A stretch of 64,000 bases of DNA. Source: Solimicrobium silvestre. GTDB taxonomy: Bacteria; Pseudomonadota; Gammaproteobacteria; Burkholderiales; Burkholderiaceae_D. The stretch is taken from assembly GCF_002976435.1 (NCBI RefSeq), contig NZ_PUGF01000008.1:62001-126000 (forward strand), given 5' to 3'. Below, piece by piece: positions 1 through 64,000 of this stretch (its first letter is position 1; the number at the start of each line of letters is the position of its first letter). The notes beneath the pieces were generated by a model. That model was not told the DNA's origin. It ran no database searches and worked only from the letters and a program-made list of their open reading frames with translations. The position numbers were made by a program, and so were the translations under genes.

Positions 1-278
1 CGCTGCAAGTAGGCTTGTGCGGCCAACACTAAGCGCCGTTGCTTGGCACGCGTAACGGAAGCCGCTGCGCCGCCAAACTGGCTTTGCGCCCGGCTTCGCA
101 CTTCCACAAAAACCAACGTGGAATGGTCTTGCATAATTAAATCTATCTCGCCAAAAGGGCGGCGAAAATTACTTTCAATATGTACCAAACCTTGTTCGTG
201 CAAATAACGCAGCGCCTGCTTTTCTCCTTCTTGCCCTAGCAATTGGCGATTTTTTGTTAATTTAGTCAACCATTGCAT
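1..278 (-). CDS. yraN: YraN family protein (UPF0102), 5' part only
   Basis: Reading the minus strand from ATG at 278 gives an open frame through position 1, about 92 residues starting MQWLTKLTKNRQLLGQEGEK. It contains the family's nuclease-like core: an E-x-n-F-R-R-x-x-G-E-I-D-L-I segment (ESNFRRPFGEIDLIM), then LVFVEVRSR, and a later TRAKQRRLVLAAQAYL helix. This matches the endonuclease-like UPF0102/YraN family, whose exact role is unsettled. The gene runs off the left edge, so its 3' end is not visible. In many betaproteobacteria yraN lies back to back with rsmI; here rsmI sits at 19986, so about 19.7 kb separates them. A second ATG at 273 is out of frame. Confidence 0.9.
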   Translation of the reverse strand, partial: MQWLTKLTKNRQLLGQEGEKQALRYLHEQGLVHIESNFRRPFGEIDLIMQDHSTLVFVEVRSRAQSQFGGAAASVTRAKQRRLVLAAQAYLQ

Positions 279-353
279 TAGCCAGTTCCTTAGTAGAACA
301 GAATCGAGTGGACGTTAAAGTATGCATTAATTTCAATGCAAGTTTGCATAAAT

Positions 354-1139
354 TTAAGATTGAACTTGCAATGTTTTAACCGTGCTACTTTCGCCTTTTT
401 CACCAAAAGCCGACTGGCTGGTTTTATTTTCTTTGCGGGTCACAATTAAGCGATCTCCCACCATGGCATATACTTCGCTTTCTTCATTGCTGCTTTCAAA
501 GCTAATCACAATCATTGCGCTACCAGAAACAGTCATCAGCTTACGGCTAGCTAGCGGTGTTCCATCCTGAGCAATCCAAATATCAACCGTACCGTTAAAT
601 TTCTTCACGTATTTACGGTCTTTCTCGCTCATCTTGTCTTGACTGTATTCAAAGCTAAGCAATCGGGCCGGTTTGCCATTCCAGCTTTCAGCGCGCTCAC
701 TTTTAAAAACGGCTTTTTCAAGAGAACGTGAAATGGACGATGCCGCATACAGCATGTGCTGCGCTTCCGTCGAGCTCAATTCTTTCGCCGCCGTCACGGT
801 CGGTGTTTTTGCCTTTGAATCATGTTCCTGGGTGCGTTGTTCCAGATCTAGTTTAGACATCAATTCACGGCCAAATTGAAGTTGCAAACCATGCGCATTA
901 TCTTCAACCATCACATTCGCTAATCCGTTGGTTTCTTCCAACTCTTTACCCTCTCCCTCACGATTCTTGATCTTCACATCAAAAATTGCTTTCACCGGCG
1001 TCTGGCCCTGTCCACGGGTTAATGCGCTTTTCATGTCTGCCAAGCCATCGGCATAAGATAATTGAGGAGCAAATGAAATGAGTGCTGCACATGCGGTCAA
1101 CAGATAAAAATAATGACTGGTTTTAATGTGTAAATTCAT
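354..1139 (-). CDS. Exported protein of unknown function, third gene of the ABC/M1 unit
   Basis: A 261-residue protein. The first ~30 residues form a signal peptide (hydrophobic LLTACAALISFAPQL, then SYADG). The mature part is charged and soluble, with no motif I recognise. The string GTVDIWIAQDGTPLASRKL and the later beta-like run resemble outer-membrane lipoprotein carrier or DUF-type periplasmic folds, but I cannot name a family. The start has a convincing ribosome site (AGGAAATAAG before ATG). It lies 139 nt downstream of the ABC permease/M1 gene on the same strand, with a long hairpin (1194-1256) between them, so it may be cotranscribed at a reduced level. Function is unknown; the context suggests an envelope role. 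Confidence 0.75.
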   Translation of the reverse strand: MNLHIKTSHYFYLLTACAALISFAPQLSYADGLADMKSALTRGQGQTPVKAIFDVKIKNREGEGKELEETNGLANVMVEDNAHGLQLQFGRELMSKLDLEQRTQEHDSKAKTPTVTAAKELSSTEAQHMLYAASSISRSLEKAVFKSERAESWNGKPARLLSFEYSQDKMSEKDRKYVKKFNGTVDIWIAQDGTPLASRKLMTVSGSAMIVISFESSNEESEVYAMVGDRLIVTRKENKTSQSAFGEKGESSTVKTLQVQS

Positions 1140-1193
1140 CTTATTTCCTATTCGTTTTCATGTAAGTAAGTTCAACTTTTCGCCAAAACACGA

Positions 1194-1256
1194 CTGCGGG
1201 CAAGGGCGTGCAACCTTCATTTTGGGAAATGAAGGTCAACACGTCCTAACCCGCAG
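1194..1256. repeat. Long imperfect hairpin between the M1 gene and the exported protein gene
   Basis: Outer arms CTGCGGG (1194-1200) and CCCGCAG (1250-1256), a middle CGTG/CACG pairing, and a perfect inner 9-bp stem CCTTCATTT/AAATGAAGG with a TGGG loop together fold about 63 nt. There is no clean T-run on either side, so it is not a standard intrinsic terminator. It could be an RNA processing or attenuation element on the minus-strand transcript, or a palindromic intergenic repeat. Confidence 0.6.
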
Positions 1257-1278
1257 AAAACTAAAAACACTGACTATA

Positions 1279-4200
1279 CTACTGCAACTTCACTCCATCT
1301 TCATTCAAACTAACTTCTTTACGATTATCGCCAGGAACCCGATCAATTAATTTGTTATAGGGATCAACCCCCACTTCAAACGGCTGTTCTTTCACTGTCA
1401 CGGTCACCACCGGATCGGAACCTTGCAGCACCCGCTTGGCAATATAAAGTACTTTTTCATCTTTTTCATCAGCACCCTTCGCTCTGGAAAACACCGCAAT
1501 TTCGGCTGGCTCGTCATAGATGCGCGGCGTTTCTTTACCTTTGCCATCGACTTCCATTTTGGCCAGATGCAGTTTCATCGTTACATCCCATTGCCCGTCT
1601 GGGCGGTGCACCGTAGTGGCTTCGGTTACGCGGTTGTCGTAGATGACAATTTTTTCAAACAGATCCGTAATCAAAGCCTGTTTTTCAGGCGGTGTTTCGG
1701 CGCGTATGTAATCCAGCAGTTCCAACGACGTTGTGTACGGCGCTTGCTGGAATGCTTTATCTTGCAGGTAGCGCTTTAATGCACGATTTAATGGTTCTTC
1801 GCCGATTTCATCACGTAAGCGATAAAAGATTAGTGCCCCTTTACGGTAATGAATATACGGCTGGTTTTCAACCCGATTCAACGGCAATTCTTCAATTTTT
1901 TCACCTCCCCGTCCTTGCAGGTAAGTATCAAGTTCCTGACGCAAGAAACGGCGCATTTTTTCGCGGCCATATTCTTTTTCCATGACCATTAATGCCGAAT
2001 ATTGCGCCATCGATTCCATCAACATCGTTGCACCTTGTACATCAGCACCAATAACCTGATGCGCCCACCATTGATGAGCAACTTCATGCGCGGTGACGTA
2101 ATACACATAATCAATATCATCCTTGTTGCGCAAGTCGGCAATAAAGCCGATCTCTTCTGAAAATGGAACGGTATTGGCAAACGATTGTGCAAACCGCTCG
2201 TAGCGTGGAAATTCAAGAATCCGCACTTGATGATGTTCGTACGGAGTGAATTGCTGCGTGTAATAGTCTAGCGATTTTTGAGTTGCATAGATCATGCGAT
2301 CAACGTTGTACGGATGCTTTTTGTCATAGTAAATTTCAATCGGCATACCGTGCCAATCACCTTTTTTCACTTCCCAGTTAGCCGACTGGTAGCTAAAGAA
2401 AAACAAACCCGGCTTATCCATTTTGTAGTGGAAATAACGCCGCCCATTTTCCGTCCAGGTTTTTTGCAAATAGCCTGGCGCCAATGCAATTTGATCTGCA
2501 CTGGTTGACACCGTGGTATCAAAGTTAACCCAATCTGAATCTTGCCCACCAACGTGGTTTACCAGAGCGGCCACATTTTCTAATTTATTAGCACGATCCG
2601 GCTCCCCTAAGCCGCGTTTTCTTCTTTCGTAACGGTCTTGCATTTCCATATTGGTACTGTAACCAAAGTGTGGAAAATACATGTCACTACTAATGAAGGT
2701 GCCATTTAAATTCACGCGGTCGGGCTTGCCACTATTGGTAAATCCCTGATGCGTATCACTCACGCTAAAGTCCAGTGCCAGGTTGGCACCGGGCGCAATC
2801 GATTGTGCCAATTTAACGATCATGAAACCGAGCTCTTTATCTTCCAGCGTCGTTTGATGTTGCGGCAAATTAAGCCATTTTGTCTCGAAACGCGGGTCAT
2901 GCTGAATCCGTAGCGTATCGAGTGGCAGGGCGGTTTTATTTTGCAATACATAATGACCTTGAATAGCCACACGGCGCTCTGCCGGGAAAATATCTACTTC
3001 TGCTTTGACATCAATCACTTTGAGTTGCGGTAGATCTTTGTATTGGCGATAGTTCTTCTCGTAACTGGCTTGATTATCCATCTCCACATCCGACGGAATG
3101 TATTTATTGAGAACATTGGTATTGTAAAAAATCCACGCACCGGTCATTGCAAAGCCACTCAAACTCAAGGCTAGCGCAATACCTGAACCCGCCTTTAACC
3201 GCAGCACGGCCAAACGCATCCGCGCCCGCCAGTCTGGCGATAACGTACGCTCCCAAAATGCGGCGGCGATGATTAACAGCGCCACCACAAACAAACTCCA
3301 ATACACGGCAAACCACGACCAACCGGTTAAAAAATGACCGTAGCCGTTCATGTCCGAATATTGAATCGCGGGTAAACCGGCAAAGTTGTACAGGTTGTGC
3401 TCAAAGTGCATCATGCCCGTCAACATCAATGAAACGAATAACAAAATCATCAGCAAATAACCGATAAATTTATTATTAAAGATGACTTGCACCCCAATCG
3501 CGAATAATCCCATTAATACAAACGGCATTGCGCCCAGCAACACGCCTTTTACGTACAGCAAGCCCTCAATGGTGGTACCGCCCTTGACTAGCTGAATACA
3601 CATACCGACCAACGCACCCACCGTCATAAAGCTAATCACAATGCCCACTAATGCGGTACATTTTGCGGCGAGCGGAACCCAATTTGGCATCGGCATCGCA
3701 TTGATTACTTCTGCTATTTTTGCTTGCCGTTCTTTAAAAATAAGTTCGCCGGCATAGAAAGTGACGATCACGATCAACAAAAAATTAAAACTGCCGCTCA
3801 ACGTTTCTAACATCTGGCGCGTTACAGGATAAAAATTGGTGCCATACAATTTCCCGCCCAAACTGGCTCCGGCAATAAAATTCATCATGCCAAACATTAA
3901 TATGACCAGGAATGGCGCGCTTTTAAAGATCGCCTTGGCATCAAAAAATAATATGCTCCAACATTGTTTCCATGCTGTTGATGGGCTAAAAACAACATCA
4001 ACTTGCATGTGCTCTACCGTACTTACAATGACACCTGGCTCCTCTGCAGTTTTAACTACCGCTTTCCCAAACCAGCGACGCCCGGTACCGGCGCGTTGCG
4101 GTTTGAATAAAAACACCGTCGCGGCAAACATCAGCAAGGCCACAGCTGACCACAAAAGCCGGTTTACCAATAAATAATTACTCACACTCGGCAAAATGGT

Positions 4201-4887
4201 ATTTGATTCTTGTACGGTGAAATAGCGTGTCATCCTACCGAATGCGCTCATCCCGAACGGGTCGATCAAACTGGCAAGCCATTCGTTATTCACATCCCTG
4301 GTCAACACACGCGCCATAATCGAGAGCACAAAAAAGGCGATGACGCCCACATAGACATAAATAATAGAACGGGTAGTGGCGGCTAATAACATGAGCAGCC
4401 CACTCATAAACAGCAGATTAGGTAAAACGAATATCACTATTCCGTAGATGAATGGCTGGATTAAAAATGGCCCAACCCGTGCACTGTCTACCCACGGCAT
4501 GAGTGGCCCCAACATGATGCCGATGGAAATGATCAAAAAAATCATCAGGCACGCACCCATGCCAGCTAAAAACCTGCCCATTAAATAATCAAGCTTGCGC
4601 ATTGGCGTCGCAAAAATCATGTCCGAAATACCGATTTCACTATCACGTAACACGGCACCAGCAATAAAGATGGTGACCACAAACATGGATAGTTGACTGA
4701 ACATAGCAAGAAATTGGACTATCACAACAGGTGCATTACGATTCACGTTACCAATCGCACTGCCTACTGTAATCTCGTCACTGGTGGCGGCACCAAATGC
4801 CAGCGCCGCCAGGACGAAGGCAACCACCCATAACAGCGGCTGGCGTAATTGGTAACGCAGGTCAAACTTAAAGAATTCTTTCCACAT
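1279..4887 (-). CDS. ABC transporter permease fused to an M1-family aminopeptidase
   Basis: About 1202 residues. I chose ATG at 4887 because AAGGAG lies just upstream and it follows the ATPase stop by 10 nt; the upstream in-frame ATG at 4956 would overlap that gene. The N-terminal ~290 residues (MWKEFFKFDLRYQLRQP onward) form one ABC-2 type membrane domain with about six spans. A second membrane block follows at ~330-620. The C-terminal half is a periplasmic gluzincin: zinc motif HEVAHQWW near residue 934 and a downstream glutamate in TMLMESMAQYSA, as in M1 peptidases. The product would be an inner-membrane exporter subunit carrying its own peptidase. The substrate is unknown. It pairs with the adjacent ATPase. 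Confidence 0.92.
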   Translation of the reverse strand: MWKEFFKFDLRYQLRQPLLWVVAFVLAALAFGAATSDEITVGSAIGNVNRNAPVVIVQFLAMFSQLSMFVVTIFIAGAVLRDSEIGISDMIFATPMRKLDYLMGRFLAGMGACLMIFLIISIGIMLGPLMPWVDSARVGPFLIQPFIYGIVIFVLPNLLFMSGLLMLLAATTRSIIYVYVGVIAFFVLSIMARVLTRDVNNEWLASLIDPFGMSAFGRMTRYFTVQESNTILPSVSNYLLVNRLLWSAVALLMFAATVFLFKPQRAGTGRRWFGKAVVKTAEEPGVIVSTVEHMQVDVVFSPSTAWKQCWSILFFDAKAIFKSAPFLVILMFGMMNFIAGASLGGKLYGTNFYPVTRQMLETLSGSFNFLLIVIVTFYAGELIFKERQAKIAEVINAMPMPNWVPLAAKCTALVGIVISFMTVGALVGMCIQLVKGGTTIEGLLYVKGVLLGAMPFVLMGLFAIGVQVIFNNKFIGYLLMILLFVSLMLTGMMHFEHNLYNFAGLPAIQYSDMNGYGHFLTGWSWFAVYWSLFVVALLIIAAAFWERTLSPDWRARMRLAVLRLKAGSGIALALSLSGFAMTGAWIFYNTNVLNKYIPSDVEMDNQASYEKNYRQYKDLPQLKVIDVKAEVDIFPAERRVAIQGHYVLQNKTALPLDTLRIQHDPRFETKWLNLPQHQTTLEDKELGFMIVKLAQSIAPGANLALDFSVSDTHQGFTNSGKPDRVNLNGTFISSDMYFPHFGYSTNMEMQDRYERRKRGLGEPDRANKLENVAALVNHVGGQDSDWVNFDTTVSTSADQIALAPGYLQKTWTENGRRYFHYKMDKPGLFFFSYQSANWEVKKGDWHGMPIEIYYDKKHPYNVDRMIYATQKSLDYYTQQFTPYEHHQVRILEFPRYERFAQSFANTVPFSEEIGFIADLRNKDDIDYVYYVTAHEVAHQWWAHQVIGADVQGATMLMESMAQYSALMVMEKEYGREKMRRFLRQELDTYLQGRGGEKIEELPLNRVENQPYIHYRKGALIFYRLRDEIGEEPLNRALKRYLQDKAFQQAPYTTSLELLDYIRAETPPEKQALITDLFEKIVIYDNRVTEATTVHRPDGQWDVTMKLHLAKMEVDGKGKETPRIYDEPAEIAVFSRAKGADEKDEKVLYIAKRVLQGSDPVVTVTVKEQPFEVGVDPYNKLIDRVPGDNRKEVSLNEDGVKLQ

Positions 4888-4897
4888 GGGAGGCTCC

Positions 4898-5791
4898 TTA
4901 AGCAGCGAGTGATACAGATTCGGCAGCAGAGCGGCGCAAATGCAGGAAGTAGACATCTTCCAGATCCGGCTCTACCGCAACAAAACTGTCGTCCGGCTGA
5001 TGGTCGGAAAACACATTAATCTGCGGCTGGCCAGCCACTAAACGCGTTGCTAATACGGTGAACTGTTTTTGATATTCAGCTAGCGCCGCCTTGCTGACCG
5101 ACTTACGCCAGACTTTGCTTTTTAACGTTTCGATGACGGTGTTTGGCTCGCCCTGCACCAGTACTTGGCCCTTGACGATCATCGCCATGCGCGGGCACAG
5201 ATCGGTCACATCTTCGACGATGTGGGTAGATAAAATCACCACCACGTTTTCGCCAATTTCAGCTAATAAATTTAAGAACCGATTACGCTCGTCCGGGTCC
5301 AAGCCTGCGGTTGGCTCATCCACGATCACTAATTTTGGCGAACCCAATAAGGCTTGCGCGATACCGAAACGCTGGCGCATACCGCCCGAATAGGTACCTA
5401 AATGGCGTTTACGGGCATCCCATAAATTGGTCTGTTGCAGCAAACTTTCTACAACCTGTTTGCGCTCGGCCGAGTTGGTTAAGCCTTTTAAAACGGCAAA
5501 ATGGTTTAATAAATCGATCGCACTGACTTTGGGATACACCCCAAAATCCTGCGGTAAATAACCTAGTTGACGACGTAGCTGTTCACCCTGCCGTAAAACG
5601 TCTAAACCATTGAAATGAATGCTGCCACTGTCTGCCTCTTGCAAGGTGGCGATGGTACGCATAAGCGATGACTTGCCGGCACCGTTGGGCCCTAATAGGC
5701 CATATAAGCCATTCGGGATTTCCAGGCTAACATTATTAATGGCGTGTACACCATTGGCATAAGTCTTGTTTAGATTTTTTATGGACAGCAT
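4898..5791 (-). CDS. ABC transporter ATP-binding protein
   Basis: A 297-residue cytoplasmic ATPase. Walker A is GPNGAGKSS (residues ~34-42), the Q-loop lies in YLPQDFGVYP, the signature is YSGGMRQRFG, Walker B is LVIVDEPTAGLD and the switch histidine is in STHIVEDV. The C-terminal ~80 residues are a less conserved extension ending in a DLEDVYFLHLR segment typical of ABC-2 export ATPases. AGGAG precedes the ATG at 5791. It is the first gene of a minus-strand unit with the permease/M1 fusion 10 nt downstream, so the two very likely form one exporter. A strong terminator hairpin at 5914-5959 isolates it from the upstream phosphoesterase gene. Confidence 0.95.
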   Translation of the reverse strand: MLSIKNLNKTYANGVHAINNVSLEIPNGLYGLLGPNGAGKSSLMRTIATLQEADSGSIHFNGLDVLRQGEQLRRQLGYLPQDFGVYPKVSAIDLLNHFAVLKGLTNSAERKQVVESLLQQTNLWDARKRHLGTYSGGMRQRFGIAQALLGSPKLVIVDEPTAGLDPDERNRFLNLLAEIGENVVVILSTHIVEDVTDLCPRMAMIVKGQVLVQGEPNTVIETLKSKVWRKSVSKAALAEYQKQFTVLATRLVAGQPQINVFSDHQPDDSFVAVEPDLEDVYFLHLRRSAAESVSLAA

Positions 5792-5913
5792 GAGTTCATC
5801 TCCTGATTTTTAAACAAAGGGGGTTGAAAATACAGCTGACGATACTTTACTTAAACAAAATTTAATCTACTCAAGATTGCGACAAACTGCCAATTCTGTG
5901 GGATGAAAGCAAA

Positions 5914-5959
5914 AAAACCGCCCACTATCTGCACCTAAGTTCAGATAGCGGGCGGTTTT
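5914..5959 (-). terminator. Intrinsic terminator behind the phosphoesterase gene, symmetric
   Basis: A near-perfect hairpin: AAAACCGCCC-A-CTATCTG pairs with CAGATAG-C-GGGCGGTTTT around a 10-nt loop. Flanking A and T tracts give a T-run on both strands. It lies about 75 nt past the stop of the minus-strand phosphoesterase gene and upstream of the ABC ATPase start. Confidence 0.9.
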
Positions 5960-6031
5960 AAGTACTGTATTGCACTCCCACTCAACCGCTCTATTAATAC
6001 GACTTAAGCAGAGCGATGTAGCGGGTGGTTA

Positions 6032-7891
6032 TTACTTAACAATCGTTGCGACAGCTGCTTTTTTGCAGGTTGGGCACTCTTGCGGCAAACCAGTCAACGG
6101 ATCAAGGATCAGTACCGATGTGCTTGGTGTACCAGTCAAATTGAGCATGTTGTTCAATGTGCCTGCGATAGCATCGTACGAACCTGCGATACGTTGGCTA
6201 GCCAACCAGTTATCTTCAATAAAGCGCAAGATAGAAGTTTGGTCAGTCAAAGTGTGATCAACATAGTTTTTCTTAGCATACGGTGAAATCAAAATCATCG
6301 GCAGACGTGGACCATAACCGCAACGACCTTGCGCAACAGCCGTGCCAGTTGCACCGAGTAATTTTGTCGGAGTACCTTGCAAAGAACCTGCGCCGTTTGA
6401 AGTACATGCGCCTGGACCATTCAACATATCGGCTACACCTGGTGCAGTCAAACCGTTGCTAGTGAACTGGGCAGCAGCCGTAGTATTCATTGAAGGGTTC
6501 AAGATCGGGCTTGCTTGGTGATCGTACCAACCATCGGAATCATCATAAGCAATGATAACCAATGTATTAGCCCAACCTGGTTGCTGCTGCAGGAAGTTGA
6601 CTACTTGAGTAACGAAAGATTGCTCATCCAACGGATCTGAGTAACCAGTGTGACCATCTTGGTAGCCTGGTGCTTTCAAGAAGTTGACGGCTGGGTAGTT
6701 ACCTGCTGAAACTGCATCAAAGAAATCATGGATATCATATTGATGGTTGGCAGGATCTACAGTCGTTGTACCAGGAACCAAAGTGTTACCGATTGCAGCG
6801 ATTGAAGTTGGGCGTGCATGCGTCAAGTTCTGTGTACTTGCGTAGTACTGGAACGGTTGATGATGCGGAATGTAATCTAATTTGGTAACACCAGTCACGC
6901 CCGATGTTGTTGAACGTTTACAACCTGTCGTACCATTGGTATTAGTGATGCTCAAATCAAAACCACCTTGGAAGAAGCCCCAGCTTACTTTGCCAGCGTT
7001 CAACAAATCACCGATGTTTTTGCCGCCTAATTGCGCTGCATCGCGCGTCATGCAAGCATCACCTAACGGTTGTGCATCGCCAGACAAATTAATACCGCCA
7101 TTGCCGTCAGCTGACAATTCGCCATAATAACCACCACCAGCAGAGTAATTGCCTACTTGAGCAGTTGACAAGTTAGTCGCGATAACGCCGTTAGTCTGAC
7201 CAGAGATCAGATTAATTGCGCCTGGTGCTGACGGGCCGAACGTAGTACCAAATGAGTTGTCGCTCATTGCGTAGTTTTGAGCGTAATTCCAAAACGCTGT
7301 CACAGTATTACCATCGAAATAACCCATAGTCAGGCCATTGGTATTCAACGGAGCAGTAGTGCCAGAGTTAGCAGCACCTAACGACAACGGGAACAGATCC
7401 ATTGCGCCGGCGTTAAACGCCATTTGTTCTGCTTGGTAATCATGATCTTGATCAGAATTAACAACTTGTGAACGATCTAAGCGGAATGGGTTAATAGCGT
7501 TCGTGCCATTTTTTGCATTCAGCGTTGTCGGATTTTTTGTCATCAAGTTCAGGCTAGTCAGCGCTGCAAACTTGTTGGTCACATCCAACGGCGTCGCCAA
7601 AGTATTAGCTACTGGCGTACCTGAAGCGGCCGTAAATCCTGGCTCACCGGCTGGATTGGCTGCTGTTGGATAAGTACCGAAGTAATGATCGAACGAAACG
7701 TTTTCTTGGAAAATCACCACAACGTGTTGAATCGGTGTAGCAGCAGTTGCAGCGGCAACAACTGGTGTCGCTGGTGCTGACGCAGCAGGCGAGCTACCGG
7801 AGCTACATCCAGTAATAACGGCAGCAGATACTGACAACGCTAGCGCTGTCATCATCAATGGCTGCTTTACAGAAATTGATTGCAAGTTCAT
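6032..7891 (-). CDS. Phosphoesterase family lipoprotein (phospholipase C / acid phosphatase-like)
   Basis: About 619 residues from ATG 7891, chosen because GAGGG lies 5 nt upstream; a GTG at 7903 extends the frame by four residues. The N-terminus is a lipoprotein-type signal (SVSAAVITGC). Residues ~55-80 carry the family start HVVVIFQENVSFDHYFGTYP, typical of the PF04185 phosphoesterases that include non-haemolytic phospholipase C and AcpA. Later motifs include DDSDGWYDH and YGPRLPMILISPYA. It should be exported and hydrolyse phosphate esters, releasing phosphate from phospholipids or similar compounds. It diverges from a di-haem peroxidase gene, and a Pho-box-like array in the shared upstream region suggests phosphate-starvation control. 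The exact substrate cannot be told. Confidence 0.88.
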   Translation of the reverse strand: MNLQSISVKQPLMMTALALSVSAAVITGCSSGSSPAASAPATPVVAAATAATPIQHVVVIFQENVSFDHYFGTYPTAANPAGEPGFTAASGTPVANTLATPLDVTNKFAALTSLNLMTKNPTTLNAKNGTNAINPFRLDRSQVVNSDQDHDYQAEQMAFNAGAMDLFPLSLGAANSGTTAPLNTNGLTMGYFDGNTVTAFWNYAQNYAMSDNSFGTTFGPSAPGAINLISGQTNGVIATNLSTAQVGNYSAGGGYYGELSADGNGGINLSGDAQPLGDACMTRDAAQLGGKNIGDLLNAGKVSWGFFQGGFDLSITNTNGTTGCKRSTTSGVTGVTKLDYIPHHQPFQYYASTQNLTHARPTSIAAIGNTLVPGTTTVDPANHQYDIHDFFDAVSAGNYPAVNFLKAPGYQDGHTGYSDPLDEQSFVTQVVNFLQQQPGWANTLVIIAYDDSDGWYDHQASPILNPSMNTTAAAQFTSNGLTAPGVADMLNGPGACTSNGAGSLQGTPTKLLGATGTAVAQGRCGYGPRLPMILISPYAKKNYVDHTLTDQTSILRFIEDNWLASQRIAGSYDAIAGTLNNMLNLTGTPSTSVLILDPLTGLPQECPTCKKAAVATIVK

Positions 7892-8052
7892 TTGAACCCT
7901 CACAGAGTTATGAAGAGAGATTGCACCTGATTTATTCAGGCATTTAAATCGCGCCCTAGCAAGTAACTTAATTAATATTGTTAACTAAAGCGGCTAACTA
8001 AAATAATTACTAAAGTACGGAAATTGTTGCGTGTTATGCGGATGTGGATTTT

Positions 8053-8081
8053 ATGAATGACTTATGACAACTTAATGACAT
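8053..8081 (-). promoter_or_regulatory. Pho-box-like array of three 7-mers at 11-bp spacing
   Basis: On the minus strand the sequence reads ATGTCAT-TAAG-TTGTCAT and then AAGT-CATTCAT. The PhoB consensus is CTGTCAT-N4-CTGTCAT. Units one and two match 6 of 7 positions each and unit three matches 5 of 7, all in exact 11-bp register. A weak -10-like CATAAC follows 14 nt later. The array points at the phosphoesterase start about 160 nt downstream, and it lies about 150 nt upstream of the divergent peroxidase gene. PhoB binding is inferred. Confidence 0.6.
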
Positions 8082-8128
8082 GCGGCAATATTTTTATTAT
8101 TAAGCTACTTATTTTCCAATTCATCAAA

Positions 8129-8144
8129 CTGACATATTTGTCGG
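8129..8144. promoter_or_regulatory. Short inverted repeat upstream of the di-haem peroxidase gene
   Basis: CTGACA-TATT-TGTCGG is a near-palindrome about 90 nt upstream of the likely peroxidase start. It may be an operator, but no regulator is identifiable. Confidence 0.25.
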
Positions 8145-8233
8145 TTACCCTAGGCGACTTTAATCTTCGCGCGCGACGTCAATTGTTGCTAACGAACCGC
8201 TTGATTACGACTATTTACGATTTATTTATAACT

Positions 8234-9709
8234 ATGAGCATGTTGATTCCTGTTGTATCCGAACGCCGCGCAGTTACCTCAAAACTAGCACTACCGTTAC
8301 TCGTTTCCTGCACAGTTTTCTTATTCGCGGCCTGCGGTCATTCTGAAAAATCGGCAGCAACTGTTGCGATCTCCGCCGCATCAGCTCCCACTACAGTACC
8401 AGCAGCGACTCCGGCTGAATTGGCGGCTAAAGGAGCGCAAAATCGTTTATCAGCGCCCGCGCAACCGCTCAGTGCCGTTGCGGAACTAGGCAAAAAAATA
8501 TTTTATGACGCATCACTTTCCGCCTCCGGAAAACTCTCCTGCGCTTCCTGCCATAGCCCGGACAACGCCTACGCACCAGCGAATAATTTAGCCGTGCAAT
8601 TAGGTGGCACCGGCATGCAGCAACAAGGCGGCCGCGCCGTACCGTCGCTGAAATACCATGAACACACGCCGCCGTTTTCGATCGGCCCCGATCTCAAACC
8701 CGAGGCCGACGACATAGAGGCGGAACGCCAAGCACTAGCAGCCAACGCAGCGGTACGCGCGCCACTCGCTATCCACGCCAAAGCAGACTTGGCACAAGCA
8801 GCCGGTGCGCCCGCCGTAGTGCAAGAAAATGTTCCGCAAGGCGGATTTGATTGGGATGGCCGCGCACAAAACCTGACCGACCAGGCTGGCGGCCCGTTAA
8901 TGGCGGCCAATGAAATGGCGAATAAAGATACGCACTCTTTACTGGATAAATTTAAAAAATCACCGTACGCCAACGACTTTTTACAACTATTCGGCCCTAG
9001 CGTATTTAGCTCACCCAATATCGTATTAGGCGAAGCTTATTTCGCCTTAGCTCGCTTCCAGACGGAAGACCGCAGCTTTCATCCTTACGACAGTAAATAT
9101 GATTATTACCTGGCGCAAAAAGTCGCTTTAAGTGCGCAAGAAGAGCGCGGCCTGACCTTATTTAAAGATCCTAAAAAAGGGAATTGCGCGAGCTGCCATT
9201 TAGAAAAACCGTCCCGCGACGGCGTATTGGCACCGGCATTTACCGACTACCAATTTGAAGCACTCGGTGCACCGCGCAACAAAGACATCGTTGCCAATCG
9301 TAATCCCCACTATGCCGATCTCGGCATGTGCGGCCCGTTGCGCCAGGATGCGGCAAAGATGCAAAACTATTGCGGCTTCTTTAAAACCCCGAGCTTACGC
9401 AACACCGCAACCCGTCAGGTATTTTTCCACAACGGCGTGTTTAAATCGTTAGATGAAGTGATGCATTTCTACGTAGAGCGCGAAACCCAGCCGGAAAAAT
9501 GGTATCCGAGCGCACATGGCAAAGTTGAGAAATACAATGATATTCCGGCCAGCAAACGTAGCTCGGTCGACGTAACTGATGCGCCATTTAACAGCAAGTT
9601 AGGTGACCAGGCAGCACTCTCGGATGAAGAGATTAAGGATGTAATCGCCTTTTTGAAGACGCTGACGGATGGCTATAAGTTGAATGCAACGGTGTCAGCG
9701 AAAAAATAA
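8234..9709 (+). CDS. Di-haem cytochrome c peroxidase / MauG family lipoprotein
   Basis: The open frame begins at 8057, but I prefer ATG 8234 (or 8240): the signal peptide then follows directly, ending in the lipobox LFAAC. The mature protein has two c-type haem motifs, CASCH in KLSCASCHSPDN and CASCH in GNCASCHLEKPS, plus the family motif FKTPSLRN and a C-terminal LSDEEIKDVIAFLKTLTDG. Family members reduce peroxide or carry out MauG-like oxidations in the periplasm with electrons from cytochrome c. Length (~491 aa) is above the classic CcpA (~330 aa), with an insert of ~100 residues between the haem motifs. It is divergent from the phosphoesterase gene, a pairing I recall from other betaproteobacteria. 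No clear ribosome site precedes either start. Confidence 0.88.
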   Translation: MSMLIPVVSERRAVTSKLALPLLVSCTVFLFAACGHSEKSAATVAISAASAPTTVPAATPAELAAKGAQNRLSAPAQPLSAVAELGKKIFYDASLSASGKLSCASCHSPDNAYAPANNLAVQLGGTGMQQQGGRAVPSLKYHEHTPPFSIGPDLKPEADDIEAERQALAANAAVRAPLAIHAKADLAQAAGAPAVVQENVPQGGFDWDGRAQNLTDQAGGPLMAANEMANKDTHSLLDKFKKSPYANDFLQLFGPSVFSSPNIVLGEAYFALARFQTEDRSFHPYDSKYDYYLAQKVALSAQEERGLTLFKDPKKGNCASCHLEKPSRDGVLAPAFTDYQFEALGAPRNKDIVANRNPHYADLGMCGPLRQDAAKMQNYCGFFKTPSLRNTATRQVFFHNGVFKSLDEVMHFYVERETQPEKWYPSAHGKVEKYNDIPASKRSSVDVTDAPFNSKLGDQAALSDEEIKDVIAFLKTLTDGYKLNATVSAKK

Positions 9710-9728
9710 TTTTTTGTTGTTACGCCGT

Positions 9729-9759
9729 AAAAACCCAGTGTTATTGAACTGGGTTTTTT
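9729..9759 (+). terminator. Intrinsic terminator after the di-haem peroxidase gene
   Basis: AAACCCAGT and ACTGGGTTT form a 9-bp stem with an 8-nt loop, followed by a run of six T. It begins about 20 nt after the stop codon. Confidence 0.92.
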
Positions 9760-9996
9760 ATTGCATATTCGGATCAATATAGTCATTGATTACATACAAA
9801 AAACCACCGGCCAACTTAGATGTTGAGCAGTGTAAAAATGATCAATTGAGCTCTTAACTCTCAACAAGTACTTTTTGAACGATACGTGAATGGTCAGTTA
9901 AGTATAGGGAGCGATCGTTGATGTTTTGCATGGACTATTATGCCGTCAGTCAATGCCGCATTGGCTGTCAACATATGTACTCTGATTTAGTAAATT
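9760..9996. other. Intergenic region with no recognised gene
   Basis: AT-rich. GTTGAG (near 9823) and CTCAAC (near 9860) form a loose inverted repeat. I see no convincing gene or element. Confidence 0.4.
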
Positions 9997-10311
9997 TCAA
10001 CTTACCTGACCAAATTCAACCGGCATTTTTACGTAAAATAAATGCAGATTTTCTTTTCTTAATATGTCGAACAAACGTTCACATTCATCGTCATTGACAA
10101 TCAAGGTGATTTGTTCAGGATGATCAACATTGCCATACAGCGGTATGGAGGAATAATTGTGATGATCATGACCAAAGCCGCAAGTACCTTTAAAAACAGT
10201 GGCGCCACGAATATTGTGTGATCTGGCTACATCGAGTAACCAATCCGATATTTTTTCCCCGTTATGGAATGAGTCTTGCAAAGTAAAAAACTCTAATTGA
10301 TAGCCGTTCAT
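9997..10311 (-). CDS. DUF190 family protein at the end of the RND efflux unit
   Basis: About 104 residues from ATG 10311, with GGGAG six nt upstream; an ATG at 10314 is also possible. The sequence fits the DUF190 family (PII-like fold): RGATVFKGTCGFGHDHHNYS and the later YVKMPVEFG are characteristic. DUF190 proteins are soluble, of unknown function, and often sit beside CrcB fluoride channels or metal and RND efflux genes. Here it is the last gene after RND permease, adaptor and outer membrane factor, 166 nt downstream of the latter. Three histidines in GHDHH could bind a ligand or metal, which is inference only. Confidence 0.88.
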   Translation of the reverse strand: MNGYQLEFFTLQDSFHNGEKISDWLLDVARSHNIRGATVFKGTCGFGHDHHNYSSIPLYGNVDHPEQITLIVNDDECERLFDILRKENLHLFYVKMPVEFGQVS

Positions 10312-10477
10312 CATTGTCTCCCAAAACATTATGCTTAATTAAGTTTAGGTAATTTACCCCTGCAAACAAGGCGTTAGCACTTCTTCCTGCCTTGAATCGT
10401 TAGACTAAAAAATAGTTCACTGCCAGTCAAATTGAATGAATGGTAATTTAATATTTCTGTGTATTCGTCAGGCGCTC

Positions 10478-11920
10478 CTATTTGGATGCACTATTTTGAC
10501 TATCGTTTTTCTGGCTACTACTCCAACCTCCGCCAAGTGCTCGTATTAGGCCAATGCTTGCCTGCAGTCTTCTTTTTTGTACATTTAATGCATCAAATTC
10601 GGCCTGTTGAGCTAAAGTCTGGGCGCTCACTACGTCGAGGTAACTCACGGCACCTGCGCGGTAAAGATTCATAGCGAGATTTAAGCTGTGATTGGTTTCC
10701 AGCACAGCATCGTTCAATGCAACGGATTCCTTATAAAGCTCATTAAGTAACGACAAATTGTCTTCCACTTCCTGGAAGGCGCGCAGTACGGTCAGTCTAT
10801 ATTGACCACCTGCAGCGTCGAAAGCAGCTTGCGCTTGTGCCACCACGGCAGTTCGGCGTCCGGCATCAAACAGAGTGAGTAAGGCATTGGGGCCGATTGA
10901 CCAGAATAGATTAGGAGCGCTGAGTAACCCTGGTTGGTAAGTACTCTCATACCCTCCCGTCGCAGCAAGATTGATGGTTGGGTAGAATGCCGCCTTAGTT
11001 ACGCCGATTTGAGCGTTGGCTTCAGCTAAGCGGCGTTCTGCCGCGGCTATGTCCGGCCTGCGCTGTAGTATGGTCGCCGGCAGCTCTAAAGGAATATCAG
11101 GAAGATGCAGTTCCATCACGACTGGTGCAATAGAATAAGTGGACGCTGATTCACCAATGAGGGTGGCAATGGCGTGTTCATATAGCGCCCGTTCTGCACT
11201 ATTCTCTGAAAGCCGCTCCTGTGTCGTAGCGAGCTGTGCTTTGGCGCGAGAAACATTGAGAGCCGAATCTATTTCCCCTAGAAATCGATTTTGAGTGAGA
11301 GTCACCGCATTGCTATATGATTCCACTTCGTCCGCCAGCAACTTCGCTTTGTTATCCAGAATGCGCAAAGCAAGATAGTCATCAGCCAGTTCAGCACGAA
11401 GACTCAATCGGATTGATTCCATATCTGCTGCGGCGGCTTGTGCGCCAGCTTGTCCGGCCTTGGCCAAGCTGCGCACTCGCCCCCAAAGATCCAACTCATA
11501 ACCCAACGTCATGCCGAGCGCATTGTCGCCGTAGTCGTCCGGCTGTGTCGATGACCTAAGTGCCCTGGTATCTGATTGACGGTTCCTGGTCGTATATGCG
11601 CCAGCAGTAATGGTTGGAAATAATCCCGCATGCGCTTGTTCGGCATAGGCATTGGCCTCCTCGAAGTGAGCTACTGCTATGGTGAGATCAATATTAGCGG
11701 CATCTAAACGAGAGATCAGTTGATTTAGTGTCGGATCATCATAGCGTAGCCACCAATCGCCGCGCGATAATGTATCTGACGGCTGGGCACGCTGCCAAAG
11801 TTCAGTTGCGCCTTTATACGCTACAGGAACGGGCATGACGGGCGTTTGGTAGACTGGCTCCAGGGAACACGCAGCGCAAGCCAACGCGTATAACATCATG
11901 CCGTAGCGGAGTGGTTTCAT
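10478..11920 (-). CDS. RND efflux outer membrane factor, TolC/NodT-type lipoprotein
   Basis: A 480-residue protein with a lipoprotein signal (LACAAC) and the opening SLEPVYQTP typical of NodT/OprM-like factors. Two internal repeats of long helices and short strands are visible; QRRPDIAAAERRLAEANAQIG and a second RAGAVSYLDVVSAQ segment are family hallmarks. It should form the trimeric outer membrane channel of the pump. Its ATG overlaps the stop of the adaptor gene (ATGA), showing translational coupling. The C-terminal tail (SSSQKNDSQNSASK) is low-complexity and polar. Confidence 0.95.
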   Translation of the reverse strand: MKPLRYGMMLYALACAACSLEPVYQTPVMPVPVAYKGATELWQRAQPSDTLSRGDWWLRYDDPTLNQLISRLDAANIDLTIAVAHFEEANAYAEQAHAGLFPTITAGAYTTRNRQSDTRALRSSTQPDDYGDNALGMTLGYELDLWGRVRSLAKAGQAGAQAAAADMESIRLSLRAELADDYLALRILDNKAKLLADEVESYSNAVTLTQNRFLGEIDSALNVSRAKAQLATTQERLSENSAERALYEHAIATLIGESASTYSIAPVVMELHLPDIPLELPATILQRRPDIAAAERRLAEANAQIGVTKAAFYPTINLAATGGYESTYQPGLLSAPNLFWSIGPNALLTLFDAGRRTAVVAQAQAAFDAAGGQYRLTVLRAFQEVEDNLSLLNELYKESVALNDAVLETNHSLNLAMNLYRAGAVSYLDVVSAQTLAQQAEFDALNVQKRRLQASIGLIRALGGGWSSSQKNDSQNSASK

Positions 11921-13110
11921 GGCGGCTCACTGGAATCTACTATGACAGGCACATTTTCTGCCGATTTGATGCGAACCACGCTGCCCTGCGCGATCGAATC
12001 CGACGGACTGTCTATGACACGATCTTTGCTGCTGATTCCAGAGGTAACTTCTACCGCGCTGCCCAGATCGCGTCCTAGTGTGATGAATTTAAGATCAACG
12101 TGATTGTCGGTGGTCACTGTTGCGACTTGCAAACCTTCTTTGCGAAACAACAAAGTACTGGCTGGCAAACGGAATACGTTACCCTTGGAAGGCAAAGAAA
12201 AATGCACCTCTGCATAAGTGCCCGGCAAAATTTCCTCATCCGTGTTTTGCATTTGCAATTGTGCGGTCAAGGTGCGTGACGATTCATGTATCGCTTGTGA
12301 GGTACTGACCAGAGTCGCGGGAAAAACCTGTGAAGGATGTTCCGGAAAATGCAGCTCCGCCGTCATGCCTTTTTTGATGTCGGCGGAATAATTTTGAGGC
12401 ACATCCACATAAATGCGTAATTGACGACTGTCCGCTATTTGGAACAGTGATTGTCCGTTATTACTTCCGGGATTAATCAACTTGCCGATATCGGTATTCC
12501 GTTCGGTGATAACGCCATCAAAGGGAGCGGTGATGTGGTTGAATGATTGCTGGGCGAGAAGGTTGTTCAACTGTGCCCGGACGGAGTTCAGGAAGTCATT
12601 TTTAGCCTTGGCGTCGGCGCTTTTTTCATCGGATTCCTGACGGGAAACCGAATTACTGACAACCAGATTTTGCCAGCGCTTTGACGTAATGTTGGCAAGG
12701 TCTAAGTTGGATTGCGCAACTAGCAGGTTAGCGCGTTCACGCACGATTTGCTGGTCTAATTCCGGCGTGTCAATTTCCCCCAATAACTGCCCCTTTTTGA
12801 CATGCGCTCCAATGTCGGTATGCCATATTTTAAGGTAACCCGCGACCCGTGCATAAATCGGCGCTTCAATATTTGCTCTGACATTACCCGGCAAAATCAA
12901 CGGCTGAATACTGGGGCCATATTCAGGTGTAATCACTTGAACGGTGATATGTTTCGATTTCACTCCCTCCTCTAATTTATGTTCATGCTTGCTGCGACTT
13001 GTTATGCCGATCAGTGCGATAAGCAGCGCTACAACCAAAAAAATCGCACCAATCAAATAGAGTCGACGGGTTGGACTGCGCCGAAGCGAGGGTAAGGGAT
13101 TATCAGACAT
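11917..13110 (-). CDS. RND efflux periplasmic adaptor (membrane fusion protein)
   Basis: 397 residues. A single membrane anchor sits at ~18-38 (YLIGAIFLVVALLIALIGI). Then come the barrel-sandwich half motif (NVRANIEAPIYARVAGYL, GAHVKKGQLLGEIDTPELDQQ), a helical hairpin, and the second lipoyl half (ITAPFDGVITERNTDIG). It links the inner membrane permease to the outer membrane channel. The start ATG shares a base with the permease stop (TAATG), and its own stop overlaps the next start, so the three pump genes are tightly coupled. No metal-binding histidine-rich region like that of CusB or CzcB is visible. Confidence 0.95.
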   Translation of the reverse strand: MSDNPLPSLRRSPTRRLYLIGAIFLVVALLIALIGITSRSKHEHKLEEGVKSKHITVQVITPEYGPSIQPLILPGNVRANIEAPIYARVAGYLKIWHTDIGAHVKKGQLLGEIDTPELDQQIVRERANLLVAQSNLDLANITSKRWQNLVVSNSVSRQESDEKSADAKAKNDFLNSVRAQLNNLLAQQSFNHITAPFDGVITERNTDIGKLINPGSNNGQSLFQIADSRQLRIYVDVPQNYSADIKKGMTAELHFPEHPSQVFPATLVSTSQAIHESSRTLTAQLQMQNTDEEILPGTYAEVHFSLPSKGNVFRLPASTLLFRKEGLQVATVTTDNHVDLKFITLGRDLGSAVEVTSGISSKDRVIDSPSDSIAQGSVVRIKSAENVPVIVDSSEPP

Positions 13111-16100
13111 TATGATGACTCCGTAGCAGGTTCAACAGGGATGATCTCGGATGAATGAACCAGGCTGAATACGACCGGGACAAAAAAGAGCGTGGCAAAA
13201 GTCGCAAAAATCAGGCCACCAATCACAGCACGACCCAGCGGAGCATTTTGTTCGCCACCTTCGCCAAGACCTAATGCCATCGGCGTCATGCCGATAATCA
13301 TCGCCAATGCCGTCATCAGAACCGGCCGAAAACGTAAAAAACCGGATTCCAGCGCCGCGACCATGCCGCTCACTCCGTTGTTATGCTGTTCGCGCGCAAA
13401 ACTGACGACCAGAATGCTGTTTGCGGTCGCCACGCCCATACACATGATGGAGCCGATTAAAGCGGGAACCGATAAAGAGGTATGGGTGATGAACAGCATC
13501 CAGACTATGCCAGCAAGAGCGGCGGGCAAGGCAGTGATAATCACAAACGGATCCAACCACGACTGAAAATTAACCACAATCAGCATATAGATCAACACGA
13601 TCGCACCGACCAATCCGAATAACAATCCGCTATAGGCACTGTCCATAGCTTGGACTTGTCCGCGTAACACAACCTCTGACCCTTTCGGTACTTCGGTGGC
13701 GGTTTCTGCCAAAATCCGCTTAATATCATTCGCAACGGCACCCAAGTCACGGTCTTGCGGTGAACCGAATATATCCAGCGTGGGTTGCACATCGTAGTGC
13801 GACACCACAGCTGCCCCCTGCCCACGCGTGATCGTTGCCAACCCACCCAATATCTGCAAGCCAGCATTGGTAGTGATTGGAATATTTTGTAAATGATTGA
13901 GTGTATCCATTTGATATTGCGGTACTTGGACAACTAATGGATATGAAACATTATTTTTCGGATCAACCCAAAAGTTGGGGGCGGTCTGCAAGCTTCCAGA
14001 CAAGGACACTAACAAGCTGGTGGCCACATCGCGCTGCGTCAGTCCAACATCTAGCGCGCGGGCGCGGTCCACATTGACATGAAATTCAGGTTGATTGAAT
14101 GCCTGCTGTATACGTAAATCGACCAGTCCCGGAATCATCTTGACGCGATTCATCAGTTTGGTTGCGTACTCTTGATTAGCACTACGGTGAAATCCGATGA
14201 TTTGAATATCAATCGGAGCCGGCAAGCCAAAATTAAGAATCTGGCTGACAATGTCGGCCGGCAGAAATGCAAACGCAACTCCGGGAAAATCATCACTCAA
14301 TTTTTCGCGCAATTGCCGGACATAATCGGCAGTCGGACGATGTCCCTTATTGAGTGAAATCAGAATATCCGCGTCGCCAGGTCCGATCGGCGAAGAATTG
14401 CTGTAGGAAAGGTTTATGCCGCTGATCGGCAAGCCGATGTTGTCAACGATATTGGTAATCTCACTTGATGGAATCTGATTCTTTATTTCCTGTTCGATAA
14501 GGTCGCATAATCGGGTCGTTTCTTCGAGCCGGGTTCCAGTTTGTGCTCGAATGTGAAGTTTGATCTGACCAGCATCAACGGTTGGAAAAAAGTTTTGACC
14601 CAACCAGGGTAAAAGCAAGAACGAGACAAAAACGAAACCCAAAAATCCCAGTATAAAAATAAGCCGGAAGGACAACGCTACCATCAGCAGTTCTTTGTAA
14701 CCTTGGCGCAGCTTGATAAACAGTTTCTCAAATGCGCGCTGAAACAGGATCAAAAGATTGCGCGTAGGAACTGAAACACCATGTTCGGGCCGACCTTGTG
14801 GGCGTAACAAATAGTTAGCCATGGTCGGCACCAAGGTGCGCGATAAGATGAAGGAGGCGATCATTGCAAAAATAACTGCTTCGGCCAACGGGACGAACAG
14901 GTATTGCGCCACCCCGCGCATGAAAAACATGGGAATAAAAACGATGCAGATGCTCAGTAAGGAAACAAACGCGGGCACCACAATCTGACCTGCACCATCC
15001 ATAATTGCTTCGTTTACATATTTGCCCTGTTCGAGATGCCAATTTATGTTCTCGATGGTCACCGTTGCATCATCAACCAAAATTCCGACCGCCAGCGCCA
15101 GCCCTCCCAATGTCATGATATTGATTGTCTGCCCCACAATAGACAGGCCGATGATTGCCGATAGTATGGCCAACGGGATCGATATCGTAATAATGATGGT
15201 TGAGCGCCAGCTACCCAGAAAAAGCAAAATCATCAAACCAGTCAACGTCGCCGCGATCACACCTTCGCGAATAACTTCGGAGACCGCCGAACGGACAAAT
15301 ACCGATTGGTCGCCGACTAAGCCGACAATCAAACCTAGCGGCGCCCCAGCCTCGATTTTCGGCAACAGCTTTTTGACGTGATCAATGATGCTGAGCGTGG
15401 AGGCGGTGCCGTTTTTTTGTATTGTCGTCAACACGGAATGCCGTCCATCGACCCGAACCATATTGTATTGCGGCGAAAAACCGTCCCGTACATGTGCCAC
15501 ATCGCGCAGAAAAATCGTCGATTTATTGGTCGACTTATTTGCCGACTTAATCGGTAAATCATTCAGCTCATCTAAGACTTTCGGGCTGGCATTGAGCAGG
15601 ATATTGTATTCAAACACGCCAATTTTTTCGGTTCCTGCAGGGAGAATCAGATTTTGCTTATCAATCGCACTGGTTACGTCCTCCGGTGCCAGTCCTTTTG
15701 AGCGCAATGCCTCCAAATTTAAATCCACCTGAATCTGGCGATTTTTTCCGCCATACGGCGACGGCACCGCCGCACCTTCAACTTCGGCTAGTTGCGGACG
15801 GATGAAATTATTGGAAATATCGAATAGTTGATTATCCAGCAGCGTATTGCTAGATAAGGCCAATTGAAGTATCGGCACGCTCGATGCGTTATAACTTAAT
15901 ATCAGCGGCGGAGTAATTCCTGGCGGCAATCGCTTCAGCACTGTTTGCGATAAAGCCGTAACCTGGCTGACTGCCGCATTGATATTCACGTCCGGTTGAA
16001 AAAACACCTTGACGATGCCGACCCCCGACAAGGATTGTGATTCAATATGCTCGATATCGTTGACCGTAGTGGTCATCTGCCGCTCATAGTAGGTAATAAT

Positions 16101-16289
16101 GCGATCAGAAATATCGTTCGGCGGTAAGCCGTTGTAAGTCCAGACTACGCTAACGACCGGTATTTTGATATCTGGAAAAATATCCGTCCGCATCGAAAGA
16201 TAGACCAGTGGGCCGAGAATAAAAATGAGTAATGCCAGCACGATGAATGTGAGTGGACGTCTCAACGCGACCCGAACAATCCATAGCAT
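13110..16289 (-). CDS. RND efflux permease
   Basis: 1059 residues, the normal length for an RND pump. AAGGAG precedes ATG 16289. Twelve membrane spans with two large periplasmic loops are inferred from the layout. The proton-relay aspartate pair is visible in ALAVGILVDDATVTIENI (TM4). The start (MLWIVRVALRRPLTFIVLAL) and PDIKIPVVSVVWTYNGLPP fit a soil-type HAE-like clade rather than the CusA/CzcA heavy-metal clade. It heads the minus-strand unit permease-adaptor-outer membrane factor-DUF190. The substrate is not predictable. The CzcE-like gene upstream hints at metal stress, but the permease itself does not look like a metal pump. Confidence 0.95.
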   Translation of the reverse strand: MLWIVRVALRRPLTFIVLALLIFILGPLVYLSMRTDIFPDIKIPVVSVVWTYNGLPPNDISDRIITYYERQMTTTVNDIEHIESQSLSGVGIVKVFFQPDVNINAAVSQVTALSQTVLKRLPPGITPPLILSYNASSVPILQLALSSNTLLDNQLFDISNNFIRPQLAEVEGAAVPSPYGGKNRQIQVDLNLEALRSKGLAPEDVTSAIDKQNLILPAGTEKIGVFEYNILLNASPKVLDELNDLPIKSANKSTNKSTIFLRDVAHVRDGFSPQYNMVRVDGRHSVLTTIQKNGTASTLSIIDHVKKLLPKIEAGAPLGLIVGLVGDQSVFVRSAVSEVIREGVIAATLTGLMILLFLGSWRSTIIITISIPLAILSAIIGLSIVGQTINIMTLGGLALAVGILVDDATVTIENINWHLEQGKYVNEAIMDGAGQIVVPAFVSLLSICIVFIPMFFMRGVAQYLFVPLAEAVIFAMIASFILSRTLVPTMANYLLRPQGRPEHGVSVPTRNLLILFQRAFEKLFIKLRQGYKELLMVALSFRLIFILGFLGFVFVSFLLLPWLGQNFFPTVDAGQIKLHIRAQTGTRLEETTRLCDLIEQEIKNQIPSSEITNIVDNIGLPISGINLSYSNSSPIGPGDADILISLNKGHRPTADYVRQLREKLSDDFPGVAFAFLPADIVSQILNFGLPAPIDIQIIGFHRSANQEYATKLMNRVKMIPGLVDLRIQQAFNQPEFHVNVDRARALDVGLTQRDVATSLLVSLSGSLQTAPNFWVDPKNNVSYPLVVQVPQYQMDTLNHLQNIPITTNAGLQILGGLATITRGQGAAVVSHYDVQPTLDIFGSPQDRDLGAVANDIKRILAETATEVPKGSEVVLRGQVQAMDSAYSGLLFGLVGAIVLIYMLIVVNFQSWLDPFVIITALPAALAGIVWMLFITHTSLSVPALIGSIMCMGVATANSILVVSFAREQHNNGVSGMVAALESGFLRFRPVLMTALAMIIGMTPMALGLGEGGEQNAPLGRAVIGGLIFATFATLFFVPVVFSLVHSSEIIPVEPATESS

Positions 16290-16681
16290 ATAACTCTCCT
16301 TAGCCTAAGAAAGTAGTATAGTGCTGGCAAAAAATACTGCTAGTTTCAAATGCTTTGGTGCGGCCAAGCTGCTCCACTCGAGCCGCCATGAACCGGATTC
16401 TTTAGTCTGTGCGACTAGCCAAGCTTTGTCGTCGGCAACACCGCCGACATCGCCAACTGCAGGACTTCTGAGTAATATTGCATTTATTTGGGATGCTTTT
16501 ACACAAGCGGAGTAAAGAAATATTGCTATACACCTAGCGCGGGAAGTTCCTTGATCTGACTATTTGGACAAGTAGGGAATTTTCTAAGGTATCTTTCAAC
16601 CACGCCAGCAACGTTTAAATAAAAGTAACCCGTTTTTCGATTGAAAAATATGGCCGCTGAAACGCTAAATTACCTGGAAAA
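16290..16681. other. Upstream region of the RND unit, no gene seen
   Basis: 392 nt between the RND start and the end of the CzcE-like gene. The only open frame (16321-16515, plus) lacks coding character. The efflux promoter must lie here or further upstream, but I find no convincing -35/-10 pair or operator. Confidence 0.4.
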
Positions 16682-17020
16682 TCAACGCCCGCCAGCAAAC
16701 CTCGGATCACTTTCAACATAAGCCATTACTCTGTGATCCAACATACCTTGTGGCGCAACCAGCATCAAATCAAAGTTATATTGGCCAGCTCCATTGAAAT
16801 GCCAAGAAAATGATTTATTTCCTACAATAAACTTAATAATTTCGCCACCAGTTACGTTCACATAGCTGGTATTTTGATAAATGATGATCGTTCTATCAGC
16901 AAATGATATGGATGCCGGATCACCCCAGAAACTGATCTTTTTCGTTAAGTCCATTGGCGTCATACATGCAGGCAAAAACACCACCGCAAGCATTGTCATT
17001 AAAAGTAATTTTCGTTTCAT
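16682..17020 (-). CDS. CzcE-like periplasmic lipoprotein
   Basis: 112 residues. The lipobox LPAC gives a short signal peptide. The mature part follows the CzcE family pattern: WGDPASISFADRTIII, then SYVNVTGGEIIKFIVGNKS with FSWHFNG, and VAPQGMLDHRVMAYVESDPR. CzcE of Cupriavidus binds copper in the periplasm; related proteins lie in metal-resistance regions, usually as a soluble form, so a lipid-anchored one is slightly unusual. The ribosome site is GAGGG. It is 392 nt upstream of the RND operon on the same strand and may be expressed separately. Confidence 0.8.
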   Translation of the reverse strand: MKRKLLLMTMLAVVFLPACMTPMDLTKKISFWGDPASISFADRTIIIYQNTSYVNVTGGEIIKFIVGNKSFSWHFNGAGQYNFDLMLVAPQGMLDHRVMAYVESDPRFAGGR

Positions 17021-17760
17021 GGCACACCCTCTCTTTCATTACTCCTGGTTAACTCGCGCATTCGTACTAATTCCTGCTTACGAACGTTTTAAATTATTTC
17101 AAGGTTAATCATCGGAACGCCAAATGTTGGCACAAAAGTTATACATGAATGAAAACATAGTCATTGGAAAATCTATATTTCCAAACGGATGTAATAAACT
17201 GATTCACTTTGATGTGTTGAGCTTATTCCATTTTTTATGCTATTTATGATTATGAAATAAATTTAATGTTTGGCGTTTCGATTACTCGTGTCTGACTTAA
17301 TAGGCTTCCACGGTAACGTTTAAAGTTATAGGTGATTGATTTGAAATGAGATTTTTCAGCTTTTTTTTCAAATGCCAAATGGTGACTTTCTTGATGCGAA
17401 TGTCCATTTTTATGCCTGAATTGGCAATGCATCCTACCGATAGAATTTCGTTAGCGTGTTTGTTGTTCTAGTTGGTCGATAAACGACTCAATTCCTTACA
17501 ATGCGCTAGAAAATAGTTACTAAAAAATCGTATTTTATTTTAGATATACCTAAGTATAAAAATTCAATAATCAGCCTAGAAGCCAATTTTTTACATTAGG
17601 CTATTTATATACTGTCTATTTTTTCTATTTATGTCGTCTTAAAACGCATTGGATACGTTAAATTTTTCAAAAAAATAGTGGAGTATATTGAAATAGGCTT
17701 TTTAAAACTGCAGAAGGCGCTAAAAACATATTAAGCGCCTGCTTCTTTATGACGTTTAAC
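17021..17760. other. 740-bp AT-rich intergenic region
   Basis: No gene is supported; the only frame (17250-17432, minus) has no ribosome site and no protein character. The region is much richer in A and T than its surroundings. Its right part (about 17600-17697) resembles a stretch at 27335-27432 and may be a diverged dispersed repeat. Confidence 0.45.
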
Positions 17761-18516
17761 TTACGACTTAACCGCCACCTGCTTCACCGCACTATCCGGG
17801 TAAGCCAGTTCTATTTCCTTGATGATCTGAGTGCCAAGTTCAATGTAGGTGTGGTAGCGCTCATAAAGCTGCGGGCTCGCAATCATGGATTTACTTAAAC
17901 GCTTTCCTTTGGGTGCCGTAATCAGTTTAAAGGGGAGATCGCTTCCCTCAGGAGCATCTAGCGCCACATCCAAGTAGTGAATTAAACTGTTTTGATTGTA
18001 AATCCAACCACTTTCGGAATTATGAATAACTGGCATTGCCTCTTCATGCAGGCTCACAATATGTTGCAACAATTTATCGTCCTCAATGCTGGTCAACTTA
18101 CCGCTCGATTTAAAACCTTCATATCGACTATTGTGAGGAATAAAGAAACGATTGAAGCCCACAGTTGCATGTGCGTATGCATCTTCAAATTTAACTTTAT
18201 CAAGTGTCGTTGCCGGGCCCAAATTAGCCAGGTAGCTATAAATCGCATCATCTTCCTGATAACTCTGAATATTGTCATTCATGTCCGCAATGTCGCTCTG
18301 AATATCGGCTTTCAGCCCAATTAAAAACGACTTCACTTGCTGTTGCTCATGCCGATGTTCACCCTGCTCATGCATCCAGATACTTAAAGTCACCGCAAAC
18401 ACAATGATGAATATTTCCAACGCAACTTCGCGCAGCTTATGCCAAATATCATTCTCTTTATTCGCTATCGTTTTCAATGCATTTAGGGTGTGTTTACTTA
18501 TTTCTTGTTCAGCCAT
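17761..18516 (-). CDS. Single-span membrane protein, DUF6090-like, unknown function
   Basis: 251 residues: a soluble N-terminal ~28, one transmembrane segment (ALEIFIIVFAVTLSIWM, residues ~33-49), then a charged helical region (EQGEHRHEQQQVKSFL) and a mainly helical domain. The arrangement of a membrane helix beginning in LREVALEIFIIV followed by a long soluble part resembles the DUF6090 group of unknown proteins. It follows the TPR/HExxH gene by 49 nt on the same strand, so they are probably one transcript. Function is unknown. Confidence 0.7.
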   Translation of the reverse strand: MAEQEISKHTLNALKTIANKENDIWHKLREVALEIFIIVFAVTLSIWMHEQGEHRHEQQQVKSFLIGLKADIQSDIADMNDNIQSYQEDDAIYSYLANLGPATTLDKVKFEDAYAHATVGFNRFFIPHNSRYEGFKSSGKLTSIEDDKLLQHIVSLHEEAMPVIHNSESGWIYNQNSLIHYLDVALDAPEGSDLPFKLITAPKGKRLSKSMIASPQLYERYHTYIELGTQIIKEIELAYPDSAVKQVAVKS

Positions 18517-18565
18517 TTTTTACTCGTAGTATTAATTAGTGGGTTTACATAAAGGGTGCAGAAAT

Positions 18566-19822
18566 TTATTTGCCGTCAAAATAGCCGCTCTGCGCAACAA
18601 AAGCATTGAAATCGTTGATGTTCAATATATCGACTACTGCCTGCTTTTTGTCTGTCGCACGTTGATAGTAGGCCTGGGTAATGCGGAAGCCCATGAAGTA
18701 ACCTAAATCAGCGGGGCTGCCTTTGGCACTGCCACCGTTGTAGAGCCAGTGCGTTGCATCATTTTTTTTCATGTCCAGCAAAAACTGCTGCTTTAATTCC
18801 GCCTCATGTACGTAACCGTAATCGTAAATACGTTGATTAAAATTGCCGTCTACCACCAGCGACGCTAAAAAATCTGCCGCGCCCTCTTTAATCACGCTGG
18901 CTAACATTTCAGGGGAATCGTAGTTCTGCTGAAAATGCATCAATTCATGGATCACAATGCTGGGTAAAAGATCCGGCGTTTTAATTACTGATTTTTGCCA
19001 GTCGTTTAATTCATCTATTGGCACATCAGCACTTAAACTAAATATTTCGGTGCCCACGACTAAACCGTCATTCGTCGAAGTGCCACCTGTGCCGGAGTTA
19101 CCAATCACAAAATAAACGTCAGGGAAGTTAGCTTCTGGATAGAGTGATTTAAACTTCCGCAAAGCAGTTCGCACCCGCGGCTCGACACTGGCTGTTTGCA
19201 ACGTATTCTTGCGTATCCCGGCATAAAATTTGGATTCGCTCTGAATCATTTTATTTAAGAACTCACCACTTTGAATCCGGCTAAATATAAACCCTTGCAA
19301 ACCCACCGTTCCACGGTCCAAATAGTTCCGCTCCCACAGTAAGGCGGGGTCAGCAGCCGTTGGTAACTGATCATAGGTTTTCCAGAATAAATCGATATCG
19401 CTGGTGACGAATTTAAAGCCATTCGGATCATTATGCGTAACATGGTAGGCCTGCTCATTCTTAGTCACGATAGCGACAATTTTTGCCCAGTGTGGATCGC
19501 TATGCAGCGGGTTTAAATCACTTTCATTTTGCAATATCGAAGCCGAACGCAATCCCATAGCGGCACTTTTTTCTAGTGCAAGCAGAGCCTGCTCGGAATT
19601 ATTTTGCAGCGAATAAACGCAGGCGAGGCTATACAGCAATCCGAAATTACTATAGCCGCCATTGATGGCTTGCTGGTAATCGGCGATGGCAGTTGGGTAA
19701 TCTTTTTTACTGTTCGCCACGTCTGCAGCATTCGCCCACTGCCGCGGTGACATGTGTTCTTGAGCAAACAGGGAGGAGCAAAGAAACAGCGCTGAAAATA
19801 TCAAAACAATTTTTTTAGTCAT
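18566..19822 (-). CDS. Exported TPR plus HExxH putative zinc peptidase
   Basis: 418 residues. The signal peptide ends around SSLFAQE. Residues ~25-110 form two or three TPR-like repeats (KKDYPTAIADYQQAINGGY, then LLYSLACVYSLQNNSEQALL). The catalytic part holds IVIHELMHFQQNY near residue 292 and a downstream glutamate in VIKEGAADFLASLVV, the gluzincin arrangement seen in DUF2268-type predicted proteases. A periplasmic zinc peptidase is the best guess; no substrate is known. It heads a two-gene unit with the DUF6090-like membrane protein. Confidence 0.8.
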   Translation of the reverse strand: MTKKIVLIFSALFLCSSLFAQEHMSPRQWANAADVANSKKDYPTAIADYQQAINGGYSNFGLLYSLACVYSLQNNSEQALLALEKSAAMGLRSASILQNESDLNPLHSDPHWAKIVAIVTKNEQAYHVTHNDPNGFKFVTSDIDLFWKTYDQLPTAADPALLWERNYLDRGTVGLQGFIFSRIQSGEFLNKMIQSESKFYAGIRKNTLQTASVEPRVRTALRKFKSLYPEANFPDVYFVIGNSGTGGTSTNDGLVVGTEIFSLSADVPIDELNDWQKSVIKTPDLLPSIVIHELMHFQQNYDSPEMLASVIKEGAADFLASLVVDGNFNQRIYDYGYVHEAELKQQFLLDMKKNDATHWLYNGGSAKGSPADLGYFMGFRITQAYYQRATDKKQAVVDILNINDFNAFVAQSGYFDGK

Positions 19823-19985
19823 GATTAGTTTTCCACAAGAAATTGAATTTTGACAATATACCTGAAAATATAACGCATTAGTTGAGTGCTCCGCAGCATC
19901 AATAGTGATAAATACTTGTCACGCCCACTTGTAACGCGCACAATCTTCCCTCTGTTCCCTCCATTTCTCACATTCAACTTATTTC

Positions 19986-20882
19986 ATGACTGAACTGCAC
20001 CCTCTGTTATCCCATGCTGCGCAACAATCTTACCCAGCCTCTTGTTTATACGTAGTGGCTACGCCGATTGGTAATGTCGCCGACATTAGCTTCCGGGCGC
20101 TGTATGTTTTATCCAAAGTGGATGCAATTGCCTGCGAAGATACCCGTAATACCGCGCAATTACTCAAGCAGCTCGGCGTATTCAAACCTCTAATTGCCGC
20201 ACATCAACATAATGAAAACGAAGTCGCGCAGAAAATAATTCAACGCTTGCAACAAGGTGAAAGCATTGCCTTGGTCTCGGATGCCGGTACGCCAGCGGTG
20301 TCTGACCCCGGCGCGCGGATTGTTGATGCGGTGCGTGCTGCAGGGATGAAGGTAGTGCCGTTGCCGGGCGCATCCGCGGTGATTACAGCGCTATCAGCCA
20401 GCGGTTTATTGAATGACCAATTTTACTTTGTCGGCTTTTTACCCAGCAAAGCCGGTCAACGCGACAGCGTACTCAATACGCTGAAACACACCACTGCCAC
20501 ACTAGTTTTTTATGAGGCGCCGCATCGTATTATTGACACGATCACGGCTCTTGCAGCGCTATTTCCAAGCACCAGAAAAATAGTGTTAGCGCGTGAACTG
20601 ACCAAACTATTTGAAGAAATTCATCGTTGTGAATTGGGTGCCGCCAGTGCTTGGCTGGCTGCAGATACCCATCGTGAAAAAGGCGAATATGTCGTGTTGT
20701 TAGAAGGCGCGTCACCGGACAGTGATGCCGAATTACTGGAAGCTAAACGCGTGCTGACTATCTTATTAGAGAGCTGCTCCGTCAAGCAAGCGGCCAATTT
20801 AGCCGCGCAACTAACTGGACAAAAAAAGAATACTTTATATCAACTTGCGTTAGAATTACGCGGTGATTCTGAATTATCTTAA
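19986..20882 (+). CDS. rsmI: 16S rRNA (cytidine1402-2'-O)-methyltransferase
   Basis: 298 residues. Family motifs are all present: YVVATPIGNVADISFRAL, ACEDTRNTAQLLKQLGV, LVSDAGTPAVSDPGARIV and VFYEAPHRI. RsmI uses S-adenosylmethionine to methylate the ribose of C1402 in 16S rRNA. Length is normal. In many betaproteobacteria it sits beside yraN in the opposite orientation; here yraN is at the left window edge in the expected orientation, with about 19.7 kb between. Downstream, ybaL follows after 105 nt. Confidence 0.97.
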   Translation: MTELHPLLSHAAQQSYPASCLYVVATPIGNVADISFRALYVLSKVDAIACEDTRNTAQLLKQLGVFKPLIAAHQHNENEVAQKIIQRLQQGESIALVSDAGTPAVSDPGARIVDAVRAAGMKVVPLPGASAVITALSASGLLNDQFYFVGFLPSKAGQRDSVLNTLKHTTATLVFYEAPHRIIDTITALAALFPSTRKIVLARELTKLFEEIHRCELGAASAWLAADTHREKGEYVVLLEGASPDSDAELLEAKRVLTILLESCSVKQAANLAAQLTGQKKNTLYQLALELRGDSELS

Positions 20883-20987
20883 GGTTTGCGCCGTTTTCTG
20901 CTCCGTGTAAATGCTGCGCATTCCCTCTCGCTGTGTCGCTTTAGTGGCAATCCATTCCTGTAGCACTTATATAGAAAGCAGACGCCT

Positions 20988-22637
20988 ATGCTGCATCAAA
21001 CACCGTTAATTGCCACCATTATTGGTGGCCTTGTACTTGCCTTTATTTTTGGCGCTTTAGCTAACCGGCTACGCATGCCACCCTTAATTGGTTATTTAGT
21101 CGCAGGTATCGTCGCAGGGCCATTTACGCCAGGCTTTGTTGCCGACACGCATTTAGCGCAAGAACTCGCTGAAATTGGCGTGATTTTATTAATGTTTGGG
21201 GTTGGGCTGCATTTTTCACTCAAAGACTTGTTAGCCGTTAAATACATCGCGATTCCCGGCGCAGTATTGCAAATCACCTTCGCCACATTGTTAGGCATGG
21301 GACTGGCGTGGGGCATGGGTTGGACGCTGGGTCAGGGACTTATTTTTGGTTTGGCACTTTCTTGCGCCAGTACCGTGGTTTTGCTGAAAGCATTACAGGA
21401 TCGACGCCTGGTCGATACTCGACGCGGCCAAATCGCTATCGGTTGGCTGATCGTTGAAGATATTATGATGGTGCTAGCCTTAGTGTTGATTCCAGCTTTG
21501 TCAGGCTTGTTAGGTGGAACAGGTGAAGTATTAAGTACTGGCGAATTCCTCATCACCCTCGCCATCACCTTAGGTAAAGTCGTCGCTTTTGTGGCAGTGA
21601 TGCTAGTGTTTGGCAAGCGCGCTATTCCGTGGATTTTAGAACGCGTCGCCGCTACCGGTTCGCGTGAATTATTTGGTTTAAGCGTGCTCGCCATTGCGCT
21701 TGGTTTTGCGCTTGGCTCTACTTATCTGTTTGGCGTGTCGTTTGCCTTGGGCGCATTTTTTGCCGGTATGATGCTGGCTGAATCAGACCTGAGTCACCGC
21801 GCAGCCGAAGAATCATTACCGTTGCGTGAAGTGTTTTCCGTACTGTTTTTTGTCTCGGTCGGGATGCTGTTTGACCCGTCTATTTTGCTGCGCGAACCGC
21901 TCATGGTAGTGGCTACGGTATTCATTATTGTGATCGGTAAATCACTGGTTTCCATGGCGTTAGTTCTCGCCTTCCGTTACCCGCTCAGCACTGCACTGAC
22001 TATTTCTGCCAGCCTGGCGCAAATCGGTGAATTTTCATTCATCCTTGCCACACTGGGAATTTCGCTCGGCATTTTACCCCCCGAAGGTCGCGACCTGATT
22101 TTAGCCGGCGCAATTTTCTCCATCATCCTGAACCCGTTGGTGTTTTTTGGCGTGGACTACTTAAAGCCTTGGCTAGATAAGCGCGAAGGCTATGCAAAAG
22201 AACCAGAAACAGAAAACGCGGCCATGTGCGCCCAGCAGCAAGGTCATACGATTTTGATCGGTTATGGCGAACTGGGGCAACTGGTCGGTGAAGAATTAAA
22301 GGCCAAACATCAGCCATTTATTATCGTGGAAGATCATCCCGATATTATTCACGATACCCATCTCCCGGATACTCCGATCGTATACGGTTATGCCAGTGCA
22401 CCGGGTGTGCTGGATGACGCAAAAATTGACTCGGCGCGCTGTATGGTACTCACCATTTCAGATGCAATCGTAGCCGGTCAATTGATCACCTACGCACGTT
22501 CTTTAAATCCAAACATCACCACCATTGCACGCGCTAGTTCGGATCTGGAAGCGGAACATTTGAAAGAGCATGGAGCGACACACGTGATTGTTAGCAAACG
22601 TGAAGTTGCCAAAAACTTGGCAATGCTGGTCGGATAA
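20988..22637 (+). CDS. ybaL: YbaL-like monovalent cation:proton antiporter (CPA2) with TrkA-N domain
   Basis: 549 residues, close to E. coli YbaL (558). Residues ~1-385 form the membrane exchanger with about twelve spans, including FGVGLHFSLKDL, ALSCASTVVLLKAL and the carrier segment ASLAQIGEFSFILATLG. From ~408 a Rossmann TrkA-N (RCK) domain starts at GHTILIGYGELGQLV and runs nearly to the end. Related Kef-type proteins move K+ or Na+ against protons under nucleotide or glutathione control. It belongs to the inner membrane. Confidence 0.92.
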   Translation: MLHQTPLIATIIGGLVLAFIFGALANRLRMPPLIGYLVAGIVAGPFTPGFVADTHLAQELAEIGVILLMFGVGLHFSLKDLLAVKYIAIPGAVLQITFATLLGMGLAWGMGWTLGQGLIFGLALSCASTVVLLKALQDRRLVDTRRGQIAIGWLIVEDIMMVLALVLIPALSGLLGGTGEVLSTGEFLITLAITLGKVVAFVAVMLVFGKRAIPWILERVAATGSRELFGLSVLAIALGFALGSTYLFGVSFALGAFFAGMMLAESDLSHRAAEESLPLREVFSVLFFVSVGMLFDPSILLREPLMVVATVFIIVIGKSLVSMALVLAFRYPLSTALTISASLAQIGEFSFILATLGISLGILPPEGRDLILAGAIFSIILNPLVFFGVDYLKPWLDKREGYAKEPETENAAMCAQQQGHTILIGYGELGQLVGEELKAKHQPFIIVEDHPDIIHDTHLPDTPIVYGYASAPGVLDDAKIDSARCMVLTISDAIVAGQLITYARSLNPNITTIARASSDLEAEHLKEHGATHVIVSKREVAKNLAMLVG

Positions 22638-22719
22638 ATTCATTCCGATTCGTTAAATTTTAACGTGCTAAATCAACCAAAACCACACTGCTGTGCCATA
22701 ACCAAAATTGAGGATAAAA

Positions 22720-22929
22720 ATGGATTTTGATTGGCACAGCAATCCCATCACGCGGACAACCATCGTTGACACTAACTACAAAAACACGCAAAACGTGCGT
22801 CGTTTTCTGGTCACTCAGTGTGGAACCGATTTCAAATTCGACAAAGATTTCATGGCATGGATACGAAACGACATGGTCAAGAACATGGGTGATGTTGCAG
22901 ATGAATGGTTAAGGCGACGACGGGAATAG
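22720..22929 (+). CDS. DUF6434 domain small protein
   Basis: 69 residues from ATG 22720, with GAGG six nt upstream; the frame opens 12 nt earlier at 22708. It is almost entirely the DUF6434 module: FDWHSNPITRTTIVDTNY, KNTQNVRRFL, FKFDKDFMAWIR and MGDVADEWLRRR. The module is often found alone or next to a SAP domain; its function is unknown. It lies in a run of small plus-strand genes after ybaL. Confidence 0.85.
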   Translation: MDFDWHSNPITRTTIVDTNYKNTQNVRRFLVTQCGTDFKFDKDFMAWIRNDMVKNMGDVADEWLRRRRE

Positions 22930-22993
22930 CTTATGCCCGTTTAAAAAACTAGAATTACTTTTAGCAAATTCTCATCTATCCAGGAATTACATA

Positions 22994-23209
22994 ATGAATG
23001 CAAACGCTTCTTCACCACCGGACAATTTGCCAACCTATCGGGTACTTACCGGCCCAGATGACGCAAAATTTTGTATGCGTGTAAGCGAAGCTGTCGCGCT
23101 TGGCTACAAACTCTATGGCCCGCCTTCAGTTACCTATAACAATGAAAAAGTCATTGTTGCCCAAGCAGTCATCTGGCCATCTATTGAGGCATCAATTTCA
23201 AAAATTTAA
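22994..23209 (+). CDS. DUF1737 domain small protein
   Basis: 71 residues. The core YRVLTGPDDAKFCMRVSEAV, then LGYKLYGPPSVTY and VIVAQAVIWP matches DUF1737, a short family with no assigned function. It is 64 nt downstream of the DUF6434 gene and 36 nt upstream of an AAA ATPase gene, all plus strand, so a small operon is plausible. Confidence 0.85.
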   Translation: MNANASSPPDNLPTYRVLTGPDDAKFCMRVSEAVALGYKLYGPPSVTYNNEKVIVAQAVIWPSIEASISKI

Positions 23210-23245
23210 CAAATCGAATTAGCCCTAGGTAGATAGGAAATTGCT

Positions 23246-23977
23246 ATGTCCAACACACTTTCAGCGCGCCCCTATCTGCAAGAAATTTCAATCCGGCCTG
23301 ACGCCGATATTGACCTGAACAGCTATCCATTTTCCATTCCGGCAGTACAAGAACTCAATTTTTTAAAATTCCATCCCGACGTCACTTTCTTTGTTGGAGA
23401 AAACGGTTCCGGCAAGTCGACCATTCTTGAAGCAATTGCCCTGGCTATGGGATTTGGTCCGGAAGGAGGTAGCAAGAATGTTCAATTGCTTTACACTACC
23501 GATTCAGTCTCGCCGCTTCATGCATCGCTAAAGCTCCGTAAGAGTTTTCGAAAACCAACCGATGGTTATTTTTTGAGGGCAGAAAGTTTTTTCAATGTCG
23601 CCACCTATATGGACGCAATTGGCACACCGGACAGGTCGCTCCACGCCTGTTCACATGGCGAAGCTTTTATGCAATTATTGATAAACAAGTTTCGTGGCAA
23701 CGGCCTTTATCTGCTTGACGAACCGGAAGCGGCGCTGTCGCCTAACAGGCAACTTGCCGCATTATCGGCAATTCATCAACTGGTACAAAACGAATCGCAA
23801 TTCATTATCGCAACCCATTCCCCGATCTTGCTCGCGTATCCAAACGCCAAAATTCTGCAGTTTGATGGAACTGGGATTGCTGAAGTTGCGTACGAAGATA
23901 CCGAGCACTTTGCGATTACACGTGACTTCCTGAACCACTACCCAAGAAGGTTAGAGCAACTGCTTGGGGATGAGTGA
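23246..23977 (+). CDS. AAA/ABC-type ATPase (COG3910-like)
   Basis: 243 residues. Walker A FFVGENGSGKSTILEAIA (residues ~51-68), an ABC-type signature region ACSHGEAFMQ, Walker B NGLYLLDEPEAALSP and the H-loop FIIATHSPILLAYP. It has no membrane segment and no long coiled coil, so it is shorter than RecF/SMC-like proteins and resembles stand-alone predicted ATPases. It could act in a nucleic-acid or transport process; there is no nuclease partner gene of the OLD, retron or Septu type beside it. Confidence 0.88.
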   Translation: MSNTLSARPYLQEISIRPDADIDLNSYPFSIPAVQELNFLKFHPDVTFFVGENGSGKSTILEAIALAMGFGPEGGSKNVQLLYTTDSVSPLHASLKLRKSFRKPTDGYFLRAESFFNVATYMDAIGTPDRSLHACSHGEAFMQLLINKFRGNGLYLLDEPEAALSPNRQLAALSAIHQLVQNESQFIIATHSPILLAYPNAKILQFDGTGIAEVAYEDTEHFAITRDFLNHYPRRLEQLLGDE

Positions 23978-24074
23978 ACGATATCGATATTGCGTTAGCT
24001 ATTTTTGTACTTCCACTATTTTCGTGACACCATGCGCCAGTTGAAATCAGCGTTAAAAGATAGGATAAATCACC

Positions 24075-24500
24075 ATGCTTGCACAGCTGCTTGTTCTCAT
24101 TAGTGCCGGAATAATTTTATTGCTAGGTCTGGCTCATTTAGCGATTACTTATTTGGGGAATAAACTTCATCCGCGTGACGCCGAATTAACGGAACGATTG
24201 AAGACAACATCACCTGTTATTAGTCGTAGGACTAGCATATGGAATGCATGGATCGGTTTTAATGCGAGCCATAGTCTTGGTGCAATTTTATTTGGCGTTA
24301 TGTTCGGTTACCTGGCAGCGCAGCAACCTATGCTGTTATTTCACTCATATTTCCTTGGATTAACAGGTTTGGTCACGCTGTGTGCCTATCTTACTATGGC
24401 AAAACTATACTGGTTTAAACTGCCTTTTCAAGGTATCTCGTTAGCACTCTTGTTTTATGTGGCTGGATTTATCGCTGAAAATAGCCGCGTTTTCGCATAA
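24075..24500 (+). CDS. LIC_13387-type small integral membrane protein
   Basis: 141 residues with four predicted membrane spans (LLVLISAGIILLLGLAHLAI; FNASHSLGAILFGVMFGYL; FHSYFLGLTGLVTLCAYLTM; LPFQGISLALLFYVAGFI). Conserved features are GLAHL, HPRD, a WIGFNASHS motif and AKLYWFKLPF. The family has no known role. It lies 97 nt after the ATPase stop. Confidence 0.75.
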   Translation: MLAQLLVLISAGIILLLGLAHLAITYLGNKLHPRDAELTERLKTTSPVISRRTSIWNAWIGFNASHSLGAILFGVMFGYLAAQQPMLLFHSYFLGLTGLVTLCAYLTMAKLYWFKLPFQGISLALLFYVAGFIAENSRVFA

Positions 24501-24526
24501 GAAAACACCGCACAAATTGGTGAGGA

Positions 24527-24741
24527 ATACGCACTGTAAAGTACCTCAACGGAGAACCAGAATTGCGTGAATGTGTCGTTTTGGGGAGTGGGCAAATATT
24601 GACCCGGAAGTGTTCTGCACACTGGGACTTGGTGCGATTATCCACGGACGATGGCTTCGCATTGTAGAATTGAGAGCCCCATTCGGCAACCTGCTTGGAC
24701 TTATCGAAAATCAACGCTTCGACATCAAGCTAGTTCGCTAA
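24527..24741 (+). pseudogene. Possible frameshifted gene remnant
   Basis: Two adjacent plus-strand frames look protein-like. The first (from 24527, without a start codon) reads VKYLNGEPELRECVVL. The second, from ATG 24571 to TAA 24741, reads FGEWANIDPEVFCTLGLGAI and then HGRWLRIVELRAPFGNLLGL. A one-base shift in the T/G run near 24580 would join them. GAGGA sits before an ATA at 24527, as if a start ATG had mutated. I do not recognise the family. It could also be a short real ORF of 56 codons. Confidence 0.35.
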
Positions 24742-24818
24742 GGCTTATACGACAGCAATCAAGTTGAGCTAATCCTAAGCGATTAGCTCACCCTTGTTTA
24801 ACAACTACGAACAATCAC

Positions 24819-25847
24819 CTATAACGCTTCGATTGTTGTATTCGAAAATATCGCATCAATTTTTACCGTTGCGGCCGCATTCGTGTTCTTGTTGATCAGA
24901 CTAAAAGGTGGAATTACTTCACACACTTGGGTACGAACGCTGTGTAACAGAGTGGCACGATTACGGTATTCGTTACGTTTTTTTGACGGTCTGGATTCGA
25001 TTGATTTTTCTTCAACAAAACTTGGAATCGAAAAATTGCCATTCGTCATTTCGATGCCACCGACTAATAACCATAATTGATTATATTGAGCATGAATCAC
25101 CCGTTTATTACGGTAGCGTAAGGCGCGATAAATATGGTTATTTTCATTGACACATTCAATGGTGTTACAAGCCAGCTGCTGAGCAATACTGCGCAACGTT
25201 TCAATCATTAAAATCCGTGGCTGAATGCCGTGCAACGCGTGAGTAGCGTCGCGTAACAACGTTCTGCAATCGGTCTGGGCATGCTCTCTTGATTGAATTC
25301 CACCGATAGTGAGTGCGATATTGTTATATTTCCGTGTCAGCGTAAACGTCAGCAGCAGAATTGTTTTGCCATCGACAGTGAGCTCCAGCGATGCGCCGCC
25401 TTCTTTATCAAAATCGGGGAAGCGCGTTAAGTTAACGTCAATAACTTCGCCAGTTTTCCCGATTAACGAAGCGAGATTTATACCGCTCCCACTCATTACT
25501 GACTGCAGCTGCTTTGCATCCAAAATATGAGTCAGGATATCAAAATGAGCGAGCAAAAGTTGCGTGCGCTGGCGGGTATTGCTTCTTTTATCAAAAAAGG
25601 GACGATGGATCCGGTCGAAGAAGGTAGCTTCTGTCGTGGAGTTTGCCAGCACACTATTTCCAGATAAAAACCGCAGCCAATTTGCGCTGGTTTTTACATG
25701 AAACATGGTGTGGAACATGAATCGAATTGCACGTTTCCAGGATGCATCTTTACGACCCGAGTGCATTTGTTTAAATGCCCATTTGAAATCTGTAAAAAAC
25801 TGTAACCACGAAAAGGTAAATGGCTTGCTGTAATGAAGAATCCGCAT
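24819..25847 (-). CDS. DUF535 (VirK/YbjX) family protein
   Basis: 342 residues. The sequence runs through the DUF535 pattern: W-rich N-terminus, RTQLLLAHFDIL, LTFTLTRKYNNIALTIGGIQ, THALHGIQPRILMIETLRSI, and YRNKRVIHAQYNQLWLLVGG. E. coli YbjX and Shigella VirK belong to this family, linked to envelope or virulence-factor processing, but the biochemical role is not known. There is no signal peptide. The C-terminal ~60 residues are more variable. Its upstream side (25848-26053) shows no other gene. Confidence 0.85.
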   Translation of the reverse strand: MRILHYSKPFTFSWLQFFTDFKWAFKQMHSGRKDASWKRAIRFMFHTMFHVKTSANWLRFLSGNSVLANSTTEATFFDRIHRPFFDKRSNTRQRTQLLLAHFDILTHILDAKQLQSVMSGSGINLASLIGKTGEVIDVNLTRFPDFDKEGGASLELTVDGKTILLLTFTLTRKYNNIALTIGGIQSREHAQTDCRTLLRDATHALHGIQPRILMIETLRSIAQQLACNTIECVNENNHIYRALRYRNKRVIHAQYNQLWLLVGGIEMTNGNFSIPSFVEEKSIESRPSKKRNEYRNRATLLHSVRTQVCEVIPPFSLINKNTNAAATVKIDAIFSNTTIEAL

Positions 25848-26053
25848 TGGAAATATTTTCTTTAAATGAAATCAGCCCCATTCCCGCACCAAATAGTACG
25901 TCACTATGTTGTATAGAGAGCTTTGTATCGCATTGTATCATAATGCTTCAAATTGCCGCTGGGGCTCTTATTCTGAGCTTGATCATCCATGGCAACTAAA
26001 CCAATTCAATGCGATTTTCATTACTGTATAACAAGCAGAATCATCAAAAACAA

Positions 26054-26073
26054 ACCCCGCCGAAGCGGGGTTA
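26054..26073 (-). terminator. Intrinsic terminator of the PEP-CTERM protein gene
   Basis: AACCCCGC-CGAA/TTCG-GCGGGGTT, an 8-bp GC stem with a stable tetraloop. On the minus strand it is followed by TTGTTTTTG. It lies 27 nt past the stop of the PEP-CTERM gene. Confidence 0.9.
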
Positions 26074-26099
26074 ATAGAATGAACAAAGAAGGAAGTACG

Positions 26100-27095
26100 T
26101 TAAATACGTGCTTTTTTACGTCTAATGAATCCGAGTCCAGCCAAGCCTATCGCCATCAGAGCCAAGGTTAAAGGTTCAGGAACTGGGTTGCTTAACAAAA
26201 CCATATCAATATTCACAAAACCATTATTGGCATTGCCTAATGGGGCACCATTATCGGAAGTATCGCTTCCCCCAATCATCGAGCCGATGCTCAGAAAAGA
26301 AGCGTCGATGTACGATCCACCGCCGCCCCCGCCGTCGGTAGTACCATCACCACCGCCACCGCCTGAATAACCGCCACCGCCACCACCACCTTGCCAGCCG
26401 CCGCCGCCGCCGCCACCGAAGCCGCCGTTAGCACATGCTGGAACTGAAGGATCGCAGTCACCAAAACCTGCCAAGAAACTAAAAGCACCCGCACCGCCTA
26501 AGCCCGCACCACCGGTTTGCGTATAAGTCGTGCCGACACCATCGCCGCCGTTACCACCCCAACCGCCGCCGCCGCCGCCATTGTCGCCAATTTCATCATT
26601 ACCACCCGCACCACCGGAACCAGCGCTACCGCCCGCACCGCCGCCAGCACCAAATCCTGCTTGGCCAGATGTTGTAGTTTGACCGCCACCGCCAACTGTC
26701 GCGTCAATGTAACCGGCACCGCCACCGCCACCGGCTACGATCAGCGGTGAGGTTGAGCCGATGATGTAGACAAAAGATCCACCACCACCACCACCGCCTG
26801 CCAGCCCGCCGAAGTTACCGGTTAAGCCTTGTCCACCAACCACAATACCCAGCTGAGTACCGGTGGTGAGGAAAAGATCACCGCTTATCTGCGCACCCAA
26901 ACCACCTGTGGTACCAACACCATTACCTGATCCACCCTGTGCACCTGCTGCGGTGAGGTCATAAACTCCTGAAGTGGTGATGGTGTAGTCGACTATCGAT
27001 CCGGTATAGGTGAATGGCACAGCTTGCGCGCTTGCGCCGACAAACATCATCGCGAAGAGCGCTTTTTTTACAAAAGTTTGATTTCGTGTATTCAT
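26100..27095 (-). CDS. Glycine-rich (ALK-like GRD) exported protein with PEP-CTERM anchor
   Basis: 331 residues. The signal peptide ends at ASAQAVP. Residues ~27-290 resemble the glycine-rich domain also found in ALK/LTK: TYTGSIVDYTITTSGVYDLT, AAGAQGG, then LFLTTGTQLGIVVGGQG and repeated poly-glycine runs separated by short strands (PLIVAGGGGGAG, SYIDASFL). The end is a clear PEP-CTERM sorting signal: VPEPL, a hydrophobic helix and RRKKARI. The protein should be exported, cut by an exosortase and displayed outside, perhaps with exopolysaccharide. A sigma-54 promoter at 27142-27157 and a terminator at 26054-26073 make it a one-gene unit. No exosortase gene lies in this window. Confidence 0.88.
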   Translation of the reverse strand: MNTRNQTFVKKALFAMMFVGASAQAVPFTYTGSIVDYTITTSGVYDLTAAGAQGGSGNGVGTTGGLGAQISGDLFLTTGTQLGIVVGGQGLTGNFGGLAGGGGGGGSFVYIIGSTSPLIVAGGGGGAGYIDATVGGGGQTTTSGQAGFGAGGGAGGSAGSGGAGGNDEIGDNGGGGGGWGGNGGDGVGTTYTQTGGAGLGGAGAFSFLAGFGDCDPSVPACANGGFGGGGGGGWQGGGGGGGYSGGGGGDGTTDGGGGGGSYIDASFLSIGSMIGGSDTSDNGAPLGNANNGFVNIDMVLLSNPVPEPLTLALMAIGLAGLGFIRRKKARI

Positions 27096-27141
27096 GACTA
27101 GTTCTCCTTAAAATCCCGTTTTTATGATTTCATTAGGAACA

Positions 27142-27157
27142 AGCAAATTTCATACCA
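27142..27157 (-). promoter_or_regulatory. Sigma-54 (-24/-12) promoter of the PEP-CTERM gene
   Basis: On the minus strand the site reads TGGTATG-AAAT-TTGCT. The consensus is TGGCAYR-N4-TTGCW, so only the fourth base differs, with exact -24/-12 spacing. The predicted start of transcription is ~35 nt before the ATG. PEP-CTERM genes in several betaproteobacteria are known to use sigma-54 with the PrsK/PrsR two-component system. Confidence 0.7.
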
Positions 27158-27478
27158 ATTTTAAATACGCCATTTATTCAATGACTTATCCATAAAAATA
27201 ATTTATTCCGTTGCTCTGTGTAAAAATAATCGACGTCTATGTCGTTTTGGTGGGCTAGTGCGGGTAGCCTAGATGCGACCACTTTCCTTGTTTCAGTCAG
27301 TGGCGCTTTGGATATGGATATGATGAGAAAAAATGCTAAATATTTACTGCCAATAAATAAGTTTTGTATTCAATGAAAAACCCATTAAATACGTTAAAAA
27401 TGGCTCAAAAATAGTTGAAGCATATGAGAGTGGCGAAAATCCTCTCTTAATTAAGCATTTTTAACTCGAGTTTACTGC
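27158..27478. other. Upstream region of the PEP-CTERM gene
   Basis: No gene. It would carry the enhancer sites of a sigma-54 activator. CGAC-N6-GTCG at about 27231 is a short dyad that could be one. The part at 27335-27432 resembles 17600-17697. Confidence 0.4.
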
Positions 27479-28606
27479 TCAACGCTGCACAATCACCGGC
27501 TTGGGAATACCAATACTCATCGCCAGTTGCAGTGCATTATTAGCCTCATCCCGACTGGCAAAAGGGCCGCTGAATAAGCGATACAAAGTACCTTGCTGAA
27601 CGATTTCAAAAGCAGGCAATTGCTTGAGCTTGCTTTGCAAATGGGTAAATGTCGCCTCGGCATTGGAACGCAATCCAAACGCACCAAACTGCAAATAAAA
27701 TCCGCTGGTGTTGTTCGGTGTACTAATCACAACCGGCACTTGAGCAACATCTTCTGAACTGGCATGGGTTGCAACCAAGGCTTCAAAACTGGCGGTATCG
27801 GTGGCGGCTGGCACAACTCTTACCGGTGCCGCAGCTGCTTGTTCGGCAATTACCGGAACAACAACGGTGGGAGCAACGATAGACGTAACAACCGGCGGCG
27901 GAGCACTGGCCAGTTTATCGCCCACATTATTCTTTTTGTTTTCTGCCATTTTTTCTATGTCGGCAGGCAACAAACGTTCTAGCAGCAATTCACTACTTCC
28001 TTTACCTAAATAGTCCAGCTTTAAGGCCGCGGTATACGATAGATCAACAATCCGATTGGTATGAAATGGGCCACGATCATTGATTTTTACGATCACCTGC
28101 CGGCCATTACTGATGTTGGTAATCCGTGCATAAGAAGGAATAGGCAAGGTCGGATGGGCAGCGGTCATTTTGTACATGTCGTACAGCTCGCCGGACGAGG
28201 TGCGTTGTCCGTGGAATTTTTTACCATACCAACTGCCTGTGCCACGCTGACTAAATGCGCGATCATCAATCATCGGGGTATAGGTTTTTCCAAACACCAC
28301 GTAAGGCTTGTTACCGGAAACTGAATACGGCTCAAGTTTCGGTTCTGCATCTAACGTTAACTCCAGGCCGGGCGGCGGATTTTCACCAGGGCCGTCATCT
28401 TTATAATAAGCACCGCGGCCGGAACCAGCTTTGGGTAAGTTAGGCGCTGGCTGTCCCGCGGCACTTGGAATGGAAGAAGTCTTGGTCGAATTTGTGCTAC
28501 CGGCGCTACTTGGAGCAGCTACTTTCGGCGCGCTCCCACATGCGGCTAGCAGTAAACCTAATAATGTAATCGCTACTAATTGAGACCGGCTTTTCAAACT
28601 ATGCAT
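27479..28606 (-). CDS. rlpA: RlpA septal ring lytic transglycosylase lipoprotein with SPOR domain
   Basis: 375 residues. Lipobox LLAAC near residue 22. After a low-complexity linker, the double-psi beta-barrel domain spans ~120-210 (GTGSWYGKKFHGQRTSSGE; KINDRGPFHTNRIVDLSYTA). A long Ala/Val-rich linker leads to a C-terminal SPOR domain (~300-375; GFYLQFGAFGLRSNAEATF to GPFASRDEANNAL) that binds denuded glycan at the septum. RlpA proteins cleave such glycan in Pseudomonas. It follows rodA on the same strand, as is usual, but here a 267-bp palindromic element separates the two. Confidence 0.95.
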   Translation of the reverse strand: MHSLKSRSQLVAITLLGLLLAACGSAPKVAAPSSAGSTNSTKTSSIPSAAGQPAPNLPKAGSGRGAYYKDDGPGENPPPGLELTLDAEPKLEPYSVSGNKPYVVFGKTYTPMIDDRAFSQRGTGSWYGKKFHGQRTSSGELYDMYKMTAAHPTLPIPSYARITNISNGRQVIVKINDRGPFHTNRIVDLSYTAALKLDYLGKGSSELLLERLLPADIEKMAENKKNNVGDKLASAPPPVVTSIVAPTVVVPVIAEQAAAAPVRVVPAATDTASFEALVATHASSEDVAQVPVVISTPNNTSGFYLQFGAFGLRSNAEATFTHLQSKLKQLPAFEIVQQGTLYRLFSGPFASRDEANNALQLAMSIGIPKPVIVQR

Positions 28607-28635
28607 CGTTGTTCCCGTTTATTGAAACTGGTTTT

Positions 28636-28902
28636 TAGGACTTCCGCAAAATTGTTCCTGCAAGGCTAAACATCCTTTGGTCGCGAAGGAAACTTCCCCC
28701 TGTGGGAAGTTCGTTCCGTCGGCAGGCGATATATCGCCTGAAACCCCGACTACACCGCGCCGACACAGACAGTACGAATGTACGGCAAGGAGAGGTGGCG
28801 CAGGGAATTCAACAACACCGTTGTTGCCTGCGGAACGACACTGGCTTGCCAGTGTGCGCCCTGCAAGGGTAGCGCCGCTGGAGCGGTTTTGAGGAAGCCC
28901 TA
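28636..28902. mobile_element. MITE-like element made of tandem hairpins with terminal inverted repeats
   Basis: The ends are inverted repeats: TAGGACTTCCGCAAAATTG (from 28636) and, read from 28902 on the other strand, TAGGGCTTCCTCAAAACCG; 20 of the first 27 positions agree. Inside are at least seven hairpins: TCCTT/AAGGA (28673-28690), AACTTCCC/GGGAAGTT (28691-28711), an 18-bp perfect palindrome (28723-28740), GTAC-GAAT-GTAC (28772-28783), CAACAAC/GTTGTTG (28810-28826), ACACTGGC/GCCAGTGT (28838-28855) and CCGCT/AGCGG (28875-28886). The linker TCGTTCCG occurs in inverted positions in both arms, so the whole element is globally symmetric while the hairpin sequences differ. No ORF is credible. 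It lies between rodA and rlpA and ends over the rodA stop codon. Confidence 0.75.
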
Positions 28903-30006
28903 GCTCTGGATTAATTTTCTATGGCGCTGAATACTCATCAAAATACCAGCACCCCAGCCCAGTGTCGCCAATGCCGTTCCGCCATAACTCATCATCGGCA
29001 GCGGCACACCAACCACCGGTAAAATACCGCTGACCATACCCATGTTAACAAACGCATAGGTAAAAAATATGGTGGTGATCGAGCCGGCTAGTAAGCGGGT
29101 AAAGAAAGTAGGTGCATTAGCCGCAATCATTAAACCGCGGGTAAATAGCAGCAGATAGAGCACCAATAAAACGCAACATCCGATCAAACCGAATTCTTCT
29201 GAAAATACCGCAAAAATAAAATCGGTGGTGCGTTCAGGAATAAATTCCAAATGCGCCTGTGTGCCTTTTAGCCAGCCTTTGCCGGTAATACCGCCGGAAC
29301 CCACGGCAATCGTGGACTGAATAATATGGAAACCTTTGCCGAGCGGATCGGTGGTGGGGTCGATTAAGGTAAGTACCCGCTCGCGCTGGTAATCATGCAT
29401 GCTATGCCACACCAGCGGCATGCTGGCTAACGCTAATACGATGACACCGATAATCACACGCCATGATAATCCGGCCAAAAATATCACTGCCATACCGGCC
29501 GCCAATACCAGCATTGCCGTACCTAAGTCTGGCTGTTTGACGATGAAAGCGATCGGCAATATTAGCAGCAGCGCCGCCACGATAAACTCACGCCAACCCA
29601 CAGCACCTTCACGCTTCTGAAAAAACCACGCCAGCATCAGCGGCATCGCAATTTTCATTAACTCGGAAGGTTGCACCACCATGCCGATATTGATCCAGCG
29701 TCGCGAACCTTTTTTAACGATACCAAAGATGGCTACCGCGATCAGCAAACTAACACCTACTGTATATAAGGGAACAGCAAAGCGCATCAAGGTTTGTGGG
29801 GGCACATTGGCCGCTATCCACATGACAATAAACGCTACCAAAATATTACGTAGCTGATCTTGCACGCGCCCGGGGAAATCAATTCCGGCCGAATATAAAG
29901 TGACAATACCGACTGACATAATCAAAAAAATGATGATCGCCAACGGGCCATCAAATACGGTTACGTAAGGTTTAATGGTTTGCCAGGGCGAGTGATGTCT
30001 GCGCAT
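28900..30006 (-). CDS. rodA: Rod shape-determining SEDS glycosyltransferase
   Basis: 368 residues, about ten membrane spans. SEDS hallmarks: PDLGTAMLVLAAG, the loop around PTTDPLGKGFHIIQSTIAVG, EFIPERTTDFIFAVFSEEFG and GVPLPMMSYGGTA. RodA polymerises lipid II glycan during elongation together with PBP2. The start overlaps no other gene and lies 14 nt after mrdA. The TAG stop falls inside the terminal repeat of the palindromic element at 28636-28902, so the native 3' end may have been altered by that insertion, although the C-terminus still looks normal. Confidence 0.96.
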   Translation of the reverse strand: MRRHHSPWQTIKPYVTVFDGPLAIIIFLIMSVGIVTLYSAGIDFPGRVQDQLRNILVAFIVMWIAANVPPQTLMRFAVPLYTVGVSLLIAVAIFGIVKKGSRRWINIGMVVQPSELMKIAMPLMLAWFFQKREGAVGWREFIVAALLLILPIAFIVKQPDLGTAMLVLAAGMAVIFLAGLSWRVIIGVIVLALASMPLVWHSMHDYQRERVLTLIDPTTDPLGKGFHIIQSTIAVGSGGITGKGWLKGTQAHLEFIPERTTDFIFAVFSEEFGLIGCCVLLVLYLLLFTRGLMIAANAPTFFTRLLAGSITTIFFTYAFVNMGMVSGILPVVGVPLPMMSYGGTALATLGWGAGILMSIQRHRKLIQS

Positions 30007-30020
30007 AGTGGATGCTCCGA

Positions 30021-32042
30021 TTATTCTTTAGGCGCTGAAGTAACAGCACCCGGTTGTGGACCACCTTCAGACTCGGCTTCTGCCTTTGCTTCAGCTTCAG
30101 ATTGCATCTGGGATGGATCAACATGCTCTACCGGCGTCGTATCTTTGTCCATTTCCTTCAGCATTTCTTTTTCTTTATCGCCCGGACGCTTGCCGAGCAA
30201 ATAATAATCTAACGCCAACTTGGCAATCGGCGCCGCTCCAGCGGCACCAAAACCACCGTTTTCTACAATCATTGCAATCGCAATTCTTGGCTTATCGACG
30301 GGGGCAAATGCGGTATATAAAGCATGGTCGCGGAAACGTAAGGCGATATTATTGGCGTTATATTTCTCACCTTTTTTAATCCCGATCACTTGCGCGGTAC
30401 CGGTTTTACCGGCAGATTCATAACCGGCATTGACGAATACCAGCCGTGAAGTACCTTCAGGGAATTTCGTCACGCCTGCCATCGCGTTCTTAATGAAGTC
30501 GATATTTTCTTGCTTTAACGGAATCCGTGCGCTTTCCTTTGGCACGGTAAGAGTACGTGCATGAGTTTGCGGGTCTTCGATCATTTTCACTAAATGCGGT
30601 TTCATGACGATGCCGTTATTGGCTAGCGTAGCGACGGCATGTGCCATTTGCAGTATGGTAAAACTGTTATAGCCTTGTCCGTTACCGAGCGAAATGGTTT
30701 CACCGGCAAACCATTTTTGCTGGGCCGGCTTTTTATATCTGGCGCGTTTCCATGCGGTGGAAGGTAATATGCCCGAGCTTTCGTGCTCCAGATCGATGCC
30801 GGTTTTTTCACCAAAGCCAAACGGTGCCATAAAATCATGGATCGCATCTACGCCGATATCGTTGGCTAACATATAGTAGTAGGTGTTGCAGGATACAACG
30901 ATAGACCGGTACAAATCGACGATGCCATGTCCGCCTACTTTGTCATCATTAAACCGATGTCCACCCAGCATAAAATAACCAGCGTCGGCAATAGCGGAAC
31001 TGGGGGTACGTTTCCCTAATTCCAATCCGGCTAAACCCATAAATGGTTTATAGGTGGAACCGGGCGGATAGCTACTGGATAGTGCACGATTAACCAAGGG
31101 TTTATCGATGGACGTATTTAAGCTATCCCAATTGGCTTGATCGATCCCTTCCACAAACAAGTTCGGGTCATAAGTAGGTTTGGAAACAAAGGCCAACACG
31201 TCACCGGTTTCAGGATCAATCGCCACTAATGCGCCGCGCTTGTCGCCAAACGCTTCTTCGACAATTTTTTGTAATTCGATATCGATCGATAAAATCAGGT
31301 TGCTACCGGATGTTGCAGGATCGCGCGATAGCGCACGTACTGCGCGACCGCGTGCCGAAACTTCCACTTCCTCACTGCCGGTGGTGCCATGTAATTGACG
31401 CTCATAACTTTTTTCCAAACCTTCTTTGCCGATGTAATCGGTACCAAAGTAATTGTCGGAGTCTTCTTCAGACGCGTCGAGTTTTTTAGCATCCGACGCA
31501 CTAATACGGCCGATATATCCGATCACATGCGAAGCGATTTCACCTAAGGGATATTGACGGAATAAGCGCGCCTGAATTTCTACGCCGGGAAAGCGGAATC
31601 GTTGCACAGTAAAGCGCGCCACTTCTTCATCGGTAAGTCGGGTGCGTATTGGCAAGCTCTCAAAACTCTTGGAGTCTTCCATGAGTTTTTTGAAACGCTT
31701 ACGATGTTTGGGTTGAATGTCCACCAGCTCAGCTAACTGGTCGATCACCACATCTAAATCCTGGTTGATTTTAGAGGGTGTAATTTCCAGGGTATAGGCA
31801 GAAAAATTACGCGCTAGTACCACACCGTTACGGTCCAGAATGAGGCCACGGTTGGGTACTACGGGAACAATCGAAATACGGTTATCTTCCGCCTGAGTTG
31901 CATAGACTTCATGCTTGACGATTTGCAGCCAGACGAAACGCGCAAACAACAGCGTAAAACATAAAAGAATAAAGCCCGCTATCGCGAATAAGCGTATCCG
32001 GAAAAAATACAGCTCGCGTTCGGTGTTTTTAAATTCAGTCAT
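30021..32042 (-). CDS. mrdA: Penicillin-binding protein 2, elongasome transpeptidase
   Basis: 673 residues. An N-terminal membrane anchor (~17-38), then the pedestal/dimerisation domain with NRGLILDRNGVVLARN, and the transpeptidase with SxxK in YPPGSTYKPFMGLAGLE, SxN in VVSCNTYYYMLAND and KTGTAQV. It cross-links peptidoglycan during elongation with RodA. The C-terminal ~60 residues are acidic, Glu-rich and low complexity. It lies 44 nt after mreD and 14 nt before rodA on the minus strand. Confidence 0.96.
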   Translation of the reverse strand: MTEFKNTERELYFFRIRLFAIAGFILLCFTLLFARFVWLQIVKHEVYATQAEDNRISIVPVVPNRGLILDRNGVVLARNFSAYTLEITPSKINQDLDVVIDQLAELVDIQPKHRKRFKKLMEDSKSFESLPIRTRLTDEEVARFTVQRFRFPGVEIQARLFRQYPLGEIASHVIGYIGRISASDAKKLDASEEDSDNYFGTDYIGKEGLEKSYERQLHGTTGSEEVEVSARGRAVRALSRDPATSGSNLILSIDIELQKIVEEAFGDKRGALVAIDPETGDVLAFVSKPTYDPNLFVEGIDQANWDSLNTSIDKPLVNRALSSSYPPGSTYKPFMGLAGLELGKRTPSSAIADAGYFMLGGHRFNDDKVGGHGIVDLYRSIVVSCNTYYYMLANDIGVDAIHDFMAPFGFGEKTGIDLEHESSGILPSTAWKRARYKKPAQQKWFAGETISLGNGQGYNSFTILQMAHAVATLANNGIVMKPHLVKMIEDPQTHARTLTVPKESARIPLKQENIDFIKNAMAGVTKFPEGTSRLVFVNAGYESAGKTGTAQVIGIKKGEKYNANNIALRFRDHALYTAFAPVDKPRIAIAMIVENGGFGAAGAAPIAKLALDYYLLGKRPGDKEKEMLKEMDKDTTPVEHVDPSQMQSEAEAKAEAESEGGPQPGAVTSAPKE

Positions 32043-32086
32043 GCTATCTTTTTAGCGAGTGGGAAAATGCAGAATAAATCAACGCG

Positions 32087-32599
32087 TTAAATCGGGCGCG
32101 TATCATCACGATTTACGGTGCGTCGTTGTGGAGCTAATAGAATCCACGTTGCCAAGGGCCATAATGCCGCGGTCACTGCGCTCTCAACAAAAAATAGCCA
32201 ACCGGGAAATTTACCATTGACGCACAATTGAATCACTGCTCGTATGATTTCCGTCAATAAGAACAAGGGGAACACATGAAGCGCCTGTGTCATCGGCGTA
32301 AACCAAAGTACCCGTCGATGGATGGTAATGGCGAAATAGGATAACAAGGTGTACGCCAAGGCATTTTCACCGAGCAAAGAAGCAGTATGCACGTCCATCA
32401 GCAAACCCATGGCAAAAGCTACACCTATGCCGACTTTACGTGGTTGATGGATGCTCCAGAAAACCAGAGTCAACGCCACAAAATCGGGTACCCCTATCAT
32501 CGTGCCCCATGGCAGGAAGTTCAGCAAAAAGGTTAGCAGCAAGCTAATAAAAATAAAAGCCGAGCTCGCTGGCAATAAAATGTAATGGGGGCGGTTCAT
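32087..32599 (-). CDS. mreD: Rod shape-determining membrane protein MreD
   Basis: 170 residues, five or so hydrophobic spans (AFIFISLLLTFLLNFLPWG; FVALTLVFWSI; AFAMGLLMDVHTASLLGENAL). The D-V-H-T-x-x-L-L-G-E-N-A motif in span three is typical. It belongs to the elongasome. Its start overlaps the mreC stop by 4 nt, giving translational coupling. Confidence 0.94.
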   Translation of the reverse strand: MNRPHYILLPASSAFIFISLLLTFLLNFLPWGTMIGVPDFVALTLVFWSIHQPRKVGIGVAFAMGLLMDVHTASLLGENALAYTLLSYFAITIHRRVLWFTPMTQALHVFPLFLLTEIIRAVIQLCVNGKFPGWLFFVESAVTAALWPLATWILLAPQRRTVNRDDTRPI

Positions 32600-33582
32600 G
32601 GCTGGCTTACTTTCTCTGCTTCTTTTACTGCATCTTTCGCGTCTTCTTTTACCGGTTCTTTTACCTTAGTCGTTGACTCCGCGCTGTCACGCGTGACTCT
32701 ACGGTTAACTTTTTTTGCCTTATTATCTTCGTCTTCAGGTCGCGCTTCGATGTGCGTTGCAACCAATAGTATCAACACTTCTTTATGACGATCTAAACCG
32801 GCCATCGGCAAACAAACTATTCGTTCAAAAGTAGTGGAAGCGCTGTTTTCAACAACCGTAGCGCGCGCAACGAATAAGCCTGGCGGGTAGATGCCATCAA
32901 TGCCCGAAGTAACCAGAATATCACCGGCTTTAATGTCGGCGTTACTAGGAACGCGCAGCTCCAAATTACCGACTTGCCCCTTGCCGTAGATCACGCTACG
33001 CAATCCGTTACGCTGTACCTGGACCGGTATCGCCTGATCTTTATCGGTCAACAGCGTTACTTCTGAAGTGAATGGAAACACCCGGGTAATCTGTCCGACC
33101 ACGCCTTGATCGTCAATCACAGGTTGCCCTAAAGCGACACCATGTTTAATGCCGCGATTGACGATAATGCGGCGACTAAAACTGTCACGCGCATCGTACA
33201 GAATTTCGCCCATGACCGATTTCACCGGAACATGTTCGCTGGTCGCCAATAAGCGGCGTAACTGGGCATTTTCAAATTGGAGTTGCTGACCATGTTGCAC
33301 ATTCAGTGCCTGCTCTAATTGAGAGCGTTTTAGCGCAGCATTTTCTTTTTCCAAGGCCGTCAACTGGGTAAAATAATCGCCCATGTTGTACGCCAGGTCG
33401 CGCGGCATGACTGCCAACATTTGAAGGGGGTATAAGGCGGAACCAACGACTTGACGCACCAGTTCAAGCGTCTGTAAGCGCGCATCGATCACTAACAGCA
33501 TGAGGGCGACCAAAGAGAAGAAGACCACTTTGACACGTGCCGACGCGCCTTGTTTAAACAGTGGTGGTGGTCTGTATTCCAT
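32596..33582 (-). CDS. mreC: Rod shape-determining protein MreC
   Basis: 328 residues. One membrane span (~18-37), a coiled coil (~70-100; LTALEKENAALKRSQLEQAL), then the two beta-barrel lobes (VMGEILYDARDSFSRRIIVN; GVVGQITRVFPFTSEVTLLTD). The C-terminal ~60 residues are lysine- and glutamate-rich. It scaffolds MreD and PBP2. The ribosome site is weak, and a terminator-like hairpin lies upstream at 33651-33688, so mreC may be expressed below mreB. Confidence 0.95.
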   Translation of the reverse strand: MEYRPPPLFKQGASARVKVVFFSLVALMLLVIDARLQTLELVRQVVGSALYPLQMLAVMPRDLAYNMGDYFTQLTALEKENAALKRSQLEQALNVQHGQQLQFENAQLRRLLATSEHVPVKSVMGEILYDARDSFSRRIIVNRGIKHGVALGQPVIDDQGVVGQITRVFPFTSEVTLLTDKDQAIPVQVQRNGLRSVIYGKGQVGNLELRVPSNADIKAGDILVTSGIDGIYPPGLFVARATVVENSASTTFERIVCLPMAGLDRHKEVLILLVATHIEARPEDEDNKAKKVNRRVTRDSAESTTKVKEPVKEDAKDAVKEAEKVSQP

Positions 33583-33650
33583 CGTCTTTGATCATTATTA
33601 CCGATTAATAATTTGCACTACACTTTGCTGTTCATCCGGCACAAAAACAG

Positions 33651-33688
33651 AAAAACAGCAGTCAAAACAAAGTGTTGGTGCTGTTTTT
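33651..33688 (-). terminator. Terminator or attenuator between mreB and mreC
   Basis: AAAAACAGCA and TGCTGTTTTT form a 10-bp stem around an 18-nt loop. On the minus strand it is followed by CTGTTTTTGTG, a discontinuous T-run. It probably ends part of the mreB transcripts before mreCD. Confidence 0.6.
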
Positions 33689-33764
33689 ATGCTGTTTCTT
33701 GTCTAAGGCGTGAGTGCATGCGCGCAACTGGCTGATTACATACGTTCAGCTGGACGCTGATTCT

Positions 33765-35156
<1,392 letters not shown>

Positions 35157-35459
35157 ATGTCTCTTAAAGAAACCGATGTGACTCGCATTGCTCATTTGGC
35201 GCATTTGGAATTAAACGCCGAACAGACCAGCAAAACCTTAGAACAACTAAATGGCATTTTTGCATTGGTAGAAAAAATGCAAACGATTGATACGGCTGGC
35301 ATAGAACCGCTCAGCCATCCATTCGCCTTGGTTGTAGATCATTTAGCATTACGTCTGCGCGAAGATCTGGTGACCGAAACCAACCATCGCGAGGCTTACC
35401 AGCAATCCGCTCCTGCTACGCAAGATGGCCTGTATTTGGTTCCGAAAGTAATCGAATAA
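35157..35459 (+). CDS. gatC: Asp/Glu-tRNA amidotransferase subunit C
   Basis: 100 residues. Starts [19 protein letters not shown] and contains [20 protein letters not shown] and [10 protein letters not shown], with the usual [10 protein letters not shown] end. GatC holds GatA and GatB together. It is the first gene of the plus-strand gatCAB unit; its ribosome site is weak. Confidence 0.96.
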
Positions 35460-35546
35460 TTAGCTAATCGCTTCTTAATTATTTGCTTTCTTTTGCAACC
35501 TTTCGCATCCTGTTGAACCACTCAATCGCCAAGAACACATTACATC

Positions 35547-37004
35547 ATGCACACCAAAACGCTTACCGAAATTTCAGCTTTGCTGCACAGCAAACAGCTC
35601 TCTGCTACGGAGTTAGCACAACATTATTTAAACCGTATTGCCGCATCCGATTTAAATGCGTTCACCCATGTTGATCCGGCCTTAACGTTGGCACAGGCAG
35701 CGCACGCAGACAAATTATTAGCGCAGCCCAACCCGCACGCCTTAGCTGGCATTCCAATTGCGCATAAAGATATTTTTGTGACGCGCGGCTGGCGTTCTAC
35801 TGCCGGCTCCAAAATGTTAGCCAATTACACCAGCCCCTTTGACGCGACGGTGGTTGAACAATTTAACCAGGCTGGCATGGTTACGCTTGGCAAACTGAAT
35901 TGCGATGAATTTGCGATGGGCTCCGCCAATGAAAATTCATTTTTCGGCGCAGTCAAAAATCCGTGGGACAAACGCGCTGTTCCGGGCGGCTCCTCCGGTG
36001 GTTCCGCGGCAGCGATTGCTGCCCGTTTAGCACCAGCCGCCACGGCAACGGATACCGGCGGCTCGATCCGCCAACCGGCTTCATTTTGCGGCGTGACCGG
36101 TATTAAACCCACTTACGGACGGGTATCGCGTTTCGGCATGATCGCCTTTGCTTCGTCACTCGACCAAGGTGGTCCTATCGCCCAAACAGCAGAAGACTGC
36201 GCCTTACTGCTCAATAGCATGGCGGGTTTTGATGCCCGCGACTCAACCAGCTTAGAACATCCAAACGAAGATTTCCGTCGCGACTTAAACACGCCGCTGA
36301 AGGGCTTGCGCATCGGCGTACCGCGCGAATTTTTTGGTGCAGGTTTAGCTACCGACGTAGAACAGGCAGTACGCGCGGCATTAGCCAAATACGAAGATTT
36401 AGGCGCAATCTTGGTCGATATTTCTTTGCCAAAAACCGAGCTCTCGATTCCGGTGTATTACGTGATTGCACCAGCAGAAGCGTCGTCCAACTTAAGCCGT
36501 TTTGATGGTGTGCGTTATGGTCATCGCGCTGCCAACTACGATGGCTTAACCGATATGTATAAAAAATCGCGTACTGAAGGTTTTGGCGATGAAGTCAAAC
36601 GTCGGATTTTAGTAGGAAGCTATGTACTTTCGCACGGCTATTACGATGCGTATTATTTACAAGCGCAAAAAATTCGCCGTTTGATCGCCGAAGATTTTCA
36701 AGCAGCGTTCAAGCAGTGTGATGTCATTATGGGGCCGGTGGCACCAACCGTTGCCTGGGATTTAGGCGATAAAGCCGATGATCCGGTTGCTAACTATTTA
36801 GCCGATATTTTTACGCTGTCCACCAGCTTGGCCGGTTTACCGGGCATGTCGCTTCCCTGCGGTTTTGGACAAGGCGAAAAGAACAGCAAACGCCCGGTTG
36901 GCTTGCAATTGATTGGTAATTATTTCAGCGAAGCCAAGTTACTCGGCGTTGCGCATCAATACCAATTGGCCACTGCTTGGCATACTCAAACACCATCTGT
37001 ATAA
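35547..37004 (+). CDS. gatA: Asp/Glu-tRNA amidotransferase subunit A (amidase)
   Basis: 485 residues. The amidase signature is intact: catalytic lysine in IPIAHKDIF, serine-rich loop [19 protein letters not shown] followed by [15 protein letters not shown]. It releases ammonia from glutamine for transamidation of mischarged Glu-tRNA(Gln) or Asp-tRNA(Asn). It lies 87 nt after gatC and 13 nt before gatB. Confidence 0.98.
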
Positions 37005-37017
37005 AAAAGGAATAACC

Positions 37018-38478
37018 ATGCAATGGGAAGTCGTTATTGGATTCGAGACGCACGCACAGCTCTCAACCAAATCAAAAATTTTTAGCGGTTCAACCACTCA
37101 ATTTGGCGCTGAACCTAACACGCAGGCCAGCCCGGTTGATTTGGCTTTACCCGGTGTGTTACCGGTTTTGAATCGCGGTGCAGTTGAAAAAGCGATTCAG
37201 TTTGGCTTGGCAGTCAACTCAACTATCGCGCCGATGTCGGTCTTTGCGCGTAAAAACTATTTTTACCCCGATCTACCTAAAGGCTACCAAATCAGCCAGT
37301 TTGAATTACCGGTAGTGCAGGGCGGGGTAGTTAGCTTTGCGATGGAGCGTGACGGTAAAACCGAAATCCGTTCAGTGCAATTGACCCGCGCCCATTTGGA
37401 AGAAGATGCCGGTAAATCACTGCATGAAGATTACCAAGGCATGAGCGGCATCGACCTAAACCGCGCAGGTACGCCGCTGTTAGAAATCGTGACTGAGCCA
37501 GTAATGCGCAGCGCTGCCGAAGCGGTGGCTTATGCCAAAGCCCTACATTCGTTAGTAACCTGGTTGGGTATTTGCGATGGCAATATGCAAGAGGGTTCGT
37601 TCCGCTGCGACGCCAACGTATCGGTACGCCCGGTTGGGCAAGTTGAATTCGGTACTCGCTGCGAAATTAAAAACCTGAATTCGTTCCGCTTTCTGGAAGA
37701 AGCCATCAACATTGAAGTACGTCGCCAGATTGAATTGATTGAAGACGGTGGCCGGGTAGTGCAAGAAACGCGTTTGTATGACCCAGATAAAAAACAAACC
37801 CGTTCAATGCGCAGCAAAGAAGATTCGCAAGATTACCGCTACTTCCCAGACCCAGATTTACTGCCGCTAGTCATTAGCCAGGAATGGATCAACCGCGTTA
37901 AAGCCGATATGCCGGAACTACCTGCCGCCATGCGCAGCCGCTTCATCGAGCAATTCGGCCTGTCGGAATATGACGCAATGGTACTCACCCAAACCAAGGC
38001 CAGCGCCAATTACTTTGAAGCCGTAGTTACGCACGCCGGAGCAGCGCAAGCCAAGCCTGCTGCCAACTGGATGATGGGCGACGTTGCCTCTACATTAAAC
38101 CGCGAAGGCATGGAAATGACCGCCATTCCGGTTAAAGCTGAGCAGCTTGCCTTATTATTGCAGCGCATTGCCGACGGCACGATTTCTAACAAAATCGCCA
38201 AAGAGGTTTTTGCCGCGATGTGGCAAGCACCATCTGCTGACGTGAATTTGGCGGATCAGGTAATTGAAGCCAAAGGATTGAAGCAGATTTCCGATCCGGG
38301 TGCACTGGCAAAAATCATCGATGACGTGTTGGCCGCCAACCAGAAATCGGTCGAAGAATTCCGCGCCGGTAAAGAGCAAGCCATTAACTCGTTGCTAGGT
38401 CAGGCGATGAAAGCAACCAAGGGCAAGGGCAATCCGACGGAGATGAAAGCGTTGTTGCTAGCCAAATTAAACGCATAG
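37018..38478 (+). CDS. gatB: Asp/Glu-tRNA amidotransferase subunit B
   Basis: 486 residues from ATG 37018, which has AAGGA upstream; the frame is open from 36913 inside gatA but the family start [17 protein letters not shown] is clear. Further motifs: [30 protein letters not shown], and a C-terminal YqeY-like helical tail ([20 protein letters not shown]). It binds the tRNA and activates the misacylated residue with ATP. Confidence 0.98.
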
Positions 38479-38544
38479 TTATTTTTAGAGGGATGCTGGG
38501 GCTTGTTAACCATCATCCCTCTGCTTCATTGAAGGAAAAAAACC

Positions 38545-38790
38545 ATGCTTCTATTACGCCCCAACTGCGAATGCTGTAATGGCGATTTGCCTCCCGATGC
38601 AACAGAAGCAAAAATATGCTCATTTGAATGCACGTTTTGCGCATCCTGTGCCAATTCAAAACTCAACAATATCTGCCCCAATTGCGGTGGCGAACTGGTT
38701 GCGCGCCCGCGTCGCCCAGCCAATAAACTGGCCACTTATCCTGCTTCTGCTGAGCGCATCTACAAACCAGCTGGTTGTGCAGGGAATTAA
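38545..38790 (+). CDS. DUF1272 cysteine-rich small protein
   Basis: 81 residues with nine cysteines. The first ~60 residues fit DUF1272: LLRPNCECCNGDLPPD, KICSFECTFCASC and ICPNCGGELVARP. The paired CxxC motifs suggest one or two zinc sites. No function is assigned. It sits alone between gatB and metY. Confidence 0.88.
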   Translation: MLLLRPNCECCNGDLPPDATEAKICSFECTFCASCANSKLNNICPNCGGELVARPRRPANKLATYPASAERIYKPAGCAGN

Positions 38791-39005
38791 AATCTATTCA
38801 GACCAACCTGCTTTTTAAACCCGCCGAATTCGACAGGCTTAAAATCAGGGTTATTCAATTGCTGCCCTTTTTTAAATGCACTTCCGTTAAAGTACTGCAC
38901 CGAATAAGGATATAGCTTTTAATTCGTTGCGCTAACCATCCCCCTGTTTTTATTATGTCAACGAGGCTCACAATGTTGTCGGCCATTCGTCATGGGGAAG
39001 CGGTA

Positions 39006-40277
39006 ATGAAACTTGAAACGATTGCAGTACACGGTGGTTACTCACCGGATCCCACCACCAAAGCAGCCGCAGTTCCAATTTATCAAACCAGTTCTTACGC
39101 CTTCGACAGCACCCAGCACGGCGCCGATTTGTTCGATCTGAAGGTGGCCGGCAATATCTACACGCGCATCATGAACCCGACTCAGGATGTGCTGGAAAAA
39201 CGTGTGGCCGAACTGGAAGGCGGTATCGGCGCATTGGCCTTGGCTTCCGGCCAGGCAGCCATTACTTACGCAATTCAAACCATTGCCGAAGCGGGCGACA
39301 ATATTGTATCTGCGACGACTCTGTACGGCGGCACCTATAATCTGCTGGCGCATACGCTGCCGCAATTCGGCATTACCACCCGCTTTGCAGACCACCGAGA
39401 ACCGGCTTCATTCGAGCGCTTAATCGACACCAAAACCAAGGCGATTTTTGTCGAAGCGATCGGTAATCCTTTAGGTAATATCACCGACATCGAAGCAATT
39501 GCCGCCATCGCGCACAAGCACGGCATACCGCTGATTGTGGATAACACCGTACCCTCGCCGTACCTGTTACGCCCATTTGAATTCGGCTCCGATATTGTGG
39601 TGCACTCGCTGACCAAATATTTGGGCGGACACGGCAATTCGCTGGGCGGCATTATCGTTGACTCCGGTAAGTTTCCCTGGGCTGACCATAAAGAAAAATT
39701 CCCCCGCCTGAATGAACCGGATGTCTCGTATCACGGCGTGGTGTACACCGAAGCACTGGGCGCGGCGGCCTATATAGGTCGGGCACGGGTGGTACCGCTG
39801 CGAAATATGGGCGCGGCGATTTCACCGTTCAATGCCTTCCTGATTTTGCAAGGCATAGAAACACTGGCTTTGCGCATGGATCGCATCACCGACAACACCA
39901 TCAAGATTGCCAAATATTTACAGGCGCATAAAAAAGTGAAATGGGTCAATTACGCCGGACTACCTGAACACCGCGACCATGCGCTGGCGCAAAAATATCT
40001 GGGTGGACGGCCTTCCGGCATCCTCACCTTCGGCGTTGAAGGCGGCTTGGCAGGAGGAGGGCGCTTTCAGGATGCGTTACAATTATTCACACGGTTAGTC
40101 AATATCGGCGACGCCAAATCGCTGGCGTGCCACCCGGCTTCCACAACGCATCGTCAGCTTAGTCCTCAAGAATTGATCAAAGCAGGTGTAACCGAAGACA
40201 CGGTGCGCCTGTCAATCGGCATTGAACATGTTGATGACTTGATCGCCGATCTGGAGCAAGCGCTAGCTGCACTCTGA
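39006..40277 (+). CDS. metY: O-acetylhomoserine sulfhydrylase (aminocarboxypropyltransferase)
   Basis: About 423 residues from ATG 39006, matching the family start MKLETIAVHGGYSPDP; an upstream ATG at 38955 is in frame but less likely. PLP-dependent gamma-family fold: YTRIMNPTQDVLEKRVAELE, SGQAAITYAIQTI, and the PLP lysine in VVHSLTKYLGGHGNSLGG. It makes homocysteine or methionine precursors from O-acetylhomoserine and sulfide. No riboswitch was recognised in the ~200 nt upstream. Confidence 0.94.
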   Translation: MKLETIAVHGGYSPDPTTKAAAVPIYQTSSYAFDSTQHGADLFDLKVAGNIYTRIMNPTQDVLEKRVAELEGGIGALALASGQAAITYAIQTIAEAGDNIVSATTLYGGTYNLLAHTLPQFGITTRFADHREPASFERLIDTKTKAIFVEAIGNPLGNITDIEAIAAIAHKHGIPLIVDNTVPSPYLLRPFEFGSDIVVHSLTKYLGGHGNSLGGIIVDSGKFPWADHKEKFPRLNEPDVSYHGVVYTEALGAAAYIGRARVVPLRNMGAAISPFNAFLILQGIETLALRMDRITDNTIKIAKYLQAHKKVKWVNYAGLPEHRDHALAQKYLGGRPSGILTFGVEGGLAGGGRFQDALQLFTRLVNIGDAKSLACHPASTTHRQLSPQELIKAGVTEDTVRLSIGIEHVDDLIADLEQALAAL

Positions 40278-40351
40278 TTCGCTGATCTACCTCCGACGAG
40301 CAGCAGAGTTAATGACTTCGTTGCGCTGTACTGTCCACCTCAAGCCACATA

Positions 40352-40378
40352 AGGTCATATGTCAGTCACATATGGCCT
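40352..40378. promoter_or_regulatory. Inverted repeat upstream of pit
   Basis: AGGTCATATGT-CAGTC-ACATATGGCCT, 11-bp arms with one mismatch, 45 nt before pit and 74 nt after the metY stop. There is no T-run, so an operator or a weak structure is likelier than a terminator. It does not match a Pho box. Confidence 0.4.
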
Positions 40379-40423
40379 GTAAATTAAGCCGGTTAATTAA
40401 TTTACTCTTGGGGGCAATTTGCC

Positions 40424-42067
40424 ATGGATTCAAGCGCACAACTGAATGCGGCGGTTCCGCCGCATGCCACATCGACTATTCCATCCGCGCTCAGCGAGCA
40501 TAAAACCGGGCCGGCGACTCTGATCCTATTCGCGGTTCTGCTGCTGTTAGGCCTTATCTACACAGCAATGAGCCTGACTGCCGATGTCACTGAAGCAGGC
40601 CCTACCACCACGCAATGGCTGCCTTATTTTTTACTAGGCTTGGCTTTGCTAATTGCGCTGGGTTTTGAATTCGTGAATGGTTTCCATGACACCGCCAACG
40701 CCGTCGCAACCGTTATTTATACACATTCATTACCGCCCAATTTTGCCGTGATGTGGTCTGGCTGCTTTAACTTTCTTGGTGTGCTGCTGTCCAGCGGCGC
40801 GGTAGCTTTCGGTATCATTTCACTGCTACCGGTTGAACTAATTCTACAAGTTGGCTCCGGCTCAGGATTTGCAATGGTGTTCGCCTTATTGATCGCCGCT
40901 ATTATCTGGAATTTAGGTACCTGGTGGCTGGGTCTGCCGGCTTCGTCATCACATACCATGATCGGCTCGATACTCGGCGTAGGTATTGCCAACGCGTTAA
41001 TGCATGGTCGCACCGGAACCAGCGGTGTCGATTGGGCACAAGCGACCAAGGTTGGTTACTCGTTATTACTGTCACCGCTGGTTGGTTTTGTTTGCGCGGC
41101 ATTATTGTTATTAGCAATGCGCGCTTTTGTAAAAAGCAAAGAACTATATGAAGCGCCAGTTGGCAATACGCCGCCGCCATGGTGGATCCGTGGCTTGCTG
41201 ATTTTGACCTGCACCGGCGTGTCTTTTGCACATGGCTCTAACGACGGCCAAAAAGGTATGGGCTTAATTATGCTGATATTGGTTGGTACTGTGCCGATGG
41301 CTTATGCGCTGAACCGTGCCATGCCGGTTGACCACGTAACGCAATTCGTCGCGGTCGCGCATGTTACTCAAATTTCACTCGACAAATATACAGCGCCGTT
41401 GTCCTTGCCTCCCGCGGCCTCTACAGCAGCTTCGCGTGACACGCTCATCACCTTTATTCGCACCAAAGAATTAACACCGGAAGCCCTCCCGGCATTGTCA
41501 ACGTTAACTGGTGCTATTGGTGAACGCGTCAAAGAATCCGGCTCACTCGCCAACGTACCCGCTACCAATGTAACTAACGTCCGGAATGATATGTATCTGG
41601 TGGCCGAAGCCATCCGCGTCCTTGATAAAAATCCTGCCGTTAATTTTGACGCAGACACCAAAGCCAACCTCACCGCATTCAAAAAGCAAATTGATGACGC
41701 GACCAAATTCATTCCTCTGTGGGTAAAAATCGCTGTGGCGATTGCCTTGGGCCTGGGCACGATGGTCGGCTGGAAGCGCATTGTTGTGACCGTCGGTCAA
41801 AAAATTGGCAAGACTCACTTAACTTACGCACAAGGCGCTTCGGCAGAATTAGTGGCGATGCTGACGATTGGTGCTGCCGACGTATTCGGCTTGCCGGTCT
41901 CAACCACACACGTACTTTCGTCCGGCGTTGCTGGCTCGATGGCGGCGAATCGCTCTGGTTTGCAAATGTCGACGATACGTAATCTGGCCATGGCCTGGGT
42001 GTTGACTTTGCCGGTTGCGATTTTGCTTTCCGGTTCGTTGTATTGGCTGTTTTCGCACCTTTTTTAA
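40424..42067 (+). CDS. pit: PiT family inorganic phosphate transporter
   Basis: 547 residues with about ten spans and a central soluble loop (~310-425). Duplicated PiT signatures: GFEFVNGFHDTANAVATVIY in the N-half and FAHGSNDGQKGMGLIMLILV in the C-half, plus PASSSHTMIGSILG and PVSTTHVLSSGVAG. It takes up phosphate with protons, probably as a metal-phosphate complex. It lies 17 nt upstream of ppk2 and probably shares its transcript. Confidence 0.94.
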   Translation: MDSSAQLNAAVPPHATSTIPSALSEHKTGPATLILFAVLLLLGLIYTAMSLTADVTEAGPTTTQWLPYFLLGLALLIALGFEFVNGFHDTANAVATVIYTHSLPPNFAVMWSGCFNFLGVLLSSGAVAFGIISLLPVELILQVGSGSGFAMVFALLIAAIIWNLGTWWLGLPASSSHTMIGSILGVGIANALMHGRTGTSGVDWAQATKVGYSLLLSPLVGFVCAALLLLAMRAFVKSKELYEAPVGNTPPPWWIRGLLILTCTGVSFAHGSNDGQKGMGLIMLILVGTVPMAYALNRAMPVDHVTQFVAVAHVTQISLDKYTAPLSLPPAASTAASRDTLITFIRTKELTPEALPALSTLTGAIGERVKESGSLANVPATNVTNVRNDMYLVAEAIRVLDKNPAVNFDADTKANLTAFKKQIDDATKFIPLWVKIAVAIALGLGTMVGWKRIVVTVGQKIGKTHLTYAQGASAELVAMLTIGAADVFGLPVSTTHVLSSGVAGSMAANRSGLQMSTIRNLAMAWVLTLPVAILLSGSLYWLFSHLF

Positions 42068-42084
42068 CCATAGGAACTTAAGCC

Positions 42085-43005
42085 ATGAGATTAAATAACG
42101 AAGAACTACTCAGCCGTATACATAGCGAACTCGCCGATAGTAATGATGAAGAATTAGAACTGGAATTAGTTGACGACCGTTCTTTAGAATCCTTCACCGA
42201 TGAAGGCGCGCCTGAGCCGACTGCGGCGGATAAAGAGAATCGCCGGTTATATTTTCGTGAGTTATTTCGCTTACAGGCCGAGCTGGTTAAACTGCAAGAT
42301 TGGGTGGTACATACCGGCCATAAAGTAGTGATTTTATTTGAAGGGCGTGATGCGGCAGGCAAGGGTGGCGTGATTAAGCGCATCACCCAGCGGCTTAACC
42401 CGCGTGTTTGCCGGGTTGCGGCCTTGCCTGCACCGAATGACCGCGAACAAACCCAGTGGTATTTCCAGCGCTATGTTTCGCACTTGCCGGCCGCCGGTGA
42501 AATTGTGCTGTTTGACCGCAGCTGGTACAACCGCGCTGGCGTAGAACGGGTCATGAATTTTTGTACCGATGACCAATATGAAGAGTTTTTCCGTACGGTT
42601 CCTGAGTTTGAACGCATGCTGGTGCGCTCGGGAATTCAGGTTATCAAATACTGGTTTTCCATCTCCGATGAAGAACAGCATGCGCGCTTTTTAGGGCGCA
42701 TTTACGATCCGCTCAAACAATGGAAATTAAGCCCGATGGATTTAGAGTCGCGGCGGCGTTGGGAAGAGTACACCAAGGCCAAAGAAATCATGCTGGAACG
42801 TACCAACATTGCCGAAGCTCCTTGGTGGTTGGTGCAGGCCAATGACAAGAAAAAAGCGCGCTTAAATTGCATCCATCACTTGTTAGCGCAGATGCCGTAT
42901 GAAGAGATAACGCATCAGGCAATTACCTTACCGCAGCGTGAACGCCATGAAGACTATGAACGTTTGCCGATGTCATCGGACATTATCGTGCCGGAGGTTT
43001 ATTAA
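42085..43005 (+). CDS. ppk2: Polyphosphate kinase 2
   Basis: 306 residues. Walker A is EGRDAAGKGGVIKRI (~residues 90-104) and the second motif FDRSWYNRAGVERVMNF holds the catalytic DR pair; a lid region DLESRRRWEEYTKAKEIM follows. PPK2 transfers phosphate between polyphosphate and GDP or ADP. The N-terminal ~50 residues are acidic and poorly conserved. It follows pit by 17 nt, linking phosphate import to polyphosphate metabolism. Confidence 0.95.
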   Translation: MRLNNEELLSRIHSELADSNDEELELELVDDRSLESFTDEGAPEPTAADKENRRLYFRELFRLQAELVKLQDWVVHTGHKVVILFEGRDAAGKGGVIKRITQRLNPRVCRVAALPAPNDREQTQWYFQRYVSHLPAAGEIVLFDRSWYNRAGVERVMNFCTDDQYEEFFRTVPEFERMLVRSGIQVIKYWFSISDEEQHARFLGRIYDPLKQWKLSPMDLESRRRWEEYTKAKEIMLERTNIAEAPWWLVQANDKKKARLNCIHHLLAQMPYEEITHQAITLPQRERHEDYERLPMSSDIIVPEVY

Positions 43006-43039
43006 CTGGTGCAATGCGCTTTAGCCGCCCACTTTCCAC

Positions 43040-43069
43040 AACGTCATCCCCGCGCAGGGATGACGTTTT
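43040..43069 (+). terminator. Intrinsic terminator after ppk2
   Basis: AACGTCATCCC and GGGATGACGTT make an 11-bp stem around CGCGCA, followed by a short T stretch. It lies 35 nt beyond the ppk2 stop. Confidence 0.85.
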
Positions 43070-43164
43070 AATACGGTGTCCCTAGGTTGTGCCACAGCAT
43101 TTAATTTACTGCGCTGATAAATTCATGTAAATTTGCTGAACTCCACCCAACAAGAAGGCACCCC

Positions 43165-43695
43165 ATGCGCGAAAATTTGGTTTTATTTGCAACCTACAAT
43201 GCGGAAATGAACCTGCGTAATTTTCATGCTGCACAAAAACTCAGTGCAGAAGAATTACTGCAAGACCGGGGCGCTTTCTTTGGTTCGATAATGGGCACGC
43301 TAAATCACCTGATTGCAGCCGATACGATCTGGCTGCAACGTATTGCACACCATCCATCCCAGTTTTCCAGCTTATTGGCAATTCAAGATAGCCCCAAACC
43401 CACTGGATTAAACCAGAATAGATTTACCGATTTGGCAAGTTGGTTTGAGCACCGACTATCTTTGGATCAAATCATTAAACAGCTGGTTTTAGAAATCACG
43501 GAAGCTGATTTAGAAAGCATACTGCACTACACAAGAACCGATGGCGTTGCCAGCAACAAACGGCTCAAGGACGTTTTGCAGCATTTCTTCAACCATCAAA
43601 CCCATCATCGCGGTCAGATCAGTACCTTGTTGTTTCAAGCGGGAGTAGATGTCGGTGTAACCGATTTGTTGAGCTTGGTACCGAATGTTGAGTAG
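43165..43695 (+). CDS. DinB family protein
   Basis: 176 residues, the DinB/YfiT four-helix fold. Metal-binding histidines are visible in MGTLNHLIAADTIWLQRI and HQTHHRGQISTLLFQAG. Members of this family are often metal-dependent transferases or bacillithiol-related enzymes; this one's reaction is unknown. A 3' fragment of a second copy is found at 46046-46158. The palindrome that took the IS begins 18 nt after its stop. Confidence 0.88.
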   Translation: MRENLVLFATYNAEMNLRNFHAAQKLSAEELLQDRGAFFGSIMGTLNHLIAADTIWLQRIAHHPSQFSSLLAIQDSPKPTGLNQNRFTDLASWFEHRLSLDQIIKQLVLEITEADLESILHYTRTDGVASNKRLKDVLQHFFNHQTHHRGQISTLLFQAGVDVGVTDLLSLVPNVE

Positions 43696-43712
43696 ATTTT
43701 TTAATTCCTAAA

Positions 43713-43727
43713 ATTTAAATCATATAC
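43713..43727. repeat. Left arm of a 33-bp palindrome split by the IS
   Basis: ATTTAAATCATATAC here is the perfect reverse complement of 45066-45080. Without the IS and its duplicated target the two arms would flank GCC as one 33-bp inverted repeat just past the dinB stop. Confidence 0.85.
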
Positions 43728-43732
43728 GCCGT

Positions 43733-45058
43733 CAGTAGTGTCCCAACGTTTCTCATAGGAGAGACATCTGTTCTGGTTGATTTTCACCATCAGGCAAATT
43801 TGATGGCGGCGTAAGTAGTTGATTTAAAGGTGTTGTTTCAAACATAGTCAAACTCAAGATTTGTAGAATTTCGTAAAGGCTGTGAGGCAAATGCAACCGT
43901 TTTTTCACGATGGCGATAAGAACATATGTGGCGACGGCAATCTATATTTGGGTTTTGACGGCGTTTTCGCTGGCTCCCAAAAAGGATTTGATACGCAAAT
44001 GTTGTTTGATCCATTTGAAGAACAATTCGACTTGCCAGCGCTGCTTGTACAGCGCGGCGATCAGTTCCGGTTTGAGCGCAAAATTGTTGGTCAAGAATAT
44101 GAGGCGTTTTCCGTTCTCGTCTTTGACGACAACGCGCCGCAACGTCCTTGGATAATCCTTGCTTGCGTAATACAACGGCAGCTCGCCAGTCTGGTCGCAA
44201 ATGAGATTGGTGCTGGCTCGATCGACCGGGTGGGAGTAACGGCGCTTGAATTTGGTGTTGCTCTTGGCTCGGGTTACAAAGAAAGCGTTCAGCTCGTGGA
44301 GACGATGCAGCCGTTTGAAATCCAGGTAGCCGCGATCCATCAGATAAAATGCACCTGGCTCGATAGCCAGATCGTCCAGAATATTGACTTCGTGGGTCTT
44401 GCCGTCGGTGATATGAATAAAGGTCGGGATCGAACCACGCAGGTCGAGCAGAGTATGCAATTTGATTGCAGCTTTGGTGGAGCGAAACGGCGCCCATGGA
44501 TGAACAGACAAACACAGATCGATTGTGGTTGCATCGAAGGCATACACAGTGGCGTCCAAATAGATTCCCATCGGTTCGTCGGCATACAGAGGTCGAGCCA
44601 TCGCAATCAGATGCTGCGCAAAATCGGCATAAATCTGCCACGGACAAGTGGCATTCGCATTCGACAGCGTGTTGCGAGAAATGGTTTCGCCTCGAAATCC
44701 CATGTGGTAAAGCCGGTGCGCTTGCGCCCGCAGATTGACTTCGATGTCGCGCAGGGATTCTCGGTAGGTCAGCTGAGCGAATGCCATAGCGAAGAATTGA
44801 TCCAAACAAGAAAAATTCTTGACCATGTGTTCGCCCCGGTGCGCCGCAACGCATCGACGAAACGTGGTCAATGGCAGATAAGTCATGATCTGCGAAAAAA
44901 CGAGTTTGCCATGATGCATAGTAGCGTTGAGCGGAAATCCGCAAAAAGCACCTATTTTGCGCCTCGACGTTCAAATCGAGACCAAACAAATTCGTCGTTT
45001 TATGCAAGTAAATCATTAACTTACAAGCTCCTGGCGTGAGAACGTTGGGACACTACTG
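43733..45058 (-). mobile_element. IS4-family insertion sequence, 1326 bp, inactivated
   Basis: Both ends carry the same 18-bp inverted repeat, CAGTAGTGTCCCAACGTT, and the flanks are a 9-bp direct repeat ATACGCCGT (43724-43732 and 45059-45067). It holds one transposase gene on the minus strand with an in-frame TAG. The ends and the repeats are intact, so a functional transposase elsewhere could still move it. Confidence 0.93.
43753..44919 (-). pseudogene. IS4-family transposase with an in-frame stop
   Basis: The frame from ATG 44919 (MHHGKLVFSQIMTYLPL) reads 325 residues to TAG at 43942-43944, then continues in the same frame for ~62 codons (IAVATYVLIAIVKKRLHLPH) to TGA at 43753. IS4 relatives have Trp here (KTQIWIAV), so TGG changed to TAG. 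DDE residues are present: FDATTIDL, YLMDRGYLD, and the Y-(2)-R-(3)-E-(6)-K motif in YKQRWQVELFFKWIK. The truncated protein keeps all catalytic residues but loses its C-terminal helix region. Longer frames overlapping it on both strands are shadows. Confidence 0.9.
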
Positions 45059-45361
45059 ATACGCCGTATATGATTTAAATATGCTCTGATAGCCCAATGA
45101 ATGCTTTAGAAAAATGGTTGAATTAATAACCATGTCGCTACGCAACCGAGCACAATTTGGTATCCAAAATCTCAATTTTGAATTGGGTAATTCAAGCGGC
45201 TTTCCTTCAGCCATAAATCCGCAACCAGTTCCTCCTGATTGACTACCGACAATTTTAGCAATGCCACTATCTTTCATTTGAGAAGCGAACATTTCGACCG
45301 AAGATGTGGTTTTATTATCGACCAACACATAAACATGCCCTCGCCAGGCTCCCCTACGCAT
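45053..45361 (-). pseudogene. Fragment of an S41-family (C-terminal processing) protease
   Basis: About 102 residues. The piece HVYVLVDNKTTSSVEMFASQ, then IAKIVGSQSGGTGCGF and SKLRFWIPNCARLRSD matches the catalytic Ser-Lys part of S41 tail-specific proteases, in which the serine sits in T-S-S-V-E. Everything N-terminal of this is missing, and no membrane or PDZ domain is present. Its reading frame now ends at a TAG provided by the right end of the IS; before insertion it would have ended a few codons later in the palindrome. No ribosome site is evident. Confidence 0.75.
45066..45080. repeat. Right arm of the split palindrome
   Basis: GTATATGATTTAAAT, the exact reverse complement of 43713-43727. 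Confidence 0.85.
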
Positions 45362-45415
45362 CGACTTTCGCCGCCAAATACAAGGCCGGCCATAAGCCCG
45401 CCGTCAATTTACATT

Positions 45416-45889
45416 CTATTTAGCTTTTTCAAGCCAATATTCATTCATGATTTCATGTGACCATTTCGGTTGGCTGACATCATGACGCGGCAAAAATTCC
45501 GACATCACAGGCTTAATATCAACTATTGGCGTTTCATTAATAGCATCAAGTTCGGAAACAAATAATTGATTTCCATGTACACGAATTAGACGGCAAATTG
45601 TGCTCCCAAGTCTGTTTGGTCTATTCTTGCCTCGTTGCGCAAAAATACCTACTTTTGGCCAATTCAAATTATTGCGCGGATGACGTGCACCGAAGACAAT
45701 TTTTGCAGGGTCAACCTCATGAAATAAAAAAATAATTTCAATATGAGAAAACTCAGACAGGCCTAGCAGTGCTTCAGGTTCGAATTGATCTGAAAGCGTT
45801 ATGCAAGATTCCTCGCCGCCCCAAAAATCATCTTCAGCATGTGGTCGAATAGCATCTACAACACCAATTGATTGTATTTGTATATCCAT
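45416..45889 (-). CDS. TrmO/UPF0066-type tRNA methyltransferase family protein
   Basis: 157 residues from ATG 45889, with AAAGAGAT upstream; the frame opens 48 nt earlier. Family features: YMDIQIQSIGVVDAI-like start, GLSEFSHIEIIFLFHEV, and the signature IFAQRGKNRPNRLGSTIC. TrmO methylates N6-threonylcarbamoyladenosine at position 37 of certain tRNAs. This copy lacks the C-terminal domain of E. coli TrmO, so it could be a paralogue with another substrate. Confidence 0.85.
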   Translation of the reverse strand: MDIQIQSIGVVDAIRPHAEDDFWGGEESCITLSDQFEPEALLGLSEFSHIEIIFLFHEVDPAKIVFGARHPRNNLNWPKVGIFAQRGKNRPNRLGSTICRLIRVHGNQLFVSELDAINETPIVDIKPVMSEFLPRHDVSQPKWSHEIMNEYWLEKAK

Positions 45890-46045
45890 ATAAATCTCTT
45901 TGGAGTCTGATTTGAAAAATATAGTGAAAGGCAGCATTACTAAAGTGAACTGTCAGCCATTCATCGATTTAAAACATTAACACAAATTTAGAAAAAGCAA
46001 CTTTATTGCCTGTAAAAGCAACATAATCATCAATACGCCAGACGC

Positions 46046-46158
46046 GAGTAGAAGGCATTTTCCACGGCACAAGAACCGATAGCGCGGCAAGATCAGCACC
46101 TTGCTGTTTCAAGCGGGAGTTGACGTCGGTGTCACCGACTTATGGAGTTTGGAATTCA
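46046..46158 (+). pseudogene. Remnant of a second dinB-like gene
   Basis: ACAAGAACCGATAGCG and AGATCAGCACCTTGCTG and the following ~50 bases match the dinB gene at 43527-43680 at high identity, but 66 nt between two GCG triplets are gone, deleting the HxxxH metal region. Reading frame: ISTLLFQAGVDVGVTDLWSL. Everything upstream is lost. The copies point the same way and bracket the IS, protease fragment and TrmO-like gene. Confidence 0.75.
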
Positions 46159-46256
46159 AAAAGAGTCATGCGCTAACATTCCAACAAATTACCCTAAATG
46201 TAGGAATGCTAGCCCGCTCGGCATTGATGATTGCAGCCCTGAGCGCTTTGATGACA

Positions 46257-46553
46257 TCATCCACCAGCATACCCGGCCTCGCGTTGATGGCGAATTGCGA
46301 GTATCAAAACGGCATTCTGGTCAACCTCAAAGCTATACAAAGCAATATAACCAGTCTTGCCGCGAGAAATAACCAATTCTCGCAGATCCAATTCGACTAG
46401 CCGGCCTATCAACGGATGATGCTTCAATATGACGACCGCCTCTTCGATTAACTCAACCGTCTCCGTAGCCGCTAATGGATCAGTCTCAAGCAAGAAATCG
46501 GTCAGTTTTTCAAGGTCGCGCAGCGCAATCTGCGAATAAATTAACCGCGCCAA
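46257..46553 (-). CDS. RelE/ParE-family toxin
   Basis: 98 residues: MARLIYSQIALRDLEKLTDF, an internal RLVELDLRELVISRGKTGYI and the end VLILAIRHQREAGY, the typical ParE/RelE fold. It would act by gyrase inhibition (ParE) or mRNA cleavage (RelE). Its ATG overlaps the antitoxin stop by 13 nt on the same strand. Confidence 0.9.
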   Translation of the reverse strand: MARLIYSQIALRDLEKLTDFLLETDPLAATETVELIEEAVVILKHHPLIGRLVELDLRELVISRGKTGYIALYSFEVDQNAVLILAIRHQREAGYAGG

Positions 46554-46825
46554 GATCTTGCCTTTGGCTGCGCAATTTTTTTACCTGCGATGCGTTCTTG
46601 AATGTACGCATGAACTTCGTCGGCGTCATAGCCTTGATCGACTTCCAACATCTGCTTCCGCGCTGCATGCGCTTCCGCAATAAAATTAGCCCGACATTCC
46701 GCTGCGATGGCAGCCTGCTCGATCGCATTGATCATGAATGCGTGCGTGGATACACCTTGCAGCTGTGCAGCAGCAACGGCACGTTGCTTGAGATTATCGG
46801 GAAGTTTCAACGACGTGGTGGACAT
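46541..46825 (-). CDS. Ribbon-helix-helix antitoxin
   Basis: 94 residues from ATG 46825, preceded by AAGGAG. The N-terminus (STTSLKLPDNLKQRAVAAAQ; STHAFMINAIEQA) is a CopG/ParD-like RHH DNA-binding domain; the C-terminal half is helical and should bind the toxin. A perfect inverted repeat (46847-46866) lies 21 nt upstream, the likely autoregulatory operator. Confidence 0.88.
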   Translation of the reverse strand: MSTTSLKLPDNLKQRAVAAAQLQGVSTHAFMINAIEQAAIAAECRANFIAEAHAARKQMLEVDQGYDADEVHAYIQERIAGKKIAQPKARSWRG

Positions 46826-46846
46826 ACCTGACTCCTTCAATTAAAC

Positions 46847-46866
46847 GGTGTTACTATGGTAACACC
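46847..46866. promoter_or_regulatory. Operator of the toxin-antitoxin operon
   Basis: GGTGTTAC-TATG-GTAACACC: perfect 8-bp arms and a 4-nt centre, just upstream of the antitoxin ribosome site. RHH antitoxins repress through such palindromes. Confidence 0.75.
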
Positions 46867-47011
46867 AGCTACAAGGCATAACAAGCTTACCTACTGGCTG
46901 AAATCAAATGCTCCTTGAAAACGCCTACAGCCGTCAATACGATATCAATGTAACTACCGTTAATAACTTAAATGACTATGCTCGCGTAGGAACTTTACCC
47001 GCAGGGCAATC

Positions 47012-49111
47012 TTATTTTTCCTCACGACTTTTTTGAATTTCCTTATTACTGACCCGCCCGGCGGGAGATGCAGTCGGCTCAGACTTTGGTGCACTACGCG
47101 TCCGTAGCGCTTTGTTCAACTCCGCTGGACAGTCAATGATCGGTGTCGTACCCAAGTTCACCGAGGCCAACGCAGCGGCTGGCGGGGACAGAGCCGCTAG
47201 TGCAATCGCTGCCGTAGCCCTCAGCACAAGCGGGCCCTTGTAGGGGCCAACATCTGGATGCTCGAAACTGCCCTTGGCGTACAGTGGTGAACGCAAGGAA
47301 AATATGCGCATTCCCTTAGTATTAGGCCGCACATCCAGATTTAACAGTTCGCGGGACAGATCTACTTCGCCGGTTATATTAACGATAGCGTCGTCGGTAT
47401 CTATAACAAAATGCCGCACCCCGGCCACACCCGCATTAACGGCAAAATCACTCACCAAACAGTTCAACCGCACTTGTTTATCGCCAAACATTTTCACGAA
47501 CAACACATTTGCAACGTTCAGTCCGGCTGCCTCCAAGATATACCGACTTACCGATCCCTGACTCATCGTTGCGACCAACTCTCCATTCGAGCTGGCGAGC
47601 ATCGCCGATACCGAATTGCCGTGCCCAGTCAATGCGGCATCGCCATTAATCTCTCCAAAACTCGCTTTCATCGATTGCAGCGTCGGGAACAACTCGCGTA
47701 GTTGTAGGTTACGCGCCGCCATTTTTATCTGCGCATCAATCGCGGGCTTCCGACCGTCCAACACAATATTGGATGTAACGTCACCACCGGCCAGTCCAAA
47801 GTACAGCGGCGCCAGGCTGAGTACCTTGTTCTCTAAATGAATATCTGTGACGATGTTGTCGAGCGGAATATCGTGAGTCCGGATCAAATGTTTTCCGCTG
47901 AATTTCACGTCAGCATCAAGCGCTCCCCACTGAGCAGTATGGAATTGCTCGACCGGCAAGGCTTTTCCGTCAGGCTGAATCGGCGCCTCGCCACGCGCTA
48001 TTTTATGTTCATTGCTATCTGCGCCGATTATCGGGCCGAGATCATCCAATCTCAACTGGTTAGACGTTACGGCACCGCGCAAAAGTGGACGCGGCAAACG
48101 GTAGACATACTGCAGCGTGCCAGCCAGATCACTCGCGCCGACGGTACCAATGAAATTTTGATAGGTCCAGTTCCAATTAGCGTGTTCCTTTTGCCCCAGC
48201 AAACGGCCACGCGTCTTGTATGCCGCAGTTTCAGGCAACAGCACACCGGTCAATGGGTAGAGCGCCGCTAGGCTGGTGCCGCCCAGTGTCAGTTCCACGT
48301 TGATGCCGGAGGGTGCGCGCGGGTCGGTGATAACGCCATTGAATGCAATCTTGTTTGCGCCGATCTGCATATCCGCCTGTATCGGAAAAACTGTGCTTTT
48401 GTTTTCCAGGGTCAGCACCGAGCCCAACTTGCCACTGCCAGATATAGCTGCGTGATGGTAAGTGCCGCCAAGAATAAATTGAAGGCCGAATTGCTGCGCT
48501 GTCAGGGCATTTTTAGTTTGATCCGGCGCAGCTAAGGCATCACCGGCAACCGAAGTAGCCCGAGCGTGTAAATCGAGATTGATGCCGTAGTCGACGTAAC
48601 GCATATTGCCATCGGCGAAGGCCAGACGCTGTATCTGTACAGCCCAAGTCGATGGCCCGTTATCTGGCAACGACCAACTGTTGCTTCCATCAGCCCGCCG
48701 TTCGAGCACGACCAGCGGCGTATCCAAATCAAGTTCGGTCACAATCGCTTCCTTACTCAGAAGCGCGAACGGCTTCAACAACACAACAACACGGCGTGCG
48801 CTTGCCATTTGAGCGCCGACATGGCTCCAGGAAGGATTGCTGATTTGTACGTCGTCAGCGCTAATACGCAGGATGGGAAGAGTAGTCAGATAACGCTCCC
48901 AGCCAGACTCCGTCTGCGATCCAGATATAAGCTGTATTTTCAGATCACCACGCACTGCAAAGTCACGGCCAATGCTACTTGATACTGTACGGTTAATGAA
49001 TGGCCGCGCTTGGTTCCAATCGTACGTAAATAACAACGTCATAGAAATAACGACGATGAGCAATAGGGGTGCTGTGATGTAGAACAGAATTTTAAGAAAT
49101 TTTGCAGGCAT
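47012..49111 (-). CDS. AsmA family protein
   Basis: 699 residues. N-terminal anchor MPAKFLKILFYITAPLLLIV, then a long, beta-rich periplasmic body with repeating strands. AsmA hallmarks: FINRTVSSSIGRDFAVRGDL, near-start ISNPSWSHVGAQMASARRV and a C-terminal section SLRSPLYAKGSFEHPDVGPY. AsmA-like proteins form lipid-transfer bridges between the membranes. It stands alone on the minus strand. Confidence 0.92.
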   Translation of the reverse strand: MPAKFLKILFYITAPLLLIVVISMTLLFTYDWNQARPFINRTVSSSIGRDFAVRGDLKIQLISGSQTESGWERYLTTLPILRISADDVQISNPSWSHVGAQMASARRVVVLLKPFALLSKEAIVTELDLDTPLVVLERRADGSNSWSLPDNGPSTWAVQIQRLAFADGNMRYVDYGINLDLHARATSVAGDALAAPDQTKNALTAQQFGLQFILGGTYHHAAISGSGKLGSVLTLENKSTVFPIQADMQIGANKIAFNGVITDPRAPSGINVELTLGGTSLAALYPLTGVLLPETAAYKTRGRLLGQKEHANWNWTYQNFIGTVGASDLAGTLQYVYRLPRPLLRGAVTSNQLRLDDLGPIIGADSNEHKIARGEAPIQPDGKALPVEQFHTAQWGALDADVKFSGKHLIRTHDIPLDNIVTDIHLENKVLSLAPLYFGLAGGDVTSNIVLDGRKPAIDAQIKMAARNLQLRELFPTLQSMKASFGEINGDAALTGHGNSVSAMLASSNGELVATMSQGSVSRYILEAAGLNVANVLFVKMFGDKQVRLNCLVSDFAVNAGVAGVRHFVIDTDDAIVNITGEVDLSRELLNLDVRPNTKGMRIFSLRSPLYAKGSFEHPDVGPYKGPLVLRATAAIALAALSPPAAALASVNLGTTPIIDCPAELNKALRTRSAPKSEPTASPAGRVSNKEIQKSREEK

Positions 49112-49445
49112 GACTTTTCCAGGATATTGGGCTAAGTCTTCCGACTTGCCATAACCTTGTTTACAAGAATTTCAAGGTGAAGTCTGTACGCTAGCAGACA
49201 ATGGGTATTATCAGGGGTCGTCAATCAGAGCCGACTTTTTATCGTCTCATTGCCGCCATTCTTTAATTACAGACAACAATTTAAAAATTGGAAAATAGCT
49301 TTTTTCTTCCAATGTCCGCAATGGAAGCAGCAGGCATTCAACATGTCGTCCTGAACACTGGTGGTCTCTGTCCACAAGAGACATAGGCAGTTCATGAAAG
49401 CCCCCCATTAGTATCCAAGCGCTTTAATAAGACTTGCCTATCGTC
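49112..49445. other. Intergenic region with no recognised gene
   Basis: 334 nt. A dyad around ATTGGAA/TTCCAAT near 49290-49315 is the only structure. No open frame is supported. Confidence 0.4.
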
Positions 49446-49994
49446 TCATGGTTTCTTTGGTACCCAAGCTGCGCTTGTTCCTTCGTAGAAATGTGGCCCA
49501 CTCGGTGGCTCAGGAATGAGTTTGTACCGATTGACAGTTGGCAATGAAGTGCCTGCGCCAGAGAAAACGGCAAAATTTTTCTCAATTACTTGTATGACAC
49601 ATTGGCTAAAGAGAACTGGATGAACCAAGAAACTTCCGTTAGCTTCGACTGTAATAGCATCTTGTATGTCGTGACTTAGCACGCCTACAGGTAAGTCCTT
49701 ACCACCACTCGTTTTCAGAGAAAGCGTGGCTTCATGCAAAAAGCCATTGCGATAAACATTCCAGAACTTTCTAGCAACCTGCACATTTGCTAGAGCTCCG
49801 AACAGGTTATACAAATCAGTCATACACGCGTCAGAGAGGCCGTCGCTCGGGGTGAGTCCGTTTTTCTGCCGAAGGTAGCGTTCGAGAAGAGGAAGCGAAA
49901 GTATGAAAACTGCGATGCCGGATTCACGCCTTGGATACATTCCGTTTAGGGTGTACACATACCATTCTCTGAAGTTTTTGAGGTCGGCATTCAT
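49446..49994 (-). CDS. Unknown protein with HEPN-like RNGFLH motif
   Basis: 182 residues from ATG 49994, where GGAAGACACC lies upstream; the frame opens at 50018. Mostly helical: FREWYVYTLNGMYPRRESGI, then LSLPLLERYLRQKNGL. The segment VARKFWNVYRNGFLHEATLS contains R-x4-H, as in HEPN domains, many of which are RNases in toxin or defence systems and others inactive. No membrane span and no partner nucleotidyltransferase next door. It has the look of an accessory gene, but no function can be assigned. Confidence 0.6.
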   Translation of the reverse strand: MNADLKNFREWYVYTLNGMYPRRESGIAVFILSLPLLERYLRQKNGLTPSDGLSDACMTDLYNLFGALANVQVARKFWNVYRNGFLHEATLSLKTSGGKDLPVGVLSHDIQDAITVEANGSFLVHPVLFSQCVIQVIEKNFAVFSGAGTSLPTVNRYKLIPEPPSGPHFYEGTSAAWVPKKP

Positions 49995-50222
49995 GGTGTC
50001 TTCCGTTATAAGCGTCAAGTAAGTATTCGCAGTTATCTAACAACCTAGATGTGAGCATCTTTATTCGCCCCCATTATTTAAATGGTTGTCTTATTTGTGC
50101 CGTGAAGCGTCGATCACCAAAATATACTGACTGACAACTCATTTCAGTATTACAGAAACTCATCGATTTGAAAAATTAATTAAAAAAATACTCCAACATG
50201 AGGATGTATAAAAGACGAAAAT

Positions 50223-50253
50223 AAATGCGTAAATAAGGCTTATTTACGCATTT
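50223..50253 (-). terminator. Intrinsic terminator of the gsh-pts operon
   Basis: AAATGCGTAAATAA and TTATTTACGCATTT form a 14-bp stem with a 3-nt loop, and on the minus strand ATTTATTTTCGTCTTTT follows. It lies 17 nt past the ptsI stop. Confidence 0.85.
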
Positions 50254-50270
50254 ATATGATCCCTGATTGA

Positions 50271-52013
50271 TCACAACAACTGCAATGCGCGGATACCTTC
50301 CGCGATCACTTCCGGCTCATAGCTGCGTAAGATTTTTTTGATAATGGGATTAAACAGCAGCAAATCGATATTCATCACTTCCTGTTTAATTTCCAGCAGT
50401 TGCGCAGGCGGCATGGAAAGCTCTCTAAAACCCATTCCCAGCAACAAACGCGTCAGCTTGATATCACCGGCCATGCCACCGCAAATTGCGACTGGAATTC
50501 CCGCCTTATCCGCCGCTGCGACCGTCATCGCGAGCAGCTGCAAAATCGCAGGATGCACATCATCGTACAAATGCGCTACAGCGTAATCGGCACGGTCGAT
50601 TGCCAAGGTGTATTGAATTAAATCGTTGGTGCCGATGGAGAGAAAATCCATTTTTTTGACGAACATCGGCAAGCTCAGTGCAGCTGCCGGTACTTCTATC
50701 ATCGCCCCCACTTTAATGTCAGCATCAAATGCAATACCCTGCAAAATCAGTTGCTGTTTGGCTTGCGCCACCATCGCCAGCGTTTGATCAATTTCAAACA
50801 AATGCGACAACATCGGAATCAGGATATTGACCTTGCCAAACGCCGAAGCGCGCAAAATCGCTCGCAATTGGGTTAAGAATAATTGCGGCTCGGCCAGGCA
50901 ATAACGGATCGCACGCAAACCCAAGGCCGGGTTCAAGGTGGCAACATCAGCTTCATCCAGAGGCTTGTCGGCACCGACGTCCAAGGTGCGTATCGTAACT
51001 GGCCGGCCTTTCATAGCCTGCACGGTAGCGCGATATGCTTCAAACTGTTCCTCTTCAGAAGGCAAGATGCCGTCGCGTCCCATGAACAGGAATTCAGATC
51101 GAAACAAACCTACGCCGGAAGCACCAACTTCATTCGCGGCGGCAGCATGCTCTGGTAATTCGATATTGGCTAACAGGGTAATTGGCGTGCCGTCTTTGGT
51201 AACTGCCGAGGTCTTTTTTAACTTGGCGAGTTTTTTACGGAAGCGTTGAATTGCTGCTTGCTTTTCGCGATATTCGTCAAGAATAATCTGCTGCGGGGCG
51301 ACGATCACCACGCCAGCTACGCTGTCAATAATTAACCAGTCGTCTTGCTGAATTAAATGACTGGCGTTACCCATTCCCACCACGGCCGGAATACCTAAAC
51401 TACGAGAAACAATGGCGGTATGCGAGCTGCGTCCACCTTCATCGGTTACAAAACCAACGAAGGCAGAGTCTTGGAATTGCATCATGTCGGCCGGTGAAAT
51501 ATCACGCGCCACGACGATCATGTGGGTATTTAATTCATCCACGCCCGCATTCGGGGGCAGTGTAGTGGCGCTGCCGGTCAGTAGTTTTAACAGACGGTCA
51601 GCGACTTGTTCGATATCGGCTTTGCGTTCCCGCAGGTAGTCGTCTTCAATTTCATCAAACTGCGCTAACAGCACATCAATTTGAGTGACCAAAGCCCATT
51701 CCGCGTTGTAATGACGGGTGCGGATAATTTCCAACGGCGCTTGCGCCAACATCGGATCGGACAAAAACAGCGAATGCACATCCAAAAATGCACCCAACTC
51801 GGAGGGCGCATCAGCAGGTAAATCAGACCAGATTTTTTGCAACTCACGCTCTGCTTCTGCCAGGGCATTTTGCAGCCGCAGTACTTCCGCCTCGACTTGC
51901 TCTTGCCCCACCAGGTAATGCTGCACTTCCAACGCAGCAGGGCGCAACAAATGCGCACGACCTATCGCAATTCCGCGTGAAACAGGTATACCTTGCAATG
52001 TAAATGAGGCCAT
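50271..52013 (-). CDS. ptsI: PTS enzyme I (phosphoenolpyruvate-protein phosphotransferase)
   Basis: 580 residues. The phospho-histidine lies in EGGRSSHTAIVSR (His198). The C-terminal TIM barrel binds PEP: SIGTNDLIQYTLAIDRAD and the Cys-bearing VAICGGMAGD. It starts the PEP-to-HPr relay. No sugar permease (EIIBC) is nearby, so with the mannose-type EIIA it probably works as a regulatory PTS. It is last in gshA-gshB-EIIA-ptsH-ptsI. Confidence 0.97.
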   Translation of the reverse strand: MASFTLQGIPVSRGIAIGRAHLLRPAALEVQHYLVGQEQVEAEVLRLQNALAEAERELQKIWSDLPADAPSELGAFLDVHSLFLSDPMLAQAPLEIIRTRHYNAEWALVTQIDVLLAQFDEIEDDYLRERKADIEQVADRLLKLLTGSATTLPPNAGVDELNTHMIVVARDISPADMMQFQDSAFVGFVTDEGGRSSHTAIVSRSLGIPAVVGMGNASHLIQQDDWLIIDSVAGVVIVAPQQIILDEYREKQAAIQRFRKKLAKLKKTSAVTKDGTPITLLANIELPEHAAAANEVGASGVGLFRSEFLFMGRDGILPSEEEQFEAYRATVQAMKGRPVTIRTLDVGADKPLDEADVATLNPALGLRAIRYCLAEPQLFLTQLRAILRASAFGKVNILIPMLSHLFEIDQTLAMVAQAKQQLILQGIAFDADIKVGAMIEVPAAALSLPMFVKKMDFLSIGTNDLIQYTLAIDRADYAVAHLYDDVHPAILQLLAMTVAAADKAGIPVAICGGMAGDIKLTRLLLGMGFRELSMPPAQLLEIKQEVMNIDLLLFNPIIKKILRSYEPEVIAEGIRALQLL

Positions 52014-52135
52014 GTTTCTCCGTTATTTTTAATTTTTGTTTTTAATTTGTATTATTGGCTGACGATTTTGTTACGGTAAATTGGTAGCGCCGTCCCTTGC
52101 TAACTACCGCTGTTACCTCAGCTTTTACGACCTTA

Positions 52136-52405
52136 TTACTCCCCTTCACCAAATTTTTCGGCGATTAAGGTAGCAATAGCAGTGCTGCATTCTTGTTCGT
52201 CGGTACCGGTCGTTTCCAGGGTAATCCGGCTGCCTTTACCGGCCGCCAACATCATCACACCCATAATCGATTTGCCGTTGACTCGTTTATTGTTCCGCAT
52301 AACCCAAACTTCCGATGCGTATTTTGATGCCAATTGCGTGAATTTAGCCGATGCTCGCGCATGGAGACCAAGCTTATTAACAATTTCCAATTCCACCTGC
52401 ACCAT
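52136..52405 (-). CDS. ptsH: HPr phosphocarrier protein
   Basis: 89 residues from ATG 52405 with AAGGGA upstream; a longer frame begins at 52456. His15 is in KLGLHARASAKFTQLA, and the regulatory serine in GKSIMGVMMLAA, suggesting control by HPr kinase. Length is normal. Confidence 0.97.
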   Translation of the reverse strand: MVQVELEIVNKLGLHARASAKFTQLASKYASEVWVMRNNKRVNGKSIMGVMMLAAGKGSRITLETTGTDEQECSTAIATLIAEKFGEGE

Positions 52406-52468
52406 ATATTCCCTTTTTACTTTTGAATTAATTGTTTGTGTTGTAACGCATAGCACCTAATTGTCCTA

Positions 52469-52876
52469 TTAGCCTGGCGCTATCCGCAAACGGTTATCTA
52501 CTCTCACTGCACCATTTTGTGCACCGGCCTGTGCCATTTCAAACACCACGTCCAAATTATCATGACGATAGGTAAGGGCCCGCAGCAACATCGGTAAACT
52601 CAAGCCCGCCAACACCGCAACTTGGTCCAACGCATCCAGTTTTTGGCTGCAATTGGAAGGAGTTCCACCACATACATCCGTCAAAACCAACACCCCATTA
52701 CCTAAATTCAGACGCGCAATCGCCAGTTTGGCGAGCTGAATCACTTCTTCCGGATTTTGATCTGGCATCACATCAATTGCCTCAAGATGCTCAGGCATGC
52801 ATCTAAACACATGTCGAGCAGCCGTTATAAAGGCATTGCCTAGCGGTGCATGCGCCATGATGAGGATTCCAACCAT
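52469..52876 (-). CDS. PTS EIIA component, mannose family
   Basis: 135 residues. The phospho-histidine is at residue 9 (IMAHAPLGNAF). VLVLTDVCGGTPSNCSQKL is the typical second motif. Without a cognate IIBCD here it is likely regulatory. It lies 3 nt after gshB and 63 nt before ptsH. Confidence 0.93.
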   Translation of the reverse strand: MVGILIMAHAPLGNAFITAARHVFRCMPEHLEAIDVMPDQNPEEVIQLAKLAIARLNLGNGVLVLTDVCGGTPSNCSQKLDALDQVAVLAGLSLPMLLRALTYRHDNLDVVFEMAQAGAQNGAVRVDNRLRIAPG

Positions 52877-52879
52877 TAC

Positions 52880-53812
52880 TTATGCTCGCTCTAATTCATC
52901 AATAAACAGTGCAGCAACATCAAACCCTGTTTGTTGAGTTATTTCCTGGAAACAAGTAGGGCTAGTGACATTCACTTCGGTTAAGAAGTTCCCTATGACA
53001 TCACAACCGACTAATAATAAACCGCGTTGCGCTAAAATCGGTGCCAACGCTTCGGCAATTTCCGTATCGCGCGCCGACAATGGTTGCGCCACACCAACAC
53101 CACCCGCCGCCAGATTACCGCGCACTTCGCTTCCTTGCGGAATTCTTGCCAAGGAAAAGGGCACGACTTTGCCGCCGATCAGCAGTATTCGTTTGTCGCC
53201 CAACGTAATTTCAGGAATATAACGCTGCGCCATAATCGTGCGCGTACCGTTGCCGGTTAAGGTCTCAATAATCGAACCTAAATTCAAGCCATCGGCGCTG
53301 ACTTTAAAAACACCGGCTCCGCCCATGCCATCTAACGGCTTCAGGATAATATCTTGATGCTCGGCATGAAAGCGCCGTAAACGGACTTCGTCGCTGGTAA
53401 CCAGAGTGGGCGCGGTAAATTGCGGAAACTGCGCAATGCTGAGTTTTTCATTGTGACCACGAATCGCCGCAGGCTTATTAAATACCCGTGCGCCGCTCTG
53501 CTCCGCTAGCTCAAGCAAATAGGTGGCATACACATATTCCATATCAAACGGCGGATCTTTGCGCTGCAACACGGCATCAAACTCATTTAAACGCCGCTCT
53601 TCTGGCGCTTCAGCCTGATACCAGACCTCCTGACCAGTTAAGTGAATGCGCCGCACTTGCGCCACAACTTGCGCGCCCTCCAACGCCATGTCTTTCGGCA
53701 TAAAGGCATACAACTCGTGGCCGCGCTTGGCGGCTTCACGCATCATCGCAAAAGTGGTGTCTTTATAGATTTTGAAGTCGTCGAGTGGATCGGTTAAAAA
53801 AGCGATTTTCAT
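52880..53812 (-). CDS. gshB: Glutathione synthetase
   Basis: 310 residues. ATP-grasp features: LKPLDGMGGAGVFKVSADG, RYIPEITLGDKRILLIGG and EVNVTSPTCFQEITQQTG. It joins gamma-glutamylcysteine and glycine. It lies 11 nt after gshA on the same strand. Confidence 0.98.
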   Translation of the reverse strand: MKIAFLTDPLDDFKIYKDTTFAMMREAAKRGHELYAFMPKDMALEGAQVVAQVRRIHLTGQEVWYQAEAPEERRLNEFDAVLQRKDPPFDMEYVYATYLLELAEQSGARVFNKPAAIRGHNEKLSIAQFPQFTAPTLVTSDEVRLRRFHAEHQDIILKPLDGMGGAGVFKVSADGLNLGSIIETLTGNGTRTIMAQRYIPEITLGDKRILLIGGKVVPFSLARIPQGSEVRGNLAAGGVGVAQPLSARDTEIAEALAPILAQRGLLLVGCDVIGNFLTEVNVTSPTCFQEITQQTGFDVAALFIDELERA

Positions 53813-53823
53813 TCGGCACTCAC

Positions 53824-55122
53824 TTAATAGACTTCAGGATTTGGATCAGTCTTTTCTAATTCCAAAGAAGCTGCCAGCAAAGCCAATCGCGCAACCACGC
53901 CGTACATATAAAAACGGTTCGGTGATGCAGTGCCCGGTTTAGCATGCACGTCTGGTAAAGCATGTTGCTGAGCAAACGCCAATGGCACAAAGTGCGCACC
54001 CGGCGCATTCAAGTTTTCATCCACGCCACGGTCAGAATGCACCCGATAAAAACCGCCTACTACATAACGATCCATCATGTACACCACCGGCTCGGCGACG
54101 GCTTCGTTGATTTGTTCAAACGTATGTACACCTTCTTGAATAATCACATCACTGACTTCCAGGCCTTCTTTTACAACGGCCATTTTGTTACGCTGCTTAC
54201 GATTCAAATCTTTCACGTCGCTTGCATCGCGCACGGTCATAATGCCCATGCCATAAGTACCGGCATCTGCTTTAACGATCACAAACGGTTTTTCTTTGAT
54301 GCCATATTCTTTGTATTTTTTGCGGATCTTGGTTAAAACCGCATCGACTTGCGCAGCCAGCAGATCTTCACCGATCCGTTCATGGAAATTAATTTGCGAT
54401 GCTTTGGCAAAATACGGATTCAACATCCACGGATCAACATCGACGATCTTGGCGAATTTTTTAACGACTTCATCGTAAGCGGCAAAATGATTGGTTTTAC
54501 GACGCACCGCCCAACCGGCGTGCAACGGTGGCAATAAAGTTTGTTCGTTCAGGTTTTCCAGAATAGAGGGAATCCCGGCGGATAAATCGTTATTCAGCAA
54601 AATGGTGCACGGATCAAAACCGGCCAACCCTAAGCGACGGCCATTGGCAGAGCGCTCTAGCGGTTCCATAGTGAGAATAGAGCCATCCGGCAATTCCAGA
54701 TTGGTTGGCTCTTTAATGTCTTCAGACAAACTACCCAAACGTACATTCAAACCGGTTTGTCTGAAAATTTGCATCAGACGCGCAACGTTTTGCAGATAGA
54801 AGGTATTGCGGGTATGGCGTTCAGGAATCAACAATAAATTTTTAGCGTCTGGGCAATATTTTTCTACGGCAGCCATCGCAGCCTGCACCGCCAACGGCAA
54901 CATTTCCGGCGCTAAATTATTAAAACCGCCCGGATACAAATTGGTATCGACTGGCGCTAGCTTAAAACCGGAATTGCGTAAATCGACTGAACAATAAAAC
55001 GGTGGCGTGTGCTCTTGCCATTCCAGACGGAACCAGCGCTCAATCGCAGGCGTTGCTTCTAATATTTTCTTTTCTAGTTCAAGCAGCGGGCCATTTAAGG
55101 CAGTAACAAGATGTGGGACCAT
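53824..55122 (-). CDS. gshA: Glutamate-cysteine ligase, proteobacterial type
   Basis: 432 residues. It belongs to the distinct proteobacterial GshA type rather than the E. coli type: WFRLEWQEHTPPFYCSVDLR, PEMLPLAVQAAMAAVEKYCP and IVKADAGTYGMGIMTVRDAS are recognisable. It makes gamma-glutamylcysteine. It heads the operon gshA-gshB-EIIA-ptsH-ptsI. AAGG precedes the ATG. Confidence 0.96.
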   Translation of the reverse strand: MVPHLVTALNGPLLELEKKILEATPAIERWFRLEWQEHTPPFYCSVDLRNSGFKLAPVDTNLYPGGFNNLAPEMLPLAVQAAMAAVEKYCPDAKNLLLIPERHTRNTFYLQNVARLMQIFRQTGLNVRLGSLSEDIKEPTNLELPDGSILTMEPLERSANGRRLGLAGFDPCTILLNNDLSAGIPSILENLNEQTLLPPLHAGWAVRRKTNHFAAYDEVVKKFAKIVDVDPWMLNPYFAKASQINFHERIGEDLLAAQVDAVLTKIRKKYKEYGIKEKPFVIVKADAGTYGMGIMTVRDASDVKDLNRKQRNKMAVVKEGLEVSDVIIQEGVHTFEQINEAVAEPVVYMMDRYVVGGFYRVHSDRGVDENLNAPGAHFVPLAFAQQHALPDVHAKPGTASPNRFYMYGVVARLALLAASLELEKTDPNPEVY

Positions 55123-55543
55123 AGATAACCTTAAGCGGGATGACGAGCAAACGATTCAATAACGTAAGTAACAACAAAATACGAATAAAAAACAATTTTA
55201 GCCGGATTTACCATTTTACGTTCTTGAGTGATGGCAACATAATTTGGGGTAAGGCGGTAATTATCAAGATACCGTCGCACATAATAAATAGAGCGCTGAC
55301 CTGATATCCCTTGAACAAGTCCAAGCTACGTTGCGTTTATTTTGCCAACAACGATAATTCTGTTATTTTGCCGAAATACAACTTTACACCAAGTGTTGCG
55401 TATTTTTTGCGTTTTTTGCCTGCGCTTTATCAGCGAATGCAGCAAACAACAGATTGCTGCATAAGGCTTACAATACGTCTTTTGTTACAGCACGACATCA
55501 GCGTTGGCCCACTTATTATTTACTTATTACATCCCATATCCCC
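55123..55543. other. Divergent region between gshA and the ferredoxin gene
   Basis: 421 nt with no gene. GCAGCA (near 55437) and TGCTGC (near 55456) make a small inverted repeat. It must hold both promoters, but I cannot place them. Confidence 0.4.
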
Positions 55544-55870
55544 ATGACTGAACCTTTATTTTTTCAACATCATGTGTTTTTTTGCGTGAATCAACGCGAT
55601 GACGGACGCGCTAGCTGCGCCGATTGTGGCGCGCTGGCTTCGCAAAAATATGCCAAACAGCGTATTAAGGAATTGAATTTAAGCGGCCCGGGTAAGATTC
55701 GCATCAATCAGGCCGGCTGCCTGGATCGCTGTGATGCGGGACCAGTGTTGGTAGTTTATCCAGAAGGCACTTGGTATACCTTTGTCGACAATCACGATAT
55801 TGATGAAATTATTGATTCCCATCTGGTGCATGGGAAAATTGTTCAACGCTTATTAATAGATCCAGCATGA
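55544..55870 (+). CDS. [2Fe-2S] thioredoxin-like ferredoxin
   Basis: 108 residues from ATG 55544; the frame opens 90 nt earlier but homologous proteins begin at MTEPLFFQHHVFFC. The thioredoxin-like ferredoxin cysteines are spread as C in VFFCVNQR, then CADCG and later INQAGCLDRCDAGP. It should carry electrons in the cytosol. Its stop overlaps the next gene's start (ATGA). Confidence 0.9.
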   Translation: MTEPLFFQHHVFFCVNQRDDGRASCADCGALASQKYAKQRIKELNLSGPGKIRINQAGCLDRCDAGPVLVVYPEGTWYTFVDNHDIDEIIDSHLVHGKIVQRLLIDPA

Positions 55871-56487
55871 ATGCTCAAACACGCTCTTTTTTCCTGACTG
55901 GCGGCGCTGGCCAAATGCAATGCGCGCTGGACTTACCGCTTGACCAAGCGCCAATCGGCATCGCTTTAGTTGCTCATCCGCATCCTTTATACGGCGGCAC
56001 GATGGACAACAAAGTCGCGCAAACTTTGGCGCGCACCTTTGTGGCATTGGGTTACGCGACCGCGCGAATGAATTTTCGCGGTGTTGAGCAATCCGAAGGT
56101 GTTCATGACCATGGCATTGGTGAAACTGAGGACATGCAGATTTTGTTAGCACACATGCAAACTTTGTACCCTGATCTGCCATTGGCACTATCCGGCTTTT
56201 CATTCGGCACCTTTGTTCAAAGCCGTTTACAACGTTTGCTGGCGGCACAAAACTCACCACCACAACGCCTGGTATTAATAGGATGTGCAGCAGGCAAATG
56301 GGAAATGGGCGAAGTTCCTGCTAGCACCATCCTGATCCACGGTGAACAAGACACAACTATCCCATTAACCGATGTATTTGATTGGGCGCGTCCGCAAGAC
56401 ATCCCCGTTACAGTTATTCCTGGTGCGGACCACTTTTTCCACCGCAAATTGCACCATATTAAAAATTTAGTAACAGCGCTTTGGTAG
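55867..56487 (+). CDS. Alpha/beta hydrolase
   Basis: 206 residues, the short COG2945-like hydrolase type. HPHPLYGGTMDNKV carries the oxyanion region, LALSGFSFGTFVQSRL the nucleophile elbow G-F-S-F-G, HGEQDTTIPLTDVFDW the acid and GADHFFHRKL the histidine. Substrate unknown. Overlap with the ferredoxin gene implies cotranslation. Confidence 0.92.
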   Translation: MNAQTRSFFLTGGAGQMQCALDLPLDQAPIGIALVAHPHPLYGGTMDNKVAQTLARTFVALGYATARMNFRGVEQSEGVHDHGIGETEDMQILLAHMQTLYPDLPLALSGFSFGTFVQSRLQRLLAAQNSPPQRLVLIGCAAGKWEMGEVPASTILIHGEQDTTIPLTDVFDWARPQDIPVTVIPGADHFFHRKLHHIKNLVTALW

Positions 56488-56547
56488 CTTAAGCGTTTAA
56501 TGTCACAATCTGTCTTTGTGTTTTATTTGGTATTAAATCAATCTATT

Positions 56548-57696
56548 ATGAAAAAACTTCTAGCACTTTCTCTTCTCTGCCTTGCGGTTTTCAGCTCCGC
56601 ACAGGCGCAAACCATGCCTGCACCAACCATCGCGGCTAAATCGTGGTTGTTATTAGATACCACCAGCAATCAAATCATTGCTTCTGAGAATCCTGAAATG
56701 CGGATTGAACCTGCATCGCTGACCAAAATCATGACCGCGTACTTAGTGTTTGAAGCACTGCGCGACAAAAAAGTGACGATGGAGCAATTGGTTAATGTCT
56801 CGGTCAAAGCTTGGAAAGTCGATTCCGATAGTTCCAAAATGTTCATTGAACCAAAAACACCGGTCACGGTTAATGATTTGCTGTACGGTTTAATCGTGCA
56901 ATCTGGCAATGATGCAGCGGTAGCGCTGGCCGAAACGGTAGCAGGTAGCGAAGAAGCGTTTGCCGTGTTGATGAACCGTGAAGTAGAGCGGATGGGACTC
57001 AAAGCCACCCACTTTGCCAATCCACATGGTTTGCCTGACCCACAAAATTATTCTACCGCGCAAGATTTGGCGAGAATTGCACAGCATTTAATTGTGGAGT
57101 TCCCTGAGTATTACAAAACGTTTTACTCCACCAAAAGCTTTACCTATAACAAAATTACCCAACCTAACCGCAACCGCTTGCTGTGGTTAGACCCAACCGT
57201 CGATGGCATGAAAACTGGCCACACTGCGGCAGCTGGCTTTTGCCTGGTTTCATCGGCGAAACGTCCCAACGGTACCGGCGAACGTCGTTTAATCTCAGTA
57301 GTGTTAGGCGCAACCAGCGACCAAGTACGTGCGCAGGAAAGTTTAAAACTGTTGAACTGGGGCTTTTTGAATTTTGATACTGTCAAACTGTACGAAAAAA
57401 ATCAGGCAATTGACACGCCTGAAATTTGGAAAGGTACTCAAGCGAAAATCAAAATCGGCTTTACTGACGATTTATACGTAACCTTGCCAAAAGGCAGTGC
57501 CGCGCGTATTAAACCGCAATTAGAACGCAAAGACCCTTTAGTTGCACCAATCGCCGCAAATGCCAAAATCGGCACCATGAAGATGATGATCGATGGCAAA
57601 CCAGTTGCCGAGTTTCCGGTCATGGCCTTGGAAACAGTAAATCAAGCCAGTATTTTTGGCCGCGCTTGGGATTCGATACGGTTGTGGTTGAAGTAA
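56548..57696 (+). CDS. dacC: D-alanyl-D-alanine carboxypeptidase (PBP5/6 family)
   Basis: 382 residues from ATG 56548, followed at once by a signal peptide (MKKLLALSLLCLAV to SAQAQ). Penicillin-binding motifs: SLTK, SGN in LIVQSGNDAAVAL and KTG in DGMKTGHTAAAG. The C-terminal ~90 residues are the beta-rich domain ending in an amphipathic anchor (GRAWDSIRLWLK). It trims the terminal D-Ala of peptidoglycan pentapeptides. E. coli has several such paralogues, so the letter is tentative. Confidence 0.92.
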   Translation: MKKLLALSLLCLAVFSSAQAQTMPAPTIAAKSWLLLDTTSNQIIASENPEMRIEPASLTKIMTAYLVFEALRDKKVTMEQLVNVSVKAWKVDSDSSKMFIEPKTPVTVNDLLYGLIVQSGNDAAVALAETVAGSEEAFAVLMNREVERMGLKATHFANPHGLPDPQNYSTAQDLARIAQHLIVEFPEYYKTFYSTKSFTYNKITQPNRNRLLWLDPTVDGMKTGHTAAAGFCLVSSAKRPNGTGERRLISVVLGATSDQVRAQESLKLLNWGFLNFDTVKLYEKNQAIDTPEIWKGTQAKIKIGFTDDLYVTLPKGSAARIKPQLERKDPLVAPIAANAKIGTMKMMIDGKPVAEFPVMALETVNQASIFGRAWDSIRLWLK

Positions 57697-57724
57697 GAGG
57701 GTAATTGGTAATTTGTTTCCCGAT

Positions 57725-57750
57725 AGCGCCGACTAGTTCGGCGCTTTTTT
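57725..57750 (+). terminator. Intrinsic terminator after the D,D-carboxypeptidase gene
   Basis: AGCGCCGA and TCGGCGCT form an 8-bp stem with a CTAGT loop followed by a T-run. Confidence 0.92.
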
Positions 57751-57875
57751 ATGGAGTTTGATTTCCCTGATTGGCGAACAGCGTACTTACTATATATAAA
57801 TTTTGTAATGTACAGTTAATGTAGCTTAAACATAGTGAGTATAGAAAATCCTCAATTTAGGTCGAATTAAGGCTG

Positions 57876-58694
57876 CTACCTAGCCATTTCCTTGCTGTTT
57901 TTCTCCAGCCATTCTTTTCTCACCAACTTTTTAAATTCATCCGGTAACCATGGCCGGGCCGCCAGCATAAAGCTGATCCGGTGTTTGTCAGTCAACGGCA
58001 ATTTAGCATCAGTCTGATGTTGTTCGGAAAATTCGCGCGCTACTTGTTTTAAGCGCGTTAATAACTGGTCTATCGATGGCCTGGACAGCATTACATTCAC
58101 CAAACGCATAATTTCGTGCTGACCATCAAAATCCGAATTGAGATAGTCCGCATAGGCTTGCGCTTTGAAATAATGCTGGATCGGGCCGTTGGAAATCCAT
58201 TTAAAGGTACGTGCTACCAACAGCTTAATTCGATTATTCGGCTGCAATTCCAAGAAGCCGATTTTATCCAGACGCAATAAATAACCCACTACTTCGGCTT
58301 CAGTCATCGCGTAAATATCCACAATCTGCTCCAACGTAAGCAGATTGAGTGCCGACACCGCCACTAAAAATTTCTTCGGATCGCTGATGATCTCTTGCTC
58401 CTGCTCGTAACTCAGTTCCAAGATTAATTTGGACTCATGCTCATGACTGGTCAGATCGTGAAAATCAATTTCTGCCGCAAGTAAAATTTCATCCAAGCGC
58501 TGCAAGGTGAAATTTTTCTGGGAAAACATCCGCTTGACGCTGGCTTCCGACATGCGGATGCGTTCGGCTAAATCGGCATAGGTTATGTCGCGATTTTTTA
58601 ATTCGCGCTTCAATGCATCAATAATCGTGATTGCTTTAGACATGGCATCAAAAGTTTGTAAAGTAGCGAAAGATGATACAACAGGCATCGTCAT
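57876..58694 (-). CDS. XRE-type helix-turn-helix transcriptional regulator
   Basis: Up to 272 residues; ATG 58694 has AAAGG upstream, but a downstream start at 58643 (MSKAITIIDALKRELKN) is where homologues often begin. The N-terminal ~65 residues are the HTH (ITYADLAERIRMSEASVKRM). The C-terminal part, helical with AEVVGYLLRLDKIGFLEL, resembles a second winged-helix-like unit. It is divergent from the 58772-59991 gene pair and could control it, which is inferred from position. Confidence 0.85.
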   Translation of the reverse strand: MTMPVVSSFATLQTFDAMSKAITIIDALKRELKNRDITYADLAERIRMSEASVKRMFSQKNFTLQRLDEILLAAEIDFHDLTSHEHESKLILELSYEQEQEIISDPKKFLVAVSALNLLTLEQIVDIYAMTEAEVVGYLLRLDKIGFLELQPNNRIKLLVARTFKWISNGPIQHYFKAQAYADYLNSDFDGQHEIMRLVNVMLSRPSIDQLLTRLKQVAREFSEQHQTDAKLPLTDKHRISFMLAARPWLPDEFKKLVRKEWLEKNSKEMAR

Positions 58695-58771
58695 TTGGTG
58701 CCTTTATAATTTCCATAGAGGAATGTATCAATCTCGCTAATACTGGCGACTTCTTTAATCAGGAGTGAACC

Positions 58772-59197
58772 ATGAAACTAGTAAAACAAGGGATGTTAGC
58801 GGCGCTGCTTTGTTTGAGCTTAAGTTTGAATGCGCAGGCTGCGGATTGTATATCTTGCGCCCCATCCCAAGGTTCAGCCGGGCTATCCGCCGGTTCCGGA
58901 CTCGTTCTAGTAGGCTCAATGAGTGTCGTCGCCGCATCTGGCATGATCGTCGTGGAAAGTGTTGTAGTAGGAGCGGATGGCATTGTGATTGTGGTGAAAG
59001 GGATTTCCAACGGCGTCAGTGCCACAATAAAACTATCCGGCCAGGCAGCACAAGGCATATCTCTGGCAGCAGGCACAGTAATTAACACCAGTGCCATGGC
59101 TACCGGTTATTTGCTGGTCGCGTCAGGAACAGTACTGGCGTTTATTCCGAATGAAATCGGCCAGGCTCTGATACATCATTCCAAGGTGGGGTCATGA
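58772..59197 (+). CDS. Small exported hydrophobic protein upstream of DUF2145
   Basis: 141 residues. Signal peptide ends at NAQAAD, followed by a CISCAPS motif and two or more hydrophobic stretches (GLVLVGSMSVVAASGMIVVE; GTVINTSAMATGYLLVASGT). AGGAG precedes the ATG. Its stop overlaps the DUF2145 start (ATGA), so the two gene products are probably linked. I know of no function. Confidence 0.75.
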   Translation: MKLVKQGMLAALLCLSLSLNAQAADCISCAPSQGSAGLSAGSGLVLVGSMSVVAASGMIVVESVVVGADGIVIVVKGISNGVSATIKLSGQAAQGISLAAGTVINTSAMATGYLLVASGTVLAFIPNEIGQALIHHSKVGS

Positions 59198-59991
59198 CCC
59201 GCCTAAAATTAGTCAGTTGCGGCCTGTTGTTACTGGTCGGTTGCTGGCTCAATCCCGCTTTTGCCGGTCGCTCTTGTGATGATGTCCAGTCGAATCCGAC
59301 CTCCATCATGAAAGGGCTGGAGCTGGCCCAAAAAACCAAGCTGGCGCTGGATGATTCCGGCGCGGAGTTAGCCATCATTGCACGGGTTGGTCAGGATTTA
59401 TCCAAATACAATTTGCGCTATTCACACTTGGGCTTGGTATATCGCGAACCTAACGGCCGTTGGAATGTGCTGCATGAATTAAATCAATGCGGCACTGCAG
59501 AATCCAGTTTGTTTAACGAAGGTTTGGGTAATTTTTTCATGGACGATGTGTTTGCCTATGAAACCATGTTGATCATCCCCAATGAAGACCAGCAAAAGAA
59601 ATTGAAGGAATTAATTGATACCAAGGTCGCGCTGCAATTACACGACGCGCATTACAACATGCTGGCCTTCCCATTTTCGACCAAATATCAAAACTCCAAC
59701 CAATGGGCGCTGGAATTGCTCGCTGCCGGGCAGAGCAAGGATATTGTTATTACTAATCGCGGTCAGGCACAGAACTGGCTGAAACTGGCGGGTTATCAGC
59801 CCAGTGAATTAAATATTCCAGCTCTGACCCGACTGGGTGCCCGCATGTTCCGCGCCAACGTGGCCTTTGACGATCACCCAATGGACAGGCGCATGGCGGG
59901 CAAGATCGACGTTGTCACGGTTGAGTCAATTAATCAGTTTATGCAAATGCGCGACCCACAAATAAAACGCATCGTGCTTACTTATCCTTGA
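59194..59991 (+). CDS. DUF2145 exported protein
   Basis: 265 residues. The signal peptide ends at PAFAG. The body contains AIIARVGQDLSKYNLRYSHL and GLVYREPNGRW with LHELNQC, and later ALQLHDAHYNMLAFPFST, recognisable DUF2145 features; conserved R-x-G-Q-D and Y-S-H are suggestive of an enzyme fold. No function is assigned. The start codon overlaps the previous stop. Confidence 0.88.
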   Translation: MTRLKLVSCGLLLLVGCWLNPAFAGRSCDDVQSNPTSIMKGLELAQKTKLALDDSGAELAIIARVGQDLSKYNLRYSHLGLVYREPNGRWNVLHELNQCGTAESSLFNEGLGNFFMDDVFAYETMLIIPNEDQQKKLKELIDTKVALQLHDAHYNMLAFPFSTKYQNSNQWALELLAAGQSKDIVITNRGQAQNWLKLAGYQPSELNIPALTRLGARMFRANVAFDDHPMDRRMAGKIDVVTVESINQFMQMRDPQIKRIVLTYP

Positions 59992-60145
59992 TGGTTTGAA
60001 TAACGTTAGTGTCAGGTAGCTGTAATTTTTCTAACGGCGTACTCTTTTTTATTCTCCTTTACTTAAAATTACAGGTCTGAATCCGGCCAGTCATTCAACA
60101 CCTCAGCGAATACACTGCACTCCTCACACATTAAGGAGAGTAGCC

Positions 60146-60643
60146 ATGTCTTTTCGTATCCTCGGTCTGGCACCGGACCAGTTTCAACCTTTATTTTCTT
60201 TGTCGGATGCTGAACTTGAAAAAATCGGCGCGCGGCGCCTGTTTGCGGATGAGCCAGGCATGCCGTGCCGAGTTAGCATGGCGCATGCCGAACTCGGCGA
60301 AGAACTTTTGCTATTGAATTTCGAGCACCAACCAGCCAACACACCGTACCGCGCCACCCACGCTATTTATGTACGAAAACTGGCTAAGCATGCCTTTACG
60401 ACGGTTGATAGCGTGCCTGAGATATTGGCAACGCGGCTGCTGGCAGTGCGCGCCTACAATGCGGAGCATATGATGATCGATGCAGAAATCGTTGAAGGAA
60501 TTCTCGTGACGGAATTATTCGAACGTTTTTTTGCCGACCCACAAACCAGCTATCTGCATGTACATAACGCACGTCGTGGTTGCTATGCGGGGCGGGTGGA
60601 ACGATATGACGGGGATGGGAGTAAAGGAAAATACACCAATTAA
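60146..60643 (+). CDS. DUF1203 family protein
   Basis: 165 residues. MSFRILGLAPDQFQPLFSLS, then DEPGMPCRVSMAHAELGEEL and YLHVHNARRGCYAGRVERYD are typical of DUF1203, which often lies in a conserved fold of unknown role. AAGGAGAG lies upstream. It is monocistronic as far as can be told. Confidence 0.88.
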   Translation: MSFRILGLAPDQFQPLFSLSDAELEKIGARRLFADEPGMPCRVSMAHAELGEELLLLNFEHQPANTPYRATHAIYVRKLAKHAFTTVDSVPEILATRLLAVRAYNAEHMMIDAEIVEGILVTELFERFFADPQTSYLHVHNARRGCYAGRVERYDGDGSKGKYTN

Positions 60644-60698
60644 TTATCGCTTCATTTACAATCCCGTCACACCACTTAACTCTCACTGCGGAATTTTA

Positions 60699-61511
60699 AT
60701 GAAGCGTCTACTTTTCTGTTCATTCCTTATCGCGAGCTTATCTGCCTGTTCGCATAAAGAAGCGGGAATGTCTCCCGATTCCGCTCCGGCAGCGAAAATG
60801 GCAGCATCCGGCGCCAGCCTGCAAAAACAATATCTGGCATATCAGCACACCATCCGCATCGATACGGATGAACAGAAAGTAACGCTCATTTTTAATGCTG
60901 GGCAGGCGGCTTGCCTGGCAGCAGTAAGTGAACACTGTGTTATTTTAGCATCAGAACTTAGTACCGGTCGCTCCAGCAGCGCTTATTTGAAAATACGCGC
61001 CACGGCAGCGGGCATACAAAAACTGATTACCGCCCTCAGCACCCAAGGCCCCATTACCAGCCAGGCCACTACAGCAGAAGATCTGGCCGGCTCCATCGAA
61101 GACGCTGTAAAAAAATTGGCCATGCTGACTAGTTACCGCCATCAATTGGAAGAGCTGCAAGCAAAACCCGGCAGCAATATCGACACATTGATCAAGTTGA
61201 ATAAAGAGCTGGCTGAAGTACAAAGCGAGATCGAAGCGATGACTGGCAAGCAGGCGCAGCTTATGCAACGAGTAGAAACTGAAACACTATCGGTGTATAT
61301 CGATTCGGCACACCGCAGTGGCTTCTGGACACCGATAAAACAAGCTTTGTCTGAATTTACCGGCAATTTATCACAAGCAATGTCGGCGCTCATTACCTTC
61401 ATCGCATTTATGCTGCCATGGAGTGTATTGCTGGCCTTGCTCTTGTGGATAGTGCGAAAAATATGGCGACGTTGGAAGGCGCCAAAAACACTTAAGGTAA
61501 AAAATAAATAA
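60699..61511 (+). CDS. DUF4349-like lipoprotein
   Basis: 270 residues from ATG 60699 (MKRLLFCSFLIASLSACSHK; lipobox LSAC). The frame is open from 60531 but overlaps DUF1203. A soluble beta-rich section is followed by a helical region (YRHQLEELQAKPGSNIDTLI; LAEVQSEIEAMTGKQAQLMQ), then a membrane span near 227-248 (ALITFIAFMLPWSVLLALLL). This order resembles DUF4349 proteins. Function unknown. Confidence 0.8.
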   Translation: MKRLLFCSFLIASLSACSHKEAGMSPDSAPAAKMAASGASLQKQYLAYQHTIRIDTDEQKVTLIFNAGQAACLAAVSEHCVILASELSTGRSSSAYLKIRATAAGIQKLITALSTQGPITSQATTAEDLAGSIEDAVKKLAMLTSYRHQLEELQAKPGSNIDTLIKLNKELAEVQSEIEAMTGKQAQLMQRVETETLSVYIDSAHRSGFWTPIKQALSEFTGNLSQAMSALITFIAFMLPWSVLLALLLWIVRKIWRRWKAPKTLKVKNK

Positions 61512-61546
61512 CGGCAAACACAAATTGTCCGTAATCACAAAAAAAA

Positions 61547-61582
61547 TCGCCACGCTTCAAGGGTGGGATGCGGCGTGGCGAT
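61547..61582 (-). terminator. Intrinsic terminator for the minus-strand gene at 61614
   Basis: ATCGCCACGC and GCGTGGCGAT make a 10-bp stem around a 16-nt loop; on the minus strand it is followed by seven T. Confidence 0.85.
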
Positions 61583-61613
61583 ATAAAAACTAACTATGCG
61601 TTTTATTCAACGT

Positions 61614-61967
61614 TCACGCAGCTAAGGCAAACTCGCTTAAATGCAAATCTCTATGTGCTTTAGTAATAGCCGGAACTTTCTTTACGACCGATGTTGGGTG
61701 CATTAACGCGGCAATCCGCTGTTCTAGTGCACGCTCTTCGGAGTCAAGCACAAAATGCGCCGGGCGCTTGGTCTGGACGATGCTCCAACGAGCTACCGCG
61801 CCATTACCTAAAAAATTCAACAAGTTACGTTTTACCAGCCACTGTTCGAAAGCGCGCGTTGGCAAGCTACTTTCGACCCAGATTAATTGTTCGGATGAAG
61901 ATTGAGATAAAGATTGGGGTGAATATTGTTTACTACCTGTTGCGCGTATCTGTATTTCATAAATCAT
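61614..61967 (-). CDS. Conserved small protein of unknown function
   Basis: 117 residues; GGAG lies before the ATG. No signal peptide or membrane span. A serine/glutamine-rich stretch (SPQSLSQSSSEQ) splits a short N-terminus from a basic, helical C-terminus. I recognise no family. The strong terminator at 61547 supports a real transcript. Confidence 0.6.
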   Translation of the reverse strand: MIYEIQIRATGSKQYSPQSLSQSSSEQLIWVESSLPTRAFEQWLVKRNLLNFLGNGAVARWSIVQTKRPAHFVLDSEERALEQRIAALMHPTSVVKKVPAITKAHRDLHLSEFALAA

Positions 61968-62065
61968 GTTTGATTCTCCGAGATGGAATCATCGCTTCAG
62001 CAGCGATTTCAGGGGGAGAAATATACCGCCAACCTGAGTTGACGGTCATTGAATAGCTAACCTAA

Positions 62066-62416
62066 TTAACTAGCTTTTACTTGCAGATGACTTTCGATAT
62101 CTTTTACGCCGTCAATCGCAGCGACCAATTGCAAAACATGTTTAATCGCTTCAACAGTTGGCGCAGCGCCCGTCAGCATGACCACACCTTGCTTGGTCGT
62201 GACATTAATTTTAAGGGCTGAAACGTCTTTATCAGCAACCAATGCGCTTTTCACTTTAGTGGTAATCACAGAATCTTCCACAACAACGCCAGCTTTTTCT
62301 ACCATCCCTGGTTGGCCTGTTGGCTCGGCAGGTGGCTGCTGCGCAAAAGAAGAAATCGATACGGCTGACAATAATGCGGCTGTAATAAATGGAACGATCA
62401 TTTTACGGTTTTGCAT
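62066..62416 (-). CDS. BON-domain periplasmic protein
   Basis: 116 residues from ATG 62416, with AAAGGA upstream; the frame opens at 62503. Signal peptide ends at SFAQQ. The BON domain covers ~45-112 (DSVITTKVKSALVADKDVSA; TTKQGVVMLTGAA). OsmY-like BON proteins bind membranes under envelope stress. It sits 226 nt after the sigma-54 activator gene on the same strand. Confidence 0.9.
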   Translation of the reverse strand: MQNRKMIVPFITAALLSAVSISSFAQQPPAEPTGQPGMVEKAGVVVEDSVITTKVKSALVADKDVSALKINVTTKQGVVMLTGAAPTVEAIKHVLQLVAAIDGVKDIESHLQVKAS

Positions 62417-62642
62417 AATAAATCCTTTCAGGTTGAACGCAGTGTCTTTATGACGCTGCATAACTACCCTAGAGCACAGACCGTGCCAGCCCCAAAAAAT
62501 CACTTCACATTCAATGACTTAGCAAATTAGCCGTGTAATTTAACAACTCCACACGCATAATGTTGACGACATAGTGTCTGGAATTAGCGACAGCAATTCA
62601 ACCTAAATAGTTAAACCTTTGATTTCAAACGGTTTATTCCTG

Positions 62643-64000
62643 TCACTCTGCAGCGACAGGGTCTGGATCATCCCGAAACAAACTGGCAGTTAAATCATGT
62701 TTTTGCAGTAAGCGATAGAACTCGGTGCGATTGCGTTCCGCCAGTCTGGCGGCATCCGACACATTGCCATCGGTAAGCTTTAACAGCTGGATTAAGTAAT
62801 CACGTTCAAAGCGCTGCTTGGCTTCGGTGTAGCTCAATACTTCCAGAGCTGGCAGCCTTAACGCACGCTGCACCAGTGACAGAGGAATCAACGGTGTCGT
62901 TGCCAGCGCGCAGACTTGCTCAACCACGTTATGCAGTTGGCGCACATTACCAGGCCACGCTGCAGCCATTAATGCGGCCAGTGCATCGGGCGCAAAGCCA
63001 TTAATCTCCTTGCCATATTTTTCAGCCAGCTGCTGCCGGAAATGGTTGGCCAGTAGTGCGATATCTTCGCGTCGCTCGGCTAACGTCGGTAACACCAGCG
63101 TGACAACATTTAAGCGGTAATACAAATCTTCACGAAACAGGCCTTCTTGCATTGCCACATCCAGATCACGATGCGTGGCTGACAGTACGCGTACATCAAT
63201 CGCACTGGCTTGATCAGCTCCGACTTGGCGCACCATGCGCTCTTGCAGCACCCGTAATAATTTGACCTGCAGCGGCAAAGGCATGTCACCAATTTCATCT
63301 AAAAACAAGGTGCCGCCGTTGGCGGATTGAAACAAGCCGTTGCGATGCGCCAACGCTCCGGTAAATGCGCCTTTAACATGCCCGAATAATTCCGACTCCA
63401 ATAGCTGCTCTGGTATCGCGCCGCAATTAACAGCTATAAATGGTGCTTTGGCGCGTGGGCTGGCGCGATGAATTGCGCGTGCCAGTAATTCTTTACCGGT
63501 GCCGCTTTCGCCCTGAATCAAAATACTGGCATCAGTGGCAGCTACCAGTTTGGCCTCGGTCAGCAACTCCGCCATGCGCTGGCTGCGGCTGATTAATTCA
63601 GCGCGCCAGTTTTCGCCATTACCGTCACTACCATCACTGTTGCCGGAGCCGGAAGTAGGTGCTGTCAAGCTCAATGCATGAGTGACTTTTTCCAACAAAA
63701 TAGTGCCATCGAACGGCTTGGTCAGATACGCATAAGCACCGCGACTCGTTGCGTCTACCGCGTCCGGTATCGTGCCATGCGCCGTCAGTAAAATGACCGG
63801 CAAGGCAGCATGCAGGCGGCGAATTTCATCAAATAGAGCTAAACCATCGCGCCCCGGCAAACGCACGTCGCTAATCACTAACGCGGGCAATTCAATCGCC
63901 AACCTGGCCAGCGCGGCTTCGGCACTGGCTACCGCTGTGACCCGATGCCCGGCTGCGCGCAGACGCATGGAAATTAAGGTGAGCAGATCAGGGTCATCGT
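62643..64000 (-). CDS. glrR: Sigma-54-dependent response regulator, GlrR/QseF type, 3' part
   Basis: About 452 residues are visible; the start lies beyond the right edge. The residual receiver begins DDPDLLTLIS at the edge (acidic pocket) with the phospho-aspartate in LVISDVRLPGRDG and the lysine in YLTKPFDG. The AAA+ domain has Walker A GESGTGKE, GAFTGA (sigma-54 contact) and Walker B GGTLFLDEIGD. The C-terminal Fis-type HTH is TDGNVSDAARLAERNRTEF. It activates sigma-54 promoters; the partner kinase would lie outside the window. A serine/glycine-rich linker (SGSGNSDGSDGNG) follows the receiver. Confidence 0.93.
   Translation of the reverse strand, partial: DDPDLLTLISMRLRAAGHRVTAVASAEAALARLAIELPALVISDVRLPGRDGLALFDEIRRLHAALPVILLTAHGTIPDAVDATSRGAYAYLTKPFDGTILLEKVTHALSLTAPTSGSGNSDGSDGNGENWRAELISRSQRMAELLTEAKLVAATDASILIQGESGTGKELLARAIHRASPRAKAPFIAVNCGAIPEQLLESELFGHVKGAFTGALAHRNGLFQSANGGTLFLDEIGDMPLPLQVKLLRVLQERMVRQVGADQASAIDVRVLSATHRDLDVAMQEGLFREDLYYRLNVVTLVLPTLAERREDIALLANHFRQQLAEKYGKEINGFAPDALAALMAAAWPGNVRQLHNVVEQVCALATTPLIPLSLVQRALRLPALEVLSYTEAKQRFERDYLIQLLKLTDGNVSDAARLAERNRTEFYRLLQKHDLTASLFRDDPDPVAAE

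Follow-up and report, generated by a model that had tools for sequence, protein, structure and literature searches.

We find that the 267-bp element between rodA and rlpA is probably a non-autonomous MITE of a Correia-type superfamily, in which structured cassettes are shuffled among transposon ends. It is clearly an extension of a known system and not a new class of machine: the superfamily is recognised by its interior, its ends are exchangeable, and it carries additional hairpin modules. In 61 of the 159 genera sampled from one order, the interior is what is conserved, inside ends that can be exchanged. How Correia elements are moved and maintained thereby becomes a comparative question, with many natural end-core combinations in environmental bacteria, and models of the core and modules would allow many unannotated repeats to be recognised.

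The rodA-rlpA element and its copies in the host genome

The element occupies positions 28636-28902 of the window, the 64,000-nucleotide stretch of DNA analysed, and takes up the space that separates the rodA stop codon from rlpA; both genes are on the minus strand, rlpA at 27479-28606 and rodA at 28900-30006. The parts that a sequence-only reading had described (inverted ends, a palindrome, stems and an inverted linker) are all present where it placed them. The two ends, TAGGACTTCCGCAAAATTGTTCCTGCA and TAGGGCTTCCTCAAAACCGCTCCAGCG (reverse complement), agree at 20 of 27 positions in a by-eye count; 28723-28740 is a perfect 18-bp palindrome; inverted linker copies lie at 28711-28724 and 28825-28838; and two more perfect stems, of 8 bp each, pair 28691-28698 with 28704-28711 and 28838-28845 with 28848-28855. 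Folded as single-stranded RNA, 28620-28920 reaches -126.4 kcal/mol, compared with -96.8 (sd 5.2) for shuffled sequences (z = -5.65, 0 of 100 as low). The plus strand reads CTA at 28900-28902, so the TA beside the element and the element's own first G together form the rodA stop codon TAG. The parts are as follows.

28636-28637, no strand: TA target dinucleotide at the rlpA-side end; TA is flanking in other end-paired copies
28638-28665, plus strand: left terminal inverted repeat, GGACTTCCGCAAAATTGTTCCTGCAAGG; ends common to the genome's other copies
28666-28756, minus strand: left module of three hairpins (about 28673-28690, 28691-28711 and 28723-28740), with linker TCGTTCCG at 28711-28718; also in L146 and L133
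28757-28801, plus strand: conserved core hairpin (P2-P3); model match at 28754-28798, and covariation
28795-28869, plus strand: right module, GGTGGCGCAGGGAATTC, hairpin A (28811-28825), GCCTGCGGAACGA, hairpin B (28838-28855), GCGCCCTGCAAGGG; same module in L126, L141, L147 and L161
28870-28900, minus strand: right arm and right terminal inverted repeat, (GCCGC)TGGAGCGGTTTTGAGGAAGCCC; from sequence and the ends of other copies
28901-28902, no strand: TA at the rodA-side end, joining the first G (28900, minus strand) to give the rodA stop TAG

The strands of the core hairpin are GCAGACAGTAC....GTACGGCAAGG, which in the window copy read ACAGACAGTAC, and covariance model R1 scores the window core at 37.2 bits (E = 8.4e-6; L128:2155-2199). 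Pieces of the left module are also found in L138, L124, L118 and L145, and the right module is partly present in L150. Profiles of the left and right halves give no direct match to each other's copy, and the module in L118 matches both (E = 0.001 and 1.5e-5). The left and right modules are probably related, in inverted orientation and with divergence; the presence of one hairpin module in both halves, as diverged copies in opposite orientation, is the likely cause of the inverted linkers in the two arms. Elsewhere in the window, 26100-27095 encodes a glycine-rich protein of 331 residues with a C-terminal PEP...FIRRKK tail, which we take to resemble a PEP-CTERM sorting signal.

The full element has 72 BLAST matches in its own genome (Oxalobacteraceae) and the common short unit 78, and a single copy often accounts for several of these matches. 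When ends up to 420 bp apart are paired, with up to 5 mismatches allowed in 28 end positions and forms lacking the core included, the fetched stretches of the genome yield 54 pairs, eight of which were dropped as overlapping or spurious (L157 among them). The remaining 46 end-paired copies span 40-358 bp, 27 of them 97-101 bp, and have ends close to TAGGACTTACGCAAAA; L161 (C38), the half element L133, the end-decayed L162 and single ends such as L149 stand outside this count. Among the copies read, the window copy is the sole one with both side modules, L146 having the left only and L126, L141, L147 and L161 the right only. The 267-bp form carries two extra hairpin modules, which also occur in other frames and where the core is missing.

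Dispersed copies with the same inverted ends, at 40-358 bp too short to hold a transposase gene, are what a MITE calls for, as is an empty site in relatives. The rodA-rlpA spacer lacks the element in all four same-genus genomes searched (G001-G004, L417-L420; a single site examined), where it measures roughly 13 to 40 bases with start codons placed by eye; L045, with 84% identity in rodA, shares the spacer sequence of G001 and is not independent. Among 29 named rodA-3' regions read, a clear core element is present in L031 only (Herminiimonas sp. RYN_545, same sequence as G006), in the same spacer and directly at the rodA TAG, and its ends are different. The short unit matches 29 of 119 genomes, own included; three of four congeners give no match and the fourth two weak pieces, and many relatives match the middle of the unit alone, with different ends. 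The matching ends of many copies, found by the genome search that the sequence-only reading had proposed, and the empty site support its suggestion of a MITE-like element, or of a palindromic family dependent on a transposase encoded elsewhere. Two outcomes that it had named as telling against this are both contradicted: the many own-genome copies rule out a single-copy curiosity without relatives, and the rodA-3' regions of relatives, including the core element of L031 with its other ends, together with the empty congener sites, rule out a conserved, similar and unstructured rodA-rlpA spacer.

The core hairpin and the Correia element

The common part of the family is a 56-nt hairpin core, which most copies have. 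Within the order, R1 at E ≤ 1e-3 has matches in 116 of 399 genomes, which represent 61 of 159 genera; across the phylum it has matches in 29 of 398 genomes, and both genome counts include our own. These E-values are rough, and the weakest phylum matches (E near 1e-4 to 1e-3) may be chance. Sequence comparison, beyond the reach of the sequence-only reading, identifies this core with that of the Neisseria Correia element. Ten elements of 104-109 bp in G113, a genome of another family with ten core-model matches, carry the core between CREE ends; set against the CREE ends printed in the excerpted part of PMC5039591, one end is exact and the other mostly one letter off. One of these elements is the same as a high-copy N. 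gonorrhoeae repeat over 107 of 107 nt, found in two records, NZ_CP119140.1 among them, as at least 40 pieces. With the same 107-nt query, Cupriavidus metallidurans CH34 returns a core match only, and the core there lies within other inverted ends. A Correia element in the strict sense has a characteristic core and 26-bp ends beginning TATAGTGGATTAA; the core is present, R1 covering both our own copies and the G113 element identical to the N. gonorrhoeae repeat, and the ends are not, those of our element being TAGGACTTACGCAAAA. In G057, a separate tandem array (L179, 1523-2566) holds ten core matches at a spacing of about 106-111 bp, mostly degenerate.

Beyond the core, our element and the Correia repeat (CREE, NEMIS) share a palindromic build, terminal TA, a high copy number and a short form some 104-108 bp long. 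They differ in their ends (GGACTTACGCAAAA... here, TATAGTGGATTAA... in Correia) and in host, ours being outside Neisseria, to which the excerpted text of PMC2649163 describes Correia repeats as confined; the same excerpt presents them as likewise without a known autonomous partner. The long Correia form has a 50-bp insert (PMC2229807, in excerpt), whereas the extra hairpin modules here are about 75-90 bp, and relatives of our element include frames with TAA/TTA duplications. ERIC, RUP, RPE and YPAL, as the excerpt of PMC2229807 presents them, are also non-autonomous foldback elements of about 100-200 bp, several with TA termini, a likeness drawn from their descriptions; no Rfam model corresponds to our core. 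Rfam 15 gives no match over the window, a best E of 0.31 (21 bits, cut-off 60) and no match at E ≤ 0.1 in eight loci, and a known RNA family is ruled out by the lack of a match above gathering score. A phage origin was likewise rejected, with no match in 50,697 phage records (E ≤ 0.01 for the element, E ≤ 1e-5 for the Correia form). The BOX element of Streptococcus pneumoniae, modular with boxA, boxB and boxC, is like ours a mosaic of hairpin modules; in our element the ends are exchanged. Searches of open papers found nothing on the core outside Neisseria, judged by title, nothing that joins Correia-like with MITE or MITE with Oxalobacteraceae, and, for Correia element with Burkholderia, only work on Neisseria meningitidis by title; the core strings ccttgccgtac and gtactgtctgcg have no occurrence among the literature matches listed, in which the other core strings occur in papers that seem unrelated from their titles.

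The core covaries strongly across Proteobacteria. A 30-row MAFFT alignment of cores, made with no structure model, contains 15 pairs, 9 of which changed on both sides, with 88.0% of cells paired (81.8% shuffled) and 35 double-change cells (9.2 shuffled). Covariation in this alignment is 0.250, compared with 0.124 for shuffles, none of 500 of which is as good, and at most 0.103 for the slid control, which is the fairer of the two because the structure was picked from those same 30 sequences. An R1-fitted alignment of 92 cores (86 distinct), which is fitted to the structure and hence leans towards it, is 89.5% paired versus 77.0%, with 136 double changes versus 25.6 and a covariation of 0.338 versus 0.111 (0 of 500; slid at most 0.057). 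RNAalifold finds just 11 pairs in the 30-row alignment, with a small covariation term. The unpaired core strands GCAGACA and GGCAAGG vary little, and by our own tally two positions beside P2 are GA/GA in 38 of 86 cores, form varied Watson-Crick combinations in another 33 and do neither in the remaining 15. These covarying stems, which the sequence-only reading had put forward as a check, support the selection on structure that it suggested.

The pattern behind that suggestion, conserved linkers with hairpins kept as hairpins but not as sequence, recurs in the right module. In 25 parsed variants both hairpins stay paired and their letters are free, with 315 Watson-Crick pairs, 4 G-T and 6 A-C; at least 4 of these 25 rows are misparsed at hairpin borders, and since the search pattern was anchored on the linkers, the set is no test of linker conservation. 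The linkers GCAGGG, GCCTGCG-AACG and GCGCCCTGCAAGGG do recur across module contexts. Hairpins that are nearly all Watson-Crick with free sequence would also be expected if they were kept paired mainly by arm-to-arm DNA copying (quasipalindrome correction, template switching), with covariation arising in the absence of selection. Deletion forms, which occur in our own genome and in others, point the same way where the only part missing is the core's apical hairpin (L313, L317, L324). We consider this account possible but doubtful, as it explains neither the phylum-wide conservation of the unpaired core strands nor the tandem G-A alternatives.

Exchangeable ends and the search for a transposase

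MITEs are usually classed by their ends. Judged by flank scores, the terminal inverted repeats around this core are of many evidently unrelated kinds, even in one genome. The two sides of a given core match each other as inverted repeats, with a mean score of 13.9 compared with 6.9 between elements and 6.5 for shuffles (69 elements, one per genome save for one duplicate, L031 and L183 having the same sequence), and 59 of the 69 reach at least the 99th percentile of the inverted-repeat score. When flanks are linked at a score of 14 (99.9th percentile of chance), they fall into 21 clusters, or 18 among the 58 clear-ended elements with the duplicate dropped. Other linking scores give other numbers (7 clusters at 12, a score hardly above chance, and 32 at 16), and a figure of about 20 end kinds among 68 genomes is accordingly threshold-dependent. 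Representatives of different end clusters nonetheless have 71% of the core in common on average.

Ends could instead belong to a single ancient element and have drifted along with its transposase, with no exchange of cassettes between frames. Neighbouring genera do have ends in common, GGACTTACGCAAA-like ends occurring in six other genera of the family and GAGCnGCTAACAAAA-like ends in several families, and a lax linking score puts most ends in one cluster. We judge such drift unlikely, given that the ten elements of G094 have six unrelated end types (G161 has three; G096, G113, G385 and G789 one each), that the target type differs, TA versus TAA/TTA, and that core and module are independent. 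The right module is present in 33 of 145 genomes and 19 of 44 genera of the family (own included), and lies on the right side of the core in L257, on its left side in L258, and also occurs core-less in other frames; in our own genome it is also found inside GGTAGGGTGGGC ends (L116:5265). The element's own ends, in turn, bracket core-less interiors (L159, L118, L164). Repeats of the type CGTCATTCCCGCG / GCGGGAAT are found inside frames that start with the element's own ends (L118, L157, L159, L386; own genome) and also terminate an IS5-type element that has an open frame, which is another sign of shuffled interiors. In L272 and L277 (G051, G009), tandem copies of the right module, spaced by about 106 bp, lie within frames of the GGCGAGTCGTTGG type.

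Both our own ends and those of Correia sit at TA. Among the own end-paired copies, TA stands beside the left end in 28 of 46, beside the right end in 27 and beside both in 18, compared with 16.7 expected from the marginals; a duplication of TA, the kind of sign that the sequence-only reading had named as support, is for these ends indistinguishable from a fixed TA. The GAGCCGCTAACAAAA-like (GAGC) ends of G316, G428 and G096 have equal 3-bp flanks, TAA or TTA, in 12 of 23 cases, where 6.6 are expected and 14 of 5000 shuffles are as high. IS630- or IS5-like enzymes use TA or TNA targets. In the reading that we prefer, a MITE with shuffled cassettes, different transposases with such targets would act in trans, each moving the elements that bear its ends, and cassettes would change end frame by recombination or capture.

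An autonomous insertion sequence sharing the own ends was not found in the genomes and stretches searched, some of which are drafts. The exact ends in ten relatives (40 stretches) flank small elements only, or are single, within a reach of about 1.6 kb to the partner, and the DDE_Tnp_1 insertion sequences present in four of five genomes have other ends where looked at. We rejected ends borrowed from a resident IS5-type element on the same searches, ten genomes by exact end pattern and five by DDE_Tnp_1. The window itself contains a DDE_Tnp_1 transposase reading frame at 43918-44553 (G000:C8:105918-106553) with one in-frame TAG and inverted ends of about 40 bp, ATTTAAATCATATACG...GTAGTGTCCCAACG, unlike those of the element.

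Stop codons, strand and the role of the core

An end of 16 of the 46 own elements lies -3 to +7 nt from the stop of a gene that reads towards the element, compared with 199 of 2,428 noncoding TA sites (8.2%; p = 4e-7 for the excess); one ORF caller served for elements and background, and a version with two ORF callers gave the same result. Insertion into the TA of a stop codon would be tolerated because TA and the first G of the element rebuild TAG, and we infer that copies accumulate just behind genes because the stop is restored in this way. Orientation is biased as well. Of the 13 own elements at stops that have a placed core, 12 contribute the core-minus strand to the mRNA; for stops within 60 nt of the core, the counts are 10 opposite strand and 2 same in our own genome, and 31 opposite versus 15 same in other genomes (p = 0.026). 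The orientation count leaves out cores inside mechanical ORFs (3 of 36 own, 29 of 94 other) and 3 that lack both neighbours, and two own copies and two repeats were removed from the other-genome rows. The core-minus strand carried by mRNA at stops is not the strand favoured by the tandem G-A pairs. An asymmetry of G-U over A-C, tried as a pointer to the functional strand, has a mixed outcome: G-T and A-C mismatches number 30 versus 36 in the core, 7 versus 18 in inner P2, 6 versus 0 in outer P2, 23 versus 12 in the ends (p = 0.09) and 4 versus 6 in the modules.

Ends at stop codons and the orientation bias (12 of 13, and 31 versus 15) would fit a core and modules that are structured RNAs selected for the host, for 3'-UTR stability, RNase III or protein binding, with the repeats as basal stems. 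The strong covariation, the conserved unpaired strands and the exchange of tandem G-A pairs (38 of 86) for Watson-Crick pairs (33 of 86) are consistent with this as well, and the excerpted texts of PMC10969869 and PMC2229807 describe RNase III cleavage of Correia transcripts; for the long form, an IHF site is reported alongside this cutting (PMC10969869, PMC2649163, PMC2229807, in excerpt). Such host selection is nevertheless a tentative reading, and we lean against it: G-U is not consistently in excess over A-C, the copies are specific to the lineage (each of the four congeners has 0 to 2 matches), the core is absent from some end-paired forms, and no Rfam family corresponds to it.

For a Correia-type MITE, selection on one folded strand would keep the core, which most likely acts as a folded mRNA tail or as a single-stranded DNA hairpin, by analogy with Correia RNA and RNase III. 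More speculatively, and with some doubt on our part, the core and side modules may themselves be selfish units, structured DNA cassettes that are recognised by their single-strand shape and enter any transposon-like pair of inverted ends. If so, selfish cassettes would outlive each transposase and spread over the phylum by changing vehicles.

As a further difference in target between end types, 7 of the 10 copies in G385 (L326-L335) have TCA on both sides, by eye, TCA being the complement of the TGA stop.
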